A stretch of DNA of 64,000 nucleotides from NCBI RefSeq assembly GCF_014252435.1, contig NZ_CP059220.1:124001-188000 (forward strand), written 5' to 3'. How positions within the stretch are numbered: position 1 is the stretch's first letter; each line of letters begins with the position of its first letter. The DNA comes from Blattabacterium cuenoti. Its GTDB lineage: Bacteria > Bacteroidota > Bacteroidia > Flavobacteriales > Blattabacteriaceae. This document shows, piece by piece, positions 1 through 64,000 of the stretch. Below the pieces are notes generated by a model. It was not told the DNA's origin and made no database searches. It saw only the letters and a program-made list of their open reading frames with translations. A program made the translations under genes and the position numbers.

Positions 1-540
1 TACACCTGATCCTGTACTATATACCAATATTGTTGAAGATCCATATATAATATATCCTGCTAGAATTTGTTCACTTCCTTTTCGTAAAAAATCATTAATA
101 GTAATACTTTCTTGAATAGAAGATTTACGTATATATACAGAAAATATGGTTCCAATAGATACGTTTACATCTATATTAGACGATCCATCTAATGGATCTA
201 TTAAAACAATATACTGATTTTTTACAATGTTTTCTTGTTTATTTTCTATGACTATGAAATTTTTACTTTCTTCAGAAGCTATTCCACATACTACGTTTCT
301 ACTTTTAAATGATTGTATAAAAACGTTATGGGCAAAACAATCCAATTTTTGTTGGGTTTCTCCTTGAATATTAATTATTCCAGAACTTCCTATAAGTTCT
401 TCTGTTAATCCAGCTTTATTTACTTCTTTGTGTATTGCTTTAGAAGCTAGTTTAATACAGCTAAACAATCGTAATAAAGATTCAACGGAATAAGAAAAAT
501 GATGTCTATTTTTTATAATAAATTCACCTAATGTATACAT
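1..540 (-). CDS. fbp: Fructose-1,6-bisphosphatase class I, N-terminal 180 codons (3' end outside window)
   Basis: The minus strand from an ATG at 540 stays open to the left edge, so only the N-terminal 180 codons are visible. The product hydrolyses fructose-1,6-bisphosphate to fructose-6-phosphate, the committed step of gluconeogenesis, in the cytosol. The start (MYTLGEFIIKN) matches class I FBPases. The metal- and phosphate-binding signature DPLDGSSNIDVNVSIGTIFS is intact and is preceded by an ASEE motif that supplies acidic metal ligands. With fbaA at 35.3-36.4 kb and the glp genes it points to sugar synthesis from glycerol or amino acids. The identification is firm; the C-terminal part cannot be judged. 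Confidence 0.95.
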   Translation of the reverse strand, partial: MYTLGEFIIKNRHHFSYSVESLLRLFSCIKLASKAIHKEVNKAGLTEELIGSSGIINIQGETQQKLDCFAHNVFIQSFKSRNVVCGIASEESKNFIVIENKQENIVKNQYIVLIDPLDGSSNIDVNVSIGTIFSVYIRKSSIQESITINDFLRKGSEQILAGYIIYGSSTILVYSTGSGV

Positions 541-1383
541 TGATATCAAAAACTAGAATAAATCGTTTTTGTAAAGATCATATTTTTTTTTTAAAATTTT
601 GTAATAAAGTCTATAGTAATAGGATAAAATTGATCATATTTTATCTAAACAATACATTTATATTAAGAATCATTATTAATTTTTAATAAAATGTATACAA
701 AATATTACTGATATGATAATACCGGATGTATTGTTTGTTCATTAATATTTTTTTGTTTTTTTTTGATAAAAATCTATTACTATTTTTTATGGAAAAAAAA
801 ATATTATTTCATTGTATATTGGTTTTACAAAATATAAAACAAAATTGATGTATTGCTCATGGAATGTTGATATGTTTTTAAAAAACATGATGAAAAACGA
901 TACACAAATGAACAGTATTTAATTGTGAATTATCACAATTTTATTATGGATATCATATGAATTTTGTATATAATAAGGAAATATATATTATGTTTTATAA
1001 GAAAATCGGAACTATCTAAATTTCCTTTGTGTAAATTTTTTGATCAAGAAAATACTATGATAATAAATAAAAAATATTTATATAATTTTATCAAATTTTT
1101 CAAAAAAATATAAACAAAAGTTGATTATGGGAATAAGTACTTGTCTCTTTCTATATAAAGGAAGAATAAATCCATTTATTTTTTGATATGAATTTCCAAG
1201 GACATTTTTCTGCATTTTTATTAAAAAAAAATTCTAAATTATTCTATGATAATAAGATATATATAAAAAATAAAAATGAAACAATATCATTCTAATGTAA
1301 AGAAAAACTAATCTGTCAAATATCAAAATGTATTGAAACAAAATATTTTAATATTATTAAATATCAGTTAAAAAAAATTAACT
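541..1383. other. 843-bp region without an intact gene; possible decayed gene
   Basis: This is the longest stretch without an intact gene in the window, lying between divergent fbp and rnhA. Only short broken reading frames exist on the plus strand, for example about 770-918 and 1189-1293, and I recognise no protein family in them. It contains two perfect short palindromes (872-888 and 921-940). No tRNA or other structured RNA was recognised. It could hold the fbp and rnhA promoters plus the remnant of a lost gene; that is inference. Confidence 0.5.
921..940. repeat. Perfect inverted repeat, 8-bp arms, 4-bp spacer
   Basis: AATTGTGA and TCACAATT flank ATTA. The half-sites TGTGA/TCACA are those of Crp/Fnr-family operators, but the spacing is 4 rather than the 6 bp usual for Crp. 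It is followed by TTTATT, so a weak hairpin terminator is also possible. It sits in the non-coding stretch between divergent fbp and rnhA. Function is unproven. Confidence 0.3.
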
Positions 1384-1884
1384 ATGAACAAGTTTTTCGT
1401 GAATAAAAGGATTCATATTTATACAGATGGATCGTCAAGAGGAAATCCTGGACCAGGAGGATATGGTGTTTTCATTGAAATCTTTTCATATATTTCTAAT
1501 TTTTATAAACAAATTATTATATCTGAAGGGTTTCGTTATACAACCAATAACAGAATGGAATTATTAGCTACAATAGTTGGACTAAAAAACATCAAAAAAA
1601 AAAAACAAGATATTACTATATTTACTGATTCTAAATATATAATCAATGCAGTCCAAAATAGTTGGATTTATAAATGGGAAAAAAATAATTTTTTGAAAAA
1701 AAAAAATGTAGATTTATGGAAAAAGTTTATTCAAATATTCCATCAGCATTTTGTATCTTTCCATTGGATCAAATCTCATAATTATCATTATATTAATGAT
1801 TATTGCGATAGATTATCTGTAGAAGTAACTAAAAAAAAATTTCTGAAAACTGATATCATATATGAAAAACAATCTTCTTTATAA
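1384..1884 (+). CDS. rnhA: Ribonuclease HI
   Basis: This 166-aa protein degrades the RNA strand of RNA-DNA hybrids during replication (primer and R-loop removal). The four catalytic acidic residues are all visible: D15 in YTDGSSRGNPG, E59 in NNRMELLA, D82 in FTDSKYI and D142 in CDRLS. It starts at an ATG at 1384 and is slightly longer than E. coli RNase HI (155 aa). Its 3' end overlaps the end of the convergent SpoU methyltransferase gene by 6 nt (1879-1884), so the two transcripts must overlap. Confidence 0.95.
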   Translation: MNKFFVNKRIHIYTDGSSRGNPGPGGYGVFIEIFSYISNFYKQIIISEGFRYTTNNRMELLATIVGLKNIKKKKQDITIFTDSKYIINAVQNSWIYKWEKNNFLKKKNVDLWKKFIQIFHQHFVSFHWIKSHNYHYINDYCDRLSVEVTKKKFLKTDIIYEKQSSL

Positions 1885-2676
1885 AAGAAGAAATTTTTTT
1901 TGTCGAATTATTTCATATACTATGATAGACATGGCATTACTTACATTTAATGAATCTATATTTCCAAACATAGGTATTTTTATAATTTTATCCGCTATTT
2001 TATACCAAATTTTGGATAAACCTTGGTGTTCTGATCCAAAAACGATTGCAATACTAAATAAATTTCGAAAATTATTTTCATATAAATTAATCGATTTTTT
2101 GTGAAATCCTGTAGCTACAATCTCTACTCGATTCTTTCGAATCCAAGATAATATTTTTTTTATATTATTTTCAATAATGAAACGATTGTTAAAAACAGTT
2201 CCTATACTACATCTAATAACATTAGGATTGAATATATAAGTTTTCATATTATGTAAAATAATCATGCAAAATCCAGCAGCAGTAGCAGTTCTTAACATAG
2301 ATCCTAAATTACCCGGTTTTTCTATTCCATCCAATATAAGAATTAAAGAATTTCTAACTAATTTCATATTAATCAAATTATCATGAATCTTTTTTTCTCT
2401 AAATAAAGCGATAATTCCCCCTGAATTCTTTCTATAAACTAATTTATTAAATATTTTTATACTTATAAAATAAATAATGGATTGATAATTTTGAACTATA
2501 TCATCTTGATAAAAAATATCTTTACAGATAAATATTTTGGTTGGAATAAACTGATTTTTTATAGCAATCTGAAATTCATGTAATCCTTCTACAATAAAAA
2601 AACCTAATTTTTTTTTTCCATATACTTTTTTTAAGTATTTAATTTTTGTATTTTGTATACTGTTTATTTTTTTCAT
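1879..2676 (-). CDS. SpoU/TrmH-family RNA 2'-O-ribose methyltransferase
   Basis: This 265-aa SPOUT methyltransferase is predicted to methylate a ribose 2'-OH in rRNA or tRNA using S-adenosylmethionine. An N-terminal substrate-binding region (about 1-105) precedes the trefoil-knot catalytic domain with all three SpoU motifs: NLGSMLRTATAAG (N123 and R129), VFGSEHQGLS (about 212-221) and the C-terminal knot IPMFGNIDSLNVSNAMSI (about 234-251). The target nucleotide cannot be told from sequence; it may be an RlmB- or TrmH-like 23S or tRNA enzyme. It overlaps rnhA by 6 nt tail to tail and is divergent from the dCMP deaminase gene with only 12 bp between the starts. Confidence 0.85.
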   Translation of the reverse strand: MKKINSIQNTKIKYLKKVYGKKKLGFFIVEGLHEFQIAIKNQFIPTKIFICKDIFYQDDIVQNYQSIIYFISIKIFNKLVYRKNSGGIIALFREKKIHDNLINMKLVRNSLILILDGIEKPGNLGSMLRTATAAGFCMIILHNMKTYIFNPNVIRCSIGTVFNNRFIIENNIKKILSWIRKNRVEIVATGFHKKSINLYENNFRNLFSIAIVFGSEHQGLSKIWYKIADKIIKIPMFGNIDSLNVSNAMSIIVYEIIRQKKFLLL

Positions 2677-2688
2677 ATTACGTTAACA

Positions 2689-3113
2689 ATGAATAAAAAA
2701 AATTGTATAAAAAGAAATGATCAATTCTATATGAAAATAGCTTTTGAAAATTCAAAATTGTCTATTTGTAAAAAAAAAAAGTAGGAGCAGTCATCGTTAA
2801 AAATAATAAAATTATTTCTTTCGGTTTTAATAAAACTCCAAATGGATTTCCTCATTCTTGTGAAGATAAAAATGGAAATACAAATTGGTATGTCATTCAT
2901 GCAGAAGCTAATGCAATATTAAAAATTGCTTCAAATTTTTTATCTTGTGAAAAATCTACTATATATATCACACATTTTCCATGTAAAGAATGTTGTAAAC
3001 TAATATATCTTTCTAAGATTAAAAAAGTGATTTATTTATATTATAAAAATAATCATGATGAAAATGATTTTTTAAACAAATTAGGAATAATTGCACAACA
3101 ATTGATATGGTGA
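2689..3113 (+). pseudogene. dCMP deaminase-like gene with a poly-A frameshift
   Basis: Reading from the ATG at 2689 gives a normal dCMP/cytidine deaminase N-terminus, but a tract of 11 A (2770-2780) puts the ribosome onto a TAG at 2782-2784. One added A restores the frame, starting VGAVIV at 2781 and running to a TGA at 3111-3113. The downstream part keeps the zinc site: HAEANAILK for the HAE motif and PCKECC for the PCxxC motif. The intact enzyme would convert dCMP to dUMP, the substrate of ThyA (10.6 kb). It may be a new pseudogene, or may still make protein through RNA polymerase slippage on the A tract, as reported for other AT-rich endosymbionts. A sequencing error is the third possibility. 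Confidence 0.8.
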
Positions 3114-3125
3114 AAATTTAATCAT

Positions 3126-3211
3126 ACCCAAGTGGCGAAATTGGTATACGCGTTGGACTCAAAATCCAATGATTATTTTCAATCATGCGGGTTCGAATCC
3201 CGCCTTGGGTA
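3126..3211 (+). tRNA. tRNA-Leu (anticodon CAA)
   Basis: The full cloverleaf can be read by eye: acceptor stem ACCCAAG (3126-3132) pairs with CTTGGGT (3204-3210), discriminator A at 3211; anticodon stem TTGGA/TCCAA encloses the loop CTCAAAA, giving CAA at 3160-3162; a long class II variable arm TGATT...AATCA follows; the T arm is GCGGGTTCGAATCCCGC. The CCA end is not encoded. It reads UUG leucine codons. The 3' end lies 2 bp from the end of convergent ureC. Confidence 0.97.
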
Positions 3212-3213
3212 TT

Positions 3214-4917
3214 TCAAAATAAAAAATATCTCTGTGATAATGGAAGTACTCGAGATGGAACAGAAGTTATTTTTTTTCCATCTATATAAACATGATAATT
3301 TTTAGGATCCACTTCTACATTTGGAGTTTCTCCATTTAATATCATATTATTTTTAGATAAAGAACGACATTTTTTTATTATTTTTACTTGTTTTTTAATT
3401 TCATTTTTTTCAAAAAAACCATGATTAACAGAAATTTCTGAAATAAAAATACTACTTAATTTAGGTTCGAAAAATCCGAACATTTTCCGATACATAAATG
3501 GTTGAGGAGTAGGTATTGTAGCGTTAGGATCTCCTACACTAGCACATACGATCATTCCACTTTTTATCACTAATTCTGGTTTCACTCCAAAAAATGAAGG
3601 CTTCCATAAAACTAAATCAGCCATTTTTCCTACCTGAATAGATCCTACATATTCTGAAATACCATGAGTAATAGAAGGATTGATAGTATATTTAGATATA
3701 TATCTTTTTACTCTAAAATTATCATTATATAAGTCTTGCGGTAGATATCCTCTTTGATTTTTCATATTATCAGCAGTTTGCCATGTTCTTTTTACTACTT
3801 CACCTATTCTACCCATAGCTTGAGAGTCCGAACTCATCATACTTATCGCACCCATATCATGTAAAACGCCTTCTGCACTAATAGTTTCCGATCGTATTCG
3901 CGATTTTGCAAACGCAATATCTTCTGGTAAATCAGAATCTAAATGATGACATATCATTAACATATCTAAATGCTCATCGATGGTATTACAAGTATAAGGA
4001 AGAGTAGGACTTGTAGAAGATGGCAATATATTGGAAAAAGAAATTACTTTTAATAAATCGGGTGAATGTCCACCACCTGCTCCTTCTGTATGATAAGTAT
4101 GAATAGTCCGATTTTTAAATACTTTTAAAGTATCTTCTATATATCCAGACTCATTTAAAGAATCTGTATGTATATTCACTTGTACATCTAATTTATCGGA
4201 TACGTATAAACATTGATCTATTACATGTGGAGTACTTCCCCAATCTTCATGTATTTTTAATCCTCCAGCACCAGCTTTGATCTGTTCAATTAAAACTTCA
4301 GGATTAGAACTATTTCCTCCAGCAAGTAGAATTAAATTGATTGGAATATGATCTGTACTTTTTAACATTTTTTTTATATTCCAAACACCTGATGTACAAT
4401 TTGTTGCTATAGTTCCGGTGGCTGGACCAGATCCGCCACCTATAATAGTAGTAGTCCCATTTTCTAATGCAATTTCAAATAATTGTGGACATATATAATG
4501 AACATGACTATCCACACTTCCAGGTGTTACGATCATGTTTTCGGAAGAAATTACTTCTGTTCCAGTTCCTATATACATATTGGGTGTCACTCCATCCATA
4601 AAATATGGATTTCCAGATTTTCCTATTCCAACAATTAATCCATCTTTTATTCCAATATCTGCCTTGATAATTCCCCAATAATCGATAATAATAGCATTAG
4701 TCAAAACTAAATCCAATACTCCTTCATTTCTTGTTGCAATGGGATGTTGTCCCATCCCATCTCTAATTACTTTTCCTCCTCCAAAAACACATTCGTCTCC
4801 ATACACAGTATAATCTTTTTCTATTTCAATCCACAATGATGTATCTCCTAAACGTATTTTATCTCCTTCAGTAGGACCGTACATACTTGCATAAGATTTT
4901 CTATCTATTTTTATCAT
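3214..4917 (-). CDS. ureC: Urease alpha (catalytic) subunit
   Basis: This 567-aa subunit holds the nickel centre that hydrolyses urea to ammonia and carbamate. Every active-site residue known from Klebsiella UreC is present, shifted by four positions: H138 and H140 (SHVH), the carbamylated K221 and H223 (LKIHEDWG), H250 (NIHTDS), H276 ([10 protein letters not shown]), flap C323 and H324 (ICHHLDSD) and D364 (SSDSQAMGR). The length is normal. Its ATG overlaps the end of ureAB by 4 nt (ATGA), indicating translational coupling. In a cockroach symbiont this enzyme would recycle nitrogen from urea. The nickel-insertion genes ureD, E, F and G are not next to it or elsewhere in the window. Confidence 0.98.
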
Positions 4918-5543
4918 ATTTTCATATTTTCTTTTCCTGAAAATCCATAAATTTTTTTGCTACCTCCTATTTCTACTAGAGTAATATCTTTTATTTCTCC
5001 AGGTTCAAAACGAACAGATCTACCAGAAGGTATATCTAATCGATATCCTTTTGTTCCTTTTCTTTCAAAAGAAAGAGCAGAATTAGTTTCATAAAAATGA
5101 AAATGAGATCCTACTTGTATAGGACGATTTCCCGTATTAGACACGATTCTCTTTATTCGAGATCTATTGGGTAAAATAGAAATATCCTTATTTAAAAGAT
5201 TATATTGTCCAGGTATAATTTTAGAACTTCTTTTCGTTTTTTTTTGAATAGGATTATGTATTGTGACTAATTTTGTTCCATCAGGAAAAGTTGCTTCTAT
5301 TTGAACATTATTTAATAATTCATATACTCCATCCATAATTTGATACTCACTGAGAATGTGACTTGCTTCATTGATGATTTCTTTCACTGTTTTTCCATCA
5401 CGTGCTCCTTCCATTACGTAATGGGTTATTAAAGCTAAAGATTCAGGATAATTTAATTTTAATCCTCTTTTCAAACGTTTTTTTGCTAATTCTCCCGCCA
5501 TATGCAAAAGAATCTTTTCTTTTTCATAAGAAGTTAAATGCAT
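4914..5543 (-). CDS. ureAB: Urease gamma-beta fusion subunit
   Basis: One 209-aa chain carries both small urease subunits. Residues 1-100 are UreA-like ([37 protein letters not shown]), and about 107-209 are UreB-like ([49 protein letters not shown]). They form the structural scaffold around UreC, and UreB positions the active-site flap. Separate ureA and ureB genes are usual; fusion also occurs in Helicobacter UreA and in some Bacteroidetes. The gene starts at an ATG at 5543 and is co-transcribed with ureC, 4-nt overlap. Confidence 0.96.
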
Positions 5544-5854
5544 ACTTTCTTAGGTTCTTAAAGTTATATTAATTCAATAATATTGATGAATAAAAATGAA
5601 TTTTTTATAAAAAGAATAAAGGTATGAATAATAATTTTATTCTATTTTTTAGATAAAAACAATTAAGTAATTATAAAAAATTACAAAATTACATGAAAAA
5701 ATATGGATATGACCTTTACAGATATTTTAATATGCATATATATAATAAATTAAATATAAATAATACATAAAAAAATAGAGTCTCCATAAATTATCTTTAT
5801 TTTTGTTATCATCTTTATAATAATGATAGGAAAATTTTAAAAAATAGTTAAAAA
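5544..5854. other. 311-bp divergent intergenic region between ureAB and thrA
   Basis: No gene is visible. It must carry the promoters for ureAB (minus) and thrA (plus). Matches to the Bacteroidetes -7 element TAnnTTTG occur at 5798-5805 (TATTTTTG, plus strand, 49 bp before thrA) and at 5684-5691 (TAATTTTG, minus strand), but neither has a clear TTG -33 element, and such strings are common in DNA this AT-rich. A small inverted repeat (TATCAT 5807-5812, ATGATA 5823-5828) lies just before thrA. I saw no threonine-rich leader peptide. Confidence 0.4.
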
Positions 5855-8302
5855 ATGCAAGTTTTAAAATTTGGAGGAAGTTCGGTTGCTCATTCTGATT
5901 CTATAAAACGTATTTGTTATTTACTAAAAAAAAAACCTAAAGGAAAATATGCTATTGTTGTATCAGCTTTAGGAAATATTACGGATCTCCTTATACAATG
6001 TGGGATACTTGCTGCTGAAAGAAAAAATCAATATAAACATATATTAGAAGATATCGAAATTCGACATCTTAATATTATTAGAGAATTATTTCCAATAACT
6101 TATCAAAGTCACTTAATCAGTTGGATGAAAAAAAATATCAATGATCTAGAAAACTTATGTGATGGAATTTTTCAAGTTGAAGAATTATCCAAACGTTCCC
6201 TAGATAAAATCATGAGTTTTGGAGAATTGAGTTCTTCTTTTATTATTTCCGAAAAATTCAAACAATATGGATTAGATGCTATATGTAAAGATAGTCGAGA
6301 TTTAATTATTACTGATTCTCAATTTGGATGTGCACAAGTAGATTTTATTACGAGTAATCATCATATCATTCAATTTTTTCGTGAAAAAATATCGGAATAT
6401 GTAGTTTTACCTGGTTTTATAGGTTCTACTGTAGATAATGAAACTACTACTTTAGGTAGAGGAGGCTCTGATTATACAGCATCCATTTTAGCTTCAGCTA
6501 TATCGGCAAGTTTACTTGAAATATGGACAGATGTTAGTGGAATGATGACAGCTAATCCAAATATCGTGAATCAAGCTTTTCCTATCAAAGAAATTTCATA
6601 TGAAGAAGCTATGGAATTATCTCATTTTGGAGCAAAAGTAATTTATCCTCCAACTATACAACCTGCAATGAAAAGACATATACCTATACAAATTAAAAAT
6701 ACTTTTTCTCCATCTGATCCAGGTACTCTTATTTACATTAGTAAAAAAACTAATATTAGTCAACCAGTTACTGGAATATCAGGAATTCAAAATATGTCAT
6801 TGCTCACTTTAGAAGGAAGTGGAATGATAGGAATTCCCGGATACTCTAAACGTTTGTTCGAAGCACTATCTCGTGAAAAAATAAATGTGATATTTATTAC
6901 TCAAAGTTCTTCGGAACATTCCATAACAACTGGAATTCACGAAATGGATGTAATCAAAGCAAAATCTGTAATAGATACAGAATTTTCTCAAGAAATATAT
7001 CAAAGACGTATAGATCCATTAAAAATAGAAAAAGACCTCTGTATTATAGCAGTCGTCGGAGACAACATGAAAAATCTTCATGGTACTAGTGGAAAAATGT
7101 TTTCTTCTTTAGGAAGAAATAGTATTAATGTTAGAGCCATAGCTCAAGGTTCTACTGAAAAAAACATATCGGCAGTAATTAAAAAAACTGATTTAAAAAA
7201 AGCACTGAATACTTTACATGAATCATTTTTTGAAAGTCCTCCAAAACAAATTAACCTATTTATATGTGGAGTAGGAAAAGTTGGAAGAAAATTACTTGAG
7301 CAATTACATCAACAACAAAGTTATTTGTTCAAAGAATTAAAATTACAAGTTCGAGTTATTGGAATAGCAAATAGCAAAAAAATGTATTTCAATAATCATG
7401 GTATTAATTTAATACAATGGGATCAATTTTTGAATGAAAATGGAGGGGAAATGAACATCTATTCTTTTATGAAAAAAGTTTGGAAATTTAATTTAAGAAA
7501 TAGTTTATTTGTTGATAATACAGCTAGTGAAGAAATGGCTATGACATATGATAAATTTTTAAAAAATGGAATAGGTGTCATTACATGTAATAAAATTGCA
7601 TGTTCTTCCGATTATGATCATTATAAAAAATTAAAAATACTTTCCAGACATTTTAAAGCTCCATTCTTATTTGAAACTAATGTAGGAGCTAGTCTACCAG
7701 TGATTAGTACATTAAATGATCTTATCAATAGCGGAGACAAAATTCATAAAATAGAAGCAGTACTATCAGGTAGTTTAAATTTTATATTTAATCGTTTTAC
7801 AAAAAAAACATCTTTTTTAGAAGTAGTAAAAGAAGCACAAGAAAAAGGTTATACAGAACCTGATCCTAGAATAGATTTAAGTGGATTAGATGTTATGCGA
7901 AAAATTCTTATTTTAGCAAGAGAATGTGGATCTCCATTAGAATTGAAGGATATTCAAAAAAAATATTTTTTACCTAAAAAATGTTATGACTCAAATTCTG
8001 TAGAAAACTTTTATCAAGAACTAAAAAATTATAGTAATTATTTTTTTAGTATTAGAAGTGAAGCAGAAAAAAATAAAAAGCGATTACGTTTTATTGCTCG
8101 TTATGAAAAAGGTAGAGCATTTGTTGGATTAGAATCAATTGATCAGAATCATCCATTTTTTCAACTAGAAGGAAAAGATAATATGGTTTTATATAATACA
8201 TATCGCTATGCAGAACAACCTCTTATTATAAAAGGAGCCGGAGCTGGAGCTGAAGTAACAGCTTCTGGTGTTTTTTCTGATATTATTAAGGCGACTAAAT
8301 AA
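5855..8302 (+). CDS. thrA: Bifunctional aspartokinase / homoserine dehydrogenase
   Basis: This 815-aa fusion catalyses the first and third steps from aspartate to threonine: aspartate phosphorylation and reduction of aspartate semialdehyde to homoserine. The N-terminal kinase has KFGGSS (5-10) and TTTLGRGGSDYTA (about 197-209). Two ACT regulatory regions follow (about 315-450), so feedback by threonine is possible, though not shown. The dehydrogenase begins with the nucleotide-binding loop GVGKVG (472-477) and keeps TNVGASLPVI (608-617) and GSLNFIFN (639-646). Length and order match E. coli ThrA (820 aa). thrB starts 4 bp after its stop. The intervening enzyme Asd is not in the window. Confidence 0.97.
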   Translation: MQVLKFGGSSVAHSDSIKRICYLLKKKPKGKYAIVVSALGNITDLLIQCGILAAERKNQYKHILEDIEIRHLNIIRELFPITYQSHLISWMKKNINDLENLCDGIFQVEELSKRSLDKIMSFGELSSSFIISEKFKQYGLDAICKDSRDLIITDSQFGCAQVDFITSNHHIIQFFREKISEYVVLPGFIGSTVDNETTTLGRGGSDYTASILASAISASLLEIWTDVSGMMTANPNIVNQAFPIKEISYEEAMELSHFGAKVIYPPTIQPAMKRHIPIQIKNTFSPSDPGTLIYISKKTNISQPVTGISGIQNMSLLTLEGSGMIGIPGYSKRLFEALSREKINVIFITQSSSEHSITTGIHEMDVIKAKSVIDTEFSQEIYQRRIDPLKIEKDLCIIAVVGDNMKNLHGTSGKMFSSLGRNSINVRAIAQGSTEKNISAVIKKTDLKKALNTLHESFFESPPKQINLFICGVGKVGRKLLEQLHQQQSYLFKELKLQVRVIGIANSKKMYFNNHGINLIQWDQFLNENGGEMNIYSFMKKVWKFNLRNSLFVDNTASEEMAMTYDKFLKNGIGVITCNKIACSSDYDHYKKLKILSRHFKAPFLFETNVGASLPVISTLNDLINSGDKIHKIEAVLSGSLNFIFNRFTKKTSFLEVVKEAQEKGYTEPDPRIDLSGLDVMRKILILARECGSPLELKDIQKKYFLPKKCYDSNSVENFYQELKNYSNYFFSIRSEAEKNKKRLRFIARYEKGRAFVGLESIDQNHPFFQLEGKDNMVLYNTYRYAEQPLIIKGAGAGAEVTASGVFSDIIKATK

Positions 8303-8306
8303 AATC

Positions 8307-9260
8307 ATGAAAGGAATTAAAATCTATTCACCTGCTACTGTAGCAAATTTAGCATGTGGATTTGATGTAATTGGATTAGCTTTGGATTTTCCAAGAGATG
8401 AAATTTATTTATATAAATCAAATCATCCAGGTATACGAATACATGAAATTTGTGGAGTTTCTTTACCTAAAGATCCTAATAAAAATGTAGCATTTGTAGC
8501 TTTAAATTTTTTATTAAAAAAATATCAAAAAAAACAAAAATTTGAAAACGAACAACAAATAGGATTTGAAATGAAATTAATTAAAAATATTCATCCTGGT
8601 AGCGGTATTGGATCTAGTGCAGCTAGTGCCGCAGGTGTTGTTTTTGGAGCTAATATTTTATTAGGATATCCTTTTAATACCATTCAACTCATTCGTTTTG
8701 CTATGGAAGGAGAACGAATAGCAAGTGGATCTGCTCATGCTGATAATGTCGCTCCCGCAATAATGGGAGGATTAACTTTAGTAAGAAGTTATAAACCACT
8801 TGATATAACTAAACTACATACTCCAAATGAATTATGGGTAAGTATAATTCATCCACAAATTGAAATTAAAACATCAGATGCAAGAAATATTTTAAAACAT
8901 AAAATACTCATGACAGATGCTATTCGTCAATGGGGAAATATAGGGGCATTGGTCGCTGGATTATATCAAGAAGATTATTCTCTAATTAGTAGGTCATTAG
9001 AAGATGTCATTGTAGAACCGATAAGAGCTATATTAATACCGGCATTTTATGAACTAAAAATAAGATGTAAAGAGATAGGAGCTCTAGGAGGAGGAATTTC
9101 GGGATCTGGTCCTTCTGTTTTTATGCTAAGTAAAGGAGATGAAACAGCTAAAAAAGTAACAGAAGTCATGAATCGAGTTTATTCATCTCTAAGGATTAAT
9201 TATAAAACATATACTTCTCCTATTAATCAAAAAGGATTAAAATGGATTACTATTCTTTAA
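8307..9260 (+). CDS. thrB: Homoserine kinase
   Basis: This 317-aa GHMP-family kinase phosphorylates homoserine with ATP to O-phosphohomoserine. The phosphate-binding loop is HPGSGIGSSAASAAG (96-110), and a C-terminal GGGISGSGPSVF motif is present. I placed the start at the ATG at 8307 (MKGIKIYSPATVANL), which matches the family N-terminus and lies 4 bp after the thrA stop. A GTG at 8268 would add 13 residues inside thrA and is unlikely. It is the middle gene of the thrABC operon. Confidence 0.96.
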   Translation: MKGIKIYSPATVANLACGFDVIGLALDFPRDEIYLYKSNHPGIRIHEICGVSLPKDPNKNVAFVALNFLLKKYQKKQKFENEQQIGFEMKLIKNIHPGSGIGSSAASAAGVVFGANILLGYPFNTIQLIRFAMEGERIASGSAHADNVAPAIMGGLTLVRSYKPLDITKLHTPNELWVSIIHPQIEIKTSDARNILKHKILMTDAIRQWGNIGALVAGLYQEDYSLISRSLEDVIVEPIRAILIPAFYELKIRCKEIGALGGGISGSGPSVFMLSKGDETAKKVTEVMNRVYSSLRINYKTYTSPINQKGLKWITIL

Positions 9261-9282
9261 AAAAATTATTAAAATAATTTTT

Positions 9283-10605
9283 ATGTTATATCACAGTCTA
9301 AAAAATCATAATAATTTAGTATCCTTTGAAGATGCTCTTTTAAATGGGTTATCTCCAGATGGAAGTTTATATGTACCTCAATTTATTCCTTTATTGGATT
9401 CTCATTTTATTCAAAACATTTCAGATGATGATATAAATCATATATCGTTTTCCGTTATAAAACCATATATACAAAAATCCATACCTACAAAATTTATATA
9501 TGATATCATACATAATACTTTAAATTATCCATTTCCGTTAAAAAAAATTCATGATAATATTTATGTACTGGAACTTTTTCATGGTCCTACTTTAGCATTC
9601 AAAGATGTTGGATCTCAGTTTATGTCTGAATGTTTGAGTTTTTTTCATAAAAAAATAGGAAAAATGATAACAATATTAGTAGCCACTTCTGGTGATACTG
9701 GAGGTGCAGTCGCTAGAGGTTTTTATAAAAAAGCAGGAATAGAAGTAATAATTTTATATCCATATAATGGAATTAGTTCATTACAAAAAAAACAAATTTC
9801 TTCTCTAGGAGAGAATATTTATTCTGTCGAAGTAAATGGGAGTTTTGATGACTGTCAAAAAATGGTAAAACAATCCTTTTTAGATAAAGAAATACAGAAA
9901 AAATATACATTAACTTCTGCAAATTCTATTAATATAGCAAGATTATTACCTCAAATGTTCTATTATTTTATTTCTTATAAAAAAATTTTATATGAAAAAA
10001 ATTATAAAAAATTAATTTTTTCAGTTCCAAGTGGAAATTTTGGAAATGTATGCGCAGGAATAATAGCTAAAAAAATGGGGTTACCTATAAATACTTTTAT
10101 TGCTTCGACTAATATTAATAATACGATACCAATATTTATGCAATCTGGAAAATATAATCCAACTTCGGTAAAAAAAACAATATCAAATGCAATGGATATT
10201 TCAGATCCCAGTAATTTTCCAAGAATATGGAATTTTTTATATCAAAAAAATATGATGAAATTGAAAAGTAATTTTTATTCTTATCAATTTACAGATAAAG
10301 AAACTTTAGATATTATTGAATCAATATGGAATAAGTACCAATATATGTTAGATCCACATGGTGCTATTGGATATCTAGGTATTCAAAAACATATGAAAAA
10401 AGAAAAAAAAATAGATTATACTTATGTTTTTTTAGAAACAGCTCATCCCATTAAATTTTATCATTGTATGCCTTCTTCTTTGAAAAATAGTATTGTTATA
10501 TCCAAAAAATTAAAAAAATTCACCCTAAAAAATAGAAAACCAAAAAATATATTCTCCATTTCAAATACATTTAATTCATTGAAATATTGGTTATTAAATA
10601 GGTAA
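9283..10605 (+). CDS. thrC: Threonine synthase
   Basis: This 440-aa pyridoxal-phosphate enzyme turns O-phosphohomoserine into threonine. The PLP lysine is K107 in LAFKDVGSQF, the family signature. A serine/threonine-rich ATSGDTGGA motif binds the cofactor phosphate, and the N-terminus has the threonine synthase layout (FEDALLNGLSPDGSLYVP). The length is close to the E. coli enzyme (428 aa). It is the last gene of thrABC, 22 bp after thrB. It converges on thyA with a 17-bp gap in which I see no hairpin terminator. Confidence 0.96.
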   Translation: MLYHSLKNHNNLVSFEDALLNGLSPDGSLYVPQFIPLLDSHFIQNISDDDINHISFSVIKPYIQKSIPTKFIYDIIHNTLNYPFPLKKIHDNIYVLELFHGPTLAFKDVGSQFMSECLSFFHKKIGKMITILVATSGDTGGAVARGFYKKAGIEVIILYPYNGISSLQKKQISSLGENIYSVEVNGSFDDCQKMVKQSFLDKEIQKKYTLTSANSINIARLLPQMFYYFISYKKILYEKNYKKLIFSVPSGNFGNVCAGIIAKKMGLPINTFIASTNINNTIPIFMQSGKYNPTSVKKTISNAMDISDPSNFPRIWNFLYQKNMMKLKSNFYSYQFTDKETLDIIESIWNKYQYMLDPHGAIGYLGIQKHMKKEKKIDYTYVFLETAHPIKFYHCMPSSLKNSIVISKKLKKFTLKNRKPKNIFSISNTFNSLKYWLLNR

Positions 10606-10622
10606 AACCAACTTATATCATA

Positions 10623-11420
10623 TTATATCGCAACATCTCCTTTGAGATGAGGAAAAGGATTGTAATTTTTTAAATAAAAATCTTCAAAAGAAAATTTGAA
10701 AATATTTTTCACATTTGGATTAATCACCATTTCTGGAAGAGGTCTAGGTTTTCTTTTTATTTGAATTTTTACTTGTTTCATATGATTATTATAAATATGA
10801 GCATCTCCTATAGTATGAATAAATTCTTTTTCATATAAATTCAAAGTTCTAGCTATCATAAGAAGTAATAAAGAATAAGATGCTATATTAAAGGGTAATC
10901 CAAGAAATATATCTGCGCTTCTTTGATATAATAACAACGATAACTGTTTATTCCTTACATAAAATTGAAACAATAAATGACATGGAGGTAGTGCCATATT
11001 TTGAATCATACTAACATTCCAAGAAGAAACAATTAAACGTCGTGAATTTGGATTAGATTTTATTTCTTTTATAAGATTGACAATTTGATCAATAGGATTA
11101 CCTCCATTATAAGTAGGCCATTTTCTCCATTGATATCCGTATATAGGACCTAGATTTCCATTTTCATCAGCCCATTCATTCCAAATAGTTACTTTATTTT
11201 TTTGTAAATATTGGATATTAGTATCTCCTTTAATAAACCATAATAATTCATATATAATCGATCGTATATTTAATTTCTTCGTAGTTAAAAGTGGAAATCC
11301 TTTTTTTAGATCAAATCTCATTTGATATCCAAATATACTAACCGTACCTATTCCAGTTCTATCTTTTTCTCTATATCCATTATTCAATACATTTTGTAAT
11401 AAATCTATATATTGTTTCAT
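10623..11420 (-). CDS. thyA: Thymidylate synthase
   Basis: This 265-aa enzyme methylates dUMP to dTMP with methylenetetrahydrofolate. Catalytic C147 lies in [21 protein letters not shown] and [15 protein letters not shown] are further family signatures, as is the C-terminal HLKGDVAI that closes over the active site. The length equals E. coli ThyA (264 aa). The dUMP supply would depend partly on the frameshifted dCMP deaminase at 2.7 kb. It is divergent from prs. Confidence 0.98.
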
Positions 11421-11505
11421 AATATTTTAATATATAAAAAATTAATTTTTAATTATTTATTTTTTAATTTAAAGAGTATTTTTGCATAAAAAATATAAAT
11501 TAGCT

Positions 11506-12447
11506 ATGAATCAAAAAGTTCTCTTCTTTTCAACAAGAAGTGGATTAAAATTATCAAAAAAAATAGTTCATTATTATGGAACTTTACTAGGTAAAATTAA
11601 ATTTTTAGAATTTAACGATGGCGAATATACTCCTCGATTTGAAGAATCAGTTCGAGGATGTAGAGTGTTTTTAATCGGATCAACATTTCCTCCAGTAGAT
11701 AACCTAATGGAATTATTACTCATGTGTGATGCAGCTCGTCGAGCTTCTGCTTATAAAATTACTCTGGTTATTCCATATTTTGGATGGGCAAGACAAGATC
11801 ACAAAGATCAACCAAGGACCCCTATAGCAGCAAAACTTATAGCAAACTTAATGGTAGCATCTGGTGCGAATAGAGTCATGACTATGGATTTGCACGCAGA
11901 TCAAATACAAGGATTTTTTGATATCCCCGTAGATCATGTATATGCTTCTAGAATATTTATTCATTATATTAATAAATTGAAAATAAATCAATTAACTATA
12001 GCTTCTCCTGACATGGGTGGAGCAAAAAGAGCTAGGAGCTACGCAGGTTATCTGGGAACGGATGTAGTCATTTGTTATAAAGAAAGAAAAAAAGCAAATG
12101 AAATAGAGTTTATGAATTTAATAGGAGAAGTAAAAAACAAAAATATTATACTCATCGATGATATGGTAGATACAGCTGGAACATTAACAGAAGCAGCTAA
12201 TTTAATTAAACAAGAAGGAGCTAAAAGTGTAAGAGCAATAGCTACACATCCAGTTTTATCAGGAGATGCTTATCAAAGAATAGTTAATTCATCTATAGAA
12301 GAACTAGTAGTTACGGATACGATTCCAATCAAACATCATCAATACAATATGAATAAAATAAAAGTTTTATCCTGTTCATCGCTTTTTGCAGAAGTAATGC
12401 ATTCAGTACAAAAAGACGAATCAATTAGTAATAAATTCTTTATTTAA
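11506..12447 (+). CDS. prs: Ribose-phosphate pyrophosphokinase (PRPP synthase)
   Basis: This 313-aa class I enzyme makes PRPP from ribose-5-phosphate and ATP, the precursor for purine, pyrimidine, histidine and tryptophan synthesis. It has the ATP-binding region (FPPVDNLMELLLMCDA, PYFGWARQDHKDQ), metal-binding MTMDLHADQIQGFF and the PRPP loop LIDDMVDTAGTL. I chose the ATG at 11506. The in-frame TTG at 11482 lies inside TATTTTTG (11477-11484), which matches the Bacteroidetes -7 promoter element, although no TTG -33 element is visible. Its stop overlaps the ATG of rplY by 1 nt. It would supply the purine operon at 19-34 kb. Confidence 0.96.
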   Translation: MNQKVLFFSTRSGLKLSKKIVHYYGTLLGKIKFLEFNDGEYTPRFEESVRGCRVFLIGSTFPPVDNLMELLLMCDAARRASAYKITLVIPYFGWARQDHKDQPRTPIAAKLIANLMVASGANRVMTMDLHADQIQGFFDIPVDHVYASRIFIHYINKLKINQLTIASPDMGGAKRARSYAGYLGTDVVICYKERKKANEIEFMNLIGEVKNKNIILIDDMVDTAGTLTEAANLIKQEGAKSVRAIATHPVLSGDAYQRIVNSSIEELVVTDTIPIKHHQYNMNKIKVLSCSSLFAEVMHSVQKDESISNKFFI

Positions 12448-13040
12448 TGAAATACATTAATATATATGGAAACAAAAGAAATACTGGAAAAAAAGAATTA
12501 CGTATCATTCGATCTTCTGGTAGAATACCATGTATTTTATATGGAAAAAATATGAATATTCCATTTTCGATTTCTTTAGATACTTTGAAAAAAGTGATAT
12601 ATAGATCCGAACTATGTGGATTTATTATTCAATTAGAAAAATTCAACGAAAATATTAAAGCGATTCGTAAAGAAGTACAAATGCATCCCATTAACGATCA
12701 AATTTTGCATATAGATTTTTATAAAATTGATCCATTGAAATCAATTATCATAGAAATTCCTATTAAATTTGTTGGAAGACCTATAGGAGTTTCGAAAGGT
12801 GGCACATTCTATTCCCCTTTAAAAAAAATAAAAGTAAAAGCAAAAATACAAGATTTACCAGATGCCATTCATATAGACATTGGTAATCTAAATATCGGAG
12901 GTAAAATAACAGTAGAAAATATTCATAATAAAACATATCAAATATTATTACCTATGAAAACTTTAATTGCTAGCGTGAAAATATCTCGAACTATTATTAA
13001 AAACACAACAGAAGAACAAGATAAAGAATCAAATAAGTAA
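12447..13040 (+). CDS. rplY: 50S ribosomal protein L25 (Ctc family)
   Basis: This 197-aa protein has the 5S rRNA-binding L25 domain (about 1-95, with RIPCILYGKN and the HIDFYKID turn) followed by the beta-rich TL5/Ctc C-terminal domain, ending in a short charged tail (TEEQDKESNK). This is the long form found outside gamma-proteobacteria. It binds 5S rRNA in the central protuberance of the large subunit. It is coupled to prs (1-nt overlap) and to tadA (TAATG, 1-nt overlap); prs-ctc is a widely conserved pair. Confidence 0.93.
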   Translation: MKYINIYGNKRNTGKKELRIIRSSGRIPCILYGKNMNIPFSISLDTLKKVIYRSELCGFIIQLEKFNENIKAIRKEVQMHPINDQILHIDFYKIDPLKSIIIEIPIKFVGRPIGVSKGGTFYSPLKKIKVKAKIQDLPDAIHIDIGNLNIGGKITVENIHNKTYQILLPMKTLIASVKISRTIIKNTTEEQDKESNK

Positions 13041-13495
13041 TGAATCATGATATTCAATTTATGAAAGTTGCTATTAATGAAGCTATAGTAGCCTTATATA
13101 AAAATGAAGTTCCTATTGGAGCCGCTATTACTTATCAAAATGTAGTAATCGCGAAAACTCATAATTTAACTCAAACCTTCCAAAATATTACAGCACATGC
13201 TGAAATGTTAGCAATCAATTTAGCTTCTAGTCACTTAGGAGTAAAGTATATAAAAAAATGTACATTGTATGTAACAATAGTACCATGTATAATGTGTGCT
13301 GGAGCATTGTTTTGGTCCAAAATAGGAAAAGTGGTTTGTGGAGCAAATAACCATTCTAAAATCGGTTTTTTAAATTATGGTATCAAATTACATCCAAAAA
13401 CAAAATTTATTTTTGGTATAATGGAAGAACAATGTCAATACTTAATACAAAAATTTTTTTTTATTCGTAGAATTCAAAAAAAAATGTTTAAATAA
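13040..13495 (+). CDS. tadA: tRNA(adenine-34) deaminase
   Basis: This 151-aa zinc deaminase converts A34 of tRNA-Arg(ACG) to inosine for wobble reading of CGN codons. The active site is complete: H53-A-E55 and P82-C83-x-x-C86 (PCIMCAGAL). An NHSKIGFLNYG segment fits TadA rather than cytosine or guanine deaminases. It overlaps rplY by 1 nt upstream, and its last 8 nt overlap the end of convergent dedA. Confidence 0.92.
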   Translation: MNHDIQFMKVAINEAIVALYKNEVPIGAAITYQNVVIAKTHNLTQTFQNITAHAEMLAINLASSHLGVKYIKKCTLYVTIVPCIMCAGALFWSKIGKVVCGANNHSKIGFLNYGIKLHPKTKFIFGIMEEQCQYLIQKFFFIRRIQKKMFK

Positions 13496-14159
13496 TTATT
13501 TTTTTTTTATTCATTTTAAAAATAATAGGAAAAGATGTTATTAATACAATGGATAATATAATCCATTCAAGATGATTTTTCAACTGAGGAAAACTTTTAT
13601 CTAAATAATGTCCTGATAACATGATAGAAAAAGTCCATGCTAAAGCACCAATCACATTATATATCATAAATTTTTTAAAATTGATTCGAATTGCTCCAGC
13701 TACAATAGGAGCAAAAGAACGAAATACAGGGATAAATCTACTCATAATTAATGCTGTAGTTTTATACTTATTATAAAATATTCTAGCTAAAATGAGATAT
13801 TTTTTTCTAAAGAAAAAAGTATCTTTTTTTTTATACAGCAATTTTCCAGATTTATATCCTAACCAATAACCTTGTATATTTCCAAGAATAGCAACAGAAG
13901 CTACGATCAAAATAATAACAAAAAAAGGTACATTATAAAAATTTTTACATAAATCATTTCCAAAAATTCCAGCAGTAAATAATAGAGAATCACCTGGTAA
14001 AAAAAATCCTATAAAAAAACCAGTTTCTGCAAAAACAATAGCTAGTATAATAAATAAAGCTGTATTTCCAAAATACAAAAAAATCCATCTAGGATTAAAT
14101 AGATGTTGAAAAAAATCCCAAACATCTAAGATAATGTAGAAAAAATTGAATGTTTCCAT
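13488..14159 (-). CDS. DedA family inner-membrane protein
   Basis: This 223-aa multi-span membrane protein belongs to the DedA (SNARE-associated/VTT) family, some members of which are lipid-carrier flippases. The family motifs are present: E45 in the AETGFF segment, F/LPGDSLL (about 53-60) and SRFIPVFRSFAPIVAGA with its conserved arginines. There are about five or six hydrophobic segments. I start at the ATG at 14159 (METFNF); the TTG at 14192 only adds a lysine-rich stretch. The substrate is unknown; undecaprenyl phosphate or phospholipid recycling is possible from the family only. The 3' end overlaps tadA by 8 nt. Confidence 0.88.
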   Translation of the reverse strand: METFNFFYIILDVWDFFQHLFNPRWIFLYFGNTALFIILAIVFAETGFFIGFFLPGDSLLFTAGIFGNDLCKNFYNVPFFVIILIVASVAILGNIQGYWLGYKSGKLLYKKKDTFFFRKKYLILARIFYNKYKTTALIMSRFIPVFRSFAPIVAGAIRINFKKFMIYNVIGALAWTFSIMLSGHYLDKSFPQLKNHLEWIILSIVLITSFPIIFKMNKKKIII

Positions 14160-14222
14160 TTTTTTATATATTATAATATTTTTTACTATCAAAATTTTTT
14201 TTTATTAAAATATATTTTTTTT

Positions 14223-14342
14223 ATGGAGTATATGACTAAATTGATGAATATTTTAGAATGGATTCCTAATATCCTATTTTTAATAATAGGTATTATATAT
14301 ATCATATATTGGTTATACCAAATATTTAATTGTATTGATTAA
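14223..14342 (+). CDS. Possible 39-aa single-span membrane peptide
   Basis: A short ORF between divergent dedA and aroB encodes a peptide of 39 residues with one hydrophobic helix (IPNILFLIIGIIYIIYWLY, about 14-32) after an amphipathic start (ATG at 14223, alternatives at 14232 and 14244). It ends 18 bp before the aroB ATG, so the two could be co-transcribed. I recognise no family. In DNA this AT-rich, short hydrophobic ORFs arise by chance, so coding status needs conservation in related genomes. It resembles genuine membrane miniproteins in having W and P residues bracketing the helix. Confidence 0.35.
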   Translation: MEYMTKLMNILEWIPNILFLIIGIIYIIYWLYQIFNCID

Positions 14343-14360
14343 TAAAAAATTAATAATTTG

Positions 14361-15476
14361 ATGTATCATGCAAATGCATATAATATGCAAATGAAAAAAA
14401 TTGATAATTTTGTATTTTTTTCTGATAAAGCATATGAAAAACTGAAAATATACTTACTTCATCAAGTAGAATCTGTAAAAGAAATATTTATTTTAGTAGA
14501 TCATTTTACAAAAAAATATTGTCTTCCTATCCTATTTCATCATTTAAGTTTTTTAAAAAAATCGAATATTATTCAAATTAAACCAGGCGAACATGAAAAG
14601 AATATTGATACTTGTATTCAAATATGTAATTATTTAGAAAAATATAAATGTACCAGAAAAAGTTTAATTTTAAATTTGGGTGGAGGAGTTATAACGGATA
14701 TCGGTGGTTTTATTGCTTCTATATTTAAAAGAGGGATCCGTTTTATCAACATACCTACAACATTATTAGGTATGGTTGATGCTTCAATAGGATATAAAAC
14801 GGGAATTAATTTTAATTGTATTAAAAATGAAATAGGATCTTTTTATTCTCCGGAATTTTTAATAATTGATATCAGTTTTTTAAAAACTCTTTCTAAGAAA
14901 GAAATTATTTCTGGAATATTCGAAATGTTAAAACATGGATTAATAGCAGATAAACAATTTTGGATGGATTTAAAAGAAAATGTTATCAAAAATAAAATAG
15001 ATGGAATCAATATATATCAAAATAAAACAGAATGGAATAATCTAATTTACAGATCAATTATAATCAAACAAAAAATTGTATATAATGATCCTAAAGAAAA
15101 AGGTTTAAGAAAAATTCTTAATTTTGGGCATACTATTGGGCATGCCATAGAAAGTTTTTTTCTTTCAAAAAAAGAATATAAAATTTTACACGGAATAGCT
15201 ATCGCTATGGGAATGATATATGAATCCATCATTTCTTATAAAATTAATGGATTATCTATGGATGAATATAAAGAAATAAAATCTGTATTATCTTTTTTAA
15301 ATTATGAAAAAAAAGAAATTTCTCATTCAGAAGTCGACAATTTATTTTCGATTATGAAACATGATAAAAAAAATGAAAAAAATCAAATTCAATTTTCTTT
15401 ATTGAAAAAAATTGGTCAATGTTCATATAATTGTCCAGTTTCTTATCCTTTAATTAAGGAAATTTTTGGATTTTAA
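14361..15476 (+). CDS. aroB: 3-dehydroquinate synthase
   Basis: This protein of about 371 aa converts DAHP to 3-dehydroquinate in the shikimate pathway for aromatic amino acids. The NAD-binding LGGGVITDIGGF and IPTTLLGMVDASIG motifs and the zinc-binding NFGHTIGHAIE motif are present. I start at the first ATG, 14361; a TTG lies just before it (14358), and ATGs at 14385 and 14391 would remove an N-terminal stretch with little similarity to the family. It stands alone here, 74 bp before gyrA. Confidence 0.95.
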   Translation: MYHANAYNMQMKKIDNFVFFSDKAYEKLKIYLLHQVESVKEIFILVDHFTKKYCLPILFHHLSFLKKSNIIQIKPGEHEKNIDTCIQICNYLEKYKCTRKSLILNLGGGVITDIGGFIASIFKRGIRFINIPTTLLGMVDASIGYKTGINFNCIKNEIGSFYSPEFLIIDISFLKTLSKKEIISGIFEMLKHGLIADKQFWMDLKENVIKNKIDGINIYQNKTEWNNLIYRSIIIKQKIVYNDPKEKGLRKILNFGHTIGHAIESFFLSKKEYKILHGIAIAMGMIYESIISYKINGLSMDEYKEIKSVLSFLNYEKKEISHSEVDNLFSIMKHDKKNEKNQIQFSLLKKIGQCSYNCPVSYPLIKEIFGF

Positions 15477-15550
15477 ATGGATTTTAAACATCTATTATTT
15501 TTCATGAATTTATATTTAGTTATTTTGAAAAAACATTTATAAAAAAAAAC

Positions 15551-18010
15551 ATGAGTGAAGGAGAAAAATTAATTCCTATTAATATTGAAGATGAAATGAA
15601 ATCTTCTTATATAGATTATTCTATGTCTGTCATTATATCTAGAGCTCTTCCAGATTCTAGAGATGGATTAAAACCTGTACATAGAAGAGTTTTATATGGA
15701 TTATATCAGTTAGGTATGTTTTCAAATAGTTCTTATAAAAAATCAGCTCGAATTGTAGGAGAAGTTTTAGGAAAATATCATCCTCATGGAGATATATCCG
15801 TTTATGATACAATGGTTCGTATGGCTCAACAGTGGACATTTCGTTATCCATTAATAGATGGACAAGGTAATTTTGGTTCTATAGATGCAGATCCTCCAGC
15901 AGCAATGCGTTATACAGAAGTCAGACTACAAAAAATTTCTGAAGAAATGTTATTGGATATCCATAAAAAAACGGTAGATATGCATTTAAACTTTGATGAT
16001 TCTTTGGAAGAACCTGATGTATTACCAACACGTATTCCGAATCTTTTGATTAATGGATCTTCTGGAATTGCAGTTGGAATGGCAACAAATATACCTCCAC
16101 ATAACTTAAAAGAGACTATAAACGCTATTTGTGCTTATATAGATAATAATCATTTATCTATAGAACATATTATGAAATATATTAAAGCTCCTGATTTTCC
16201 AACAGGTGGAATCATTTATGGATATGATGGAGTGAAAAAATCATTTCACACCGGAAAAGGGCGTATTATTTTAAGGGCTAAAATTCATTTTGAAGAAATA
16301 CAAGGAAGACAATGTATTATAGTAGATGAAATTCCCTATCAAGTGAATAAATCCGATATGATAGAAAAAACAATTGGATTAATGAAAGATGGAAAAATGG
16401 ATGGAATTTATCAAATACGGGATGAATCAGATAGAAAAGGATTACGAATTGTCTATATTTTAAAACAAAATACGGATCCTAATATTTTACTAAATAAATT
16501 ATTTCAATACACTTCTTTACAGACTTATTTTAATGTGAATACGATAGCCTTAGTTAATGGGAAACCTGTACAACTGAATATCAAAGATATTATTATAAAT
16601 TTTGTCAATCACAGGCATGATGTTGTTATTCGTAGATCAAAATATGAATTAAATAAGTATAAAAGTCGTATTCATATTTTAATGGGTTTTTTAAAAATAC
16701 TTAGTTATTTAGACGTAATGATTACGTTAATTAAAAATTCTAAAACTAAGAAAGAAGCTTGTAGTCAATTAATTAAAAAATTTTCAATATCTGAAGATCA
16801 ATCTAAATCTATATTAAATTTACGTTTACAACATTTAACATCTTTAGAACAAAATAAAATTAAAGAAGAATATCAAGAAATAAAAGAAAAAATAAAATGT
16901 TTAAAAGATGTATTAGAAGATCATTCTATAAGAACTCATATTATAAAAAAAGAATTATTAGATATTCAAAAAAAATATCAAGATCCTCGTAGAACAAAAA
17001 TAGATTATTTTGGAAAAGAAGTACATACTGAGGATCTAATTGAAAATAAACAAGTAGTATTGACTATATCTCATGCCGGTTATATTAAAAGAACATCATT
17101 ATCAGAATATAAACGTCAAGGTAGGGGTGGTATAGGAAATAGAGCTGCTATGGCTAGGGAATTTGATTTTTTTAAACATTTACTTGTAGCTACTAATCAT
17201 CAATACCTTCTTTTATTCACAGAAAAAGGAAAATGTTTTTGGTTAAGAGTTTACGACATTCCAGAAGGATCTAAAATATCGAAAGGAAGAGCTATTCAAA
17301 ATATTATACATCTTCAAAACAATGATAAAGTAAACGCTTATATTTTAACAGGAAATATTTTGGATAAAAAATATATTAAAGACTATTATGTCATGATGGT
17401 AACTCAAAAAGGAATTGTAAAGAAAACTTCCTTATGTCATTACTCGAGACCGAGAAAATATGGTATTAATGCAATTGTAATTCGAAAGGGAGATTCTTTA
17501 TTAGAAGCTATTTTAACTAGAGGAGATGGAGACGTTTTTATTGCTTTAAATAGTGGTAGAATTATTCGTTTTTCAGAAAAAAATATTAGAAAAACTGGTA
17601 GAAATTCTTCTGGAGTCATAGGAATCAATTTTTCTGGAAAAGAAAATGTAGTAGTGGGAATGATTTATGTAGGAGTAGTTAATAAAAATAAAAAAGAACA
17701 ATTATTGGTAGTATCGGAAAAAGGATTTGGAAAAAGATCCAATTTAGAAAATTATCGGATAACTAATCGTGGAGGAAAAGGAGTTAAAACAATAAATGTC
17801 ACTAAAAAAACTGGTGAATTAATTTCTATCAAAAATGTAACAGAACAAGATGATTTAATGATTATTAAAAAATCTGGAATCATGATCAGGATACCTGTTT
17901 CTGACATTAGAATAATGGGTAGAGCAACCCAAGGAGTGAGACTTATTAACTTAAAAAAAAAGGACTCCATAGCTGATGTTGCCGTATATAGAAAACCTAT
18001 TTTAAATTAA
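15551..18010 (+). CDS. gyrA: DNA gyrase subunit A
   Basis: This 819-aa subunit forms the cleavage and wrapping part of gyrase, which negatively supercoils DNA. The catalytic tyrosine is Y121 ([10 protein letters not shown]). The N-terminal breakage-reunion domain is followed, from about residue 500, by repeated beta-propeller blades (for example [18 protein letters not shown], the GyrA box, and later GKCFWLR, GRIIRF and GIMIRI repeats). In the quinolone-determining region the residue equivalent to E. coli S83 is isoleucine (I82 in HGDISVYD); D86, equivalent to E. coli D87, is kept. gyrB is not in the window. Confidence 0.97.
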
Positions 18011-18201
18011 ATTCACATAATATATTATTTGTGTATTTGGAATAATACTATTATTTTTTATGATGAATTATATAGAATTTTAATCCTACTATACATATTC
18101 AATATTTTTGAAAACATTTTTAAATTTTGTTTTATCGAAAACATATCATTTTTATTCAAAAATATTATGATTTTTATGATAAAAAATAAACATAATTTAT
18201 T

Positions 18202-19167
18202 ATGTCATCCACAGATATCTATTTAAATCCGATCAATATTCAAGATTTTATTGGACAAGATGATATATTGAAAAATTTAAAAATTTTCATTCAAGCTGCT
18301 AAAAATAGAAAAGAAGCTTTGGACCATATTCTCTTTCATGGACCACCAGGATTAGGTAAGACTACTCTTTCTCATATTGTAGCCAATGAATTATGTGTAA
18401 ATATCACAACTACATCTGGATCTGTTTTAGATAAACCAGTTGATTTAGCTGGTTTACTTATTCATTTAAAATTGAATGATGTTCTTTTCATAGATGAAAT
18501 TCATCGATTATCTCCTATTGTTGAAGAATATTTATATTCTGCAATGGAAAATTATAAAATAGACATTATTATCGATTCTGGTTCAAAGTCTAGATCAGTA
18601 AAAATTGATTTACATCCATTTACATTAATAGGTGCAACTACTAGGTCTGGATTACTTACGGCACCTATGCGATCCAGATTTGGAATTAATTTTCGTTTGA
18701 ATTATTATAATAAAAAATTATTAAAATATATTGTGTTTCGAAGTGCAAAAATATTGAATATACCAATAACAGAAGAAGCTTCATTAGAAATAGCGAATAG
18801 AAGTCGTGGGACTCCACGTATAGCAAATTTTTTTCTTCGTAGAATACGAGATTTTGCTCAAATTAAAGGAAATGGTATAATTGATATTGATATATGTAAT
18901 TTAGGATTGAAATCACTTAATGTAGATCAATATGGATTAGATGAAATGGATCACAAAATACTCATATCCATCATGGAGTATTTTAAAGGAGGTCCAGTAG
19001 GAATTAATACCATATCAACAGTTTTAAATGAAAATTCAGAGACAATCAAAGAAGTATATGAACCATTTTTAATTCAAGAAGGATATTTAATCAGAACACC
19101 TAGAGGACGACAAATAACTGAATTAGCTTATCAACGTTTGAACCCAGATTTTTACAAAAAAAAATAA
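18202..19167 (+). CDS. ruvB: Holliday junction branch-migration ATPase RuvB
   Basis: This 321-aa AAA+ motor drives Holliday junction migration with RuvA. Walker A is GPPGLGKT (47-54), Walker B is FIDEIHR (D98, E99), and sensor 1 is GATTRSG. The C-terminal winged-helix DNA-binding domain (GPVGINTISTVL, RTPRGRQIT) is present. The length is slightly below E. coli RuvB (336 aa), with a short N-terminus. It follows a 191-bp AT-rich gap after gyrA in which I recognise no gene. The gene starts at the ATG at 18202. Confidence 0.97.
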   Translation: MSSTDIYLNPINIQDFIGQDDILKNLKIFIQAAKNRKEALDHILFHGPPGLGKTTLSHIVANELCVNITTTSGSVLDKPVDLAGLLIHLKLNDVLFIDEIHRLSPIVEEYLYSAMENYKIDIIIDSGSKSRSVKIDLHPFTLIGATTRSGLLTAPMRSRFGINFRLNYYNKKLLKYIVFRSAKILNIPITEEASLEIANRSRGTPRIANFFLRRIRDFAQIKGNGIIDIDICNLGLKSLNVDQYGLDEMDHKILISIMEYFKGGPVGINTISTVLNENSETIKEVYEPFLIQEGYLIRTPRGRQITELAYQRLNPDFYKKK

Positions 19168-19233
19168 AATATTTTTATTTTCTTATTTAGAAAAACTAAC
19201 TTTGTTAGTAAAGTATCAAAAAATACAAATTTC

Positions 19234-20541
19234 ATGCCTTCAAATGTTATTGTTGGATTACAATGGGGAGATGAAGGAAAAGGAAAAATAACGGATTTAT
19301 TATCAAAAAATTCGGATTATGTAATCCGTTATCAAGGGGGGAATAATTCAGGACATTCTATTCATATTAAAAATTGCTCTTTTATTCTTCACTTAGTTCC
19401 TTCTGGAATCATTTATCCTCATGTTCAATGCATCATTGGTCCCGGAGTTGTTATAGATCCTAAATCTTTAATGATAGAATTCAAAAAATTGGAATCAATA
19501 GGAATTGATATATCTCAAATATTTATTTCCAAAAGAGCGCACATTACCATGCCATATCATGGTGTTTTAGATCAATACAAAGAATGGTCCTTAGGAAAAC
19601 AGTCTATTGGAACTACACATTGTGGTGTAGGACCTACTTATGAAGATAAAGTTTCACGTACTGGTATACGAATGTTAGATCTTTTAGACAAAAACAAATT
19701 TTATAATAAATTGAAGTATAATGTTGAATTCAAAAATTTGATTATTACCAAGATTTACAAACAATCACCAGTATCTTTCAAATCTATTTATGATGAATAT
19801 ATAGAATACGCAAAATATTTTGAAAATAGAGTTATTGATTCTGTTTCCACTATTCATCAAGCGTTTCAAAAAAAGAAAAAAATATTATTTGAAGGAGCTC
19901 AAGCATTACTTTTAGATATTGACTACGGAACATATCCTTATGTAACTACTTCTTCTACTACCACTGGAGGTGCTTGTGTCGGATCAGGAGTTCCACCAAG
20001 TTTTTTAGAAAATTTTATAGGAATATCAAAAGCTTATTGTACACGTGTAGGAAATGGTCCATTTCCTACAGAAATTTTAGATTCTCATGTATTAGAAATG
20101 ATTCGAAAAAAAGGAAATGAATATGGATCTACTACTAATCGTCCTAGACGATGTGGATGGTTAGATTTAATTGCTCTGAAGTACTCTTGTATGATTAACG
20201 GAATTACCCATCTAATTATTACAAAACTTGATGTATTAAGTGGGTTAGACTTCATTCAAATTTGTATTCATTATAAGATGAATGAAAAATTCATTTATTA
20301 TTTTCCGGCAAATATTGATTTGGAAAAAAATAAATTGAAATGTATTTTTATCAAACTACCAGGTTGGAAACAAAATATATCTCATATAAATGATTACGAT
20401 CAATTACCTAAAAATTGTAAAAATTATATAAAATTTATTGAAAGTTATCTAAATTTAAAATGTTTTTTAATTTCAGTAGGATCAGAAAGGGACCAAAATA
20501 TTATTAAAGACCAATCTTCTTTTATTAAAATTTTTTCTTAA
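19234..20541 (+). CDS. purA: Adenylosuccinate synthetase
   Basis: This 435-aa GTP-dependent enzyme condenses IMP and aspartate to adenylosuccinate, the first step to AMP. The P-loop GDEGKGK (12-18), NNSGHS, the IMP-binding TTSSTTTGGACVGSGVPP region (about 247-264) and RPRRCGWLD are all present. The length matches E. coli PurA (432 aa). It opens the plus-strand purine block; purB follows after 12 bp, and together they complete IMP to AMP. Confidence 0.98.
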   Translation: MPSNVIVGLQWGDEGKGKITDLLSKNSDYVIRYQGGNNSGHSIHIKNCSFILHLVPSGIIYPHVQCIIGPGVVIDPKSLMIEFKKLESIGIDISQIFISKRAHITMPYHGVLDQYKEWSLGKQSIGTTHCGVGPTYEDKVSRTGIRMLDLLDKNKFYNKLKYNVEFKNLIITKIYKQSPVSFKSIYDEYIEYAKYFENRVIDSVSTIHQAFQKKKKILFEGAQALLLDIDYGTYPYVTTSSTTTGGACVGSGVPPSFLENFIGISKAYCTRVGNGPFPTEILDSHVLEMIRKKGNEYGSTTNRPRRCGWLDLIALKYSCMINGITHLIITKLDVLSGLDFIQICIHYKMNEKFIYYFPANIDLEKNKLKCIFIKLPGWKQNISHINDYDQLPKNCKNYIKFIESYLNLKCFLISVGSERDQNIIKDQSSFIKIFS

Positions 20542-20553
20542 AAAAATATTTTT

Positions 20554-21969
20554 GTGGAAAAGTATCAAAATCCTTTAATCGAACGTTATAGCAGTAAAGA
20601 AATGATTTATAATTTTTCTCCAAAAAAAAAATTCATTATTTGGAGAAAATTATGGCTTTATTTAGCAGAAATCCAAAGAGAATTAGGATTGAATATCAAT
20701 CAACATCAAATAAATGATTTAAAACATCATTTATTTGATATTGATTGGAAAAGGGTTTCTTTTTTTGAAAAAAAATTTTGCCATGATGTCATGGCTCATT
20801 TATATGCATTAGGAGAAAAAGCAAAAATAGCAAAACCAATTATTCATTTAGGAGTGACTAGTGCATATTTAGGAGACAACACCGATCTCATTCTTATTCG
20901 AGATGGACTAGAATTATTGTTAAAAAAAATGATTAATGTTCTTTTTCATCTAAGAAATTTTTCACTAGAATATAAAAATCTTCCTACTTTATCATTTACT
21001 CATTATCAACCTGCACAATTAACTACTGTAGGAAAACGTTCATCTTTATGGATGTATAGTCTGCTAATGGATATAGAAGAATTGGAATTTCGATTAAAAA
21101 ATATTCATTTTAGAGGTGTAAAAGGAACTGTAGGTTCATGCGATAGTTTTAAAGAATTATTCAATGGCAATTTACAAAAAGTCAAAATATTAAATCAAAG
21201 ATTGTCCAATAAATTTGGATTCAAAAAAGATTGTTCTATAACTGGACAAACTTATGATAGAAAAATAGATTCCCAAGTATTAAATTTATTATCCAATATA
21301 TCTCAATCTTCTCATAAATTTAGTAATGACATCCGTTTATTACAGAATTTAAAAGAAATAGAAGAACCTTTTGAAAAAGAACAAATTGGATCTAGTGCTA
21401 TGGCTTATAAAAGGAATCCCATATATAGCGAACGAATAGCTTCTTTAGCTAAATACGTTATTTCTTTATCAAATAGTTCTGCAATAGTATCTGCAACACA
21501 ATGGTTAGAACGGACTTTAGATGATTCTGCAAATCGAAGAATAGTGCTACCTCAATCGTTTCTATCCGTAGATGCTATATTAATTATTTGGAAAAATATA
21601 TCGAAAAATATAGTCGTATATCCTAAAATTATTCAAAAAAATATAAAGAGAGAACTTCCATTTTTAATTACTGAACGTATTATTATCGAATCTGTAAAAA
21701 AAGGATTGGATAGACAAGAAATCCATGAAAAAATACGAAAACATTCAATGTTAACAAATTTTAAAGTAAAAGCGGAAGGTAAAGAAAATGATTTTATAGA
21801 TCGAATTTTATCCGATAAAGATATTCCAATTTCTCATGAAATAATGAATCGAATTGTTAACCCTCAAAATCTTATAGGATTTTCACCAGAACAAACTTTA
21901 GAATTTATTAATTTACAAGTAAATCCAGTATTAAATAAATATCAACATCTTATTCAGACCTATGAATAG
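20554..21969 (+). CDS. purB: Adenylosuccinate lyase
   Basis: This 471-aa lyase of the fumarase/aspartase superfamily acts twice in purine synthesis: SAICAR to AICAR, and adenylosuccinate to AMP. The signature SSAMAYKRNP, with the catalytic serine loop, and the HLGVTSAYLGDNTD motif are clear. The reading frame begins with a GTG at 20554 giving MEKYQNPLIERYSS, which is the expected N-terminus; no ATG fits, so this is a genuine alternative start. It lies 12 bp after purA and 47 bp before purL. Confidence 0.96.
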   Translation: MEKYQNPLIERYSSKEMIYNFSPKKKFIIWRKLWLYLAEIQRELGLNINQHQINDLKHHLFDIDWKRVSFFEKKFCHDVMAHLYALGEKAKIAKPIIHLGVTSAYLGDNTDLILIRDGLELLLKKMINVLFHLRNFSLEYKNLPTLSFTHYQPAQLTTVGKRSSLWMYSLLMDIEELEFRLKNIHFRGVKGTVGSCDSFKELFNGNLQKVKILNQRLSNKFGFKKDCSITGQTYDRKIDSQVLNLLSNISQSSHKFSNDIRLLQNLKEIEEPFEKEQIGSSAMAYKRNPIYSERIASLAKYVISLSNSSAIVSATQWLERTLDDSANRRIVLPQSFLSVDAILIIWKNISKNIVVYPKIIQKNIKRELPFLITERIIIESVKKGLDRQEIHEKIRKHSMLTNFKVKAEGKENDFIDRILSDKDIPISHEIMNRIVNPQNLIGFSPEQTLEFINLQVNPVLNKYQHLIQTYE

Positions 21970-22016
21970 GTTACAAAATTTCAATATCTATTTTTAAATA
22001 AATATATTTGAAAAAT

Positions 22017-25000
22017 ATGAATTTCAAAATTTTTGTACGAAAAAAAGATAATTTTGATATCAAATCAAAAAAATTACATTATGAATTATGTAAAAATAAT
22101 GATTTTTTCTCCATAAAAAAAGTAATCATTTATTATGTTTATCACATTTTTAATATAAAAAAAGATCTTTTTTTGAATAGCCTATGGAAGTTATTTGCAG
22201 ATCCTGTTACAGATATTTTATATCAAAAAAAAATTTTTACAAATCCTCATTTTGAATTACTATCATATAAAGATGAAATTCGAGAAAAAGCTTCTGAAAA
22301 ATGCATAAAAACATTATATCCTCAATCTAATGTTTCTATCACAACGAATTCATTAATAGAATTGATTGGTCTACGTAAAAAAATAGATCTTGATAAGATC
22401 AAAAATTTTTTTCATCAACATAACAATTATGGTTCGATTATTTCTTATCAAAATAAAAATATTAAAATTGATCATGATTATAGTAAGGACAAAAATATAT
22501 TAAATAATTTTTTTCAATTGACTCATGAAAATTTGATAAAATTTCATAAAAACCATCAATTATCCATGGATTTTATGGATTTATTATTTGTTCAAAAATA
22601 TTTTATTAAAGAAAAAAGAAATCCAACCAATGTGGAATTACATGTTATAGATACTTATTGGTCTGATCATTGTAGACATACCACTTTTTTTACAAAATTA
22701 GAAAATATATCTTTTCATGGTTCATTAAAAAATACATATCAAAATGTTTTCAATCAATATCTAAGAGATAGATATGATGTAGGTAGATCGGATTATCCCA
22801 TAAATTTCATGGATATATCTACTTTACCATATAAAATGTTTTATAAAACAGGAAAATTGAAACATTATGCTTTATCATATGAAAATAATGCTTCTATGAT
22901 TTCAATAGATGTGAATATTAAAAATAAAAAAAAAGAAAAATGGTATCTTCTATTTAAGAATGAAACTCATAATCATCCTACAGAAATAGATCCATTTGGA
23001 GGTGCTTATACTTGTATAGGAGGAGCGATACGCGATCCACTATCGGGAAGATCTTTTGTTTATCAATCTATTAGAATAAGTGGATCTGCAAATCCCACCA
23101 TTTATGAAACATTTTATGGCAAAATACCTCAACATAAAATATGTATAGAGTCTGCTAATGGATCTAGTTCTTATGGAAATCAAATTGGACTATCTACTAC
23201 TCATATCCATGAAATTTATCATGAAGGTTACAGAGCAAAAAGAATGGAAGTAGGTTTTGTTATTGGAGCTACTCCAGTTGATTGTCTAAAACAAGAAAAA
23301 CCAAAAAATGGAGATATAGTATTATTAATAGGTGGTTTGACAGATAGAGAAGGAATAGGAAGTGCAGTAGATTCTTCTCAAGAAGGAAATAAAATTTTAA
23401 AAAAAAATATAAAAAAACACAATGCAAACCCTTTAGTAGAACGAAAAATTCAAAGATTTTTTCAAAAAAAAAATGTGACCATTTTGATAAAGAAATGTAA
23501 TGATTTTGGAGCAGGAGGAGCAGCTATTGCAATAAGTGAATTAAATAATAGTATAGAACTTTATTTAGATAAAATACCGATAAAAAACAAAGTAGATATG
23601 AAAGCAATAGAAATAGCACTTTCTGAATCTCAAGAAAGAATGGCTGTTGTGTTAGACCCCAAAAATGTTGATAAATTCATAAAACTAGCTAAAAAAGAAA
23701 ATATTATACCTATTCCTATAGCTAAAATTACAGATAATGGTCGAATTATTTTTTTTTACAAAAAAAAAAAAATTTTGGATATTTCCAGTTCTTTTTTAAA
23801 TACTGGAGGTTTTAGTAAAAAAAATTCAGTTGTAGTACATTCTCCAATTTCTATTTCTCCTTTTAAAAAATCAAAAAAAATTTCTTTTAATAAGGAGATT
23901 TTTTTACATACTCTTTCTAAATTAAATATAGCTTCTCAAAAAAGTTTAGTCGAAATTTTTGACAGTACTGTAGGTGGGACGACTGTACTCATGCCTTTTG
24001 GAGGAAAGTATCAATTAACTCCTTCTGAAGGAAGTGTCCACAAAATACCTATCAAAAAAGGTGAAACGGATACAGTTAGTTTAGCATCTTGGGGTTATCA
24101 TCCATATGTTTCAAGTTGGAGCCCTTTTCATGGAGGAGCTTATTCCATAGTAGAATGTGTATCCAAAATTGTAGCAATGGGAGGAAATTATAAAAATATT
24201 TATTTTAGTTTCCAAGAATACTATAAAAAATTAGGATCGGATCCAAAAAATTGGGGTATACCATTTTCTTCTTTATTAGGAGCTTATCATGCTCAAATGT
24301 CTTTAGAATTAGCATCTTTAGGAGGAAAAGACTCAATGTCAGGAACATATAAAAAATTTCATGTACCCCCAACATTTATATCTTTTGGAATATCTGTAGG
24401 TTCTTGTTTAAATATCACTTCTCCTGAATTTAAGAAAATAGGAAACAAAATATATTTATATAATCACATTCCACTACCTAATGAAATGCCAAATTTTGAT
24501 TCTATTAAAAAAGCTTATCATCGAATTTATAAAGGAATATGCTCAGGAGATATTGTTTCGGTCAAAACATTGAAAGATGGAGGGATATCTATTGCTATCG
24601 CAACTATGGTTTTTGGAAATCGTTTAGGAGCATCTATAAATTGTAAAAATAATTTATTAGAAACTCATATTGGATCTTTAATTGTTGAATCTAATACTTA
24701 TATATCAGAAGATAATTTTATTTTAATAGGGGAAATTATTTCATCTCAAAACATGATTTTTAATGATCTATGCATAGATATTGATGATGCTATTCAAAAT
24801 TGGATGAAAACTTTTCATCCAATTTTTTCTTATGAAGAATATCACAAAATACAACATAACAACAAGAAAAAAAAAAACATATTTACAAAAAAAATGCATC
24901 ATTTTCATACCAAAAAAGGATGCAAATTTCCTAAAATAGGAAAACCTCGTGTGTTTATTCCTATTTTTCCAGGTACAAATGGAGAAATGGAATCAATACG

Positions 25001-25733
25001 TATTTTTCAAAAAGAAGGAGCCTTGATAAAAACTTTTGTTTTTCAAGATTTTAGTGATCAAAAAATTTATCATTCTATATTAAACATTAAAAAATGTATA
25101 GAATCTGTGCAGATTCTAATGTTTTGTGGGGGTTTTACTTTAAGAGATGAACCAGATGGTGCTGGAAAATTTATTGTTTCTATATTACAGAATCCGCATA
25201 TTAAAGAATCTATTCAAAAATTTCTTAATAAAAATGGATTAATATTAGGTATTTGTAATGGATTTCAAGGATTAATAAAAACAGGATTATTACCTTATGG
25301 AACAATTTGTTTAAGAAACAAATTTTCTCCTACATTAATCAGAAATAAAATAAACAAACATATATCACAATGTGTCCATATAAAAATAATTTCGGATCAT
25401 TCTCCATGGTTGAACGGAATGAAAAATAAAATATATACATTACCAATTTCTCACGGAGAAGGTCGTTTTTATGCTAAAAATAATGTAATTAATATTCTTT
25501 TTAATAAAAATCAAATTGCTTCTCAATATGTAAATTTAAAGGGAAATCCTTCTTTAGATAGAATGTATAATCCTAATGGATCAATCCATTCTATAGAAGG
25601 ATTATTAAGCGAAAATGGACATATTTATGGAACTATGACTCATCCAGAACGTTATGATAATGGACTATTGAAAAATATACCTAATATTCATAAATATTCC
25701 ATTTTTAAAAATGCTGTACAATATTTTTTATAA
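22017..25733 (+). CDS. purL: Phosphoribosylformylglycinamidine synthase (large single-chain form)
   Basis: This enzyme of about 1238 aa converts FGAR to FGAM using glutamine and ATP. It is the single-chain type, with the synthetase halves and a C-terminal class I glutaminase (catalytic cysteine in LGICNGFQG, closing histidine in THPERYDNG). The TYWSDHCRHTTF motif and HNHPTEIDPFGGAYT ATP site are intact. I start at the ATG at 22017 (MNFKIFV); a TTG three codons upstream is the alternative. The frame contains a run of 13 A (23760-23772) coding four lysines, so it depends on accurate transcription there. It is shorter than E. coli PurL (1295 aa). Confidence 0.97.
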   Translation: MNFKIFVRKKDNFDIKSKKLHYELCKNNDFFSIKKVIIYYVYHIFNIKKDLFLNSLWKLFADPVTDILYQKKIFTNPHFELLSYKDEIREKASEKCIKTLYPQSNVSITTNSLIELIGLRKKIDLDKIKNFFHQHNNYGSIISYQNKNIKIDHDYSKDKNILNNFFQLTHENLIKFHKNHQLSMDFMDLLFVQKYFIKEKRNPTNVELHVIDTYWSDHCRHTTFFTKLENISFHGSLKNTYQNVFNQYLRDRYDVGRSDYPINFMDISTLPYKMFYKTGKLKHYALSYENNASMISIDVNIKNKKKEKWYLLFKNETHNHPTEIDPFGGAYTCIGGAIRDPLSGRSFVYQSIRISGSANPTIYETFYGKIPQHKICIESANGSSSYGNQIGLSTTHIHEIYHEGYRAKRMEVGFVIGATPVDCLKQEKPKNGDIVLLIGGLTDREGIGSAVDSSQEGNKILKKNIKKHNANPLVERKIQRFFQKKNVTILIKKCNDFGAGGAAIAISELNNSIELYLDKIPIKNKVDMKAIEIALSESQERMAVVLDPKNVDKFIKLAKKENIIPIPIAKITDNGRIIFFYKKKKILDISSSFLNTGGFSKKNSVVVHSPISISPFKKSKKISFNKEIFLHTLSKLNIASQKSLVEIFDSTVGGTTVLMPFGGKYQLTPSEGSVHKIPIKKGETDTVSLASWGYHPYVSSWSPFHGGAYSIVECVSKIVAMGGNYKNIYFSFQEYYKKLGSDPKNWGIPFSSLLGAYHAQMSLELASLGGKDSMSGTYKKFHVPPTFISFGISVGSCLNITSPEFKKIGNKIYLYNHIPLPNEMPNFDSIKKAYHRIYKGICSGDIVSVKTLKDGGISIAIATMVFGNRLGASINCKNNLLETHIGSLIVESNTYISEDNFILIGEIISSQNMIFNDLCIDIDDAIQNWMKTFHPIFSYEEYHKIQHNNKKKKNIFTKKMHHFHTKKGCKFPKIGKPRVFIPIFPGTNGEMESIRIFQKEGALIKTFVFQDFSDQKIYHSILNIKKCIESVQILMFCGGFTLRDEPDGAGKFIVSILQNPHIKESIQKFLNKNGLILGICNGFQGLIKTGLLPYGTICLRNKFSPTLIRNKINKHISQCVHIKIISDHSPWLNGMKNKIYTLPISHGEGRFYAKNNVINILFNKNQIASQYVNLKGNPSLDRMYNPNGSIHSIEGLLSENGHIYGTMTHPERYDNGLLKNIPNIHKYSIFKNAVQYFL

Positions 25734-25754
25734 AAAAAATCATTAAAATAAAAC

Positions 25755-26243
25755 ATGAAAGTAGCCATTTTTTTGGGAAGTGATTCTGATAAAACAAACA
25801 TGGAAAAAGCAGAAAAACTATTAGAAAAATTTAATGTAGATTATATATCTTATATCATTTCTGCTCATCGATTACCAGATCAATTAATAAATACGATAAA
25901 AAAAGTAGAAAACAAAAAAACAGATGTGATTATTGCTGGAGCAGGTTTATCTGCACATTTACCTGGAATAATATCTTCAAGAACTATCATACCCGTTATA
26001 GGAGTTCCTCTATATTGTAAAAATAATTATGGTTCATTAGGAGGTCTTGATTCTTTATTTTCTATAGTTCAAATGCCTCAAGGAGTTCCAGTAGCCACTG
26101 TAGGAATCAATAACTCTTATAACGCTGCTTTATTATCCATTCATATTTTATCAATTAAGTATCCCCACATAAAAAAATTATTGGTAAAGTTTAGGACAGA
26201 TTTACAATATCAGTTAACTACCAAAATCAAAAATCAATATTGA
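25755..26243 (+). CDS. purE: N5-carboxyaminoimidazole ribonucleotide mutase (class I PurE)
   Basis: This 162-aa enzyme makes CAIR in purine synthesis. GSDSDKTNM (8-16), ISAHRLPDQL, GAGLSAHLPG and the GLDSLFSIVQMPQGVPVATV stretch identify it as the bacterial class I form, which rearranges N5-CAIR made by PurK. No purK is present in this otherwise nearly complete purine cluster. It sits between purL (21 bp) and purC (3 bp). Confidence 0.95.
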   Translation: MKVAIFLGSDSDKTNMEKAEKLLEKFNVDYISYIISAHRLPDQLINTIKKVENKKTDVIIAGAGLSAHLPGIISSRTIIPVIGVPLYCKNNYGSLGGLDSLFSIVQMPQGVPVATVGINNSYNAALLSIHILSIKYPHIKKLLVKFRTDLQYQLTTKIKNQY

Positions 26244-26246
26244 ATC

Positions 26247-26975
26247 ATGAATAATCTCAATCAAAGAAAACTATTATCAGAAGGAAAAACAAAAAAAATA
26301 TATGAAATGAAAAATTCATATAAAGTTATCCTTCATTATAAAGATAATATTACAGCATTAAATGGAATGATAAACGAATCTTTCCAAGATAAAGGAATTC
26401 TAAACAATGAGATTAATACGTTCATATTTGATTTCCTTAATAAATCTGGTATAAAAACTCATTTTATACGAAAAATCAATAATAGAGAACAATTATGTCA
26501 TAGAATGAATATGATTCCTTTAGAATTTGTGATAAGAAATTTTGTATCAGGAAGTCTTTCCAAACGTTTGAAAATCAAAGAAGGGGAAAAAATACCTAAT
26601 AGTATTTATGAAATATTTTATAAAAATGATGAATTAAATGATCCATTGATTAATGATCATCATGCAATTTTTCTAAAGATCATTTCTTACGAAGAATTAA
26701 ATTTCGTTTATGATATGATGAAAAAAATTAATAAAATTCTGAAAAAATTTTTTAATTCAAAAAATATTATATTAATAGATTTTAAAATAGAATTTGGAAA
26801 AAATTATAAAAATGAAATTGTATTATCTGACGAAATAAGTCCAGATACTTGTAGATTATGGGATAAACAAACTATGAAAAAATTAGATAAAGATGTTTTT
26901 AGAAAAGGAATCCAAAAAAGTAAGGATATGTTCGATATATATATGGAAATTTTAAGAAGATTACATACAATTTAA
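26247..26975 (+). CDS. purC: SAICAR synthase
   Basis: This 242-aa ATP-dependent ligase joins CAIR and aspartate to SAICAR. SEGKTKKIYEM (near residue 10), the RNFVSGSLSKR motif and the LIDFKIEFGKN and SPDTCRLWD signatures match the bacterial enzyme; the length is normal (E. coli 237 aa). Its ATG is 3 bp after purE's stop, so the two are probably translated together. Its product is the substrate of PurB. Confidence 0.96.
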   Translation: MNNLNQRKLLSEGKTKKIYEMKNSYKVILHYKDNITALNGMINESFQDKGILNNEINTFIFDFLNKSGIKTHFIRKINNREQLCHRMNMIPLEFVIRNFVSGSLSKRLKIKEGEKIPNSIYEIFYKNDELNDPLINDHHAIFLKIISYEELNFVYDMMKKINKILKKFFNSKNIILIDFKIEFGKNYKNEIVLSDEISPDTCRLWDKQTMKKLDKDVFRKGIQKSKDMFDIYMEILRRLHTI

Positions 26976-27024
26976 TAGAACAAAATAATGGAACCATATT
27001 TTCTTTTTTCAAAGAAAAAAAAAG

Positions 27025-28482
27025 ATGATATATAAAATACCTCCTTATATTTTAGATAAAAACAATATAGACGATGATGCGGATAAATTTCGTGATGAAT
27101 GTGGAATTTTTGGAGTCTATTCTCCAGACAAAATAGATACTTTATCCTTAATACAGTTTGGTTTATTTGCTTTACAACACAGAGGTCAAGAAGCTTGTGG
27201 TTTTTCTGTTTTGCGAGATGGATTTATTATATCTCATAAAAATGATGGACTAGTTTTAGATTTTTTTCGTAATATTTCTACTAAATCCGAATGTTATTAT
27301 GGAAATGCTGCTATTGGACATACGCGTTATTCGACAGAAGGTGGACAAAGTAAAAAAAACATTCAACCATTTTTTGGAGAAAATAATTTTGGAAAAAGTA
27401 CGATATCTATCGTACATAATGGAAATTTGATCAATGCTAAAGATATTCGAAATCAATTAGAATGTGAAGGTATTAACTTTATATCGGAATATTCCGATTC
27501 AGAAGTGATATTACGTTTAATCCAAAAATATTTATCGATCTATAACAATAATCTTGAACAAGCTATTCGAAAAACAACTTTGGATATAAAAGGAGCTTAT
27601 TCCGTTATAGTACTGATGGATAATAAAATAGCTGCATTTCGAGATCCTAATGGAATCCGACCTTTATGTTATGGAATGTTAGATGAAAAAACTTATATAT
27701 TTAGTTCCGAAACTTGTGGAATAGATTCTGTAAGTGGTTTCTATATTAGAGATATTTTTCCAGGAGAAATAATTATTACAAAAAAAAAATCTACTCATTT
27801 TTCATTTTTTTCGAAAAAAAAATATAGAAAAAAAAGAATATGTTCTTTTGAATATATTTATTTTTCCCGTCCTGATTCTTTAATTGAAAATTTGAGTATT
27901 TATAAAATTCGTGAAAAAAGTGGAGAAAAACTTTATGAACAATATCCTGTAGAAGCAGATGTTGTCATCGGCGTACCAGATTCTGGCGTTCCAGCTTCTA
28001 TAGGATATTCTAAAGCCTCAGGAATTCCATTTAAACCTATTTTAGTAAAAAACAAATATATCGGTCGATCTTTTATTTTACCAAAACAAGAAATTCGTGA
28101 AAAAATGGTGAATTTAAAATTAAACCCTATTCTATATGAAATAAAAGGAAAAAAAATTATCATTATTGATGATTCTATCGTTCGAGGAACTACTAGTCGT
28201 ATATTAGTAGACATATTGAGAAAAGCAGGAGCTAAAGAAATTCATTTTAGAAGTGCTTCCCCACCGATAATAGCTCCATGTCATTTAGGAGTTGATACTC
28301 CAAGAAAAAAAGATCTGATTTCATATCAAAATATGGACAAAAAAAAAATAGCAAAAATATTAAATGTAGATAGCTTAGAATTTCTTAGTATGGAAAATTT
28401 AATAGATATTTTAGGTGGAAATCATTATTGTTTCGGATGTTTTACAGGAACTTATCCAGTTTCTAAAACTGACATTTTTTAA
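27025..28482 (+). CDS. purF: Amidophosphoribosyltransferase (4Fe-4S, propeptide type)
   Basis: This 485-aa enzyme commits PRPP to purine synthesis by adding ammonia from glutamine. A propeptide of about 25 residues precedes the catalytic cysteine C26 (RDECGIFGVY), which must be exposed by cleavage. Four cysteines spaced as in the Bacillus enzyme (in RICSFEY, APCHLG and YCFGCF) indicate the 4Fe-4S form. The PRPP loop is IIIDDSIVRGTTS. It is usually controlled by AMP and GMP feedback. It lies in the middle of the purine block. Confidence 0.97.
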   Translation: MIYKIPPYILDKNNIDDDADKFRDECGIFGVYSPDKIDTLSLIQFGLFALQHRGQEACGFSVLRDGFIISHKNDGLVLDFFRNISTKSECYYGNAAIGHTRYSTEGGQSKKNIQPFFGENNFGKSTISIVHNGNLINAKDIRNQLECEGINFISEYSDSEVILRLIQKYLSIYNNNLEQAIRKTTLDIKGAYSVIVLMDNKIAAFRDPNGIRPLCYGMLDEKTYIFSSETCGIDSVSGFYIRDIFPGEIIITKKKSTHFSFFSKKKYRKKRICSFEYIYFSRPDSLIENLSIYKIREKSGEKLYEQYPVEADVVIGVPDSGVPASIGYSKASGIPFKPILVKNKYIGRSFILPKQEIREKMVNLKLNPILYEIKGKKIIIIDDSIVRGTTSRILVDILRKAGAKEIHFRSASPPIIAPCHLGVDTPRKKDLISYQNMDKKKIAKILNVDSLEFLSMENLIDILGGNHYCFGCFTGTYPVSKTDIF

Positions 28483-28496
28483 TCAAAACTTCATTC

Positions 28497-29480
28497 ATGA
28501 AAAAAAATAAAATAATGGGAAAAATGGCCCATATTTTAAAAAAAACTTACAATGATCAAGTTTTAGGTACACTAGAAAATTTTTCCGGATTCTATAAACT
28601 GGATCAGGGTAAATATAAACATCCCATTTTAGTTTCTGGAGTAGATGGAGTAGGAACCAAACTTCATTTAGCTACAATTTTTAAAAAATATGATGTAATT
28701 GGAAAAGATTGTTTTGCTATGTGTATTAATGATATTTTATGTCATGGAGCATCTCCTTTATTTTTCTTAGACTATTTATCTTGTGGAAAATTAGATATTT
28801 CTGTTATCGAAGAAATAATAAAAGGAATAGCTATTTCTTGTAAAAACAATAATACATGTTTTATTGGAGGTGAAACTGCAGAAATGTCCGGAATTTATTT
28901 AAAATATGATTATGATGTTGCTGGATTTTGTGTAGGGATAGTAGAAAAAGATCATATTATAGATGGTCACAAATTAATTCAAGAAAATGATATATTAATT
29001 GGAATTCCTTCTTCAGGAATTCATAGTAATGGTTTTACCTTAATTCGAAAAATATTTTCTTTTAAAGATTTCATGAAAATTGTTAATAAAAAACCTTTTT
29101 ATGAAACACTTTTAATTCCAACTCGTGTTTATTATCATTCGATTTCTCACATTTTACATAAAAAAATTATTATACATGGAATATCTCATATTACTGGAGG
29201 TGGAATTTCAGATAATTTAACTCGAATTTTACCAGAAAAATTATCAGCGTTAGTAGAAACTAAAGAAATTCCAATTCCTTATATTTTCCATGTCATTCAA
29301 AATAAAGGAAAGATTTCTGATAAAACAATGTGGAATACTTTTAATATGGGAGTTGGAATGATTGTTACTGTTCCTATAAATAATGTAGATGTTTTATTAA
29401 AAGAATTACGGATAATAGGAGAAAAACCATTCGTTCTTGGAAAAATTGTCAAAGGAGATAAAAAAGTATTTTTAAAATGA
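28497..29480 (+). CDS. purM: Phosphoribosylformylglycinamidine cyclo-ligase (AIR synthetase)
   Basis: This 327-aa ATP-dependent enzyme closes FGAM to AIR. It shows the family's GVDGVGTKLHLA ATP loop (about 45-56), MCINDILCHGASPLFFLDY, GGETAEM and HITGGGISDNL. The length is slightly below E. coli PurM (345 aa), mainly at the N-terminus. Its TGA overlaps the ATG of purN (ATGA, 29477-29480), giving translational coupling. Confidence 0.96.
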   Translation: MKKNKIMGKMAHILKKTYNDQVLGTLENFSGFYKLDQGKYKHPILVSGVDGVGTKLHLATIFKKYDVIGKDCFAMCINDILCHGASPLFFLDYLSCGKLDISVIEEIIKGIAISCKNNNTCFIGGETAEMSGIYLKYDYDVAGFCVGIVEKDHIIDGHKLIQENDILIGIPSSGIHSNGFTLIRKIFSFKDFMKIVNKKPFYETLLIPTRVYYHSISHILHKKIIIHGISHITGGGISDNLTRILPEKLSALVETKEIPIPYIFHVIQNKGKISDKTMWNTFNMGVGMIVTVPINNVDVLLKELRIIGEKPFVLGKIVKGDKKVFLK

Positions 29481-30034
29481 AAAAAATATCTATTTTAGTT
29501 TCTGGAAATGGAACTAATATGATGCATATTTTAAAATCCATAAATCATGGTTTCTTATCAGATTTTATAGTGAATACCGTAATTTCTGATAGATGGTGTA
29601 AAGCCATAAAATATGCCTCTAATAAAAAAATAAAAACTTTTTCTATAAAAAGAAATAAATTTTTATCGGAAAGAATACATGATATCCTAAAGCAGGATAT
29701 TCCATATGTTATAGTTCTTTCCGGTTTCTTATCTATATTAGATCCTAATTTTTGTAAAAAATGGAAAGGAAAAATTATTAATATTCATCCATCTCTTTTA
29801 CCAAAATATGGAGGAATTGGAATGTATGGAATAAAAATTCATGAATTAGTACTGAAAAATAAAGAAAAAACATCAGGAGCAACAGTTCACTATGTAACAA
29901 AAAACGTAGATTCAGGAACAATCATTATGAAGAAATCATGTCATATTGAACCTAAAGAAACATGTCATTCCTTATCAAAAAAAATATCTATTATCGAAAA
30001 AGAAATATTAATTCAATCGATTAAAAATTTTTAA
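29477..30034 (+). CDS. purN: Phosphoribosylglycinamide formyltransferase
   Basis: This 185-aa enzyme transfers a formyl group from 10-formyltetrahydrofolate to GAR. The phosphate loop is SGNGTNMMHIL (near residue 10). Catalytic asparagine and histidine lie in IINIHPSLLP, and the catalytic aspartate in KNVDSGTII. It is shorter than E. coli PurN (212 aa) but complete in its motifs. It is coupled to purM by a 4-nt overlap and followed 68 bp later by purH. Confidence 0.95.
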   Translation: MKKISILVSGNGTNMMHILKSINHGFLSDFIVNTVISDRWCKAIKYASNKKIKTFSIKRNKFLSERIHDILKQDIPYVIVLSGFLSILDPNFCKKWKGKIINIHPSLLPKYGGIGMYGIKIHELVLKNKEKTSGATVHYVTKNVDSGTIIMKKSCHIEPKETCHSLSKKISIIEKEILIQSIKNF

Positions 30035-30102
30035 TTTTCTAAAAAACAATGACATTTGAAAATAATGAAAATTTTTAATCATTTATCATATGATTTTTTA
30101 TT

Positions 30103-31632
30103 ATGAAAAATGCCTTAGTTAGTGTTTATAACAAAAATGAAAAATTACTGAAATTTGTTCATTTTTTAATGGATAAAAAATATCAAATAATTTCTTCTGA
30201 TGGTACATTCCAATATCTAAAAAAAAACGGATTTAAAAAAGTCTTAAAAATATCAGATGTGACATCTTTTCCCGAAATTTTGAACGGAAGAGTAAAAAGC
30301 CTTCATCCTAATATTTATGCAGGAATTTTATCCGATCGAACTATTCAACATCATATTAAATATATTCGAAAACATAATATTCCATTTATTGATATTGTAT
30401 TAATTAATTGTTATCCATTTTGCGAATATCAAAAAAAAAATATGGACATTGATTCTATAATAGATTTTATAGATATAGGAGGACCTGCTATGATTCGTTC
30501 TGCTGCTAAAAATTTTTTTTATGTTACCCCTATCATAGACTTTAATGATTTGAAATACGTTCAATATGAAATCGAAACAATGGGAAACACCTCATTAAAA
30601 TTAAGAAAAAAATTAGCAGGAAAGGCTTTTGATTTTACTTCAACCTATGATTGGAATATTTCCAATTTTTTATATGAAAAAGAAAAATTTCCTAATCATA
30701 TGCATTTTTCTTATAAAAAAAAAATGAATCTCCGGTACGGAGAAAATCCACATCAAAAATCTGCTTATTATATTAACCAAACAAGTCAAGGATCCATGAA
30801 AAATTTTGAACAATTAAATGGAAAAAAACTTTCCTTTAATAATTTAAGAGATATAGATTTAGCTTGGAAAGTCGTATCTCAATTTTCAGATCCAGCTTGT
30901 TGTACAGTAAAACATAGTACTCCTTGTGGTGTTGCTTTAGGAAAAAATATTTTTGAAGCTTTTCAAAAAACTTATGACGCTGATTTTATTTCTTTTTTTG
31001 GTGGAATATTGGCCGTTAATAAACCTATTTCAAAGAAATTAGCAGAAAAAATAACAAATATTTTTTTAGAAGTCATTATATCTCCAAGTTATGACTTAGA
31101 AATCGTAAAAATACTTAAAAAGAAAAAAAAATTAATCATTATTCAAATGAATTCCTCTACGATTTCTGAATTATTAGAATTTGTTCAAATAGATGGAGGT
31201 TTATTAATACAAGAGTCAGATTACTTTGTACCTGATGTAAAACATTATAATTTAGTAACAAGACGATCTTTTTCTGAAGAGGAAAAAAAATCTTTATTTT
31301 TTGCACAAAAAGTAGTAAAATATGTAAAATCTAACGCAATTGTTATAACTAAAGGAACACAAACTTTAGGAATATCTGGAGGTCAGACTAATAGAATATG
31401 GGCAGCTCGTCAAGCTATCAATAGATCTCTAGAAAAAAATGAATATGGGTTGGTTTTAGCTTCTGATGCTTTTTTTCCTTTTCGTGATGTTGTAGACGAA
31501 GTAGCACGATCTGGCCGTATTCAAGCAATCATTCAACCAGGAGGATCAATACGTGATAAGGAATCAATCCAAGCTTGCGACGATCATGGAATAGCAATGG
31601 CTTTTACTGGAAGAAGATCTTTTAAACATTAG
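30103..31632 (+). CDS. purH: AICAR transformylase / IMP cyclohydrolase
   Basis: This 509-aa bifunctional enzyme performs the last two steps to IMP. The N-terminal MGS-like IMP cyclohydrolase (about 1-190) has NGRVKSLHP and the IDIGGPAMIRSAAKN loop; the C-terminal transformylase has the catalytic lysine-histidine in CTVKHSTPCGVALG and ends with the family's GIAMAFTGRRSFKH. Length and order match E. coli PurH (529 aa). purD starts 4 bp after its stop. Confidence 0.97.
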   Translation: MKNALVSVYNKNEKLLKFVHFLMDKKYQIISSDGTFQYLKKNGFKKVLKISDVTSFPEILNGRVKSLHPNIYAGILSDRTIQHHIKYIRKHNIPFIDIVLINCYPFCEYQKKNMDIDSIIDFIDIGGPAMIRSAAKNFFYVTPIIDFNDLKYVQYEIETMGNTSLKLRKKLAGKAFDFTSTYDWNISNFLYEKEKFPNHMHFSYKKKMNLRYGENPHQKSAYYINQTSQGSMKNFEQLNGKKLSFNNLRDIDLAWKVVSQFSDPACCTVKHSTPCGVALGKNIFEAFQKTYDADFISFFGGILAVNKPISKKLAEKITNIFLEVIISPSYDLEIVKILKKKKKLIIIQMNSSTISELLEFVQIDGGLLIQESDYFVPDVKHYNLVTRRSFSEEEKKSLFFAQKVVKYVKSNAIVITKGTQTLGISGGQTNRIWAARQAINRSLEKNEYGLVLASDAFFPFRDVVDEVARSGRIQAIIQPGGSIRDKESIQACDDHGIAMAFTGRRSFKH

Positions 31633-31636
31633 TGAT

Positions 31637-32875
31637 ATGAAATTTTTAATTATTGGCAATGGTGGACGTGAACACGCTATTGGAAAAAAATTATTAGAAG
31701 ATGATCCATTTGTAAAAATTTATTTTTATCCTGGAAATGGCGGAACAGATTTAATAGGAAATAATGTCAAAAAATATTCTTCTATTTTAGAATTAGTTGT
31801 TTTTGTAAAAAAAAATAAAATAGATATCACGATTGTAGGATCGGAAATTTTTCTTATGCAGAAAATAGTAGATATATTTCATCATTATAAATTAAAAATA
31901 ATTGGACCACATTATTTAGCAGCTAAACTAGAAGGAGATCGAATTTTTTCAAAATCTTTTATGAATAAATATGGAATACGAACGCCAAAACATCAAATAT
32001 TCCATAATTATCATGAAGCGGTAAAATTCTTAGAAGATAATAATGATTCATTCGCCATCAAAACAAATGGAATTGCTTATGGAAAAGGAGTTATATTAAC
32101 TCATAATAAAAAGGAAACCAAAGAAGCATTAAAAATGATTATGGTAAAGAAAAAATTTGGAAAATCAGGTGATAAAGTTATTATAGAAGAATTTTTAAAT
32201 GGAAAAGAAGTATCTATTATATCATTTTTTGATGGAAAAAATATTATTCCGTTTCTATCTTCAAAAGATTATAAAAAAATAGGGGATAATGATATTGGAT
32301 TGAATACAGGAGGAATGGGTTGTATAGCACCTAATCCACATATGAATCATTCTATATGGATGGATTTTAAAAAAAATATATTAATCCCTACTTTAGAAGG
32401 ATTAATCTTAGAAAAATTAAATTTTTTTGGTTTTTTATACTTTGGATTAATGATCACTTCTAATAAAATTTACTTGTTAGAATATAACACTCGTTTTGGA
32501 GATCCTGAAGCACAAACTCTATTACCATTATTAATGAAAAATAATTTTTTACATATGATTAAATCTCCTTTTCAAGGAAAAACAGTCCATCTTCATTGGA
32601 AAAATTATTGTTCATGTTGTATAGTTATATCTTCCAAAGGATATCCGGAAAAATATGATATTGGAAAAAAAATTATGGGAATAGAAAAATTAAAAGAACC
32701 ATTTTTTATTTCTGGTGCTAGAAGAGAAAAAAATACATGGTATACGACAAGTGGACGAGTATTAAATATTCTAGGAATAGGAAATTCTATACAGGAAGCT
32801 AGATATCTAGCTTATCAAAAAATAAAACAAATTCAATTTGAAAATTATTACTTTAGAAAAGATATTGGTTTATAG
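31637..32875 (+). CDS. purD: Phosphoribosylamine-glycine ligase (GAR synthetase)
   Basis: This 412-aa ATP-grasp enzyme joins phosphoribosylamine and glycine. It starts with the Rossmann loop IGNGGREHAIG (6-16); the ATP-grasp part includes FAIKTNGIAYGKGV and VIIEEFLNGKEVS, and the metal-binding end has LEYNTRFGDPEAQ. The length is slightly below E. coli PurD (429 aa). It is close-packed between purH (4 bp) and guaA (12 bp). Confidence 0.96.
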   Translation: MKFLIIGNGGREHAIGKKLLEDDPFVKIYFYPGNGGTDLIGNNVKKYSSILELVVFVKKNKIDITIVGSEIFLMQKIVDIFHHYKLKIIGPHYLAAKLEGDRIFSKSFMNKYGIRTPKHQIFHNYHEAVKFLEDNNDSFAIKTNGIAYGKGVILTHNKKETKEALKMIMVKKKFGKSGDKVIIEEFLNGKEVSIISFFDGKNIIPFLSSKDYKKIGDNDIGLNTGGMGCIAPNPHMNHSIWMDFKKNILIPTLEGLILEKLNFFGFLYFGLMITSNKIYLLEYNTRFGDPEAQTLLPLLMKNNFLHMIKSPFQGKTVHLHWKNYCSCCIVISSKGYPEKYDIGKKIMGIEKLKEPFFISGARREKNTWYTTSGRVLNILGIGNSIQEARYLAYQKIKQIQFENYYFRKDIGL

Positions 32876-32887
32876 TAAGTATAAAAA

Positions 32888-34435
32888 ATGAAAAAAGATA
32901 TAATTATTATATTAGATTTTGGTTCTCAATATAGTCATATGATAGCAAGAAGAATTCGAGATATAGGAATCTATTCTTTATTATATCCTTATCATATTTC
33001 TATAAATAGAATATTATATAATAAACCTAAAGGAATTATTTTATCAGGTGGTCCATCTTCAGTTTATAGAAACGATTCACTATTAATATCTGATAATATT
33101 TTTCAATTAGATATTCCAATTCTTGGAATTTGTTATGGAATGCAAGTGATTTCTTTTATTTTTGGAGGTCAAATTAACAAATCGAAGAATAAAGAATATG
33201 GAAAATCTGATTTTATTATAGATAAAGAAAATTCGTTGTTTTATCAAATACCTAAAAAGTCTGTTGTTTGGATGAGTCATTTTGATGAAGTAACCCATTT
33301 ACCGAAACAATTTCAAATTATGGGACATACTTCTTCTTGTTCTATAGCCGCATTTAAACATGTAAACAAAAATATTTACGCAGTCCAATTTCACCCAGAA
33401 GTCAAAAATACAGAATTTGGAATACATATGTTGAAAAATTTTTCTATGAATATTTGTAAATGCCATGCTAATTGGAGATTAAATAATTTTATTAAAAAAT
33501 CTATATATGATATAAAAAAATATGTTTCTAATAAAAAAGTAATATTAGGTATATCTGGTGGATTGGATTCTTTTGTTACAGCTTATATAATTTACAAAGC
33601 AATTGGAAATTCTCTAAAATGTATTTTTGTCGATACCGGATTATTATTAAATGGAGAGAAAAAAATCATATATAATTTATGTAAAAAAATGAATTTTTCT
33701 ATTAAAATCATTAATGCACAACATCATTTTTTATCTAAATTATCTGGAATTTCAAATCCTGAAATGAAAAGAAAAATTGTAGGGAGAGAGTTTGTTTATT
33801 TATTTCAAAAAGAATCTGAAAAAATTAAAAATGCTAAATTTTTAGCACAGGGAACCATTTATTCAGATGTCATAGAATCTTCTATTTCTGATAATCATCA
33901 AAATATTTTCAGTCATTCTATCAAATCTCATCATAACGTAGGTGGGTTACCAACTTCGATGAAGTTAAAACTCATGGAGCCACTAAAAAAATTGTTTAAA
34001 GATGAAGTTCGATCTATAGGACAAGAGTTAGGAATTCCTAAAAAAATTTTATATCGTTATCCTTTTCCTGGACCTGGATTAAGTATTCGTATTATTGGAA
34101 AAATAAATAAAAAAAAAATAGCAATTTTAAAAAAATCGGAACATATCTTGGATCAAGAATTAACAAATTTTGGTTTTAAAGAAAATGTAAGTCAGGCTTT
34201 TATTATCCTATTACCCATTAAATCTGTAGGAGTAATGGGAGATAAAAGGACGTATGAATATACAGCTGTACTTCGTGCTGTTAATACAGAGGATTTTATG
34301 ACGGCTACTTTTTCTAAATTATCTTATGAATTTTTAGAAACTATTTCGAATAGAATTGTTAATGAAGTTTCAGGAATTAATAGAGTATTATTTGACATTA
34401 CCTCTAAGCCTCCATCAACTATTGAATGGGAATAA
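32888..34435 (+). CDS. guaA: GMP synthase (glutamine-hydrolysing)
   Basis: This 515-aa enzyme aminates XMP to GMP. The N-terminal class I glutaminase has nucleophile C82 (LGICYGMQ) and the histidine-glutamate pair in VQFHPEV. The ATP pyrophosphatase P-loop is GISGGLDS, and the dimerisation domain ends in the characteristic KPPSTIEWE. It is the last gene of the purine block. GuaB, which makes XMP, is not in the window. It converges on accD with a 6-bp gap. Confidence 0.97.
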   Translation: MKKDIIIILDFGSQYSHMIARRIRDIGIYSLLYPYHISINRILYNKPKGIILSGGPSSVYRNDSLLISDNIFQLDIPILGICYGMQVISFIFGGQINKSKNKEYGKSDFIIDKENSLFYQIPKKSVVWMSHFDEVTHLPKQFQIMGHTSSCSIAAFKHVNKNIYAVQFHPEVKNTEFGIHMLKNFSMNICKCHANWRLNNFIKKSIYDIKKYVSNKKVILGISGGLDSFVTAYIIYKAIGNSLKCIFVDTGLLLNGEKKIIYNLCKKMNFSIKIINAQHHFLSKLSGISNPEMKRKIVGREFVYLFQKESEKIKNAKFLAQGTIYSDVIESSISDNHQNIFSHSIKSHHNVGGLPTSMKLKLMEPLKKLFKDEVRSIGQELGIPKKILYRYPFPGPGLSIRIIGKINKKKIAILKKSEHILDQELTNFGFKENVSQAFIILLPIKSVGVMGDKRTYEYTAVLRAVNTEDFMTATFSKLSYEFLETISNRIVNEVSGINRVLFDITSKPPSTIEWE

Positions 34436-34441
34436 CATGAT

Positions 34442-35284
34442 TTACATCATCATAGAAATTAATTGACATATATTTTCTTTTAATTCAGTTCTTGGAGATA
34501 TTAAATCTATAAATCCATGTTCCATAAGAAATTCAGAAGTTTGAAATTCTTTTGGTAAATCTTTTCCTATAGTTTCTCGAATAACCCTAGGTCCAGCAAA
34601 ACCAATAAGAGCTCCTGGTTCTGCAATATTTACATCGCCAAGCAAAGCATAAGAAGCTGTAACTCCTCCCATTGTTGGATCAGTAATGACAGAAATATAA
34701 GGTATTTTTGTTTCTCTCAATTGAGTTAATCTTGCTACTGTTTTAGCCATTTGCATTAAAGAAAATGTAGACTCCATTATTCTTGCTCCTCCAGATTTTG
34801 ATATAAGGATATATGGATTTTTTTTCTCAATGCAATATTTGATAGATCTAGAAATTTTTTCTCCTACTACAGACCCCATGGATCCTCCTATGAAAGAAAA
34901 ATCCATGCATGATATCACCACATCTATTCCATTTATTTGTCCGATACCTGTTCGAATTGCATCATATAAATGAGTTTTTTTTCTGGATTCTTTAATTCGA
35001 TCTGTATATTTTTTATAGTCAATCCATTTTATAGGATCTTTACTAACCATTCGAACATCTATTTCTAAAAATTTAGAATTATCGAAAAGAATTTCAAAAT
35101 ATTCTTGACTATGAATTCGAACGTGATATCCATCTTCTGGACTAACATATGAATTTTTTTTTAATTTATCCGTTTCAATAATGTTTCCACTAGGAGTTCG
35201 ATACCATATTCCTTTTGGAAAATCTTTCCTTTCGTTTACAGATGTTGATATATTTTTTTTTTTTCTTTTTAAAAACCAAGACAT
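34442..35284 (-). CDS. accD: Acetyl-CoA carboxylase carboxyltransferase beta subunit, zinc finger lost
   Basis: This 280-aa subunit transfers the carboxyl group from carboxybiotin to acetyl-CoA for fatty acid synthesis. The crotonase-like core is intact ([55 protein letters not shown]). The N-terminal four-cysteine zinc ribbon of E. coli AccD is still alignable, but its cysteines are replaced: T30 and G33 in RTPSGN, S48 and D51 in VSPEDGYH. I recall the same replacement in flavobacterial AccD, so it is probably lineage-wide. It is downstream of fbaA (10 bp). accA is elsewhere. Confidence 0.94.
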
Positions 35285-35294
35285 GTATTTATTT

Positions 35295-36362
35295 TTATAA
35301 AGTATTAACGTTATTCATACATATGAAATATTTTTTTAAAAGTTTTTTAAAATATATTTCTCCTTCTCTCAGCCAAATTCTTGGATCATAATATTTTTTA
35401 TTTGGTTGATATTTTCCTTTTGGATTTCCGATTTGTCGTTTAATATATTCCTTATTCTTGATCATATAATCTCGTACACCACAAGTAAAAGCATATTGTA
35501 AATCGGTATCAATGTTCATTTTCACAACTCCATAATGAATGGAATCTTGAATTTCTTGGTTAGAAGAACCTGATCCTCCATGAAAAACAAAAGATACTGG
35601 ATTTTTTTTAGTACAAAATTGATTTTGTATGTATTCTTGTGATTTTTTTAGTATTTCAGGACGAAGCATGACATTTCCTGGTTTATATACTCCATGTACG
35701 TTTCCAAATGAAGCAGCTATTAAAAAATTTGGGGCAATATTTCTTAACTTTTCATAAGCATAACAAACTTCTTCAGGTTGAGTATAAAGTTTATTATTTT
35801 CTACATTTGAATGATCTATTCCATCTTCTTCTCCTCCTGTTACTCCAAGTTCTATTTCCATAGTCATTTGTATTTTTTTCATACGATCAAAATATTTTTC
35901 ACATATTTTGACATTTTCCTCTAAAGGTTCTTGGGATAAATCCAGCATATGTGAACTAAATAGAGTTTTGCCAAAACGTTTATAATATATTTCATTTGCT
36001 TCCATTAATCCATCTATCCATGGTAAAAAAGATTTAGGACAATGATCTGTATGGATCAGAACCGTCGATTTATATATAGATGCTAATTCATGAATATGCA
36101 TTGCACATGCTATTGATCCTTTTATTGCCGCTTTTTGATTATCATTATTTATTCCTTTTCCAGCATTAAAAATGGCACCTCCATTAGATAACTGAATAAT
36201 TACAGGAGAATTAATTTCTGCAGCGGTCTCCATTACCGAATTGATTGTATTGGATCCAACAACGTTGATTGCTGGAATGGAAAAAATATTTTCTTTAGCA
36301 TAATCCAATATTTCTTTTACAAGATTACCAGTAGCAACTCCAAAAGGAAATTTTCTAGACAT
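35295..36362 (-). CDS. fbaA: Fructose-bisphosphate aldolase, class II
   Basis: This 355-aa zinc aldolase cleaves or forms fructose-1,6-bisphosphate. The zinc ligands are in [12 protein letters not shown] and the later HGGSGS and GNVHGVY segments, and the [11 protein letters not shown] motif binds substrate phosphate. I start at the ATG at 36362 ([12 protein letters not shown]), which matches E. coli FbaA (359 aa). The longer frame from a TTG at 36416 runs through a good promoter at 36389-36417 and is rejected. It probably forms an operon with accD. Confidence 0.96.
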
Positions 36363-36388
36363 GTGTTTATAATTTTTTAAAGAATGAA

Positions 36389-36417
36389 CAAATGTAAAAA
36401 AATTCTTTGTGTACAAA
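36389..36417 (-). promoter_or_regulatory. Predicted Bacteroidetes-type promoter for fbaA-accD
   Basis: On the minus strand TTTG (36417-36414) and TACATTTG (36396-36389) are separated by 17 bp. This fits the flavobacterial sigma-factor consensus TTG-N17-23-TAnnTTTG. The -7 element lies 26 bp before the fbaA ATG. Of the gene starts I inspected for this motif, it is the one with both elements correctly spaced. Confidence 0.55.
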
Positions 36418-36493
36418 CAATATGAATGTAAATTGATGATTTTTCAATGAAAACATACTATTGCTTTTCTATTCAAATAAAACGATCAATTCT

Positions 36494-39094
36494 ATGTTAG
36501 AATTAGGAACTTTTAACCTATATAATGCTTCAGCTGGAACTGGAAAAACATCGGTTTTAATAAGTAAATATCTTTATATTTTATTAAAAAGTAGAAATCC
36601 AGATGAATTTAAAAAAATTTTAGTTCTTACTTTTACAAAAAAATCTTCTGAAGAAATAAAAAAACGGATTCTTAAATGTATAGAAAATTTATCAAATCAA
36701 AAAAAAATTGATAAAGAATTTCATATTTTATTGGACAATCTTATCCAAGATAGTCATTTGACAAAGAAAGATTGTTACAATCGATCCAAAAATATATTAT
36801 GTGCAATTTTAAATGATTTTTCTTCTTTTTCGCAAAATGTGAGTACTATTGATAAATTTACTTATCGCATTGTTCGATCTTTTCTTTATAAAAAAGAATT
36901 ATCATTAGAAATGAATACCAATCAATTTGTATCAGAAGTAGTCAAAAATATCACGTATAGTTTAATGAATTCAAAAAAATGGACCAAGTTTTTAATACAG
37001 TATTCTTTAGATAGATTCCAATCTGGAAAAAGTTGGAATATAGAAAAAGAATTAGAAAAAATAGCATTTTTAATGATCAATGAAAATCATTTTTTTTCTA
37101 TCAAAAAAATGGAAAACTATTCTGTTAAAAATTTTTTAAAATTAAAAAATACATTGAAAATAAGAACAACATATTTTGAAAAAATATGTAAAATGCAAGG
37201 TGAAAAATTTTTCCATTTTTTGGAAAAAAATTGCATTCAAAAAAGTTCATTTACATGTTTATATTTTTATAATTTTTTTCAAAAACTTCGAATGGGACGT
37301 ATTATATTAAATCCATTTACAAAACGTTTATGTAACAATATTCAAAAAGGAAAGATTTTTTCTTTGAAAATATTGAAAAAAAATACAATAAATTCATTAG
37401 ATCAAAAATGTAAAAAAATATTTTATTTGTATAATAAAACAAAAAATTTGTATAACAAAAAAATATCTTTTTATCTTTTGGATAAGATATTATTAAATAA
37501 TATCAATTTTTTATTAATTTTTCATGAAATGAACCAAGAATTTTCTTCGTTGAAAGAAAAAAAAAGGATTATTCTTAATGCGGATCTAAATAAAATACTT
37601 CATGATAAATTAATAAAATCATTACCAAAAATTTATGAGACGATTGGAACAAAATATCAACACTATTTGATAGATGAATTCCAAGATATATCCTATTTAC
37701 AATGGAAAAACATTAAAATTCTTGTAGAAAATGCTTTATCAGAAAACGGAACAGCTATAATAGTAGGGGACCCAAAACAATCGATATATCGATGGAGAGG
37801 AGGAGATTCTCAACAAATGATTGATATAATAAATTCCAAAAAAACTACTTATAAAAAAAAAATAAAAACGATAAATACAAATTTTAGAAGTTTTCAGGAA
37901 ATTGTGAATTTTAATAATTCATTTTATACATACATATCTAAATTTTTTCGTCATACAATTTATCAAAATATATACCAAAATTCTACGCAAAAAACGTTTA
38001 AAAACAAAAAAGGATATGTTGAACTAAATTTTTATAATGATCATGTTTTATCAAATAAATATAGAAATTATAAAGAATATATTTATAATAATATTAAAAA
38101 AAAAATTAATAAATGTTTACAACAAAAATATTCACTATCAGATATTTCTATATTGGTTAGAACTAATGAAGAGTGCCATTTTTTATCGGAACATTTAATC
38201 AAAGATGGGGTTAGAGTCAATACTTATGGATCTCTTTTAATCAAAAATTATGTAGAAATAAAAATTATCACAAATGTTTTGGATATTATATCTCATCCTT
38301 TTTCTTATGATAAAAGATTTGTACTCATTTTATTATTATTAGAAAATCATTTTTTTCAAAATCAAAAAAACATACATGATTTTATTGTTAAAATTATTCA
38401 TCTACCATTAGATTCGTTTTTAGAAAAAATTATATTAAAAAAATATTTAAACAAAAAAAAAATATATAATAAATCTATATATCAAATTTCGAAAATCATC
38501 ATAGAATCTTTTCATTTATTAAATAAAAAAAATTATGCCATTATTTATGCTTATTTAGATTTTATATATAGAAGTACAAAAAAAACAGGAAATTCCATCC
38601 TAGATTTTTTAGAAAATTGGGAGTTAAGAAAAAATCAAGAAAGTATTTTTATTTCTGGAAATACAAATAATTTGATTCACGTCATGACCATTCATAAATC
38701 GAAAGGACTACAATATCCTATAGTCATGATTCCATTCGCAAGTTGGAAAATTATACCTTCAAGAAAAAAGGAAGGAGAGTGGATTAATATAAATCCTTTT
38801 TTTTATCATGGAATAAATTCTATATATATAGAATTAGAACCATTTTTTATGAAAATAAATAATCAAAAAATACGTAATTTATATAAAAATCACCTATCAA
38901 AAATGTTATTTGATAATATCAATTTGTTATATGTAGCAACTACTAGACCGATTGAACAACTTATTTTATTTTCAAAAATAGCAAATGAGAAATATATATC
39001 ATATTATATCAAAGATTTTCTACATGAAAAAAAAATTTGGAATGATCAACAATTTTGTTACTTTTTTGGAAAAAAAACCATCAAAAATGATTAA
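36494..39094 (+). CDS. UvrD/AddA-like DNA helicase without nuclease domain
   Basis: This superfamily 1 helicase of about 866 aa resembles the Bacteroidetes AddA/RecB-like protein of double-strand break repair. Walker A is ASAGTGKT (12-19), Walker B is DEFQD (from residue 394), and further helicase motifs are GDPKQSIYRWRGGD, TMHKSKGLQ-like MTIHKSKGLQYP and the motif VI VATTRP. The protein ends roughly 45 residues after motif VI, so the usual C-terminal PD-(D/E)XK nuclease domain is absent, and no addB-like gene follows. I start at the ATG at 36494; a TTG at 36461 is the longer alternative. Whether it works as a stand-alone helicase is unknown. Confidence 0.88.
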   Translation: MLELGTFNLYNASAGTGKTSVLISKYLYILLKSRNPDEFKKILVLTFTKKSSEEIKKRILKCIENLSNQKKIDKEFHILLDNLIQDSHLTKKDCYNRSKNILCAILNDFSSFSQNVSTIDKFTYRIVRSFLYKKELSLEMNTNQFVSEVVKNITYSLMNSKKWTKFLIQYSLDRFQSGKSWNIEKELEKIAFLMINENHFFSIKKMENYSVKNFLKLKNTLKIRTTYFEKICKMQGEKFFHFLEKNCIQKSSFTCLYFYNFFQKLRMGRIILNPFTKRLCNNIQKGKIFSLKILKKNTINSLDQKCKKIFYLYNKTKNLYNKKISFYLLDKILLNNINFLLIFHEMNQEFSSLKEKKRIILNADLNKILHDKLIKSLPKIYETIGTKYQHYLIDEFQDISYLQWKNIKILVENALSENGTAIIVGDPKQSIYRWRGGDSQQMIDIINSKKTTYKKKIKTINTNFRSFQEIVNFNNSFYTYISKFFRHTIYQNIYQNSTQKTFKNKKGYVELNFYNDHVLSNKYRNYKEYIYNNIKKKINKCLQQKYSLSDISILVRTNEECHFLSEHLIKDGVRVNTYGSLLIKNYVEIKIITNVLDIISHPFSYDKRFVLILLLLENHFFQNQKNIHDFIVKIIHLPLDSFLEKIILKKYLNKKKIYNKSIYQISKIIIESFHLLNKKNYAIIYAYLDFIYRSTKKTGNSILDFLENWELRKNQESIFISGNTNNLIHVMTIHKSKGLQYPIVMIPFASWKIIPSRKKEGEWININPFFYHGINSIYIELEPFFMKINNQKIRNLYKNHLSKMLFDNINLLYVATTRPIEQLILFSKIANEKYISYYIKDFLHEKKIWNDQQFCYFFGKKTIKND

Positions 39095-39095
39095 T

Positions 39096-39950
39096 TTACT
39101 TGACATGTTTTTCTGCATGATAAGAAGATCTAACTAATGGACCACTTTCTACGTATAAAAAACCCATTTTTATTCCAATTTTCTTCAATTCATTAAATCG
39201 TTCTGGAACAATAAAAGAATGAACTGGATAATGATTTAAAGAAGGCTGTAAATATTGCCCAATTGTTAATATATCTACTCTAGATTTTTTAATGTCTTCC
39301 ATTGTTTCTATTATTTCATCATTTTTTTCTCCTAATCCTAACATGATGCCAGTTTTTGTACGAATGTGTTGATTTGTTTTTTTAATATAGTAAAGTACTT
39401 GAAGGCTTCGATCATATTTAGCTTGAACTCTAATTTTTTTTGTTAATCGAAGGACCGTTTCTATATTATGTGAAATCACTTCCGGTTTCATATTGATAAT
39501 TTGATCTATTATTTTTTCTTCACCTTTAAAATCAGGAATTAAAGTTTCTATTGTTATGGACGAATTCAATTTTCGTATTTGTTGGATCGTTTCTATCCAT
39601 ATAGAAACTCCCATATCTTGTAAATCATCTCGATTGACAGATGTTAATACGGCGTGTTTAATGTTCAGTAATTTGATTGATTTTGCAATTTTACCAGGTT
39701 CTTTCCGATCTAGTTTTTCAGGCTTTCCTGTTTTAACACCACAAAATCTACAAGATCTTGTACAAACATCGCCTAATATCATAAATGTAGCAACACCTTT
39801 TCCCCAACATTCTCCTAAATTAGGACAACTTGCACTTTGACAAATTGTATGTATTTTGTAATCATTGACTAATTGATGTAATTCATTATATTTTTTTCCT
39901 GATGGAAATTTTACTTTGATCCATATTGGTTTTTTTTTAATGATATTCAT
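39096..39950 (-). CDS. lipA: Lipoyl synthase
   Basis: This 284-aa radical SAM enzyme inserts two sulfurs into octanoyl groups on lipoyl domains. Both iron-sulfur clusters are supported: the auxiliary cluster cysteines C37, C42 and C48 (CQSASCPNLGEC) and the radical SAM C63, C67 and C70 (CTRSCRFC). A conserved C-terminal arginine-serine-serine-tyrosine segment (GPLVRSSYHAE) is present. It would serve 2-oxoacid dehydrogenases such as the E1 fusion at 58-60 kb. It converges on the helicase gene with a 1-bp gap. Confidence 0.97.
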   Translation of the reverse strand: MNIIKKKPIWIKVKFPSGKKYNELHQLVNDYKIHTICQSASCPNLGECWGKGVATFMILGDVCTRSCRFCGVKTGKPEKLDRKEPGKIAKSIKLLNIKHAVLTSVNRDDLQDMGVSIWIETIQQIRKLNSSITIETLIPDFKGEEKIIDQIINMKPEVISHNIETVLRLTKKIRVQAKYDRSLQVLYYIKKTNQHIRTKTGIMLGLGEKNDEIIETMEDIKKSRVDILTIGQYLQPSLNHYPVHSFIVPERFNELKKIGIKMGFLYVESGPLVRSSYHAEKHVK

Positions 39951-40078
39951 AATGATTTTTATTAATATTTCTTATTTTTTCTTATATTTCGATGATATAA
40001 TAATTAGTCTAAAAACAATTTATTCCTTAAATTAATAATAATTTTTTTACATTTTACTCTATTTTATTTTCATAAAAA

Positions 40079-41182
40079 ATGAAAATCACAGTAAAAGACA
40101 TAGTTTCTAACTTAGAAAGTTTTGCGCCCGTAGAATATGCAGAATTATACGATAATGTAGGTCTCATGACTGGTTCGTTATATCATACGGTTACAAACAT
40201 ATTAATTACTTTAGACCTAACAGAAGAAGTATTGATAGAATCGATAAATAAACGATGTAATCTGATTATATCTTTTCACCCTGTTATTTTTAAACCGATT
40301 AAAAACATAACAGGAAAAACTTTATACGAAAAGATTTTAATATATGCCATAAAAAATGATATATCCATTTATGTAATTCACACTAATTTAGATTCCATAT
40401 GGAATGGATCGGTTTCACATATATTTCAATTATTAGGTATTAAAAAGGAAAAAGTACTGATTCCAAAAAAAGGATATATTCAAAAGTTGAATACTTATGT
40501 ACCGATGAAATACGCAGAAAAAGTAAGAAAAGCTTTATTTAAAGCAGGAGCTGGAAATATATCGAATTATAGTCATTGCAGTTTTAATTTTGATGGAATT
40601 GGAAGCTACATGGGAAATGCCGTATCGAATCCTTCTTTTGGATATAAAAAAGTATTTCATATGGAAAAAGAAACTTGTATTGGGGTTATTTTTCCATCTC
40701 ACAAATTAAACATGATCAAACAAGCTCTTTTTCAAAGTCATCCTTATGAAGAAATTGCTTATGAAATATACAATATAGAAAATATTCATCCTTATTTAGG
40801 ATTAGGATTGATTGGAACTCTTGATAAAGAAATGAATGAAAATGATTTTCTTTTGTTTATAAAAGAAAAAATGGATTTACCTTTTATTCGACATTCTCCA
40901 TTCTTAAAAAAGAAAATAAATAGAATTTCTATAATAACTGGATCCGGTCGTTTTGGTATTGATCATGCTATAAAAGAAAATACACATTCCTTTATTTCTT
41001 CTGATTTAAAATATCATGATTTTTTTCGATCTGAAAACAAAATTTTGATCCTAGATATAGGACATTACGAGTCTGAAAAATTTAACAAAAAGTTAATCAA
41101 AATGTTTTTGAAAAAACATTTTGATTCCATTCTTATTCACGAATCAAAAATTAACACAAATCCAGTTAAATATTTTTTTTAA
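40079..41182 (+). CDS. Nif3-like dinuclear metal centre protein
   Basis: This 367-aa protein belongs to the Nif3/YqfO (NIF3, GTP cyclohydrolase 1 type 2 homologue) family of uncertain biochemical function. It is the long form with a PII/CutA-like insert (about 130-235, LNTYVPMKYAEKVRKAL ... HPYEEIAYEIY) inside the metal-binding domain. Metal ligands are suggested by H67 (FHPVIF), H101 and D105 (HTNLD) and C-terminal DIGHYESE. The usual HHP motif reads FHP here. It is followed 20 bp later by a coiled-coil gene; these two are neighbours in many Bacteroidetes, as I recall. Confidence 0.9.
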   Translation: MKITVKDIVSNLESFAPVEYAELYDNVGLMTGSLYHTVTNILITLDLTEEVLIESINKRCNLIISFHPVIFKPIKNITGKTLYEKILIYAIKNDISIYVIHTNLDSIWNGSVSHIFQLLGIKKEKVLIPKKGYIQKLNTYVPMKYAEKVRKALFKAGAGNISNYSHCSFNFDGIGSYMGNAVSNPSFGYKKVFHMEKETCIGVIFPSHKLNMIKQALFQSHPYEEIAYEIYNIENIHPYLGLGLIGTLDKEMNENDFLLFIKEKMDLPFIRHSPFLKKKINRISIITGSGRFGIDHAIKENTHSFISSDLKYHDFFRSENKILILDIGHYESEKFNKKLIKMFLKKHFDSILIHESKINTNPVKYFF

Positions 41183-41202
41183 ATAAAAATTATACAAAAT
41201 TT

Positions 41203-42000
41203 ATGTTCGATAACAAAGAAAATACGGAAGAATCTATATCGGATAAATTGAGAATGTTATATCAGATTCAATTATTAGATTCTAAGATGGATGAAATCAA
41301 AGAATTTCGTATGAATATTCCTATAGAATTAGAATATTTGAAAAAAGAATTAGACAAATTAAAACATATCATCAAAAAAATATTTGGAGAAATTGATCTT
41401 ATCAAGGAAGAAATCAATAAACAAAATAAAAAAATCAAAGTATCCAAAACATTGATTAAAAAATATGAAAAACAAATAAACAAAATCAAAAACAATAAAG
41501 AATTATTTTCTATCGAAAAAGAAATCGATTATCAAAAATTGGAAATTCAATTATCAAACAAAAAAATCACAATTTGTAACAAAAAAATTCAAAATAAAAA
41601 AAATATTCTAGAAAAAAAAAATAAAATATTAAAAGATCAAAAAAAATATTTTTTGCATAAAAAAAAAGAATTAGAAAAAACTTTATTAGAAAATGAAAAA
41701 GAACATAAAATTCTTTTAGATAAATATTTTTTTTCATGCAAAAAATTAGATAATAATTTGTTAAAAATATATCAAAAAATAAGAAGTAGAGTAAAAAATG
41801 GAATAGCTATTTCACCTGTACAAAGAGGAGCTCCATTAGGATCTTATTTGGCTATTACCCCTCAAAAATATTCTGAATTAATACAATGCAAAAAACTATT
41901 GATAGATGAACATAGTGGAAGAATATTAATAGATGAAAAAATAGCTGAAGAAGAAAGGAAAAAATTTGATGTATCAGGTCATAACAAAAATATCAAATAA
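41203..42000 (+). CDS. Coiled-coil protein of the CT398/zinc-ribbon family, cysteines lost
   Basis: This 265-aa protein is mostly a long, lysine-rich coiled-coil hairpin (about 15-195) followed by a C-terminal domain that aligns with the C4 zinc ribbon of CT398-like proteins. The ribbon cysteines are missing: the RGACGGC position reads RGAPLGS (P211, S214) and the CEHCGR position reads DEHSGR (D235, S238). The function of the family is not established; links to RNA metabolism or flagellar/secretion chaperones have been proposed for members elsewhere. It lies between the Nif3-like gene (20 bp) and the thioredoxin-like gene (8 bp). Confidence 0.75.
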   Translation: MFDNKENTEESISDKLRMLYQIQLLDSKMDEIKEFRMNIPIELEYLKKELDKLKHIIKKIFGEIDLIKEEINKQNKKIKVSKTLIKKYEKQINKIKNNKELFSIEKEIDYQKLEIQLSNKKITICNKKIQNKKNILEKKNKILKDQKKYFLHKKKELEKTLLENEKEHKILLDKYFFSCKKLDNNLLKIYQKIRSRVKNGIAISPVQRGAPLGSYLAITPQKYSELIQCKKLLIDEHSGRILIDEKIAEEERKKFDVSGHNKNIK

Positions 42001-42008
42001 TTTTGTAT

Positions 42009-42566
42009 ATGGTAAAAATCTATTCTTCAACAAATATCATAGTCCAAATGAAAAATTTTGAATTACTAGAAGTTAATTCAGGTATGATCAAAAATTTGAA
42101 TGAATTTTTTTCCAAAATAGCAAATGTCATCATGTTTATTTGTAATCATTGTCCATACGTAAAACATATTAACAAAGAATTAGTCAATTTATCCAATTTT
42201 TTTATTCCGAAAGGCATTTCTTTTATAGCAATTAATTCTAATGACATAAAACAATATCCAGAAGACTCACCTGAAAATATGAAAAAAACATCTATAAAAT
42301 TAGAATATCCTTTTCCATATTTTTTTGATGAAAAACAAGAAGCAGCAAAATATTTTGGAGCAAAATGTACTCCTGAATTTTTTGTTTTTTTAGGAAATGG
42401 AAAACTATGTTATCATGGACAATTAGATAATTCTAGACCAGGAAATCAAATTCCAACTACAGGACATGATGTAAAACATATCTTAAATAAGATTTTAACA
42501 AGAGAAAATATAAATGAAATCATAATCAAACCAAGTAGTGGATGTAATATTAAATGGAAACAATAA
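42009..42566 (+). CDS. Thioredoxin-like (AhpC/TSA family) protein
   Basis: This 185-aa thioredoxin-fold protein has a CNHCPYV active-site motif (C45, C48) and a later cysteine beside the expected cis-proline (AKCTPEFFVF). The motif and the KHINKEL helix fit the thioredoxin/peroxiredoxin-like family often annotated as redoxin-domain protein. No signal peptide is visible, so it is probably cytosolic. I start at the ATG at 42009; the TTG two codons earlier is less likely. The partner is unknown. Its end overlaps convergent nrnA by 17 nt. Confidence 0.85.
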   Translation: MVKIYSSTNIIVQMKNFELLEVNSGMIKNLNEFFSKIANVIMFICNHCPYVKHINKELVNLSNFFIPKGISFIAINSNDIKQYPEDSPENMKKTSIKLEYPFPYFFDEKQEAAKYFGAKCTPEFFVFLGNGKLCYHGQLDNSRPGNQIPTTGHDVKHILNKILTRENINEIIIKPSSGCNIKWKQ

Positions 42567-43557
42567 TATCCTTATGATGTTTCCTAATGATATTTACAAA
42601 ATATTGAATGGATTCACTCATATTTTTTTTTAATAAACCTCCTGCTGCATTTTTGTGCCCACCTCCATTAAAATATTTTCTAGAAAATAAATTGACATCA
42701 AAATCACCTTTTGAACGTAAAGATATTCTAATTGGATATTGTCTTTTTTCTTCGAAAAAGAAAACGGATAAAACCATATTTTCAATTCCTAATCCATAGT
42801 TCACTATATTTTCAACATATCCTTTTTTATAAGAACATAATCGAATATCTGACTCCTCTATATTTGTATAAACAGTTCGATATTTTTTCATGATTTTTAA
42901 TTTTTCTAAAGCGATAGATAACAATTTTAATCGATTCTCATGATATTTTTCTTGTAAATGTTCATGAATAAAACCGATATCAATTCCTTTTTCCATTAAT
43001 TTTCCTGCAATAAAATGTGCTTCTGCATTTACAGAAGGGTATCGAAAGTAACCAGTATCCGTTATTAATCCAACGTATAAACATGTTGCAATTTTTGCAT
43101 CTATTTTATCTAAATTATTCATATTTGATATCAATCGAAATACAAGTATGCTTGTAGACGAAGCATTGGAGTCATTCAACATAAAATCAAAAGACAATGG
43201 AAGAGGATGATGATCTATCAATATTTTTTTTGCCTTTGAAGATAAACAGATTTTTTCTAAGTGTTTTATTCTCGATAAATTGTTAAAATCTACAAAAAAA
43301 ATATAATCAGAATTCATTATTTTTTTTTCTATAAGATATTTTTTTGTATCAGAAAAAACAATAATTTCTGTAATCTCAGGTAACCAATCAAAATCATGAG
43401 AAAATTCTGTAGGGGATATCAAATCAACATCATGATTTAATGTTTTTAAATATAGGAACAAAGCCAAAGAAGATCCTAAGGCATCTCCATCTGGATTATT
43501 ATGTGTTAGTAATACTATTTTTTTTTTTTTTATCCCACTAATATGAAAATATATCAT
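42550..43557 (-). CDS. nrnA: NrnA-like DHH phosphoesterase (nanoRNase / pAp phosphatase)
   Basis: This 335-aa DHH-DHHA1 protein is predicted to degrade short oligoribonucleotides and dephosphorylate 3'-phosphoadenosine-5'-phosphate, using manganese. The metal motifs are NNPDGDALGS (D23, D25), D90 in FFVDFN, and DHH at 115-117 (LIDHHPLP). The DHHA1 substrate motif GGGHKNAAGG lies near the C-terminus. The length matches NrnA (about 310-340 aa). It ends inside the thioredoxin-like gene (17-nt overlap) and is 1 bp downstream of cca. Confidence 0.9.
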   Translation of the reverse strand: MIYFHISGIKKKKIVLLTHNNPDGDALGSSLALFLYLKTLNHDVDLISPTEFSHDFDWLPEITEIIVFSDTKKYLIEKKIMNSDYIFFVDFNNLSRIKHLEKICLSSKAKKILIDHHPLPLSFDFMLNDSNASSTSILVFRLISNMNNLDKIDAKIATCLYVGLITDTGYFRYPSVNAEAHFIAGKLMEKGIDIGFIHEHLQEKYHENRLKLLSIALEKLKIMKKYRTVYTNIEESDIRLCSYKKGYVENIVNYGLGIENMVLSVFFFEEKRQYPIRISLRSKGDFDVNLFSRKYFNGGGHKNAAGGLLKKNMSESIQYFVNIIRKHHKDIIVSI

Positions 43558-43558
43558 A

Positions 43559-45001
43559 TCAAAATTTTTTGTTTCTAGTTAATCCTAATTCTTTTCCTTT
43601 TTTTAACATGAGTAAATAAGCAGAATGATATTCATTAGGAATTTTTCCTTCTAATATAGAATCTTTAATATAATCTTTGATTATTCCTATTATTTGACTC
43701 GGATTAACATCGAAAACTTTCATAATATCATTCCCTGTTATAGGTGATTTCCAATTTATCATTCGATCTTTTTTCTCTATTTTTTTAATTTTTTTCATAA
43801 GAAATAAAAAATTTTTTTTATATTTTATTTTTTTTTCCAAATTATGAGTAGTAATATCTGCTATACATAATTTGATTAAATCATCTATATCATCTCCCAC
43901 ATCAAATAATAATCTACGTATAGCTGAATCACTAATATTTTCTTGTACTAATGTCATTGGCCTGAAACTATTTTTTACTATTTTTATGACATAATTCATA
44001 GAACGTCCTTTTGGTAATTTTAAACGTTCGAATATATTCGAAATCATTTGACTACCTACAAGCTCGTGAGAATGAAATGACCATCCTATTTTAGATGAAA
44101 ATTTTTTAGTATAAGTTTTTCCTATGTCATGAAGTAAAGCAGACCATCTCAACCACAAAGAATTATTTTTATCCATACTAATATTATCCACTACTTGTAG
44201 TGTGTGATCAAAGTTGTCTTTATGTATAAATCCGTTTCTTTCTTCTACTCCTTTTAATGAAATTAATTCTGGCAATATCAATGATAATAATCCGGTTTGA
44301 TATAGAAGATATAATCCAATAGAAGGCTGATTAGTTAATAAAATCTTATTGATCTCTTCTGTTATTCTTTCTTGAGAAAGGATATGTATTCTATGTCTAT
44401 TCTTTCGAATAGACTTAAAAGAATTTTTTTCAATACTAAATCGAAGTTGAGTGGAAAATCGAATAGCACGAATCATTCGTAATGGATCATCTGAAAATGT
44501 AATATCTGAATTTAGAGGAGTTTTTAATATTTTTTTTTTTATATCTAATAATCCATTAAATGGATCTATAAGATCACCATAATTTTTATAATTGAGACTA
44601 ATTGCTAAAGCATTAATTGTGAAATCTCTTCTATTTTGATCATCTTGTAATGATCCTGAATGGATCATTGGATTTCTACTTGAATAATGATAAGATTCTT
44701 TTCGAGAATTCACAATTTCTATCCTTTTATTATGATATTCTATCATAGCTGTTCCATATCGTTTAAATATTTTGACTTTCGGATAACATTTTCTGAAATG
44801 GAATATTTCCTCAGATATTGTTTCTACTAAACGAATAGATTCTCCTATGGTTAAAATATCAAAATCTTCCGATTTAATTTTTCCTAATAACAAATCTCGA
44901 ACATAGCCTCCTACTATATAACTATCTTGTTTGATTTGTTTGGAACAATCTCTTATAATTCGAAAAATTTCTTCTTGATGAAGATAATAAGCTAAATTCA
45001 T
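43559..45001 (-). CDS. cca: CCA tRNA nucleotidyltransferase family protein with HD domain
   Basis: This 480-aa class II nucleotidyltransferase is predicted to add or repair the CCA end of tRNAs. GGYVRDLLLG (31-40) and the catalytic acidic pair D46 and D48 (DFDI) form the polymerase site; RRDFTINALA follows, and an HD domain (HDIGKTY) lies in the C-terminal half. The one tRNA in the window does not encode CCA, so such an enzyme is needed. Poly(A) polymerase is the alternative in this family, but is less likely in Bacteroidetes. It is upstream of nrnA (1 bp). Confidence 0.9.
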   Translation of the reverse strand: MNLAYYLHQEEIFRIIRDCSKQIKQDSYIVGGYVRDLLLGKIKSEDFDILTIGESIRLVETISEEIFHFRKCYPKVKIFKRYGTAMIEYHNKRIEIVNSRKESYHYSSRNPMIHSGSLQDDQNRRDFTINALAISLNYKNYGDLIDPFNGLLDIKKKILKTPLNSDITFSDDPLRMIRAIRFSTQLRFSIEKNSFKSIRKNRHRIHILSQERITEEINKILLTNQPSIGLYLLYQTGLLSLILPELISLKGVEERNGFIHKDNFDHTLQVVDNISMDKNNSLWLRWSALLHDIGKTYTKKFSSKIGWSFHSHELVGSQMISNIFERLKLPKGRSMNYVIKIVKNSFRPMTLVQENISDSAIRRLLFDVGDDIDDLIKLCIADITTHNLEKKIKYKKNFLFLMKKIKKIEKKDRMINWKSPITGNDIMKVFDVNPSQIIGIIKDYIKDSILEGKIPNEYHSAYLLMLKKGKELGLTRNKKF

Positions 45002-45018
45002 GCAATTATTTACATAAA

Positions 45019-45600
45019 TTATGTACGAAATATTTTAATTCTATTTGATAGAATCTGTATAATTTGAGAATTTTTATGATGCGCTTTTTCTTTTCTTTTT
45101 AATTTTACAGCATAATCTATGTTAGATAAAATATAAGGTGCAATTTCGGAAAAAGATTTAGGAGTATTAAATCCTGATATATTAGCAGAAGTCGAAATAA
45201 TTGGTCTATTTAATTTTTGTATTAAACATTTACAAAATGGATCGTGTGTTAATCGAATAGCTAACGTATTTCCTTTATAAAAAAATTTGTCGAATATTCT
45301 TTTTTTTACTTGATATATTATCGTAATAGGTTTTTGATTTATTTGATCATTATATAAAATTAATTGTTGAGTAAATATGGATATTTTTTTTCCCAATAAT
45401 TCATACAAACGATCTATTTTATCCACTAAAATAATCATAGGTTTTGAAAAACTTCTATTTTTGATTCTATATATTTTTTTTACCGCATTTATATCAAATG
45501 CGTCACATCCTATACCCCAAACTGTATCCGTAGGATATAATATATTTTTTCCATTTTTTAAGAATTTCACACTTTGATCTACTTCATCTTGAAAACACAT
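45019..45600 (-). CDS. tsaC: Threonylcarbamoyl-AMP synthase (Sua5/YrdC family)
   Basis: This 193-aa protein makes threonylcarbamoyl-AMP for the t6A37 modification of ANN-decoding tRNAs. The YrdC fold is recognised from YPTDTVWGIGCDA, KIYRIKNRSFSKPM, LAIRLTHDP and the STSANISG motif near the C-terminus. It lacks the extra Sua5 domain, so it is the short TsaC/YrdC form. I start at the ATG at 45600; a TTG at 45615 would extend it by five residues. It sits between dapD and cca on the minus strand. Confidence 0.9.
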   Translation of the reverse strand: MCFQDEVDQSVKFLKNGKNILYPTDTVWGIGCDAFDINAVKKIYRIKNRSFSKPMIILVDKIDRLYELLGKKISIFTQQLILYNDQINQKPITIIYQVKKRIFDKFFYKGNTLAIRLTHDPFCKCLIQKLNRPIISTSANISGFNTPKSFSEIAPYILSNIDYAVKLKRKEKAHHKNSQIIQILSNRIKIFRT

Positions 45601-45616
45601 AAAAAAACTATTCAAT

Positions 45617-46453
45617 TTAAATCACAATATTATGAGTTCTTAAAGCATCATTTAAAGACGTTTTTTTATTTGTACTTTCTTTTCTTTTTCCTATGATCAT
45701 AGCGCATGGAGCATAATAAGTTCCTGCAGGAAATTTTTTTGGATAAGAACCGGGAATGACTACAGAATGTTCTGGTATAAATCCTTTTATTTCAATTGGA
45801 TGATCATCTTGAGTCACATCAAAAATCTTTGTAGAAGATGTTAATACGACATTTGCTCCTAATACGGAACCTTTTTTGATAATCACACCTTCAACTAAAA
45901 TGCATCTAGATCCAATAAAAACATCGTCCTCAATAATAACGGGATAAGATTGTAATGGTTCCAATACACCTCCAATTCCAACTCCACCACTTATATGAAC
46001 TCTTTCTCCAATTTGTGCACAACTTCCTACAGTAGCCCACGTGTCTACCATCGATTCTTTTCCTATATAAGCACCTATATTTACATAAGAAGGCATGAGT
46101 ATAACTCCGGGTGATATGTATGATCCATAACGAGCAACTGCATGAGGTACTACACGTATTCCTTTTTCTTCGAATTTATTTTTTACGGGAATTTTATCGT
46201 AAAATTCTAATGGTCCTATTTCCATTTTATTCATTTTTTGAACAGAAAAAAACATGATAATCGCTTGCTTTACCCATTCATTAATTATCCACCTGTTTTT
46301 CAAAAAACTACATACTCTAATTTTACCGGATTCTATCATATTAATAACATTAGTTATTAAATGTTTGATGTTTTTATCCGTTGACCATGTATTTTTTCTT
46401 TTCCAAGAATTTTCTACTTCTAATTGTAATTGTTTAATATTGTTATGATTCAC
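45617..46453 (-). CDS. dapD: Tetrahydrodipicolinate N-succinyltransferase
   Basis: This left-handed beta-helix acyltransferase of about 278 aa succinylates tetrahydrodipicolinate in lysine and diaminopimelate synthesis. SYVNIGAYIG, MVDTWATVGSCAQIG and HISGGVGIGGVLEPLQ are the hexapeptide-repeat core typical of DapD, and YYAPCAMIIGKR is near the end. No ATG lies near the expected N-terminus: candidates are GTG at 46453 and TTG at 46477, 46471 or 46459. I chose the GTG because it is closest to the family start. Confidence 0.93.
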   Translation of the reverse strand: MNHNNIKQLQLEVENSWKRKNTWSTDKNIKHLITNVINMIESGKIRVCSFLKNRWIINEWVKQAIIMFFSVQKMNKMEIGPLEFYDKIPVKNKFEEKGIRVVPHAVARYGSYISPGVILMPSYVNIGAYIGKESMVDTWATVGSCAQIGERVHISGGVGIGGVLEPLQSYPVIIEDDVFIGSRCILVEGVIIKKGSVLGANVVLTSSTKIFDVTQDDHPIEIKGFIPEHSVVIPGSYPKKFPAGTYYAPCAMIIGKRKESTNKKTSLNDALRTHNIVI

Positions 46454-46539
46454 TTTCAAAAAATTTATCAATAACAAAAATAAAAAAAAATGAGATAAAA
46501 AAATAAAGAAATGAAATATATTTTATATTTGTTACAAAT

Positions 46540-46971
46540 ATGGCAAAAATATTGGGTATAGACTACGGAAAAGTAATTACTGGATTATCTATTTCGGACG
46601 AAAAAAAAATATTTGCATTTGGATTAGAAGCTATTCCTACTAAAAATTTAATGAAATTTTTTAGTTTGTTTTTTTCTTCTGAAACAATAGAAAAAGTAAT
46701 TATTGGATTACCAAAAAAATGGAATAACCAACCAGAAATTTTAATAGAAAAATATATTCAGAAATTTATCTATAAATTTCGTATACAATATCCTAAAGTT
46801 CTTATAGAAAGATTAGATGAACGTTATACATCGAAAATAGCTTTTCATTCCATGATAGAATTAGGATTAAAGAAAAAAGTAAGAAGAAAAAAAACCATAT
46901 TAAATCAAATTAGCGCGATTCTTATCCTACAATCTTATCTTTCTCAACAAGAAAAATGTAAAAAAAATTAA
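46540..46971 (+). CDS. ruvX: RuvX/YqgF pre-16S rRNA nuclease family protein
   Basis: This 143-aa RNase H-fold protein is of the YqgF family, implicated in 16S rRNA 5'-end maturation and proposed as a Holliday junction resolvase. GIDYGKVITGLSISD (6-20) holds the first catalytic aspartate (D8), and VIIGLPKKWN and LDERYTSKIA are family motifs. The length matches E. coli YqgF (138 aa). It is divergent from dapD and lies 21 bp upstream of def. Confidence 0.9.
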   Translation: MAKILGIDYGKVITGLSISDEKKIFAFGLEAIPTKNLMKFFSLFFSSETIEKVIIGLPKKWNNQPEILIEKYIQKFIYKFRIQYPKVLIERLDERYTSKIAFHSMIELGLKKKVRRKKTILNQISAILILQSYLSQQEKCKKN

Positions 46972-46992
46972 TTTATATCATCATTATATTTT

Positions 46993-47529
46993 ATGATCTT
47001 ACCAATTATACTTTATGGAAATCCTATTTTAAGGAAAAAATGTTTGGATATTAATTTGAATGATTTTGAAAAAATAAAAATAAATCAATTGATAACAAAC
47101 ATGTTTGAAACTATGCATAAAGTAAAAGGTATAGGATTAGCGGCTCCACAAATTGGAAAAAGCATTCGACTTTTTATTGTTGAAACTCCATTCTTTACCG
47201 GTACAAAATTACTGTATTATAAAGAAGTTTTTTTAAACGCAAAAGTATTAAAAATTTATGGAAAAACATATCCATTTCACGAAGGATGTCTCAGTTTACC
47301 AGGAATTATCGAATATGTAACAAGAAAATCATATGTTTTAATCGAGTATTATGACAAAAATTGGAAAAAACAAAGAAAAAAATTTATGGGAATATGTGCT
47401 AGAGTTATATTACATGAATACGATCATATAGAAGGAAAACTATTTATCGATTATTTTTCTGATTCAAAAAAAAAACGAATAAGAAATAAATTTTTTTCTT
47501 TGAAAAAAAAGATTGTTAAAAATATATAA
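46993..47529 (+). CDS. def: Peptide deformylase
   Basis: This 178-aa metalloenzyme removes the formyl group from nascent proteins. The three motifs are intact: GIGLAAPQIG (46-55), EGCLSLPG with metal ligand C99, and HEYDHIEG with H141, E142 and H145. Residues between them are those of a type I/II deformylase. Its last 14 nt overlap the end of convergent rplT. Confidence 0.97.
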   Translation: MILPIILYGNPILRKKCLDINLNDFEKIKINQLITNMFETMHKVKGIGLAAPQIGKSIRLFIVETPFFTGTKLLYYKEVFLNAKVLKIYGKTYPFHEGCLSLPGIIEYVTRKSYVLIEYYDKNWKKQRKKFMGICARVILHEYDHIEGKLFIDYFSDSKKKRIRNKFFSLKKKIVKNI

Positions 47530-47863
47530 TATCAATAATCTGTTTTAATATATCGGTATTATTCATAGAAATATCGGATAAAAACTTTCTATTAATATTT
47601 ATTTTCGATTCAGCCAATTTTTTCATGAATTCCGAATATGATTTTCCATATTTACGAACACCAGAATTAATACGTGTAATCCAAAGAGATCGAAATTTCC
47701 TTTTTTTATTTTTTCTTCCTGAAAAAGAATATAACAAAGATTTTTCAACAGCATTCTTTGCTACTGTATATACTTTACTTCTTGATCCAAAGTAGCCTTT
47801 AGCCGATTTTAATATTTTTTTTCTTCTTCTTTTAGAAGAGACTGCATTCGTAGATCTTGGCAT
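47516..47863 (-). CDS. rplT: 50S ribosomal protein L20
   Basis: This 115-aa, highly basic protein binds 23S rRNA early in large-subunit assembly and in many bacteria represses its own operon. SKRRRKKILKSAKGYFGSRS and SLWITRINSGVRKYGKSYSE are unmistakable. It is the last gene of infC-rpmI-rplT, 4 bp after rpmI. The end overlaps def by 14 nt. I did not identify an L20 autoregulatory RNA fold. Confidence 0.98.
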   Translation of the reverse strand: MPRSTNAVSSKRRRKKILKSAKGYFGSRSKVYTVAKNAVEKSLLYSFSGRKNKKRKFRSLWITRINSGVRKYGKSYSEFMKKLAESKININRKFLSDISMNNTDILKQIIDIIYF

Positions 47864-47867
47864 GAAT

Positions 47868-48056
47868 TTATATTTGTTTTTTTATATTATTTATATCTGA
47901 CTTTTTCAAAATAGAATATTTAGAAAGATGGCGTTTTCTCCTTTTTGATTTTTTAGTCAGTAGATGATTTTTAAAAGCTTGCTTTCTTTTTATATATCCA
48001 TTCGATGTGATTCGAAACCTTTTTTTTGATCCTGATTTTGTCTTTAATTTAGGCAT
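47868..48056 (-). CDS. rpmI: 50S ribosomal protein L35
   Basis: This 62-aa basic protein of the large subunit starts [20 protein letters not shown] and keeps the [22 protein letters not shown] block, matching L35. It lies 11 bp downstream of infC and 4 bp upstream of rplT, the conserved bacterial order. Confidence 0.97.
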
Positions 48057-48067
48057 AAAATTATCGA

Positions 48068-48640
48068 TTATTTTTTAGGTGTCAATATCATATACATTCT
48101 TTTTCCTTCCATGATAGGCATTTGCTCTACTTTTCCATATTCTTCAATTTCTTCTGCAAATTTTAATAATTTCATTTTTCCCTGTTCTTTATATACAATG
48201 GAACGTCCTTTAAAGAAAACAAATACTTTAACTTTGTCTCCTCGCATTAAAAATTTTTCAGCACTTTTTATTTTAACTTTTCCATCGTGATCTCCGATTT
48301 GAGGACCAAATCGGATTTCTTTCGTATTGACTTTAACTTGTTTTGCTTTAAATTGTTTTTTTCTTTTTTTTTGTTCGTATAAAAATTTCTTATAATCTAG
48401 TATTTTACAAACTGGAGGATTCAGCTTAGGATTAATCTCTACTAAATCTAAATTTCTCTCTTTTGCAATGGGTATAATTTCTTGGGTAGGATATATTCCA
48501 TTTTTTATGGATAAATCTCCAACTAAACGAATGGTATGAGATCCAATTTTTTTATTGATACGATATTCTTCTTTTTTTCTTGGAATTGGTCTACGGATTC
48601 GTTTTCTTCTATTTCCTTTTGAAAACTTCTTTTTGATAAT
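48068..48640 (-). CDS. infC: Translation initiation factor IF-3 with AUU start codon
   Basis: This 190-aa factor prevents premature subunit joining and checks start codons. The frame, from TAA at 48070-48068 upward, gives [27 protein letters not shown] and [16 protein letters not shown] in the N-domain, and [20 protein letters not shown] and [14 protein letters not shown] in the C-domain. The first in-frame ATG is far inside the C-domain, so the start must be non-AUG. ATT at 48640-48638 fits (then [13 protein letters not shown]), and a TAA lies six codons upstream. AUU starts on infC are known from E. coli, where IF-3 represses its own translation. The start overlaps thrS by 32 nt. Confidence 0.95.
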
Positions 48641-49895
48641 ATACAGTTTTAAAGTTTACTTTATCCAAAATTATTTGTATTCCATCATGAATAGGGTAAT
48701 ATCCTATATGACCTAAGCCATGACCTCGTAATGAAATCATTTCATTCTCTTTTTCTTTGTATCCTAAAATAATCATGTAAGGAATTTTATCATTTTCAGA
48801 ATCACGAATTTTTTTATTAATTTTTTCATTTCTTTCGTCAATAAAAGAACGTATATCATGATTTGATATCAAATTTAAAATTTTTTTTGCATACATGATA
48901 TATTTATCACTAATAGGAAGTATGACTACTTGATATGGAACGATCCATGAAGGGAGTTTTCCTTTTGTATGCTCTATCATTATAGCTATAATCCGTTCTA
49001 AAGATCCAAAAGGAGCTCTATGTATCATAACTGGTCTACATTTATCATTATATTTTCCTCTATAGTACAAATTAAATATTTCAGGTAAATTATAATCAAT
49101 TTGAATTGTTCCAAGTTGCCAGCTCCTATCTAAGGAATCTTTGATCAAAAAATCTAATTTTGGGCCATAAAATGCTGCTTCTCCATAATTAATAGATGCA
49201 TTGATTTTTTCATTTTTTACTAATTGTAGTATGATTTTCTCAGCTTTATCCCAATTTTCTTTTGATCCTATATAATAATCATGTTTTTTTGGATCTCTAA
49301 GAGAAATTCGAATTTTATATTTGGAGAAACCCAAACATTGGAATACATAAAATACCAAATTGATTACTTTTTTAAATTCTTCTAAGAGTTGATCATATGT
49401 GCAAAAAATATGTGCATCATCTTGCGTAAAAGATCGAACACGCGTTAATCCATGAATTTCTCCACTTTGTTCATACCGATACACAGTTCCAAATTCCGAG
49501 AATCGTTTAGGAAGATCTCGGTAAGACCATTCTTGAGATTTATATATTTCACAATGATGAGGACAATTCATTGGTTTTAAAAGAAACTCTTCTCCTTTAT
49601 GAGGAGTTTGGATAGGTTGAAAACTGTCTTTTCCATATTTATTCCAATGACCACTTTTTATATATAATTTTTTGTGTCCAATATGTGGAGTAATAACCAT
49701 TTCATATCCTGATTTTTTTTGAATTTCGTTTAAAAATTTTTCTAGATTATTTCTAATTGTAGCTCCTTTCGGCAACCACAATGGTAATCCAGCACCTACT
49801 CTATCAGAAAACATGAATAATTTTAATTTTTTTCCTATTTTTCTATGATCTCTATCATCAATATTTTCTTTCGATAATACAGTAGATTTATCCAT
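48609..49895 (-). CDS. thrS: Threonyl-tRNA synthetase, catalytic and anticodon domains only
   Basis: This 428-aa class II synthetase charges tRNA-Thr. The catalytic core is complete, with zinc ligands C111 (KPMNCPHH), H162 (DDAHIF) and H292 (MIHRAPFGSLER) spaced almost as in E. coli (C334, H385, H511), and the C-terminal anticodon-binding domain is present. What E. coli has before the core, about 220 residues of TGS and editing domains, is absent: the ATG at 49895 is followed almost at once by HRKIGKKLKLF, and glpF lies 13 bp upstream. Proofreading of Ser-tRNA-Thr in cis is therefore impossible. Its end overlaps infC by 32 nt. Confidence 0.95.
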   Translation of the reverse strand: MDKSTVLSKENIDDRDHRKIGKKLKLFMFSDRVGAGLPLWLPKGATIRNNLEKFLNEIQKKSGYEMVITPHIGHKKLYIKSGHWNKYGKDSFQPIQTPHKGEEFLLKPMNCPHHCEIYKSQEWSYRDLPKRFSEFGTVYRYEQSGEIHGLTRVRSFTQDDAHIFCTYDQLLEEFKKVINLVFYVFQCLGFSKYKIRISLRDPKKHDYYIGSKENWDKAEKIILQLVKNEKINASINYGEAAFYGPKLDFLIKDSLDRSWQLGTIQIDYNLPEIFNLYYRGKYNDKCRPVMIHRAPFGSLERIIAIMIEHTKGKLPSWIVPYQVVILPISDKYIMYAKKILNLISNHDIRSFIDERNEKINKKIRDSENDKIPYMIILGYKEKENEMISLRGHGLGHIGYYPIHDGIQIILDKVNFKTVYYQKEVFKRK

Positions 49896-49908
49896 GATAA
49901 ATAGATTG

Positions 49909-50655
49909 TTATTTTAATAAAAATAAGTATAACATTGAAGCTAAAATACATCCTAAAATAGGACCTATTATGGGTATAATAGAATATTTCCAGTATATAT
50001 TTCCTTTGTTAGGTATTGGTATAATAGAATAAATGATTCTAGGACCTAAATCCCTCACAGGATTAATAGCAGGACCAGTAGAACCACCTAAAGATAAAAC
50101 AATACCCAAAATAACCAAAGCAGGAGGTAAGGCTCCTAAAGAACCTAAACCAATTGGATATTTTTTTTCAAGAAAAAAAAAGGAACCTTCCGTTGTTAAA
50201 AAAAGGGAAATAAAAATAAACATAAAAGTAGCTAAAACTTCACTAATTAGATTCGAATATAAATTATTAATGGATGGAATCGTTACAAAAACAGATAACT
50301 TATCTTGTTCATTTTTTGTTTCATAAAAAAAATCCTTATATAGAAGCCATACAAGTAAAGAACCCAACATAGAACCAATTAATTGAGACATAATATACAA
50401 TGGAACTAAATTCCAATTAAATTTTCCAATTATAGCTAAACTTATTGTTACACATGGATTCAAATGAGCGCCGCTATAAGGAGCAGCAACTAATACACTC
50501 ATAAAAACGGCTAAAGCCCATCCTAATGTAATTGTCAACCATGATCTATGATTACTCGATCCTTTTGTTTTTGATAAAATAACATTTGCAACTACACCAT
50601 TTCCCAATAATATTAAAATTGTAGTACCAATGATTTCTGCATATACTTTTGTCAT
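49909..50655 (-). CDS. glpF: Glycerol uptake facilitator (aquaglyceroporin)
   Basis: This 248-aa MIP-family channel has six predicted membrane helices and two pore loops. The loops are HLNPCVT (N66-P67-C68) and AINPVRDLGPR (N198-P199-V200) instead of the usual NPA pair. R201 for the selectivity filter and the glycerol-channel aspartate D202 are kept, and genes glpK and glpD are upstream, so glycerol is the likely solute. I start at the ATG at 50655 (MTKVYAEIIG); a TTG at 50676 is the alternative. Confidence 0.93.
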   Translation of the reverse strand: MTKVYAEIIGTTILILLGNGVVANVILSKTKGSSNHRSWLTITLGWALAVFMSVLVAAPYSGAHLNPCVTISLAIIGKFNWNLVPLYIMSQLIGSMLGSLLVWLLYKDFFYETKNEQDKLSVFVTIPSINNLYSNLISEVLATFMFIFISLFLTTEGSFFFLEKKYPIGLGSLGALPPALVILGIVLSLGGSTGPAINPVRDLGPRIIYSIIPIPNKGNIYWKYSIIPIIGPILGCILASMLYLFLLK

Positions 50656-50710
50656 TATTTTATTTTTATGATGCAATAAATAAACAATAAATATATATAA
50701 TAAATATGAT

Positions 50711-52204
50711 CTATTCTTGAATGGACCATGAACGAGTAGTTTTGATTGCTTTTTTCCACCCTTGAATTCGTTCTATACGACTATTCATTTTTTTAGGTTC
50801 AAAAACTTTTTCCAATTGCCATTTATTTTGAATATCTTCTAAACTACTCCAATAGTTTACAGCTAGTCCAGATAAATATGCAGCTCCTGCGGCAGTTAAT
50901 TCCGATATCTTTGATTTTACTACTCTCACGTTTAAAATATCAGATTGAAATTGCATTAATAATTGATTAACAGTTGCTCCTCCATCTACACGAATTTCTT
51001 TTATAGAAATACCCGAATCGGCTTCCATTGCTTTCAATACATCCATATTCTGAAATGCAATACTTTCTAATGCAGCACGAACAATATGAGCAGAAGAAGT
51101 ACCTCTCGTTATTCCAACAATAGTACCTCTTGCTTTCTGATCCCAATATGGAGCACCTAATCCAGAAAAAGCAGGAACAATGTATAATCCTTCTGTATTT
51201 TCTACTGAATTTGCTAATTTTTCCGCATCATGTGATGATATCAGTATCCCTAATCCATCTCTAAGCCACTGTATAACGGCTCCTGCAATAAAAACACTTC
51301 CTTCTAAAGCATATTGAACTTCATTTTTAATTTTCCAAGCTATAGTCGTTATCAGATTATTTTGAGAAAAAACAGGATTATTTCCAACGTTCATAAGCAT
51401 AAAACATCCTGTTCCATAAGTATTTTTTACCATTCCAACTTTAGTGCACATTTGACCAAATAATGAAGCTTGCTGATCTCCTGCAATTCCTGATATGGGA
51501 ATTTTATGTGAAAGGATGTGTCCGGTTGTATAACCGAATATTTCACTGGAAGATTTCACTTCTGGTAACATAGTTATTGGAATATCAAATAAATTAATTA
51601 ACTCATTATCCCAATGAAGAGTATGAATATTAAATAACATAGTACGAGAAGCGTTTGTTACGTCCGTAACATGAATTTTTTTTCCCGTTAAATTCCATAT
51701 TAACCATGAATCAATAGTTCCAAACGCCAATGTTCCAGAAATTGATTTTTTTCTAGCTCCAGATACATTATCTAATATCCATTTAATTTTTGTAGCAGAA
51801 AAATAAGGGTCAATAACAAGTCCAGTTTTTTTTCTAATCATATCTGTCAATCCTTCTTTTTTCAGAAAATCGCAGTATGTCGAAGTTCTTCTATCTTGCC
51901 ATACTATAGCATTGAAAATAGGGATTCCCGTTGTCTTATCCCATACAACAGTTGTTTCTCTTTGATTTGTAATTCCTATAGATATAATATTTTTTCCTTC
52001 TAAATTTGCTTTTAGAATGGCTTCTAGAGCAACAGAAGCTTGTGTTGTCCATATTTCTTCTGCATTATGTTCTACCCATCCTGGATAAGGATATATTTGT
52101 GTAAATTCTCTTTGAGCTATGGAAATAATATTTCCTACTTTATCAAATACAATTGCTCTAGAACTAGTAGTTCCTTGATCTAAGGATAATACATATTTTT
52201 TCAT
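50711..52204 (-). CDS. glpK: Glycerol kinase
   Basis: This 497-aa FGGY kinase phosphorylates glycerol to glycerol-3-phosphate. The N-terminus [16 protein letters not shown], the substrate-contacting [10 protein letters not shown] and WQDRRT segments and the ATP-site [10 protein letters not shown] and YGTGCFML motifs are intact. I prefer the ATG at 52204 ([11 protein letters not shown]), which matches E. coli GlpK. The ATG at 52240 would add 12 residues and overlap glpD by 8 nt. It is the middle gene of glpD-glpK-glpF. Confidence 0.97.
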
Positions 52205-52232
52205 AAAAAAAGAAGGATTATTATAACTTGTT

Positions 52233-53858
52233 TCAAACATTGGGATAATAATAATGCATAGCTAATTTTTTGAAAGAATCTATCTGTGATTCTTCCCATT
52301 TTTTATCACGAGAAAGTTCCTTTGCCATTAATGATGCTATTTTTGGAGCTATATCAATCGCATATTTTGCATTTAAAAATAATAAACGAAATCTTCTCGC
52401 CAGTACATCCTCAATAGTTCTAGCCATTTCATATCGAACCATCCATACAACTTCTGCTTCAGTAAAATAAGGATAAAAAGAATAGTGATGATGTCGAAAT
52501 AGGGATTTTCCCAAAAAAGGATTTTCTTTAATAAATTTTTTTATATGATGTATATCTTTTCCATATTTATTCCAATAAACATGACTTTCATTCGTTTCTT
52601 TAACATCATATCCATATATTTTAAGATTTTTTGTAATAGAAGGTTTTTTTTTAAAATTTCCTATTTCAATAGCTTTATCTACTGTATCTTCAGCCATTTT
52701 TCTATATGTAGTCCATTTTCCTCCTATAATACTTATTAATCCAGAAGAACTAACTATCAGTTTGTGATTTCTGGAAAGATCTTTTGTTTTTCCTTCAATA
52801 GAATCATTATGTGAAACAAAAAGAGGACGTAACCCAGAAAAAACACTTAATATATCATGTTTTTTAGGAATTAATAGAAAATACTTTTGAAATGTATGTA
52901 ATATAAAATTTATTTCTTTTTCTAAAGGAATGGGTTCTAAAAGACATTTTTCTAAAAATGTATCCGTAGTTCCAACTAATACATGATCATACCATGGAAC
53001 ACAAAATAAAATTCTACCGTCTGATGTTTTTGGAATAACAAGAGCTTTTTTACTGATAAAAAAAGACTTATTTAATACAATATGAGTACCTTGGCTAGGT
53101 TTTATCAAAAAAGGTGGTTGTGTTGAAACATTATCCATTTTCAATATAGAATCGGAGAATACTCCCGTAGCATTTATCACTACTTTTGAATAGATCAAAT
53201 ATTCTTTTTTTGTTTCCATATCACATGCTACAACTCCATGTATTTTATTTTTTTCTTTTTTTAAAAGATTAATTACTCGAAAATAATTAAGTAAAACTCC
53301 TCCTTTTTGTACACAAGTTTGTGCTAAATTAATAGCTAAACGAGAATCATCAAATTGACCATCGTAATATAAAATACCTCCTTTTAATTTTTCAATTTTA
53401 ATTTCAGGTATATTTTGAATAACTTCTCTTTTAGATAAAAAAATGGATTTTCCAAAACTTAAAGCCCCAGACATCCATTCATATATTTTCAACCCAGTCC
53501 AATATAATAAACCCATTTTCCAATTAAAAATTGGAATAATAAATTGTTGTTTTTTTACTAAATGTGGAGCGTTTTTTAAAAGAAAACCTCTCTCTCGTAA
53601 AGCTTCATAAACTAATTTTATATTTCCTTGGGCAAGATATCGAATTCCACCATGAACTAATTTTGTACTACGACTAGAAGTTGCTTTAGAAAAATCAGAC
53701 TGTTCTAAAAGAAGAGTTTTATATCCTCTAGAAGAAGAATCTAAAGCAATACCCAATCCTGTAGCCCCGCCTCCAATAATAATAATATCCCAAACATTGA
53801 CATCTTCTAAAATGTTTAAAAAATGATCTCTATTTAGAAAACCTTTCATCATGATCAT
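52233..53858 (-). CDS. glpD: Glycerol-3-phosphate dehydrogenase (FAD-dependent)
   Basis: This 541-aa membrane-associated flavoprotein oxidises glycerol-3-phosphate to dihydroxyacetone phosphate and passes electrons to quinone. The FAD-binding [17 protein letters not shown] lies near residue 28; [19 protein letters not shown] and [18 protein letters not shown] are GlpD/GlpO signatures. With glpK and glpF it forms a complete glycerol uptake and oxidation route. A weak promoter-like TTG-N16-TACATTTT lies just upstream, between it and ffh. Confidence 0.96.
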
Positions 53859-53918
53859 AAAAAATAATTTGAAAAAAAATGTAAATATTGATATTTTGAC
53901 AATTCTTGACGAACAAAA

Positions 53919-55277
53919 TTAATTAAATTTATTTGATTGATTCATCATTTCTGAAATAAAATTTTTCATCATTTTCTTACTATCCGAATTAGAATTTATT
54001 TTTTTCATCATTTTACTAATGTCATTAAATTGTTTCAAAAAAAAATTAACATCATTTAAGGATGTTCCAGAACCTTTGCTTATCCTTTTTTTTCTTTGAA
54101 TATCACAAACTATTTTCGGATTATTTCTTTCATAAGGAGTCATAGAATAAATAATAGATTCTATCTTTTTAAAAGAATGAGTATTCCCAATACCAATATT
54201 GGAAGAAACATATTGACTCAATCCTGGAATCATAGATATCAAGTTTTTAATATTTCCTATTTTTTTGATTTGTTTTATCTGTTCCAATAAATCATTAAAA
54301 TCAAAACAGTTTTTTGAAATTTTTTGATATAATTTTTTTGTTTTCTTTTCATCAAACTTTTCTTGAACTTTTTCTACTAAAGAGACAATATCTCCCATAC
54401 CCAATATCCGATTAGCTATCCTATCCGGATGAAAAACTTCCAAATCATCGATTTTTTCTCCATTACTGATAAATTTAATAGGTTTACCAATTATACTAGA
54501 AATAGTTAAAGCAGAACCACCTTTACTATCTCCATCTAATTTTGTCATTACAATTCCATCAAAATGTAATATTTTTGAAAATGAATCTGCGGTATGAATA
54601 GCGTCTTGCCCTGTCATAGAATCAACAACAAATAAAATTTCATTTGGATTAGAACATTTTTTGATAATTTGTATTTCTTTCATCATGATTTGATCAATAG
54701 CAAGTCGACCAGCTGTATCAATAATAATCACATTTTTTTTCAATTTTGCAGCGTATAAAATAGATTCATTTATTATACTCGTAATGTTCCCTGTTTTCAT
54801 CGAAAATACAGAAATATCTTTTTTTTTGGCAAGGAAATGTAATTGTGCAATGGCAGCTGGCCTATGTATATCTGCAGCAACTAATAAAGGATTATGATTT
54901 TTTTTTTTTAAAAAAAAAGCAAGTTTAGAAGAAAAAGATGTTTTTCCACTTCCTTGCAATCCACATATTAAAATGATAGTAGGATTTTTGGAAAGATCTA
55001 TTTTTACATTTTTACCCCCCATAAGAGATACTAATTCATCATATACTATTTTGACAATTAACTGTTTTGGATTTAAAGAATTTAAAACCTTTGTTCCAAT
55101 AGATTTTTCTCGAATTTTTCGAATAAACTCTTTTACAACGTGATAATTAACATCTGCATCTATAAGGGATTTACCTATTTCTTTAATAGAAGATGCTATA
55201 TTAGTATCTGTAATATGACCTTTTCCTTTTAGGATATGAAAAGCTTGATTTATTTTATTTTGTAAATTTTCAAACAT
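53919..55277 (-). CDS. ffh: Signal recognition particle protein Ffh
   Basis: This 452-aa GTPase binds 4.5S RNA and targets nascent membrane proteins to the Sec machinery through FtsY. It has the N domain helices (about 1-95), GTPase motifs GLQGSGKT (106-113), DTAGRL and TKLDGD, and a methionine-rich M domain with the RNA-binding RISKGSGTS helix and an ending rich in M and N. The SRP RNA and FtsY genes are not in the window. It lies 14 bp after argS and 60 bp before glpD. Confidence 0.97.
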   Translation of the reverse strand: MFENLQNKINQAFHILKGKGHITDTNIASSIKEIGKSLIDADVNYHVVKEFIRKIREKSIGTKVLNSLNPKQLIVKIVYDELVSLMGGKNVKIDLSKNPTIILICGLQGSGKTSFSSKLAFFLKKKNHNPLLVAADIHRPAAIAQLHFLAKKKDISVFSMKTGNITSIINESILYAAKLKKNVIIIDTAGRLAIDQIMMKEIQIIKKCSNPNEILFVVDSMTGQDAIHTADSFSKILHFDGIVMTKLDGDSKGGSALTISSIIGKPIKFISNGEKIDDLEVFHPDRIANRILGMGDIVSLVEKVQEKFDEKKTKKLYQKISKNCFDFNDLLEQIKQIKKIGNIKNLISMIPGLSQYVSSNIGIGNTHSFKKIESIIYSMTPYERNNPKIVCDIQRKKRISKGSGTSLNDVNFFLKQFNDISKMMKKINSNSDSKKMMKNFISEMMNQSNKFN

Positions 55278-55291
55278 AATTAAATATTTTT

Positions 55292-57052
55292 TTACATTCT
55301 TTCAATCATATCGATTCCTAATAAATTCATGCCTAATTTTATGGTATTTCCTGTAATATGAACGAGGTTCATGCGAAAATTACTTCGAATGACATTTTTC
55401 GGATTGATTAATTTTTTATTTTGATAAAAATGATTGAATAACTTAGAAACTTCGTATATATAATTAGCTAATAAAGATGGATTAAAATTTAAATATGATT
55501 TGTTTAATACGAAAGGATATTTTTGAAGAATTTTTATCATACATTTCTCATATGTATTTAATGTAATAGTAAACCAATCATAATGAGTAATAGAACATAC
55601 ATCAAAAAATTTTTTTTCGATAGAACGAATTCTAGAATAAGTATATTGAATATATGTACCTGTATTTCCTTTCATATCGATTGATTTATTGGTATCGAAA
55701 ATAATTTCTTTTTTGGGGTCTATCTTAAGAAAATAAAATTTTAAAGCTCCTAAACCTAGTATTTTATAACTTTCTTTTTTTTTATCTATTAAAGATTTTT
55801 TTAGAAATTTTTTTTCTGCAATTTTGATCATATTTACAATAATATTATCTGCATTTACAACATTCCCTTTTCTAGATTTCATTTTACCACTTGGTAAAGA
55901 AACCATTTCATATGATAAATGATGTAATTTATCAACCCATAAATATCCTAAACGTTTTAATATTTTGAAAAGAACTTGAAAATGATAATCTTGTTCTTTC
56001 CCTACGATATAAATTAATCGATCAATTTTATGTTTTCTAAAACGTTCTACTGCATTTCCTATATCTTGCGTAATATATAAAGAAGTTTGGTCTGATCTTA
56101 ACAAAAGTTTTTCATCGAATCCATCCTTTGTTAAGTCAATACAAATAGATCCATCTTGTTTTTGATAAAAAATTTTCTTATAAAGACCTTCTTGTACTAT
56201 ATCTCTTCCAATTTGAAAAATATCGCTTTCATACTCTGTCCAATCAAAACATATACCAAGATCTTTATAAGTTTTTTCAAACCCACTATAGACCCATTCA
56301 TTCATCTTTTTCCATAAATGCATTGTTTGATGATCCCTATTTTCCCACTTTTTCAATAAACTTCTAGCTTCCTTTAATATCGGTACATCCACTTTTTGTT
56401 CTGGATCTTTTTTAGAAATATGTTTTATTTCATTTTGATAAAGATTCTCAAATAAATGATAATATTTTCCAACGAAATGATCTCCTTTCATTTGAACATC
56501 ATTAGGTGTTTGATCTGATCCAAATTTTTTCCAACAGAGCATCGACTTACAAATATGAATTCCTCTATCATTAATAATTTGAATTTTGGTAACTTTATGT
56601 CCAACAGCCTCTAATATGTTTGATAATGATGATCCTAGCAATGCATTCCTTAAATGACCTAAATGTAAGGGCTTATTTGCATTAGGTGAAGAATATTCGA
56701 TCATAATTTTTTTAGAAGAAATTTTGAACTTATAAAAATCTGGATTTAACATATTCATCAGAATATGAATATAGTAATCATTTGTAAAAATGAAATTTAA
56801 AAATCCTCCTACAATAGAAAATTGAATGGATTGATCGAATCGATTTTTTACATAATTACCTATTTCATATCCTATTTTTTCTACATGTTTATTGATTATT
56901 TTTGATAAAGGAAATAAAATTAAAGTCAGATCTCCTAAACAATTTTTTTTAGTATATTGAAACTTTAGTTTCGGAGAAGGATTTATTTTATATAGACATG
57001 AAATAGATTCTTTTGTTATTTCCTCTATAGATTGAAAAAAATGATCATTCAT
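55292..57052 (-). CDS. argS: Arginyl-tRNA synthetase
   Basis: This class I synthetase of about 586 aa charges tRNA-Arg. The HIGH motif appears as HLGH in NKPLHLGHLRNALLG, the KMSKS-like loop as KMKSRKGNVV, and the C-terminal DALR-type anticodon domain ends in MNLLGIDMIERM, typical of ArgRS. I prefer the ATG at 57052 (MNDHFFQSIEEI), which gives a normal N-terminus and a 17-bp gap to ilvE. The ATG at 57100 would overlap ilvE by 31 nt. Confidence 0.95.
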   Translation of the reverse strand: MNDHFFQSIEEITKESISCLYKINPSPKLKFQYTKKNCLGDLTLILFPLSKIINKHVEKIGYEIGNYVKNRFDQSIQFSIVGGFLNFIFTNDYYIHILMNMLNPDFYKFKISSKKIMIEYSSPNANKPLHLGHLRNALLGSSLSNILEAVGHKVTKIQIINDRGIHICKSMLCWKKFGSDQTPNDVQMKGDHFVGKYYHLFENLYQNEIKHISKKDPEQKVDVPILKEARSLLKKWENRDHQTMHLWKKMNEWVYSGFEKTYKDLGICFDWTEYESDIFQIGRDIVQEGLYKKIFYQKQDGSICIDLTKDGFDEKLLLRSDQTSLYITQDIGNAVERFRKHKIDRLIYIVGKEQDYHFQVLFKILKRLGYLWVDKLHHLSYEMVSLPSGKMKSRKGNVVNADNIIVNMIKIAEKKFLKKSLIDKKKESYKILGLGALKFYFLKIDPKKEIIFDTNKSIDMKGNTGTYIQYTYSRIRSIEKKFFDVCSITHYDWFTITLNTYEKCMIKILQKYPFVLNKSYLNFNPSLLANYIYEVSKLFNHFYQNKKLINPKNVIRSNFRMNLVHITGNTIKLGMNLLGIDMIERM

Positions 57053-57069
57053 AATGATAAACAAATCTT

Positions 57070-58131
57070 TTAAAAATATTTTTTTAATCGGAACCTCCAT
57101 CCAAAATCATCTTTTGATAAATTATGTTGTATATCTAATAATTTTTTTTTCAATTTTATAGACAATCTTTGATGAATAGGTAATTTAGGTAAAAAAAAAT
57201 TTTTATTTCGATAACTTATAATTTCAAAAAAATTGATAACAACAGCAGTTCCACATCCAAAAGCTTCTTTTAATTCTCCTTCTCTTATTCCTTCTATAAT
57301 CTCCGATACATTCAATTCTCTTTCTTCGACAACAATTCCTTCCTTTTTAGCTATAGATATGATACTTTTACAGGTAATTCCATTTAATATATTATCGTTT
57401 GCTTTTGGAGTGATTAACTTATTTTTAATCCAAAAAAACACATTCATAGTCCCAGATTCTTCTATTTTTGTATGTGTAGAAGAATCCGTCCATAATATTT
57501 GGTCATATCCTTTTTCATGTGCAAGTCTAGTTGGATAAAAAGAAGAAGCATAATTTCCAGCAGCCTTAGTAAAACCCACTCCTCCTGGAGCAGAACGACT
57601 GTATATTTCTTCAATTTTTACTTTTAAAGGATTTTTATAATAAGAACCTGCAGGAGTAGATACAATCATAAACATATAATCTTTAGCCGGTTTTGCTGAT
57701 AAAATTCCATTTTTTGCTATTAAAAAAGGACGAATATATAATGATTCTCCATATTTTTTAGGAATCCAATTTCTATCTATATCTATCAATCTTTGCAATC
57801 CTTCCATGAATATATATTCTGGAATTTTTGGCATTTCTAAACGAATAGCAGATTGATTGATTCTATTAAAATTTTCTTTTGGACGAAACAAAAAAACGTG
57901 ATTTTTTTTGTCTTTATATGCTTTCATTCCTTCAAATACAGCTTGACCATAATGAAAAACAGGAGATATAGGAGAAAGCATGATATCTCCAAAAGGCTTG
58001 ATCATCGAATTTTTCCATTTTCCATTTTTAAATTCAGAGCAAAACATATGATCCGAATAATGATTTCCAAAAGAAATATTATTAAAATTCATATTTTTTA
58101 TTCTTGAACATAATGTTTTTTTTATTTTCAT
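57070..58131 (-). CDS. ilvE: Branched-chain amino acid aminotransferase
   Basis: This 353-aa fold-type IV PLP enzyme interconverts leucine, isoleucine and valine with their 2-oxo acids. The PLP lysine is K189 (GFTKAAGNYASS). FHYGQAVFEGMKAY, YIRPFLIA and TDSSTHTKIEESGTMN match the group II (BCAT) form. It sits 63 bp downstream of the fused E1 dehydrogenase, so one makes the 2-oxo acids that the other could oxidise. The neighbour supports a branched-chain substrate for that dehydrogenase. Confidence 0.95.
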   Translation of the reverse strand: MKIKKTLCSRIKNMNFNNISFGNHYSDHMFCSEFKNGKWKNSMIKPFGDIMLSPISPVFHYGQAVFEGMKAYKDKKNHVFLFRPKENFNRINQSAIRLEMPKIPEYIFMEGLQRLIDIDRNWIPKKYGESLYIRPFLIAKNGILSAKPAKDYMFMIVSTPAGSYYKNPLKVKIEEIYSRSAPGGVGFTKAAGNYASSFYPTRLAHEKGYDQILWTDSSTHTKIEESGTMNVFFWIKNKLITPKANDNILNGITCKSIISIAKKEGIVVEERELNVSEIIEGIREGELKEAFGCGTAVVINFFEIISYRNKNFFLPKLPIHQRLSIKLKKKLLDIQHNLSKDDFGWRFRLKKYF

Positions 58132-58194
58132 AAAATTAAAAATATTAATACAAATGAATTAAAATACTTTTTTTTCCAAAAAAAAATCAAATGT

Positions 58195-60639
58195 TTAATT
58201 TGTATGTATGATTTTTAATACTTTTTCTATAATATCTTCAACAGAAGGTTTTGAAAAATAATCTCCATCTGAACCATAAGGAGGTCTATGTTCTTTAGCA
58301 GTTATCGTGGAAGGAGGACTATCTAAATAGTAATAACCATTTTGTTCTTCTAATATTTTTTGTAAAATATAAGCGGAAGCTCCACCTGGTACATCTTCAT
58401 CTATGATTAATAATCTATTTGTTTTTTTTAAGCTTTTTACAATATCTTTTTGTAAGTCAAAAGGTAATAAAGATTGAATATCTATGATTTCAGAATCGAT
58501 ATTCATCTTATATAATTCTTCTGCTGCTTCATTAACTATTCTCCATGTAGAACCATAAGTAACAATAGTAATATCATTTCCCTTTCTAGTTATTTCTACT
58601 ATTCCTATAGGATTTTTAAATATACCTAAATTAGTTGGAAGTTTTTCTTTAATTCTATATCCATTTAAACATTCAATTACTAAAGCTGGATCATCCGATG
58701 AAAGTAATGCATTATAAAATCCAGCTGCTTTTACCATATTCCTTGGAACAAGAATCACAATTCCTCTTAAATAATGAATAAGTCCTCCCATAGGAGATCC
58801 AGAATGCCATATACCTTCTAAACGATGTCCTCTAGTTCGAACAATAAGAGGTGCTTTTTGTCCACCTTTTGTTCTATATTGTAGACACGCCAAATCATCA
58901 CTCATAATTTGTAAAGCATATAAAATATAATCTATATATTGAATTTCTACTATAGGACGCAGCCCTCGCATAGCAAGACCAATTCCTTGTCCAATAATAG
59001 TAGACTCTCTAATTCCAGTATCAAAGACTCGATTTTTTCCATATTTTTTTTGCAATCCTTCTAATCCTTTATTTACATCACCCATTTTTCCTACATCTTC
59101 TCCAAAAATGATCAGATCAGGATACATTTTCAATAATTTATCAAAATTTTCTTTTAAAACAATTCTTCCATCTACTTCCATATTTTTTTTATCGTTATAT
59201 ATAGGATATATTTCTGATACATTTTTTGCAGAATTTTTCGATATACTATATAAATGGGAAGAATAATTGTCTTGTTCACATTGATACTTTTTTTGAATCC
59301 ATTCTATTAGAATTTTTTTGGAATTATAATTCACATCGGATAATAAATATGAAATTTTTCGTGCAATACGAAATACAGTTTTTTTTGTCATCAAATATTT
59401 TAAATCATGTAATTCTTGTATGTATTTGATAACATATTTTCTAATCCATTTTTTTTCTGGATATTCAATATGTATATTTTGAAAAATATCCAAGACTTCA
59501 TTCCTTATTTTAAATATTGGTTTTTGAAAAGAATTCCATGCTTTTTTTTGCTCATTTTTTACATATTCTTTAGCTTCTAAATCTATTTTATCTAAAAAAC
59601 AAACATTTGTTATTTTTTGACATATTTTTTTATTTTTATGATAGTTTATAATCCATTTTCTGAATTGATTGATTCCATCATTATGAAATTCCCATTCTAA
59701 ACGTTCTTTTGTTTTGTATCTTTCATGTGAAGAAGAAGAAGAATGTCCTTGAGGTTGTGTTAATTTTTTCACATGAATAATAACTGGAACATGTTCATTC
59801 CGTGCTATTTGATTTGCATGTGAATATGCATTTATAAGATCTATGTAATGAGATCCATTTACTTGTATGATTTCAATTCCTTTTTCTTTTTTATTTCTAA
59901 TAAATCCATATAATAAATCACTAATATTTTTTTTTGAAAACTGATATTTATTATGGACAGAAATTCCATATTCGTCATCCCATATGGAAAGTATCATAGG
60001 TATTTGCAATACTGCAGATGCATTTAAAGTTTCCCAGAATACACCTTCAGATATACTAGCATTACCAATTGTTCCAAAAGCAACTTCATTTCCATTTTTC
60101 GAAAATTTTTTATGTGTCTTTTTCAAGTTTTTCAATTCTTTGTACATTTTAGAAGCGTGAGCCAAACCTAATAAACGAGGCATTTGAGATGCTGTGGATG
60201 AAATATCAGCACTAGAATTTTTTTTCAAAATCATATTTTTCCAACTACCATCTTTATTTAAAAACCGCGTACCGAAATGTGATGTCATCATTCTGCCAGA
60301 CGAAATAGGTTCGAATTCTATATCAGAATGAGCATATAATTGTGCAAAAAAATTTTTTACGGTTAAAACTCCTATAGCCATCATAAAAGTTTGATCTCTA
60401 TAATATCCAGATCGAATATCCCCATTTTTAAAAACTTTGGCCATAGCTAATTGAGGTAGTTCTTTTCCATCTCCAAATATTCCAAATTTAGCTTTTCCAC
60501 TTAAAACTTCTTTTCTACCTAAAATGCTAGTTTCCCTACTTATTCTTGCTAATCTGTAATCATTTAAAACCATTTTTTTAAATAAATCAAAATTTTTTTT
60601 TTCATTAAAAAGAATATTTTCATATATTTTTTTTTTCAT
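58195..60639 (-). CDS. 2-oxoacid dehydrogenase E1, alpha-beta fusion (branched-chain type likely)
   Basis: One 814-aa chain joins the alpha and beta halves of a thiamine-diphosphate E1 decarboxylase. The alpha half (about 1-380) has GYYRDQTFMMAIG, the TPP motif GNASISEGVFWETLNASA and DDEYGISVHN. After a lysine-rich linker the beta half (from about 480) has IFGEDVGKMGDV, DTGIRESTIIGQGIGLAMRG, IVRTRGHRLEG and the YGS and DEDVPGGASA motifs. It would decarboxylate a branched-chain 2-oxo acid or pyruvate and pass the acyl group to a lipoylated E2. Similar flavobacterial fusions are annotated as branched-chain E1; the substrate is inferred from ilvE beside it. No E2 or E3 gene is nearby. Confidence 0.9.
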   Translation of the reverse strand: MKKKIYENILFNEKKNFDLFKKMVLNDYRLARISRETSILGRKEVLSGKAKFGIFGDGKELPQLAMAKVFKNGDIRSGYYRDQTFMMAIGVLTVKNFFAQLYAHSDIEFEPISSGRMMTSHFGTRFLNKDGSWKNMILKKNSSADISSTASQMPRLLGLAHASKMYKELKNLKKTHKKFSKNGNEVAFGTIGNASISEGVFWETLNASAVLQIPMILSIWDDEYGISVHNKYQFSKKNISDLLYGFIRNKKEKGIEIIQVNGSHYIDLINAYSHANQIARNEHVPVIIHVKKLTQPQGHSSSSSHERYKTKERLEWEFHNDGINQFRKWIINYHKNKKICQKITNVCFLDKIDLEAKEYVKNEQKKAWNSFQKPIFKIRNEVLDIFQNIHIEYPEKKWIRKYVIKYIQELHDLKYLMTKKTVFRIARKISYLLSDVNYNSKKILIEWIQKKYQCEQDNYSSHLYSISKNSAKNVSEIYPIYNDKKNMEVDGRIVLKENFDKLLKMYPDLIIFGEDVGKMGDVNKGLEGLQKKYGKNRVFDTGIRESTIIGQGIGLAMRGLRPIVEIQYIDYILYALQIMSDDLACLQYRTKGGQKAPLIVRTRGHRLEGIWHSGSPMGGLIHYLRGIVILVPRNMVKAAGFYNALLSSDDPALVIECLNGYRIKEKLPTNLGIFKNPIGIVEITRKGNDITIVTYGSTWRIVNEAAEELYKMNIDSEIIDIQSLLPFDLQKDIVKSLKKTNRLLIIDEDVPGGASAYILQKILEEQNGYYYLDSPPSTITAKEHRPPYGSDGDYFSKPSVEDIIEKVLKIIHTN

Positions 60640-60735
60640 AAATCCTACTTTTTAATAGATATAAATGAAAGAATTTCTATTTATCAAATTCTTTATTTAA
60701 TTTTAGTTAACTCCTTTTGAAAACAAATATTATCA

Positions 60736-61191
60736 ATGGTATATGATTTTTTTTATGATAATAAAACTACTTTTTCTATTATCAAACCAGATTCCGTAAA
60801 AAAAGGATATATTATCCCAATATTTTCTATAATATATAGAAAAGGATTTCATATAAAAGCATTAAAAATGATAAAAATAACAAAAGAATCAGCTAAAAAA
60901 TTTTATGAAGAACATAAAAATAAATACTTTTTTGAATCTTTAGTAGAATTTATGTCTTCAGGCCCTATTATTCCAATGATATTAGGAAAAAAAAATGCAG
61001 TAAAAGATTTTAGAATATTAATAGGAGATACCAATCCACTAATAGCTAAAAAAGGTACTATCAGAAATTTATATGCTTCTTCTATAGAAAGAAATGCTAT
61101 TCATGGATCAGATAACATAAAAAAAGCATTAATAGAAGGAAAATTTTTTTTTTCTAATGAAGAAATTTTTTTCAAGAAAAAAAATTTTTAA
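60736..61191 (+). CDS. ndk: Nucleoside diphosphate kinase
   Basis: This 151-aa enzyme balances nucleoside triphosphates by transferring phosphate through a histidine. The catalytic residue is H123 in ERNAIHGSDN, and FSIIKPDSVKKG near the start and the RNLYASS segment are NDK signatures. It has about eight extra N-terminal residues compared with the E. coli enzyme (143 aa). lemA starts 6 bp after its stop, so ndk, lemA and the TPM gene are probably one transcript. Confidence 0.96.
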   Translation: MVYDFFYDNKTTFSIIKPDSVKKGYIIPIFSIIYRKGFHIKALKMIKITKESAKKFYEEHKNKYFFESLVEFMSSGPIIPMILGKKNAVKDFRILIGDTNPLIAKKGTIRNLYASSIERNAIHGSDNIKKALIEGKFFFSNEEIFFKKKNF

Positions 61192-61197
61192 TAAAAA

Positions 61198-61800
61198 ATG
61201 AAAAAAAGTTTTTTAATCATCATTTCTTTTCTTTTCATGTCTATATTCATTATGGGGATGTGGAGTATTCACATATATAATAATTTAGTCAAATTAAATG
61301 AAAATGTAAAAACTCAATGGAGCCAAGTAGAAAATGTTTGTCAGAGAAGATATGATTTAATTCCAAATTTAGTAAATACAGTGAAAGGATCTGCAGATTT
61401 TGAAAAAGATACTTTAAATCAAATAGTAAGAGAAAGGTCAAAAGCTTATTCTTTTCAAGTCGATCCAAATAATCTGAATCAAAACCAAATAAATAAATTT
61501 CAAAATTTACAAGAAAATTTAAATCGATACATGGGAAAGTTATTACTAATAGTAGAAAAATATCCTAATTTAAAATCAACAGAAAATTTTCATGATCTTC
61601 AAAATCAAATAGAAGGAACTGAAAATAGAATAAACATAGAAAGAAATCGATTCAATCAACAAGTTAATAATTTTAATATATATAGAAATCAGTTTCCTAT
61701 AAATATGATTGGACACTTTTTTCTAGAATTTAAAAATAAAGGATATTTTACATCAAAAATTGAATCAAAAGAACCATATTCCGTATATTTTTATCATTAA
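61198..61800 (+). CDS. lemA: LemA family protein
   Basis: This 200-aa protein has an N-terminal membrane helix (about 5-25) and a helical domain with NVKTQWSQVENVCQRRYDLIPNLVNTVKG and ENRINIERNRFNQQVNNFN, the LemA signature. It is anchored in the inner membrane with the domain probably outside. The biochemical role of LemA proteins is unknown. A TPM-domain gene follows directly (33 bp), a conserved pairing in Bacteroidetes, but here the partner is frameshifted. Confidence 0.93.
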   Translation: MKKSFLIIISFLFMSIFIMGMWSIHIYNNLVKLNENVKTQWSQVENVCQRRYDLIPNLVNTVKGSADFEKDTLNQIVRERSKAYSFQVDPNNLNQNQINKFQNLQENLNRYMGKLLLIVEKYPNLKSTENFHDLQNQIEGTENRINIERNRFNQQVNNFNIYRNQFPINMIGHFFLEFKNKGYFTSKIESKEPYSVYFYH

Positions 61801-61832
61801 TACAAAAACATAAAATCAAAATTTTGTATGTT

Positions 61833-62566
61833 ATGAAAACAATTATAAAAATTGTATTATTCCTATTTATTATTTCAAATTTTACGATACAAGCACAAAA
61901 TCAGATTCCTAATCCTCCGTATAAAATATATCCTATTCAAGATTATGCAAAAATATTATCTGAAAAAGAAAGATTATTACTGAATAATAAACTAATTTCT
62001 TATTATAAAAAGACATCTACAGAAATAATAGTTATTATTATTCATAATCTTCATGGAGAAGATCCAAATATCATAGCAAATGAATGGGGACAAAAATGGA
62101 AAATTGGAAAATTATATAAAAACAATGGTATTGTTATTTTAATATCTATAGATGATAAAAAAATATCTATTCAGAATGGATATGGAATAGAACCTTATAT
62201 TACAGATATTATAACTGGAAACATTATCAAAAAAGTTAATCCATATTTAAAAAATCGAATGTACTATCAAACTATCAATTCCATTGTCAATGAATTATCC
62301 AAATTTTTAAAACATCATTTTAAAAAAAAAATCATGTTCCAAAAAATTCATGGATTTTTAGTTTATTTATCGTAATCCTCTTTTTTTTCTTTTTATTATA
62401 TAGTGGAATATTCAATGTCAGTTTATTCCAAACTTTATTTATCACAAATTTTTTCTTCAAAAATGATATGTTGCAATATCATGAGTATGATGAGGATGAT
62501 AATTTTGATGGATTAGGTGGAGGTGGAGAATTTGGAGGAGGAGGTGGCGATGGAGATTGGATTTAA
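61833..62566 (+). pseudogene. TPM-domain (YgcG-like) membrane protein gene with a poly-A frameshift
   Basis: The first part encodes a signal peptide (MKTIIKIVLFLFIISNFTIQA) and a TPM domain (QDYAKILSEKERLLLNNKL, GIVILISIDDKKISIQNGYG). A run of 10 A (62322-62331) then puts translation into a frame that stops at 62375. If one A were added, reading would continue as a membrane helix (WIFSLFIVILFFFFLLYSG), an acidic stretch (EYDEDDNFD) and the glycine-rich tail GLGGGGEFGGGGGDGDWI, stopping at 62564-62566, exactly the usual layout of these proteins. It is either a fresh pseudogene or expressed by transcriptional slippage. The 3' end overlaps convergent valS by 4 nt. Confidence 0.8.
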
Positions 62567-64000
62567 TCAAAATTTTGTTTTATGTTTTTTAAATATTTTG
62601 TTAGTTGATTTATTTTGATCAATGTATCCTGTTCTTTTTGCTTTTCCTTTAATAAAATCCGTTTCGGAACTGATTTGACATATTGATCATTTGATAAATT
62701 TTTCCGAATAATGGATAATAATCCATATAAATATTTTATTTTTTTTTCTAGATTAGAAACATATTTTGTTGCAAAAAAACTGATGGGCCCTTCTTGACTA
62801 AAGGATAAAAAAAATTTTTTTAAACCTAAAAAAAAAGGAAAACAAAAACTATTTTTTGGCTTTTTGGATATTGGGATGATTTTCGATACATTAGCTAATT
62901 TTAGTAAAATAAAATGATATTTTTTCTCCTTGATATCGCAAAATAGAATGCAACTTTTATTATTAGGAATGTTATTCTTCATTCGTATATTGCGTATTTT
63001 AGTTATCATATTGATTATATTTTCAAAAGAATATAATATGTTGATATCATAAGATTGTTTTTCAGGCCAAAAAGATGTAATCAATAAACTTTTTGATTTA
63101 TTTTGATCAATGAAACTCCATATTTCTTCCGAAATAAAAGGAACATATGGATGTAATAATTTCATAATATTTTTATAGTTATCCATAATTTTTAAATAGA
63201 CTATATGAGATATTTTTTGATGATCATGATATATAGATTTTATTATTTCAAGAAACCAGGAACAAAAATCAATCCAAAAAAATTTATATATTATCATCAA
63301 TAATTCATCTAATTTATATTCTAGAAATTTTTTTTCAATCATTTCCAGTATAAAATAAAAACGATTTTGAATCCATTCAATAATAGGTAAGTAAAATTTA
63401 TCATCATTTTGAAAATGTGAATCCACCTTCCAACTTTTGATCAAACGAAAAGAATTCCATATTTTATTCAAAAAATTTCTTCCTTGAATACACATTTCTT
63501 CTTTAAAATGAAAATCTTTTCCAAAATGAGATTTCAACATAAGACTGAACCGTACTGCATCTGCTCCATATTTATCTATTAATTTTGTAGGATTTTCAAA
63601 ATTATTCAAAGATTTAGATATTTTGTTATTATCAGAATCTCTCACAATTCCAGTAAATAAAACTTTTTTAAACGGTTTTTTTTTTTTGAAAAAAAAACTA
63701 GACATAATCATACGAGCAACCCAAAAAAATAAAATATCAGATCCTGTTACTAAATTTTCTGTAGGATAATAATAACATATATCTTTATTATCAGGATTTT
63801 GAATTCCATCAAATACAGTAATTGGTAATAACCAAGAAGAGAACCAAGTGTCTAAAACATCTGAATCTTGCCATATATTTTCACGATTTAACCTTCGATT
63901 ATTTCCTTTTTTTCTAGCTTTTACTAAAGCTATATCCAAATTTTCTGCAACAACAAAATCATTTATTTCTTTTCCATAATAAAAAACTGGAATTCTATGC
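62563..64000 (-). CDS. valS: Valyl-tRNA synthetase, C-terminal part (5' end outside window)
   Basis: The minus-strand frame is open from the right edge (HRIPVFYYGKE at its first visible codons) to a stop at 62563, so the visible 478 codons are the C-terminal half of a class I synthetase that charges tRNA-Val. DVLDTWFSSWLLPITVFDG and TGSDILFFWVARM are ValRS core motifs. The KMSKS loop reads KISKS (SDNNKISKSLNN). The anticodon-binding domain and a lysine-rich C-terminal coiled coil (LEKKIKYLYGLLSIIRKNL) follow. Catalytic HIGH and the editing domain lie outside the window. Confidence 0.95.
   Translation of the reverse strand, partial: HRIPVFYYGKEINDFVVAENLDIALVKARKKGNNRRLNRENIWQDSDVLDTWFSSWLLPITVFDGIQNPDNKDICYYYPTENLVTGSDILFFWVARMIMSSFFFKKKKPFKKVLFTGIVRDSDNNKISKSLNNFENPTKLIDKYGADAVRFSLMLKSHFGKDFHFKEEMCIQGRNFLNKIWNSFRLIKSWKVDSHFQNDDKFYLPIIEWIQNRFYFILEMIEKKFLEYKLDELLMIIYKFFWIDFCSWFLEIIKSIYHDHQKISHIVYLKIMDNYKNIMKLLHPYVPFISEEIWSFIDQNKSKSLLITSFWPEKQSYDINILYSFENIINMITKIRNIRMKNNIPNNKSCILFCDIKEKKYHFILLKLANVSKIIPISKKPKNSFCFPFFLGLKKFFLSFSQEGPISFFATKYVSNLEKKIKYLYGLLSIIRKNLSNDQYVKSVPKRILLKEKQKEQDTLIKINQLTKYLKNIKQNFD

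Follow-up and report, generated by a model that had tools for sequence, protein, structure and literature searches.

A frame break at a poly(A) tract in a dCMP-deaminase-type gene of Blattabacterium, probably old and probably corrected at expression

Poly(A) frameshifts in Buchnera and Blochmannia, the subject of Tamas et al. 2008, are reportedly corrected by transcriptional slippage. In the excerpts of PMC3017870 used here, such frameshifts are described as mended, or thought to be mended, by slippage in both genera; some endosymbiont frameshifts are kept between species, some homopolymer cases are interpreted as incipient gene erosion, and in dnaX of Blochmannia pennsylvanicus an interrupted tract accompanies an intact frame. 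Runs of 9 A's or T's are an established site of slippage by RNA polymerase, and at long poly(A) tracts in aphid and ant endosymbionts 12-50% of transcripts were corrected (PMC5009743, excerpts). The dnaX genes of Thermus (slippage) and E. coli (-1 frameshifting) carry a long A/T run, or the heptamer A_AAA_AAG with a stop adjacent or near, and make two functional products (PMC5009743, excerpts).

A dCMP-deaminase-type gene with a comparable lesion was located in the 586,140-base genome of a Blattabacterium, an endosymbiont of a cockroach. Coordinates below refer to the window, the whole 64,000-nucleotide stretch analysed, unless stated otherwise. As in the published parts consulted for Buchnera and Blochmannia, the gene belongs to an AT-rich insect endosymbiont, carries a short indel in a long A/T tract, is otherwise in frame, shows no unusual acceleration and shares its frameshift across species. 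Unlike those systems, nearly all other surveyed A tracts are in frame, and the case is known from DNA alone. In contrast to the two dnaX genes, here the shifted frame alone gives a product that looks functional, and a search for a stimulator found none. The kind of event, poly(A) slippage, is itself known; new relative to the papers searched is the extent, with the frame of one gene broken in 33 of 49 genomes and apparently so from the root of the genus, where the Blochmannia study as excerpted compared three genomes.

No report of a deaminase frame break in Blattabacterium was found among the titles and abstract openings searched. The words 'deaminase' and 'frameshift' are absent from the main texts of PMC9603385, PMC4567559 and PMC6128925, and from that of PMC6039017, which lists other pseudogenes. 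'Deaminase' is absent from the main text of PMC3287516, and neither 'deaminase' nor 'Blattabacterium' occurs in that of PMC3711429, on frame transitions in prokaryotes.

Structure of the gene and membership of the dCMP deaminase family

The gene and its parts are as follows.

2689-3113, + strand: dCMP-deaminase-type gene, broken at the A11 tract only, both sides open
2689-2784, + strand: 5' half, zero-frame ORF of 27 residues up to Cys, then KKKK and the stop TAG (2782-2784)
2770-2780, + strand: A11 tract, frame-break site and candidate slippage site, A11 in 30 of 49 genomes
2775-2781, + strand: A_AAA_AAG heptamer in the zero frame, abutting TAG, candidate -1 ribosomal frameshift site
2781-3113, + strand: 3' half, zinc-binding domain of dCMP-deaminase type, 110 aa, open, PF00383
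2898-2906, + strand: HAE zinc/catalytic motif, kept in 49 of 49 genomes
2979-2993, + strand: PCKEC zinc motif (PCxxC), kept in 49 of 49 genomes

Translation from the ATG at 2689-2691 reaches codon 27, TGT (Cys, 2767-2769), which is followed by the A11 tract and then by GTA GGA GCA. The starting frame crosses the tract as AAA AAA AAA AAG TAG and closes a 31-residue ORF at 2784. The family frame, V-G-A, begins at 2781 and is open through to TGA at 3111-3113. The heptamer that abuts the stop is a motif known from dnaX (PMC5009743, excerpts).

The initial annotation placed the lesion at the A11 tract alone, which was borne out: both flanks are open and both zinc motifs are there. A run of at least 9 A's or T's is the sole lesion in this gene and in 32 of the 33 broken genomes, the exception being G045. 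The 5' half retains a conserved stretch of the type YM..A...S..S.C, a zero-frame ATG lies 5' of the Cys codon in 32 of the 33 broken genomes, and the 20 codons up to and including Cys are open in all 48 genomes that keep the Cys (G045 excluded). Family motifs had also been reported for both halves; HAE and PCxxC are indeed present, but both lie in the 3' half.

The native spacing was taken from outgroups (a scan of named genomes kept 80 of 327 relatives, 15 of those 80 inspected). Cys and VGA are separated by 4 residues (12 bases) in a Tannerella relative (C-KRRK-VGA), and likewise by 4 residues in the solved deoxycytidylate deaminase 4p9c (C-KRMK-VGA), so the A11 tract is one A short. Of the two lesions first proposed, one missing A thus agrees with the 12-base spacing, while two extra A's would leave the loop 1 residue short.

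In a profile search the 3' half scored 73 bits against PF00383 (cut-off 25), and an in-frame ortholog (L035) scored 82.3 bits. The nearest solved structure to this ortholog was 4p9c (E 1.8e-30), followed by 2hvv and 1vq2, with the first TadA at 5.6e-06; its closest solved relatives are dCMP deaminases, neither TadA nor RibD. The ComEB equivalog model TIGR02571 (NCBIfam, cut-off 219.45) was missed by both the 110-aa fragment (71.1 bits) and full-length L035 (88.6 bits). The gene has the zinc motifs in common with the solved dCMP deaminases 4p9c and 2hvv, and the C-x4-VGA spacing with 4p9c; it differs from them in its reading frame, broken at the DNA level in 33 of 49 genomes, and in falling under the ComEB cut-off. 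The product is predicted to be a dCMP-deaminase-type enzyme converting dCMP to dUMP, a substrate suggested by its relatives.

Distribution and age of the break

The gene was recovered by protein search from 49 Blattabacterium genomes including the present one, and 20 kb around it were taken from each. The 3' half was found in 49 of 49, with zero stops within the match. The tract is a pure A11, out of frame, in 30 genomes and A10, also out of frame, in three (G007, G046, G045); it is in frame as a pure A12 in nine and as a 12-base tract with a substitution in seven. No A9 or A13 tract was found among the 49. Comparison with related strains, which the initial annotation had proposed, therefore showed a shared break, with 33 of 49 genomes out of frame. 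Only G045 carries a further lesion, its Cys codon being replaced by a stop.

A tree was built from 8 concatenated neighbouring proteins by a quick search and rooted at the midpoint without an outgroup; 31 of the 46 internal branches had support of at least 95. No fewer than 10 switches of frame state are needed on this tree, and A11 occurs to either side of the midpoint. Under Fitch parsimony this rooting gave a broken root, with the frame gained 8 times and lost 2 times and the broken state spanning 4.35 of 5.94 branch-length units. The out-of-frame state is thus probably old, from the common ancestor of the sampled Blattabacterium onward, with about 8 returns to frame. A recent loss of a single A is unlikely, since parsimony traces the break back to the root of the sampled genus. 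Repeated independent origin of A11 is possible, given a root without an outgroup and the fast mutation of homopolymers. The symbiosis with cockroaches has been dated to more than 200 million years (PMC9603385, excerpts). Unlike in the cases interpreted as incipient erosion, the broken frame of this metabolic gene appears to be both its ancestral condition and its most frequent one.

Interrupted tracts were found in 0 of 33 broken and 7 of 16 in-frame genomes (p = 1.3e-4, without tree correction), and the seven comprise about 5 kinds of substitution. Two of the three interruption gains placed by parsimony sit on branches that also change frame, so parsimony accommodates either order of interruption and frame change.

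Slippage and competing explanations

What is observed is the break and its spread, together with selection on the codons and the scarcity of comparable breaks across the other surveyed genes. We consider that these observations probably reflect an old frame break in a working dCMP deaminase gene that the cell corrects during expression, slippage of RNA polymerase being the likeliest means. The polymerase would slip on the A11 tract and add one extra A in a fraction of transcripts. Messages with 12 A's would then be translated through C-KKKK-VGA, with native spacing, into the full enzyme, which would supply dUMP to ThyA; unslipped 11-A messages would give a 31-residue dead end. The initial annotation had suggested that slippage could rescue the gene. 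That it could is supported indirectly, by the 33 of 49 genomes whose frame is broken at this tract and by purifying selection in 13 of 14 broken pairs; the slippage step, the amount of product, its substrate and its metabolic use are what we infer.

Slippage is favoured by the A10 genomes, by the restriction of interruptions to in-frame genomes and by the lack of a downstream structure, none of them decisive. The interruptions count in its favour because slippage would not survive an interrupted tract. Against it, if rescue were cheap other genes would be expected out of frame too, and 306 of 315 long A-runs elsewhere are in frame. The deaminase may be singled out either because a small amount suffices, so that loss of yield goes unselected, or because a low dose is favoured.

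Programmed -1 ribosomal frameshifting on A_AAA_AAG before UAG would give the same C-KKKK-VGA product, alone or together with slippage; it is the chief competing explanation, though considered rather unlikely. The heptamer is correctly framed in all 30 A11 genomes and a stop lies directly 3' of it in 28; the remaining two reach a stop at the 4th or 11th codon past the heptamer. Among the 34 tRNA genes in the genome of the window there is one tRNA-Lys (UUU), which makes A_AAA_AAG plausible as a shift site: excerpts of PMC5009743 tie the shiftiness of this heptamer to a sole tRNA-Lys and rate it as far more prone to shifting than four other heptamers. Frameshifting would also account for the prevalence of 11 over 10 or 13. 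The mean folding z of the 60 bases 3' of the site, however, was -1.29 in A11 genomes against -1.82 in in-frame genomes, and an alignment of 27 of the 30 A11 genomes gave no consensus pairs. No downstream stimulator was seen by either simple or consensus folding of pseudoknot-free structures. Shift-prone heptamers without a stimulator in E. coli gave motif/no-motif ratios of 2.1-10 over a background of about 0.055% (PMC4066793, excerpts, in which A_AAA_AAG is not among the values). A10, present in 3 of 33 broken genomes (G007, G046, G045), is beyond repair by a -1 shift; in G007 and G046 slippage could mend it. The leading four A's are dispensable for a shift, yet no interrupted tract occurs in the 33 broken genomes.

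On a tentative reading, which we hold to be possible though doubtful, the A11 tract has been a selected recoding element since the Blattabacterium ancestor, holding dCMP deaminase low through slippage and possibly also through -1 frameshifting. The gene would then be kept out of frame by selection, beyond mere tolerance, and this would be why the deaminase stands out among the surveyed genes with A tracts. The natural series of A10, A11, A12 and interrupted tracts offers a testbed for slippage yield and dose selection, and bears on why other long A tracts in these genomes remain in frame.

The gene might instead be a pseudogene, dispensable in the broken lineages and intact in appearance through recent history. 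This is improbable, and pseudogene decay fits the sequences poorly. Ratios of dN/dS were estimated 3' of the tract for 14 pairs with both members broken, some genomes entering more than one pair. In 13 of them the ratio was 0.17-0.45, against which the claim that the gene and the dCMP to dUMP step are simply lost is not supported; five in-frame pairs gave 0.12-0.47, and the neighbouring rlmB gave 0.12-0.52 over 19 pairs. The outlier, G006/G014, gave 0.89 with few synonymous changes, which favours decay, as does the second lesion in G045. Decay is likewise favoured by deaminase ratios above those of thyA in 13 of 13 measurable broken pairs (3 of 5 in-frame pairs); constraint on the deaminase gene is weaker than in some neighbours. 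An alternative source of dUMP is possible too, with a dUTPase match over cut-off in 12 of 49 genomes. On the 5' side of the tract pN was below pS in 12 of 14 broken pairs, a noisy result from just 20 codons. Of the Lys codons in the 3' halves only 4% are AAG, which makes the purity of the A tract a weak sign of constraint.

Set against decay, the 3' half is open in every one of the 33 broken genomes. When a neutral 110-codon frame was put through a simple simulation that redrew 30% of its bases, fewer than 1% of draws stayed free of stops; between G000 and G030 about half of the synonymous sites differ. Real decay is present in the same genome, at a neighbouring gene.

757-1341, + strand: acyltransferase gene remnant with 9 stops

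This remnant has 32% identity to the reference, against 73-77% and no stops in four relatives. The gene is intact over the match in G009, G010, G011 and G039, the G009 copy matching PF01553, and no match was found in G015, G023 or G030. Decay also leaves the approximately 8 returns to frame unexplained.

Upkeep of the stretch merely as a leader of tRNA-Leu was considered and fails to account for the coding constraint. Independent translation of the 3' half was likewise considered. In 23 of the 33 broken genomes no ATG, GTG or TTG precedes HAE in the VGA frame. A 3' fragment initiated on its own would there miss the active site, and such translation is unlikely in these genomes. The first start codon in that frame lies between VGA and HAE in seven of the 33 and before VGA in three.

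Generic assembly error is unlikely. That the real length is 12 and was called 11 is very improbable, although long homopolymers are prone to miscalls and G045 looks odd. Runs of at least 9 were phased from both flanks in 53 genes including the deaminase (about 60 kb, 21 genomes); 960 of 1084 runs were confidently phased and the remaining 124 dropped. For A-runs of at least 10, 9 of 315 were out of frame in the 52 other genes and 18 of 22 in the deaminase gene (Fisher p ~1e-19, without tree correction). Of the four in-frame runs of the deaminase, two are A12 tracts and two lie at other positions of the gene. One reference (G012_36), which contributes two of the 9, had 10 of its 52 runs out of phase, seemingly because they fall at a gene end. 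In the genome of the window 45 A/T-runs of at least 9 were phased in the surveyed genes and the deaminase tract alone is out of frame.

A11 is agreed by 30 assemblies, and nearly every other long A-run keeps the frame, which argues against the suggestion that A11 arose as an assembly error. Outside the deaminase, the 21-genome survey found 4 out-of-frame A11 against 16 in-frame A12 runs; undercalling of A12 would thus be at most about 4/20, versus the 17/19 required at the deaminase. In-frame runs of A13-A16 were also found (n = 24). A coarse frame test of 17 other genes of the 20-kb stretch judged 788 of 808 copies intact, several of the other 20 being end effects, and counted 237 A-runs of at least 10 in the copies judged intact. 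A second coarse test called 121 of 1113 gene-genome cases split or partial, partly through end effects, missed the broken deaminase and was replaced by the phasing.

Phase variation, with A11 and A12 chromosomes coexisting in each host and the consensus reporting the commoner, would suit the 10 or more frame-state changes on the tree, but it requires an A11 majority in 30 hosts, by chance or selection, and is highly improbable.

Neighbouring genes and thymidylate supply

The neighbours considered were the following.

1879-2676, - strand: SpoU/RlmB-type rRNA methyltransferase, divergent, start 12 bases from the deaminase start
3125-3212, + strand: tRNA-Leu(CAA), 11 bases past the deaminase stop on the same strand (ARAGORN)
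10629-11417, - strand: thyA, thymidylate synthase, no stops, using dUMP, the expected deaminase product
13040-13495, + strand: TadA-like deaminase, 93 bits to the TadA model, below its cut-off of 150

The tRNA-Leu(CAA) gene lies at most 400 bases 3' of the deaminase in 45 of 49 genomes and may be co-transcribed with it; ARAGORN found none within 400 bases in G007, G025, G037 and G042. A second dCMP deaminase was looked for, and the sole other match in the genome of the window was the TadA-like gene at 13040-13495.

No match to the PF00265 thymidine kinase was found in the genome of the window; with a ThyA free of stops, dUMP is presumably needed. Scoring the deaminase as a pseudogene could misstate thymidylate synthesis genus-wide. 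A search for dUTPase (PF00692) found nothing at E 0.001 in the same genome, whose plasmid may be unassembled. Of the 12 dUTPase matches over cut-off among the 49 genomes, nine lie on another contig than the deaminase and three on the same one; two of the 12 carry an internal stop. Where present, dUTPase may supply dUMP. With these 12 matches, the deaminase is not claimed to be essential as the only dUMP source.

In G002, G016 and G017 the dUTPase gene (L185 for G017) lies about 4-5 kb upstream of the deaminase on the same contig; two usual neighbours had no match in the fetched stretch, and integration of a plasmid is possible. Nine genomes have dUTPase-like matches below the cut-off. A chromosomal dUTPase-like ORF was noted in the genome of the window, G003 and G008 (L187:6353-6733, at C1 ~30352-30732 of the genome of the window; L183; L186). 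It has a C-terminal motif of the RG..SFGSTG type and is without the GTIDSDYRGEI of the canonical L184 and L185.

In the 20-kb regions, thrB and thrC had no match in 7 of 49 genomes and were split in G047, and thrA looks cut in G001, G015 and G041. Sporadic cases of the same type as the deaminase break were seen in rnhA, which is split between frames in G021, G047 and G030 (L172, L175, L182). The break lies near A-runs of 10 and 13 in G021 and G047, and G030 has an A12 run out of phase.
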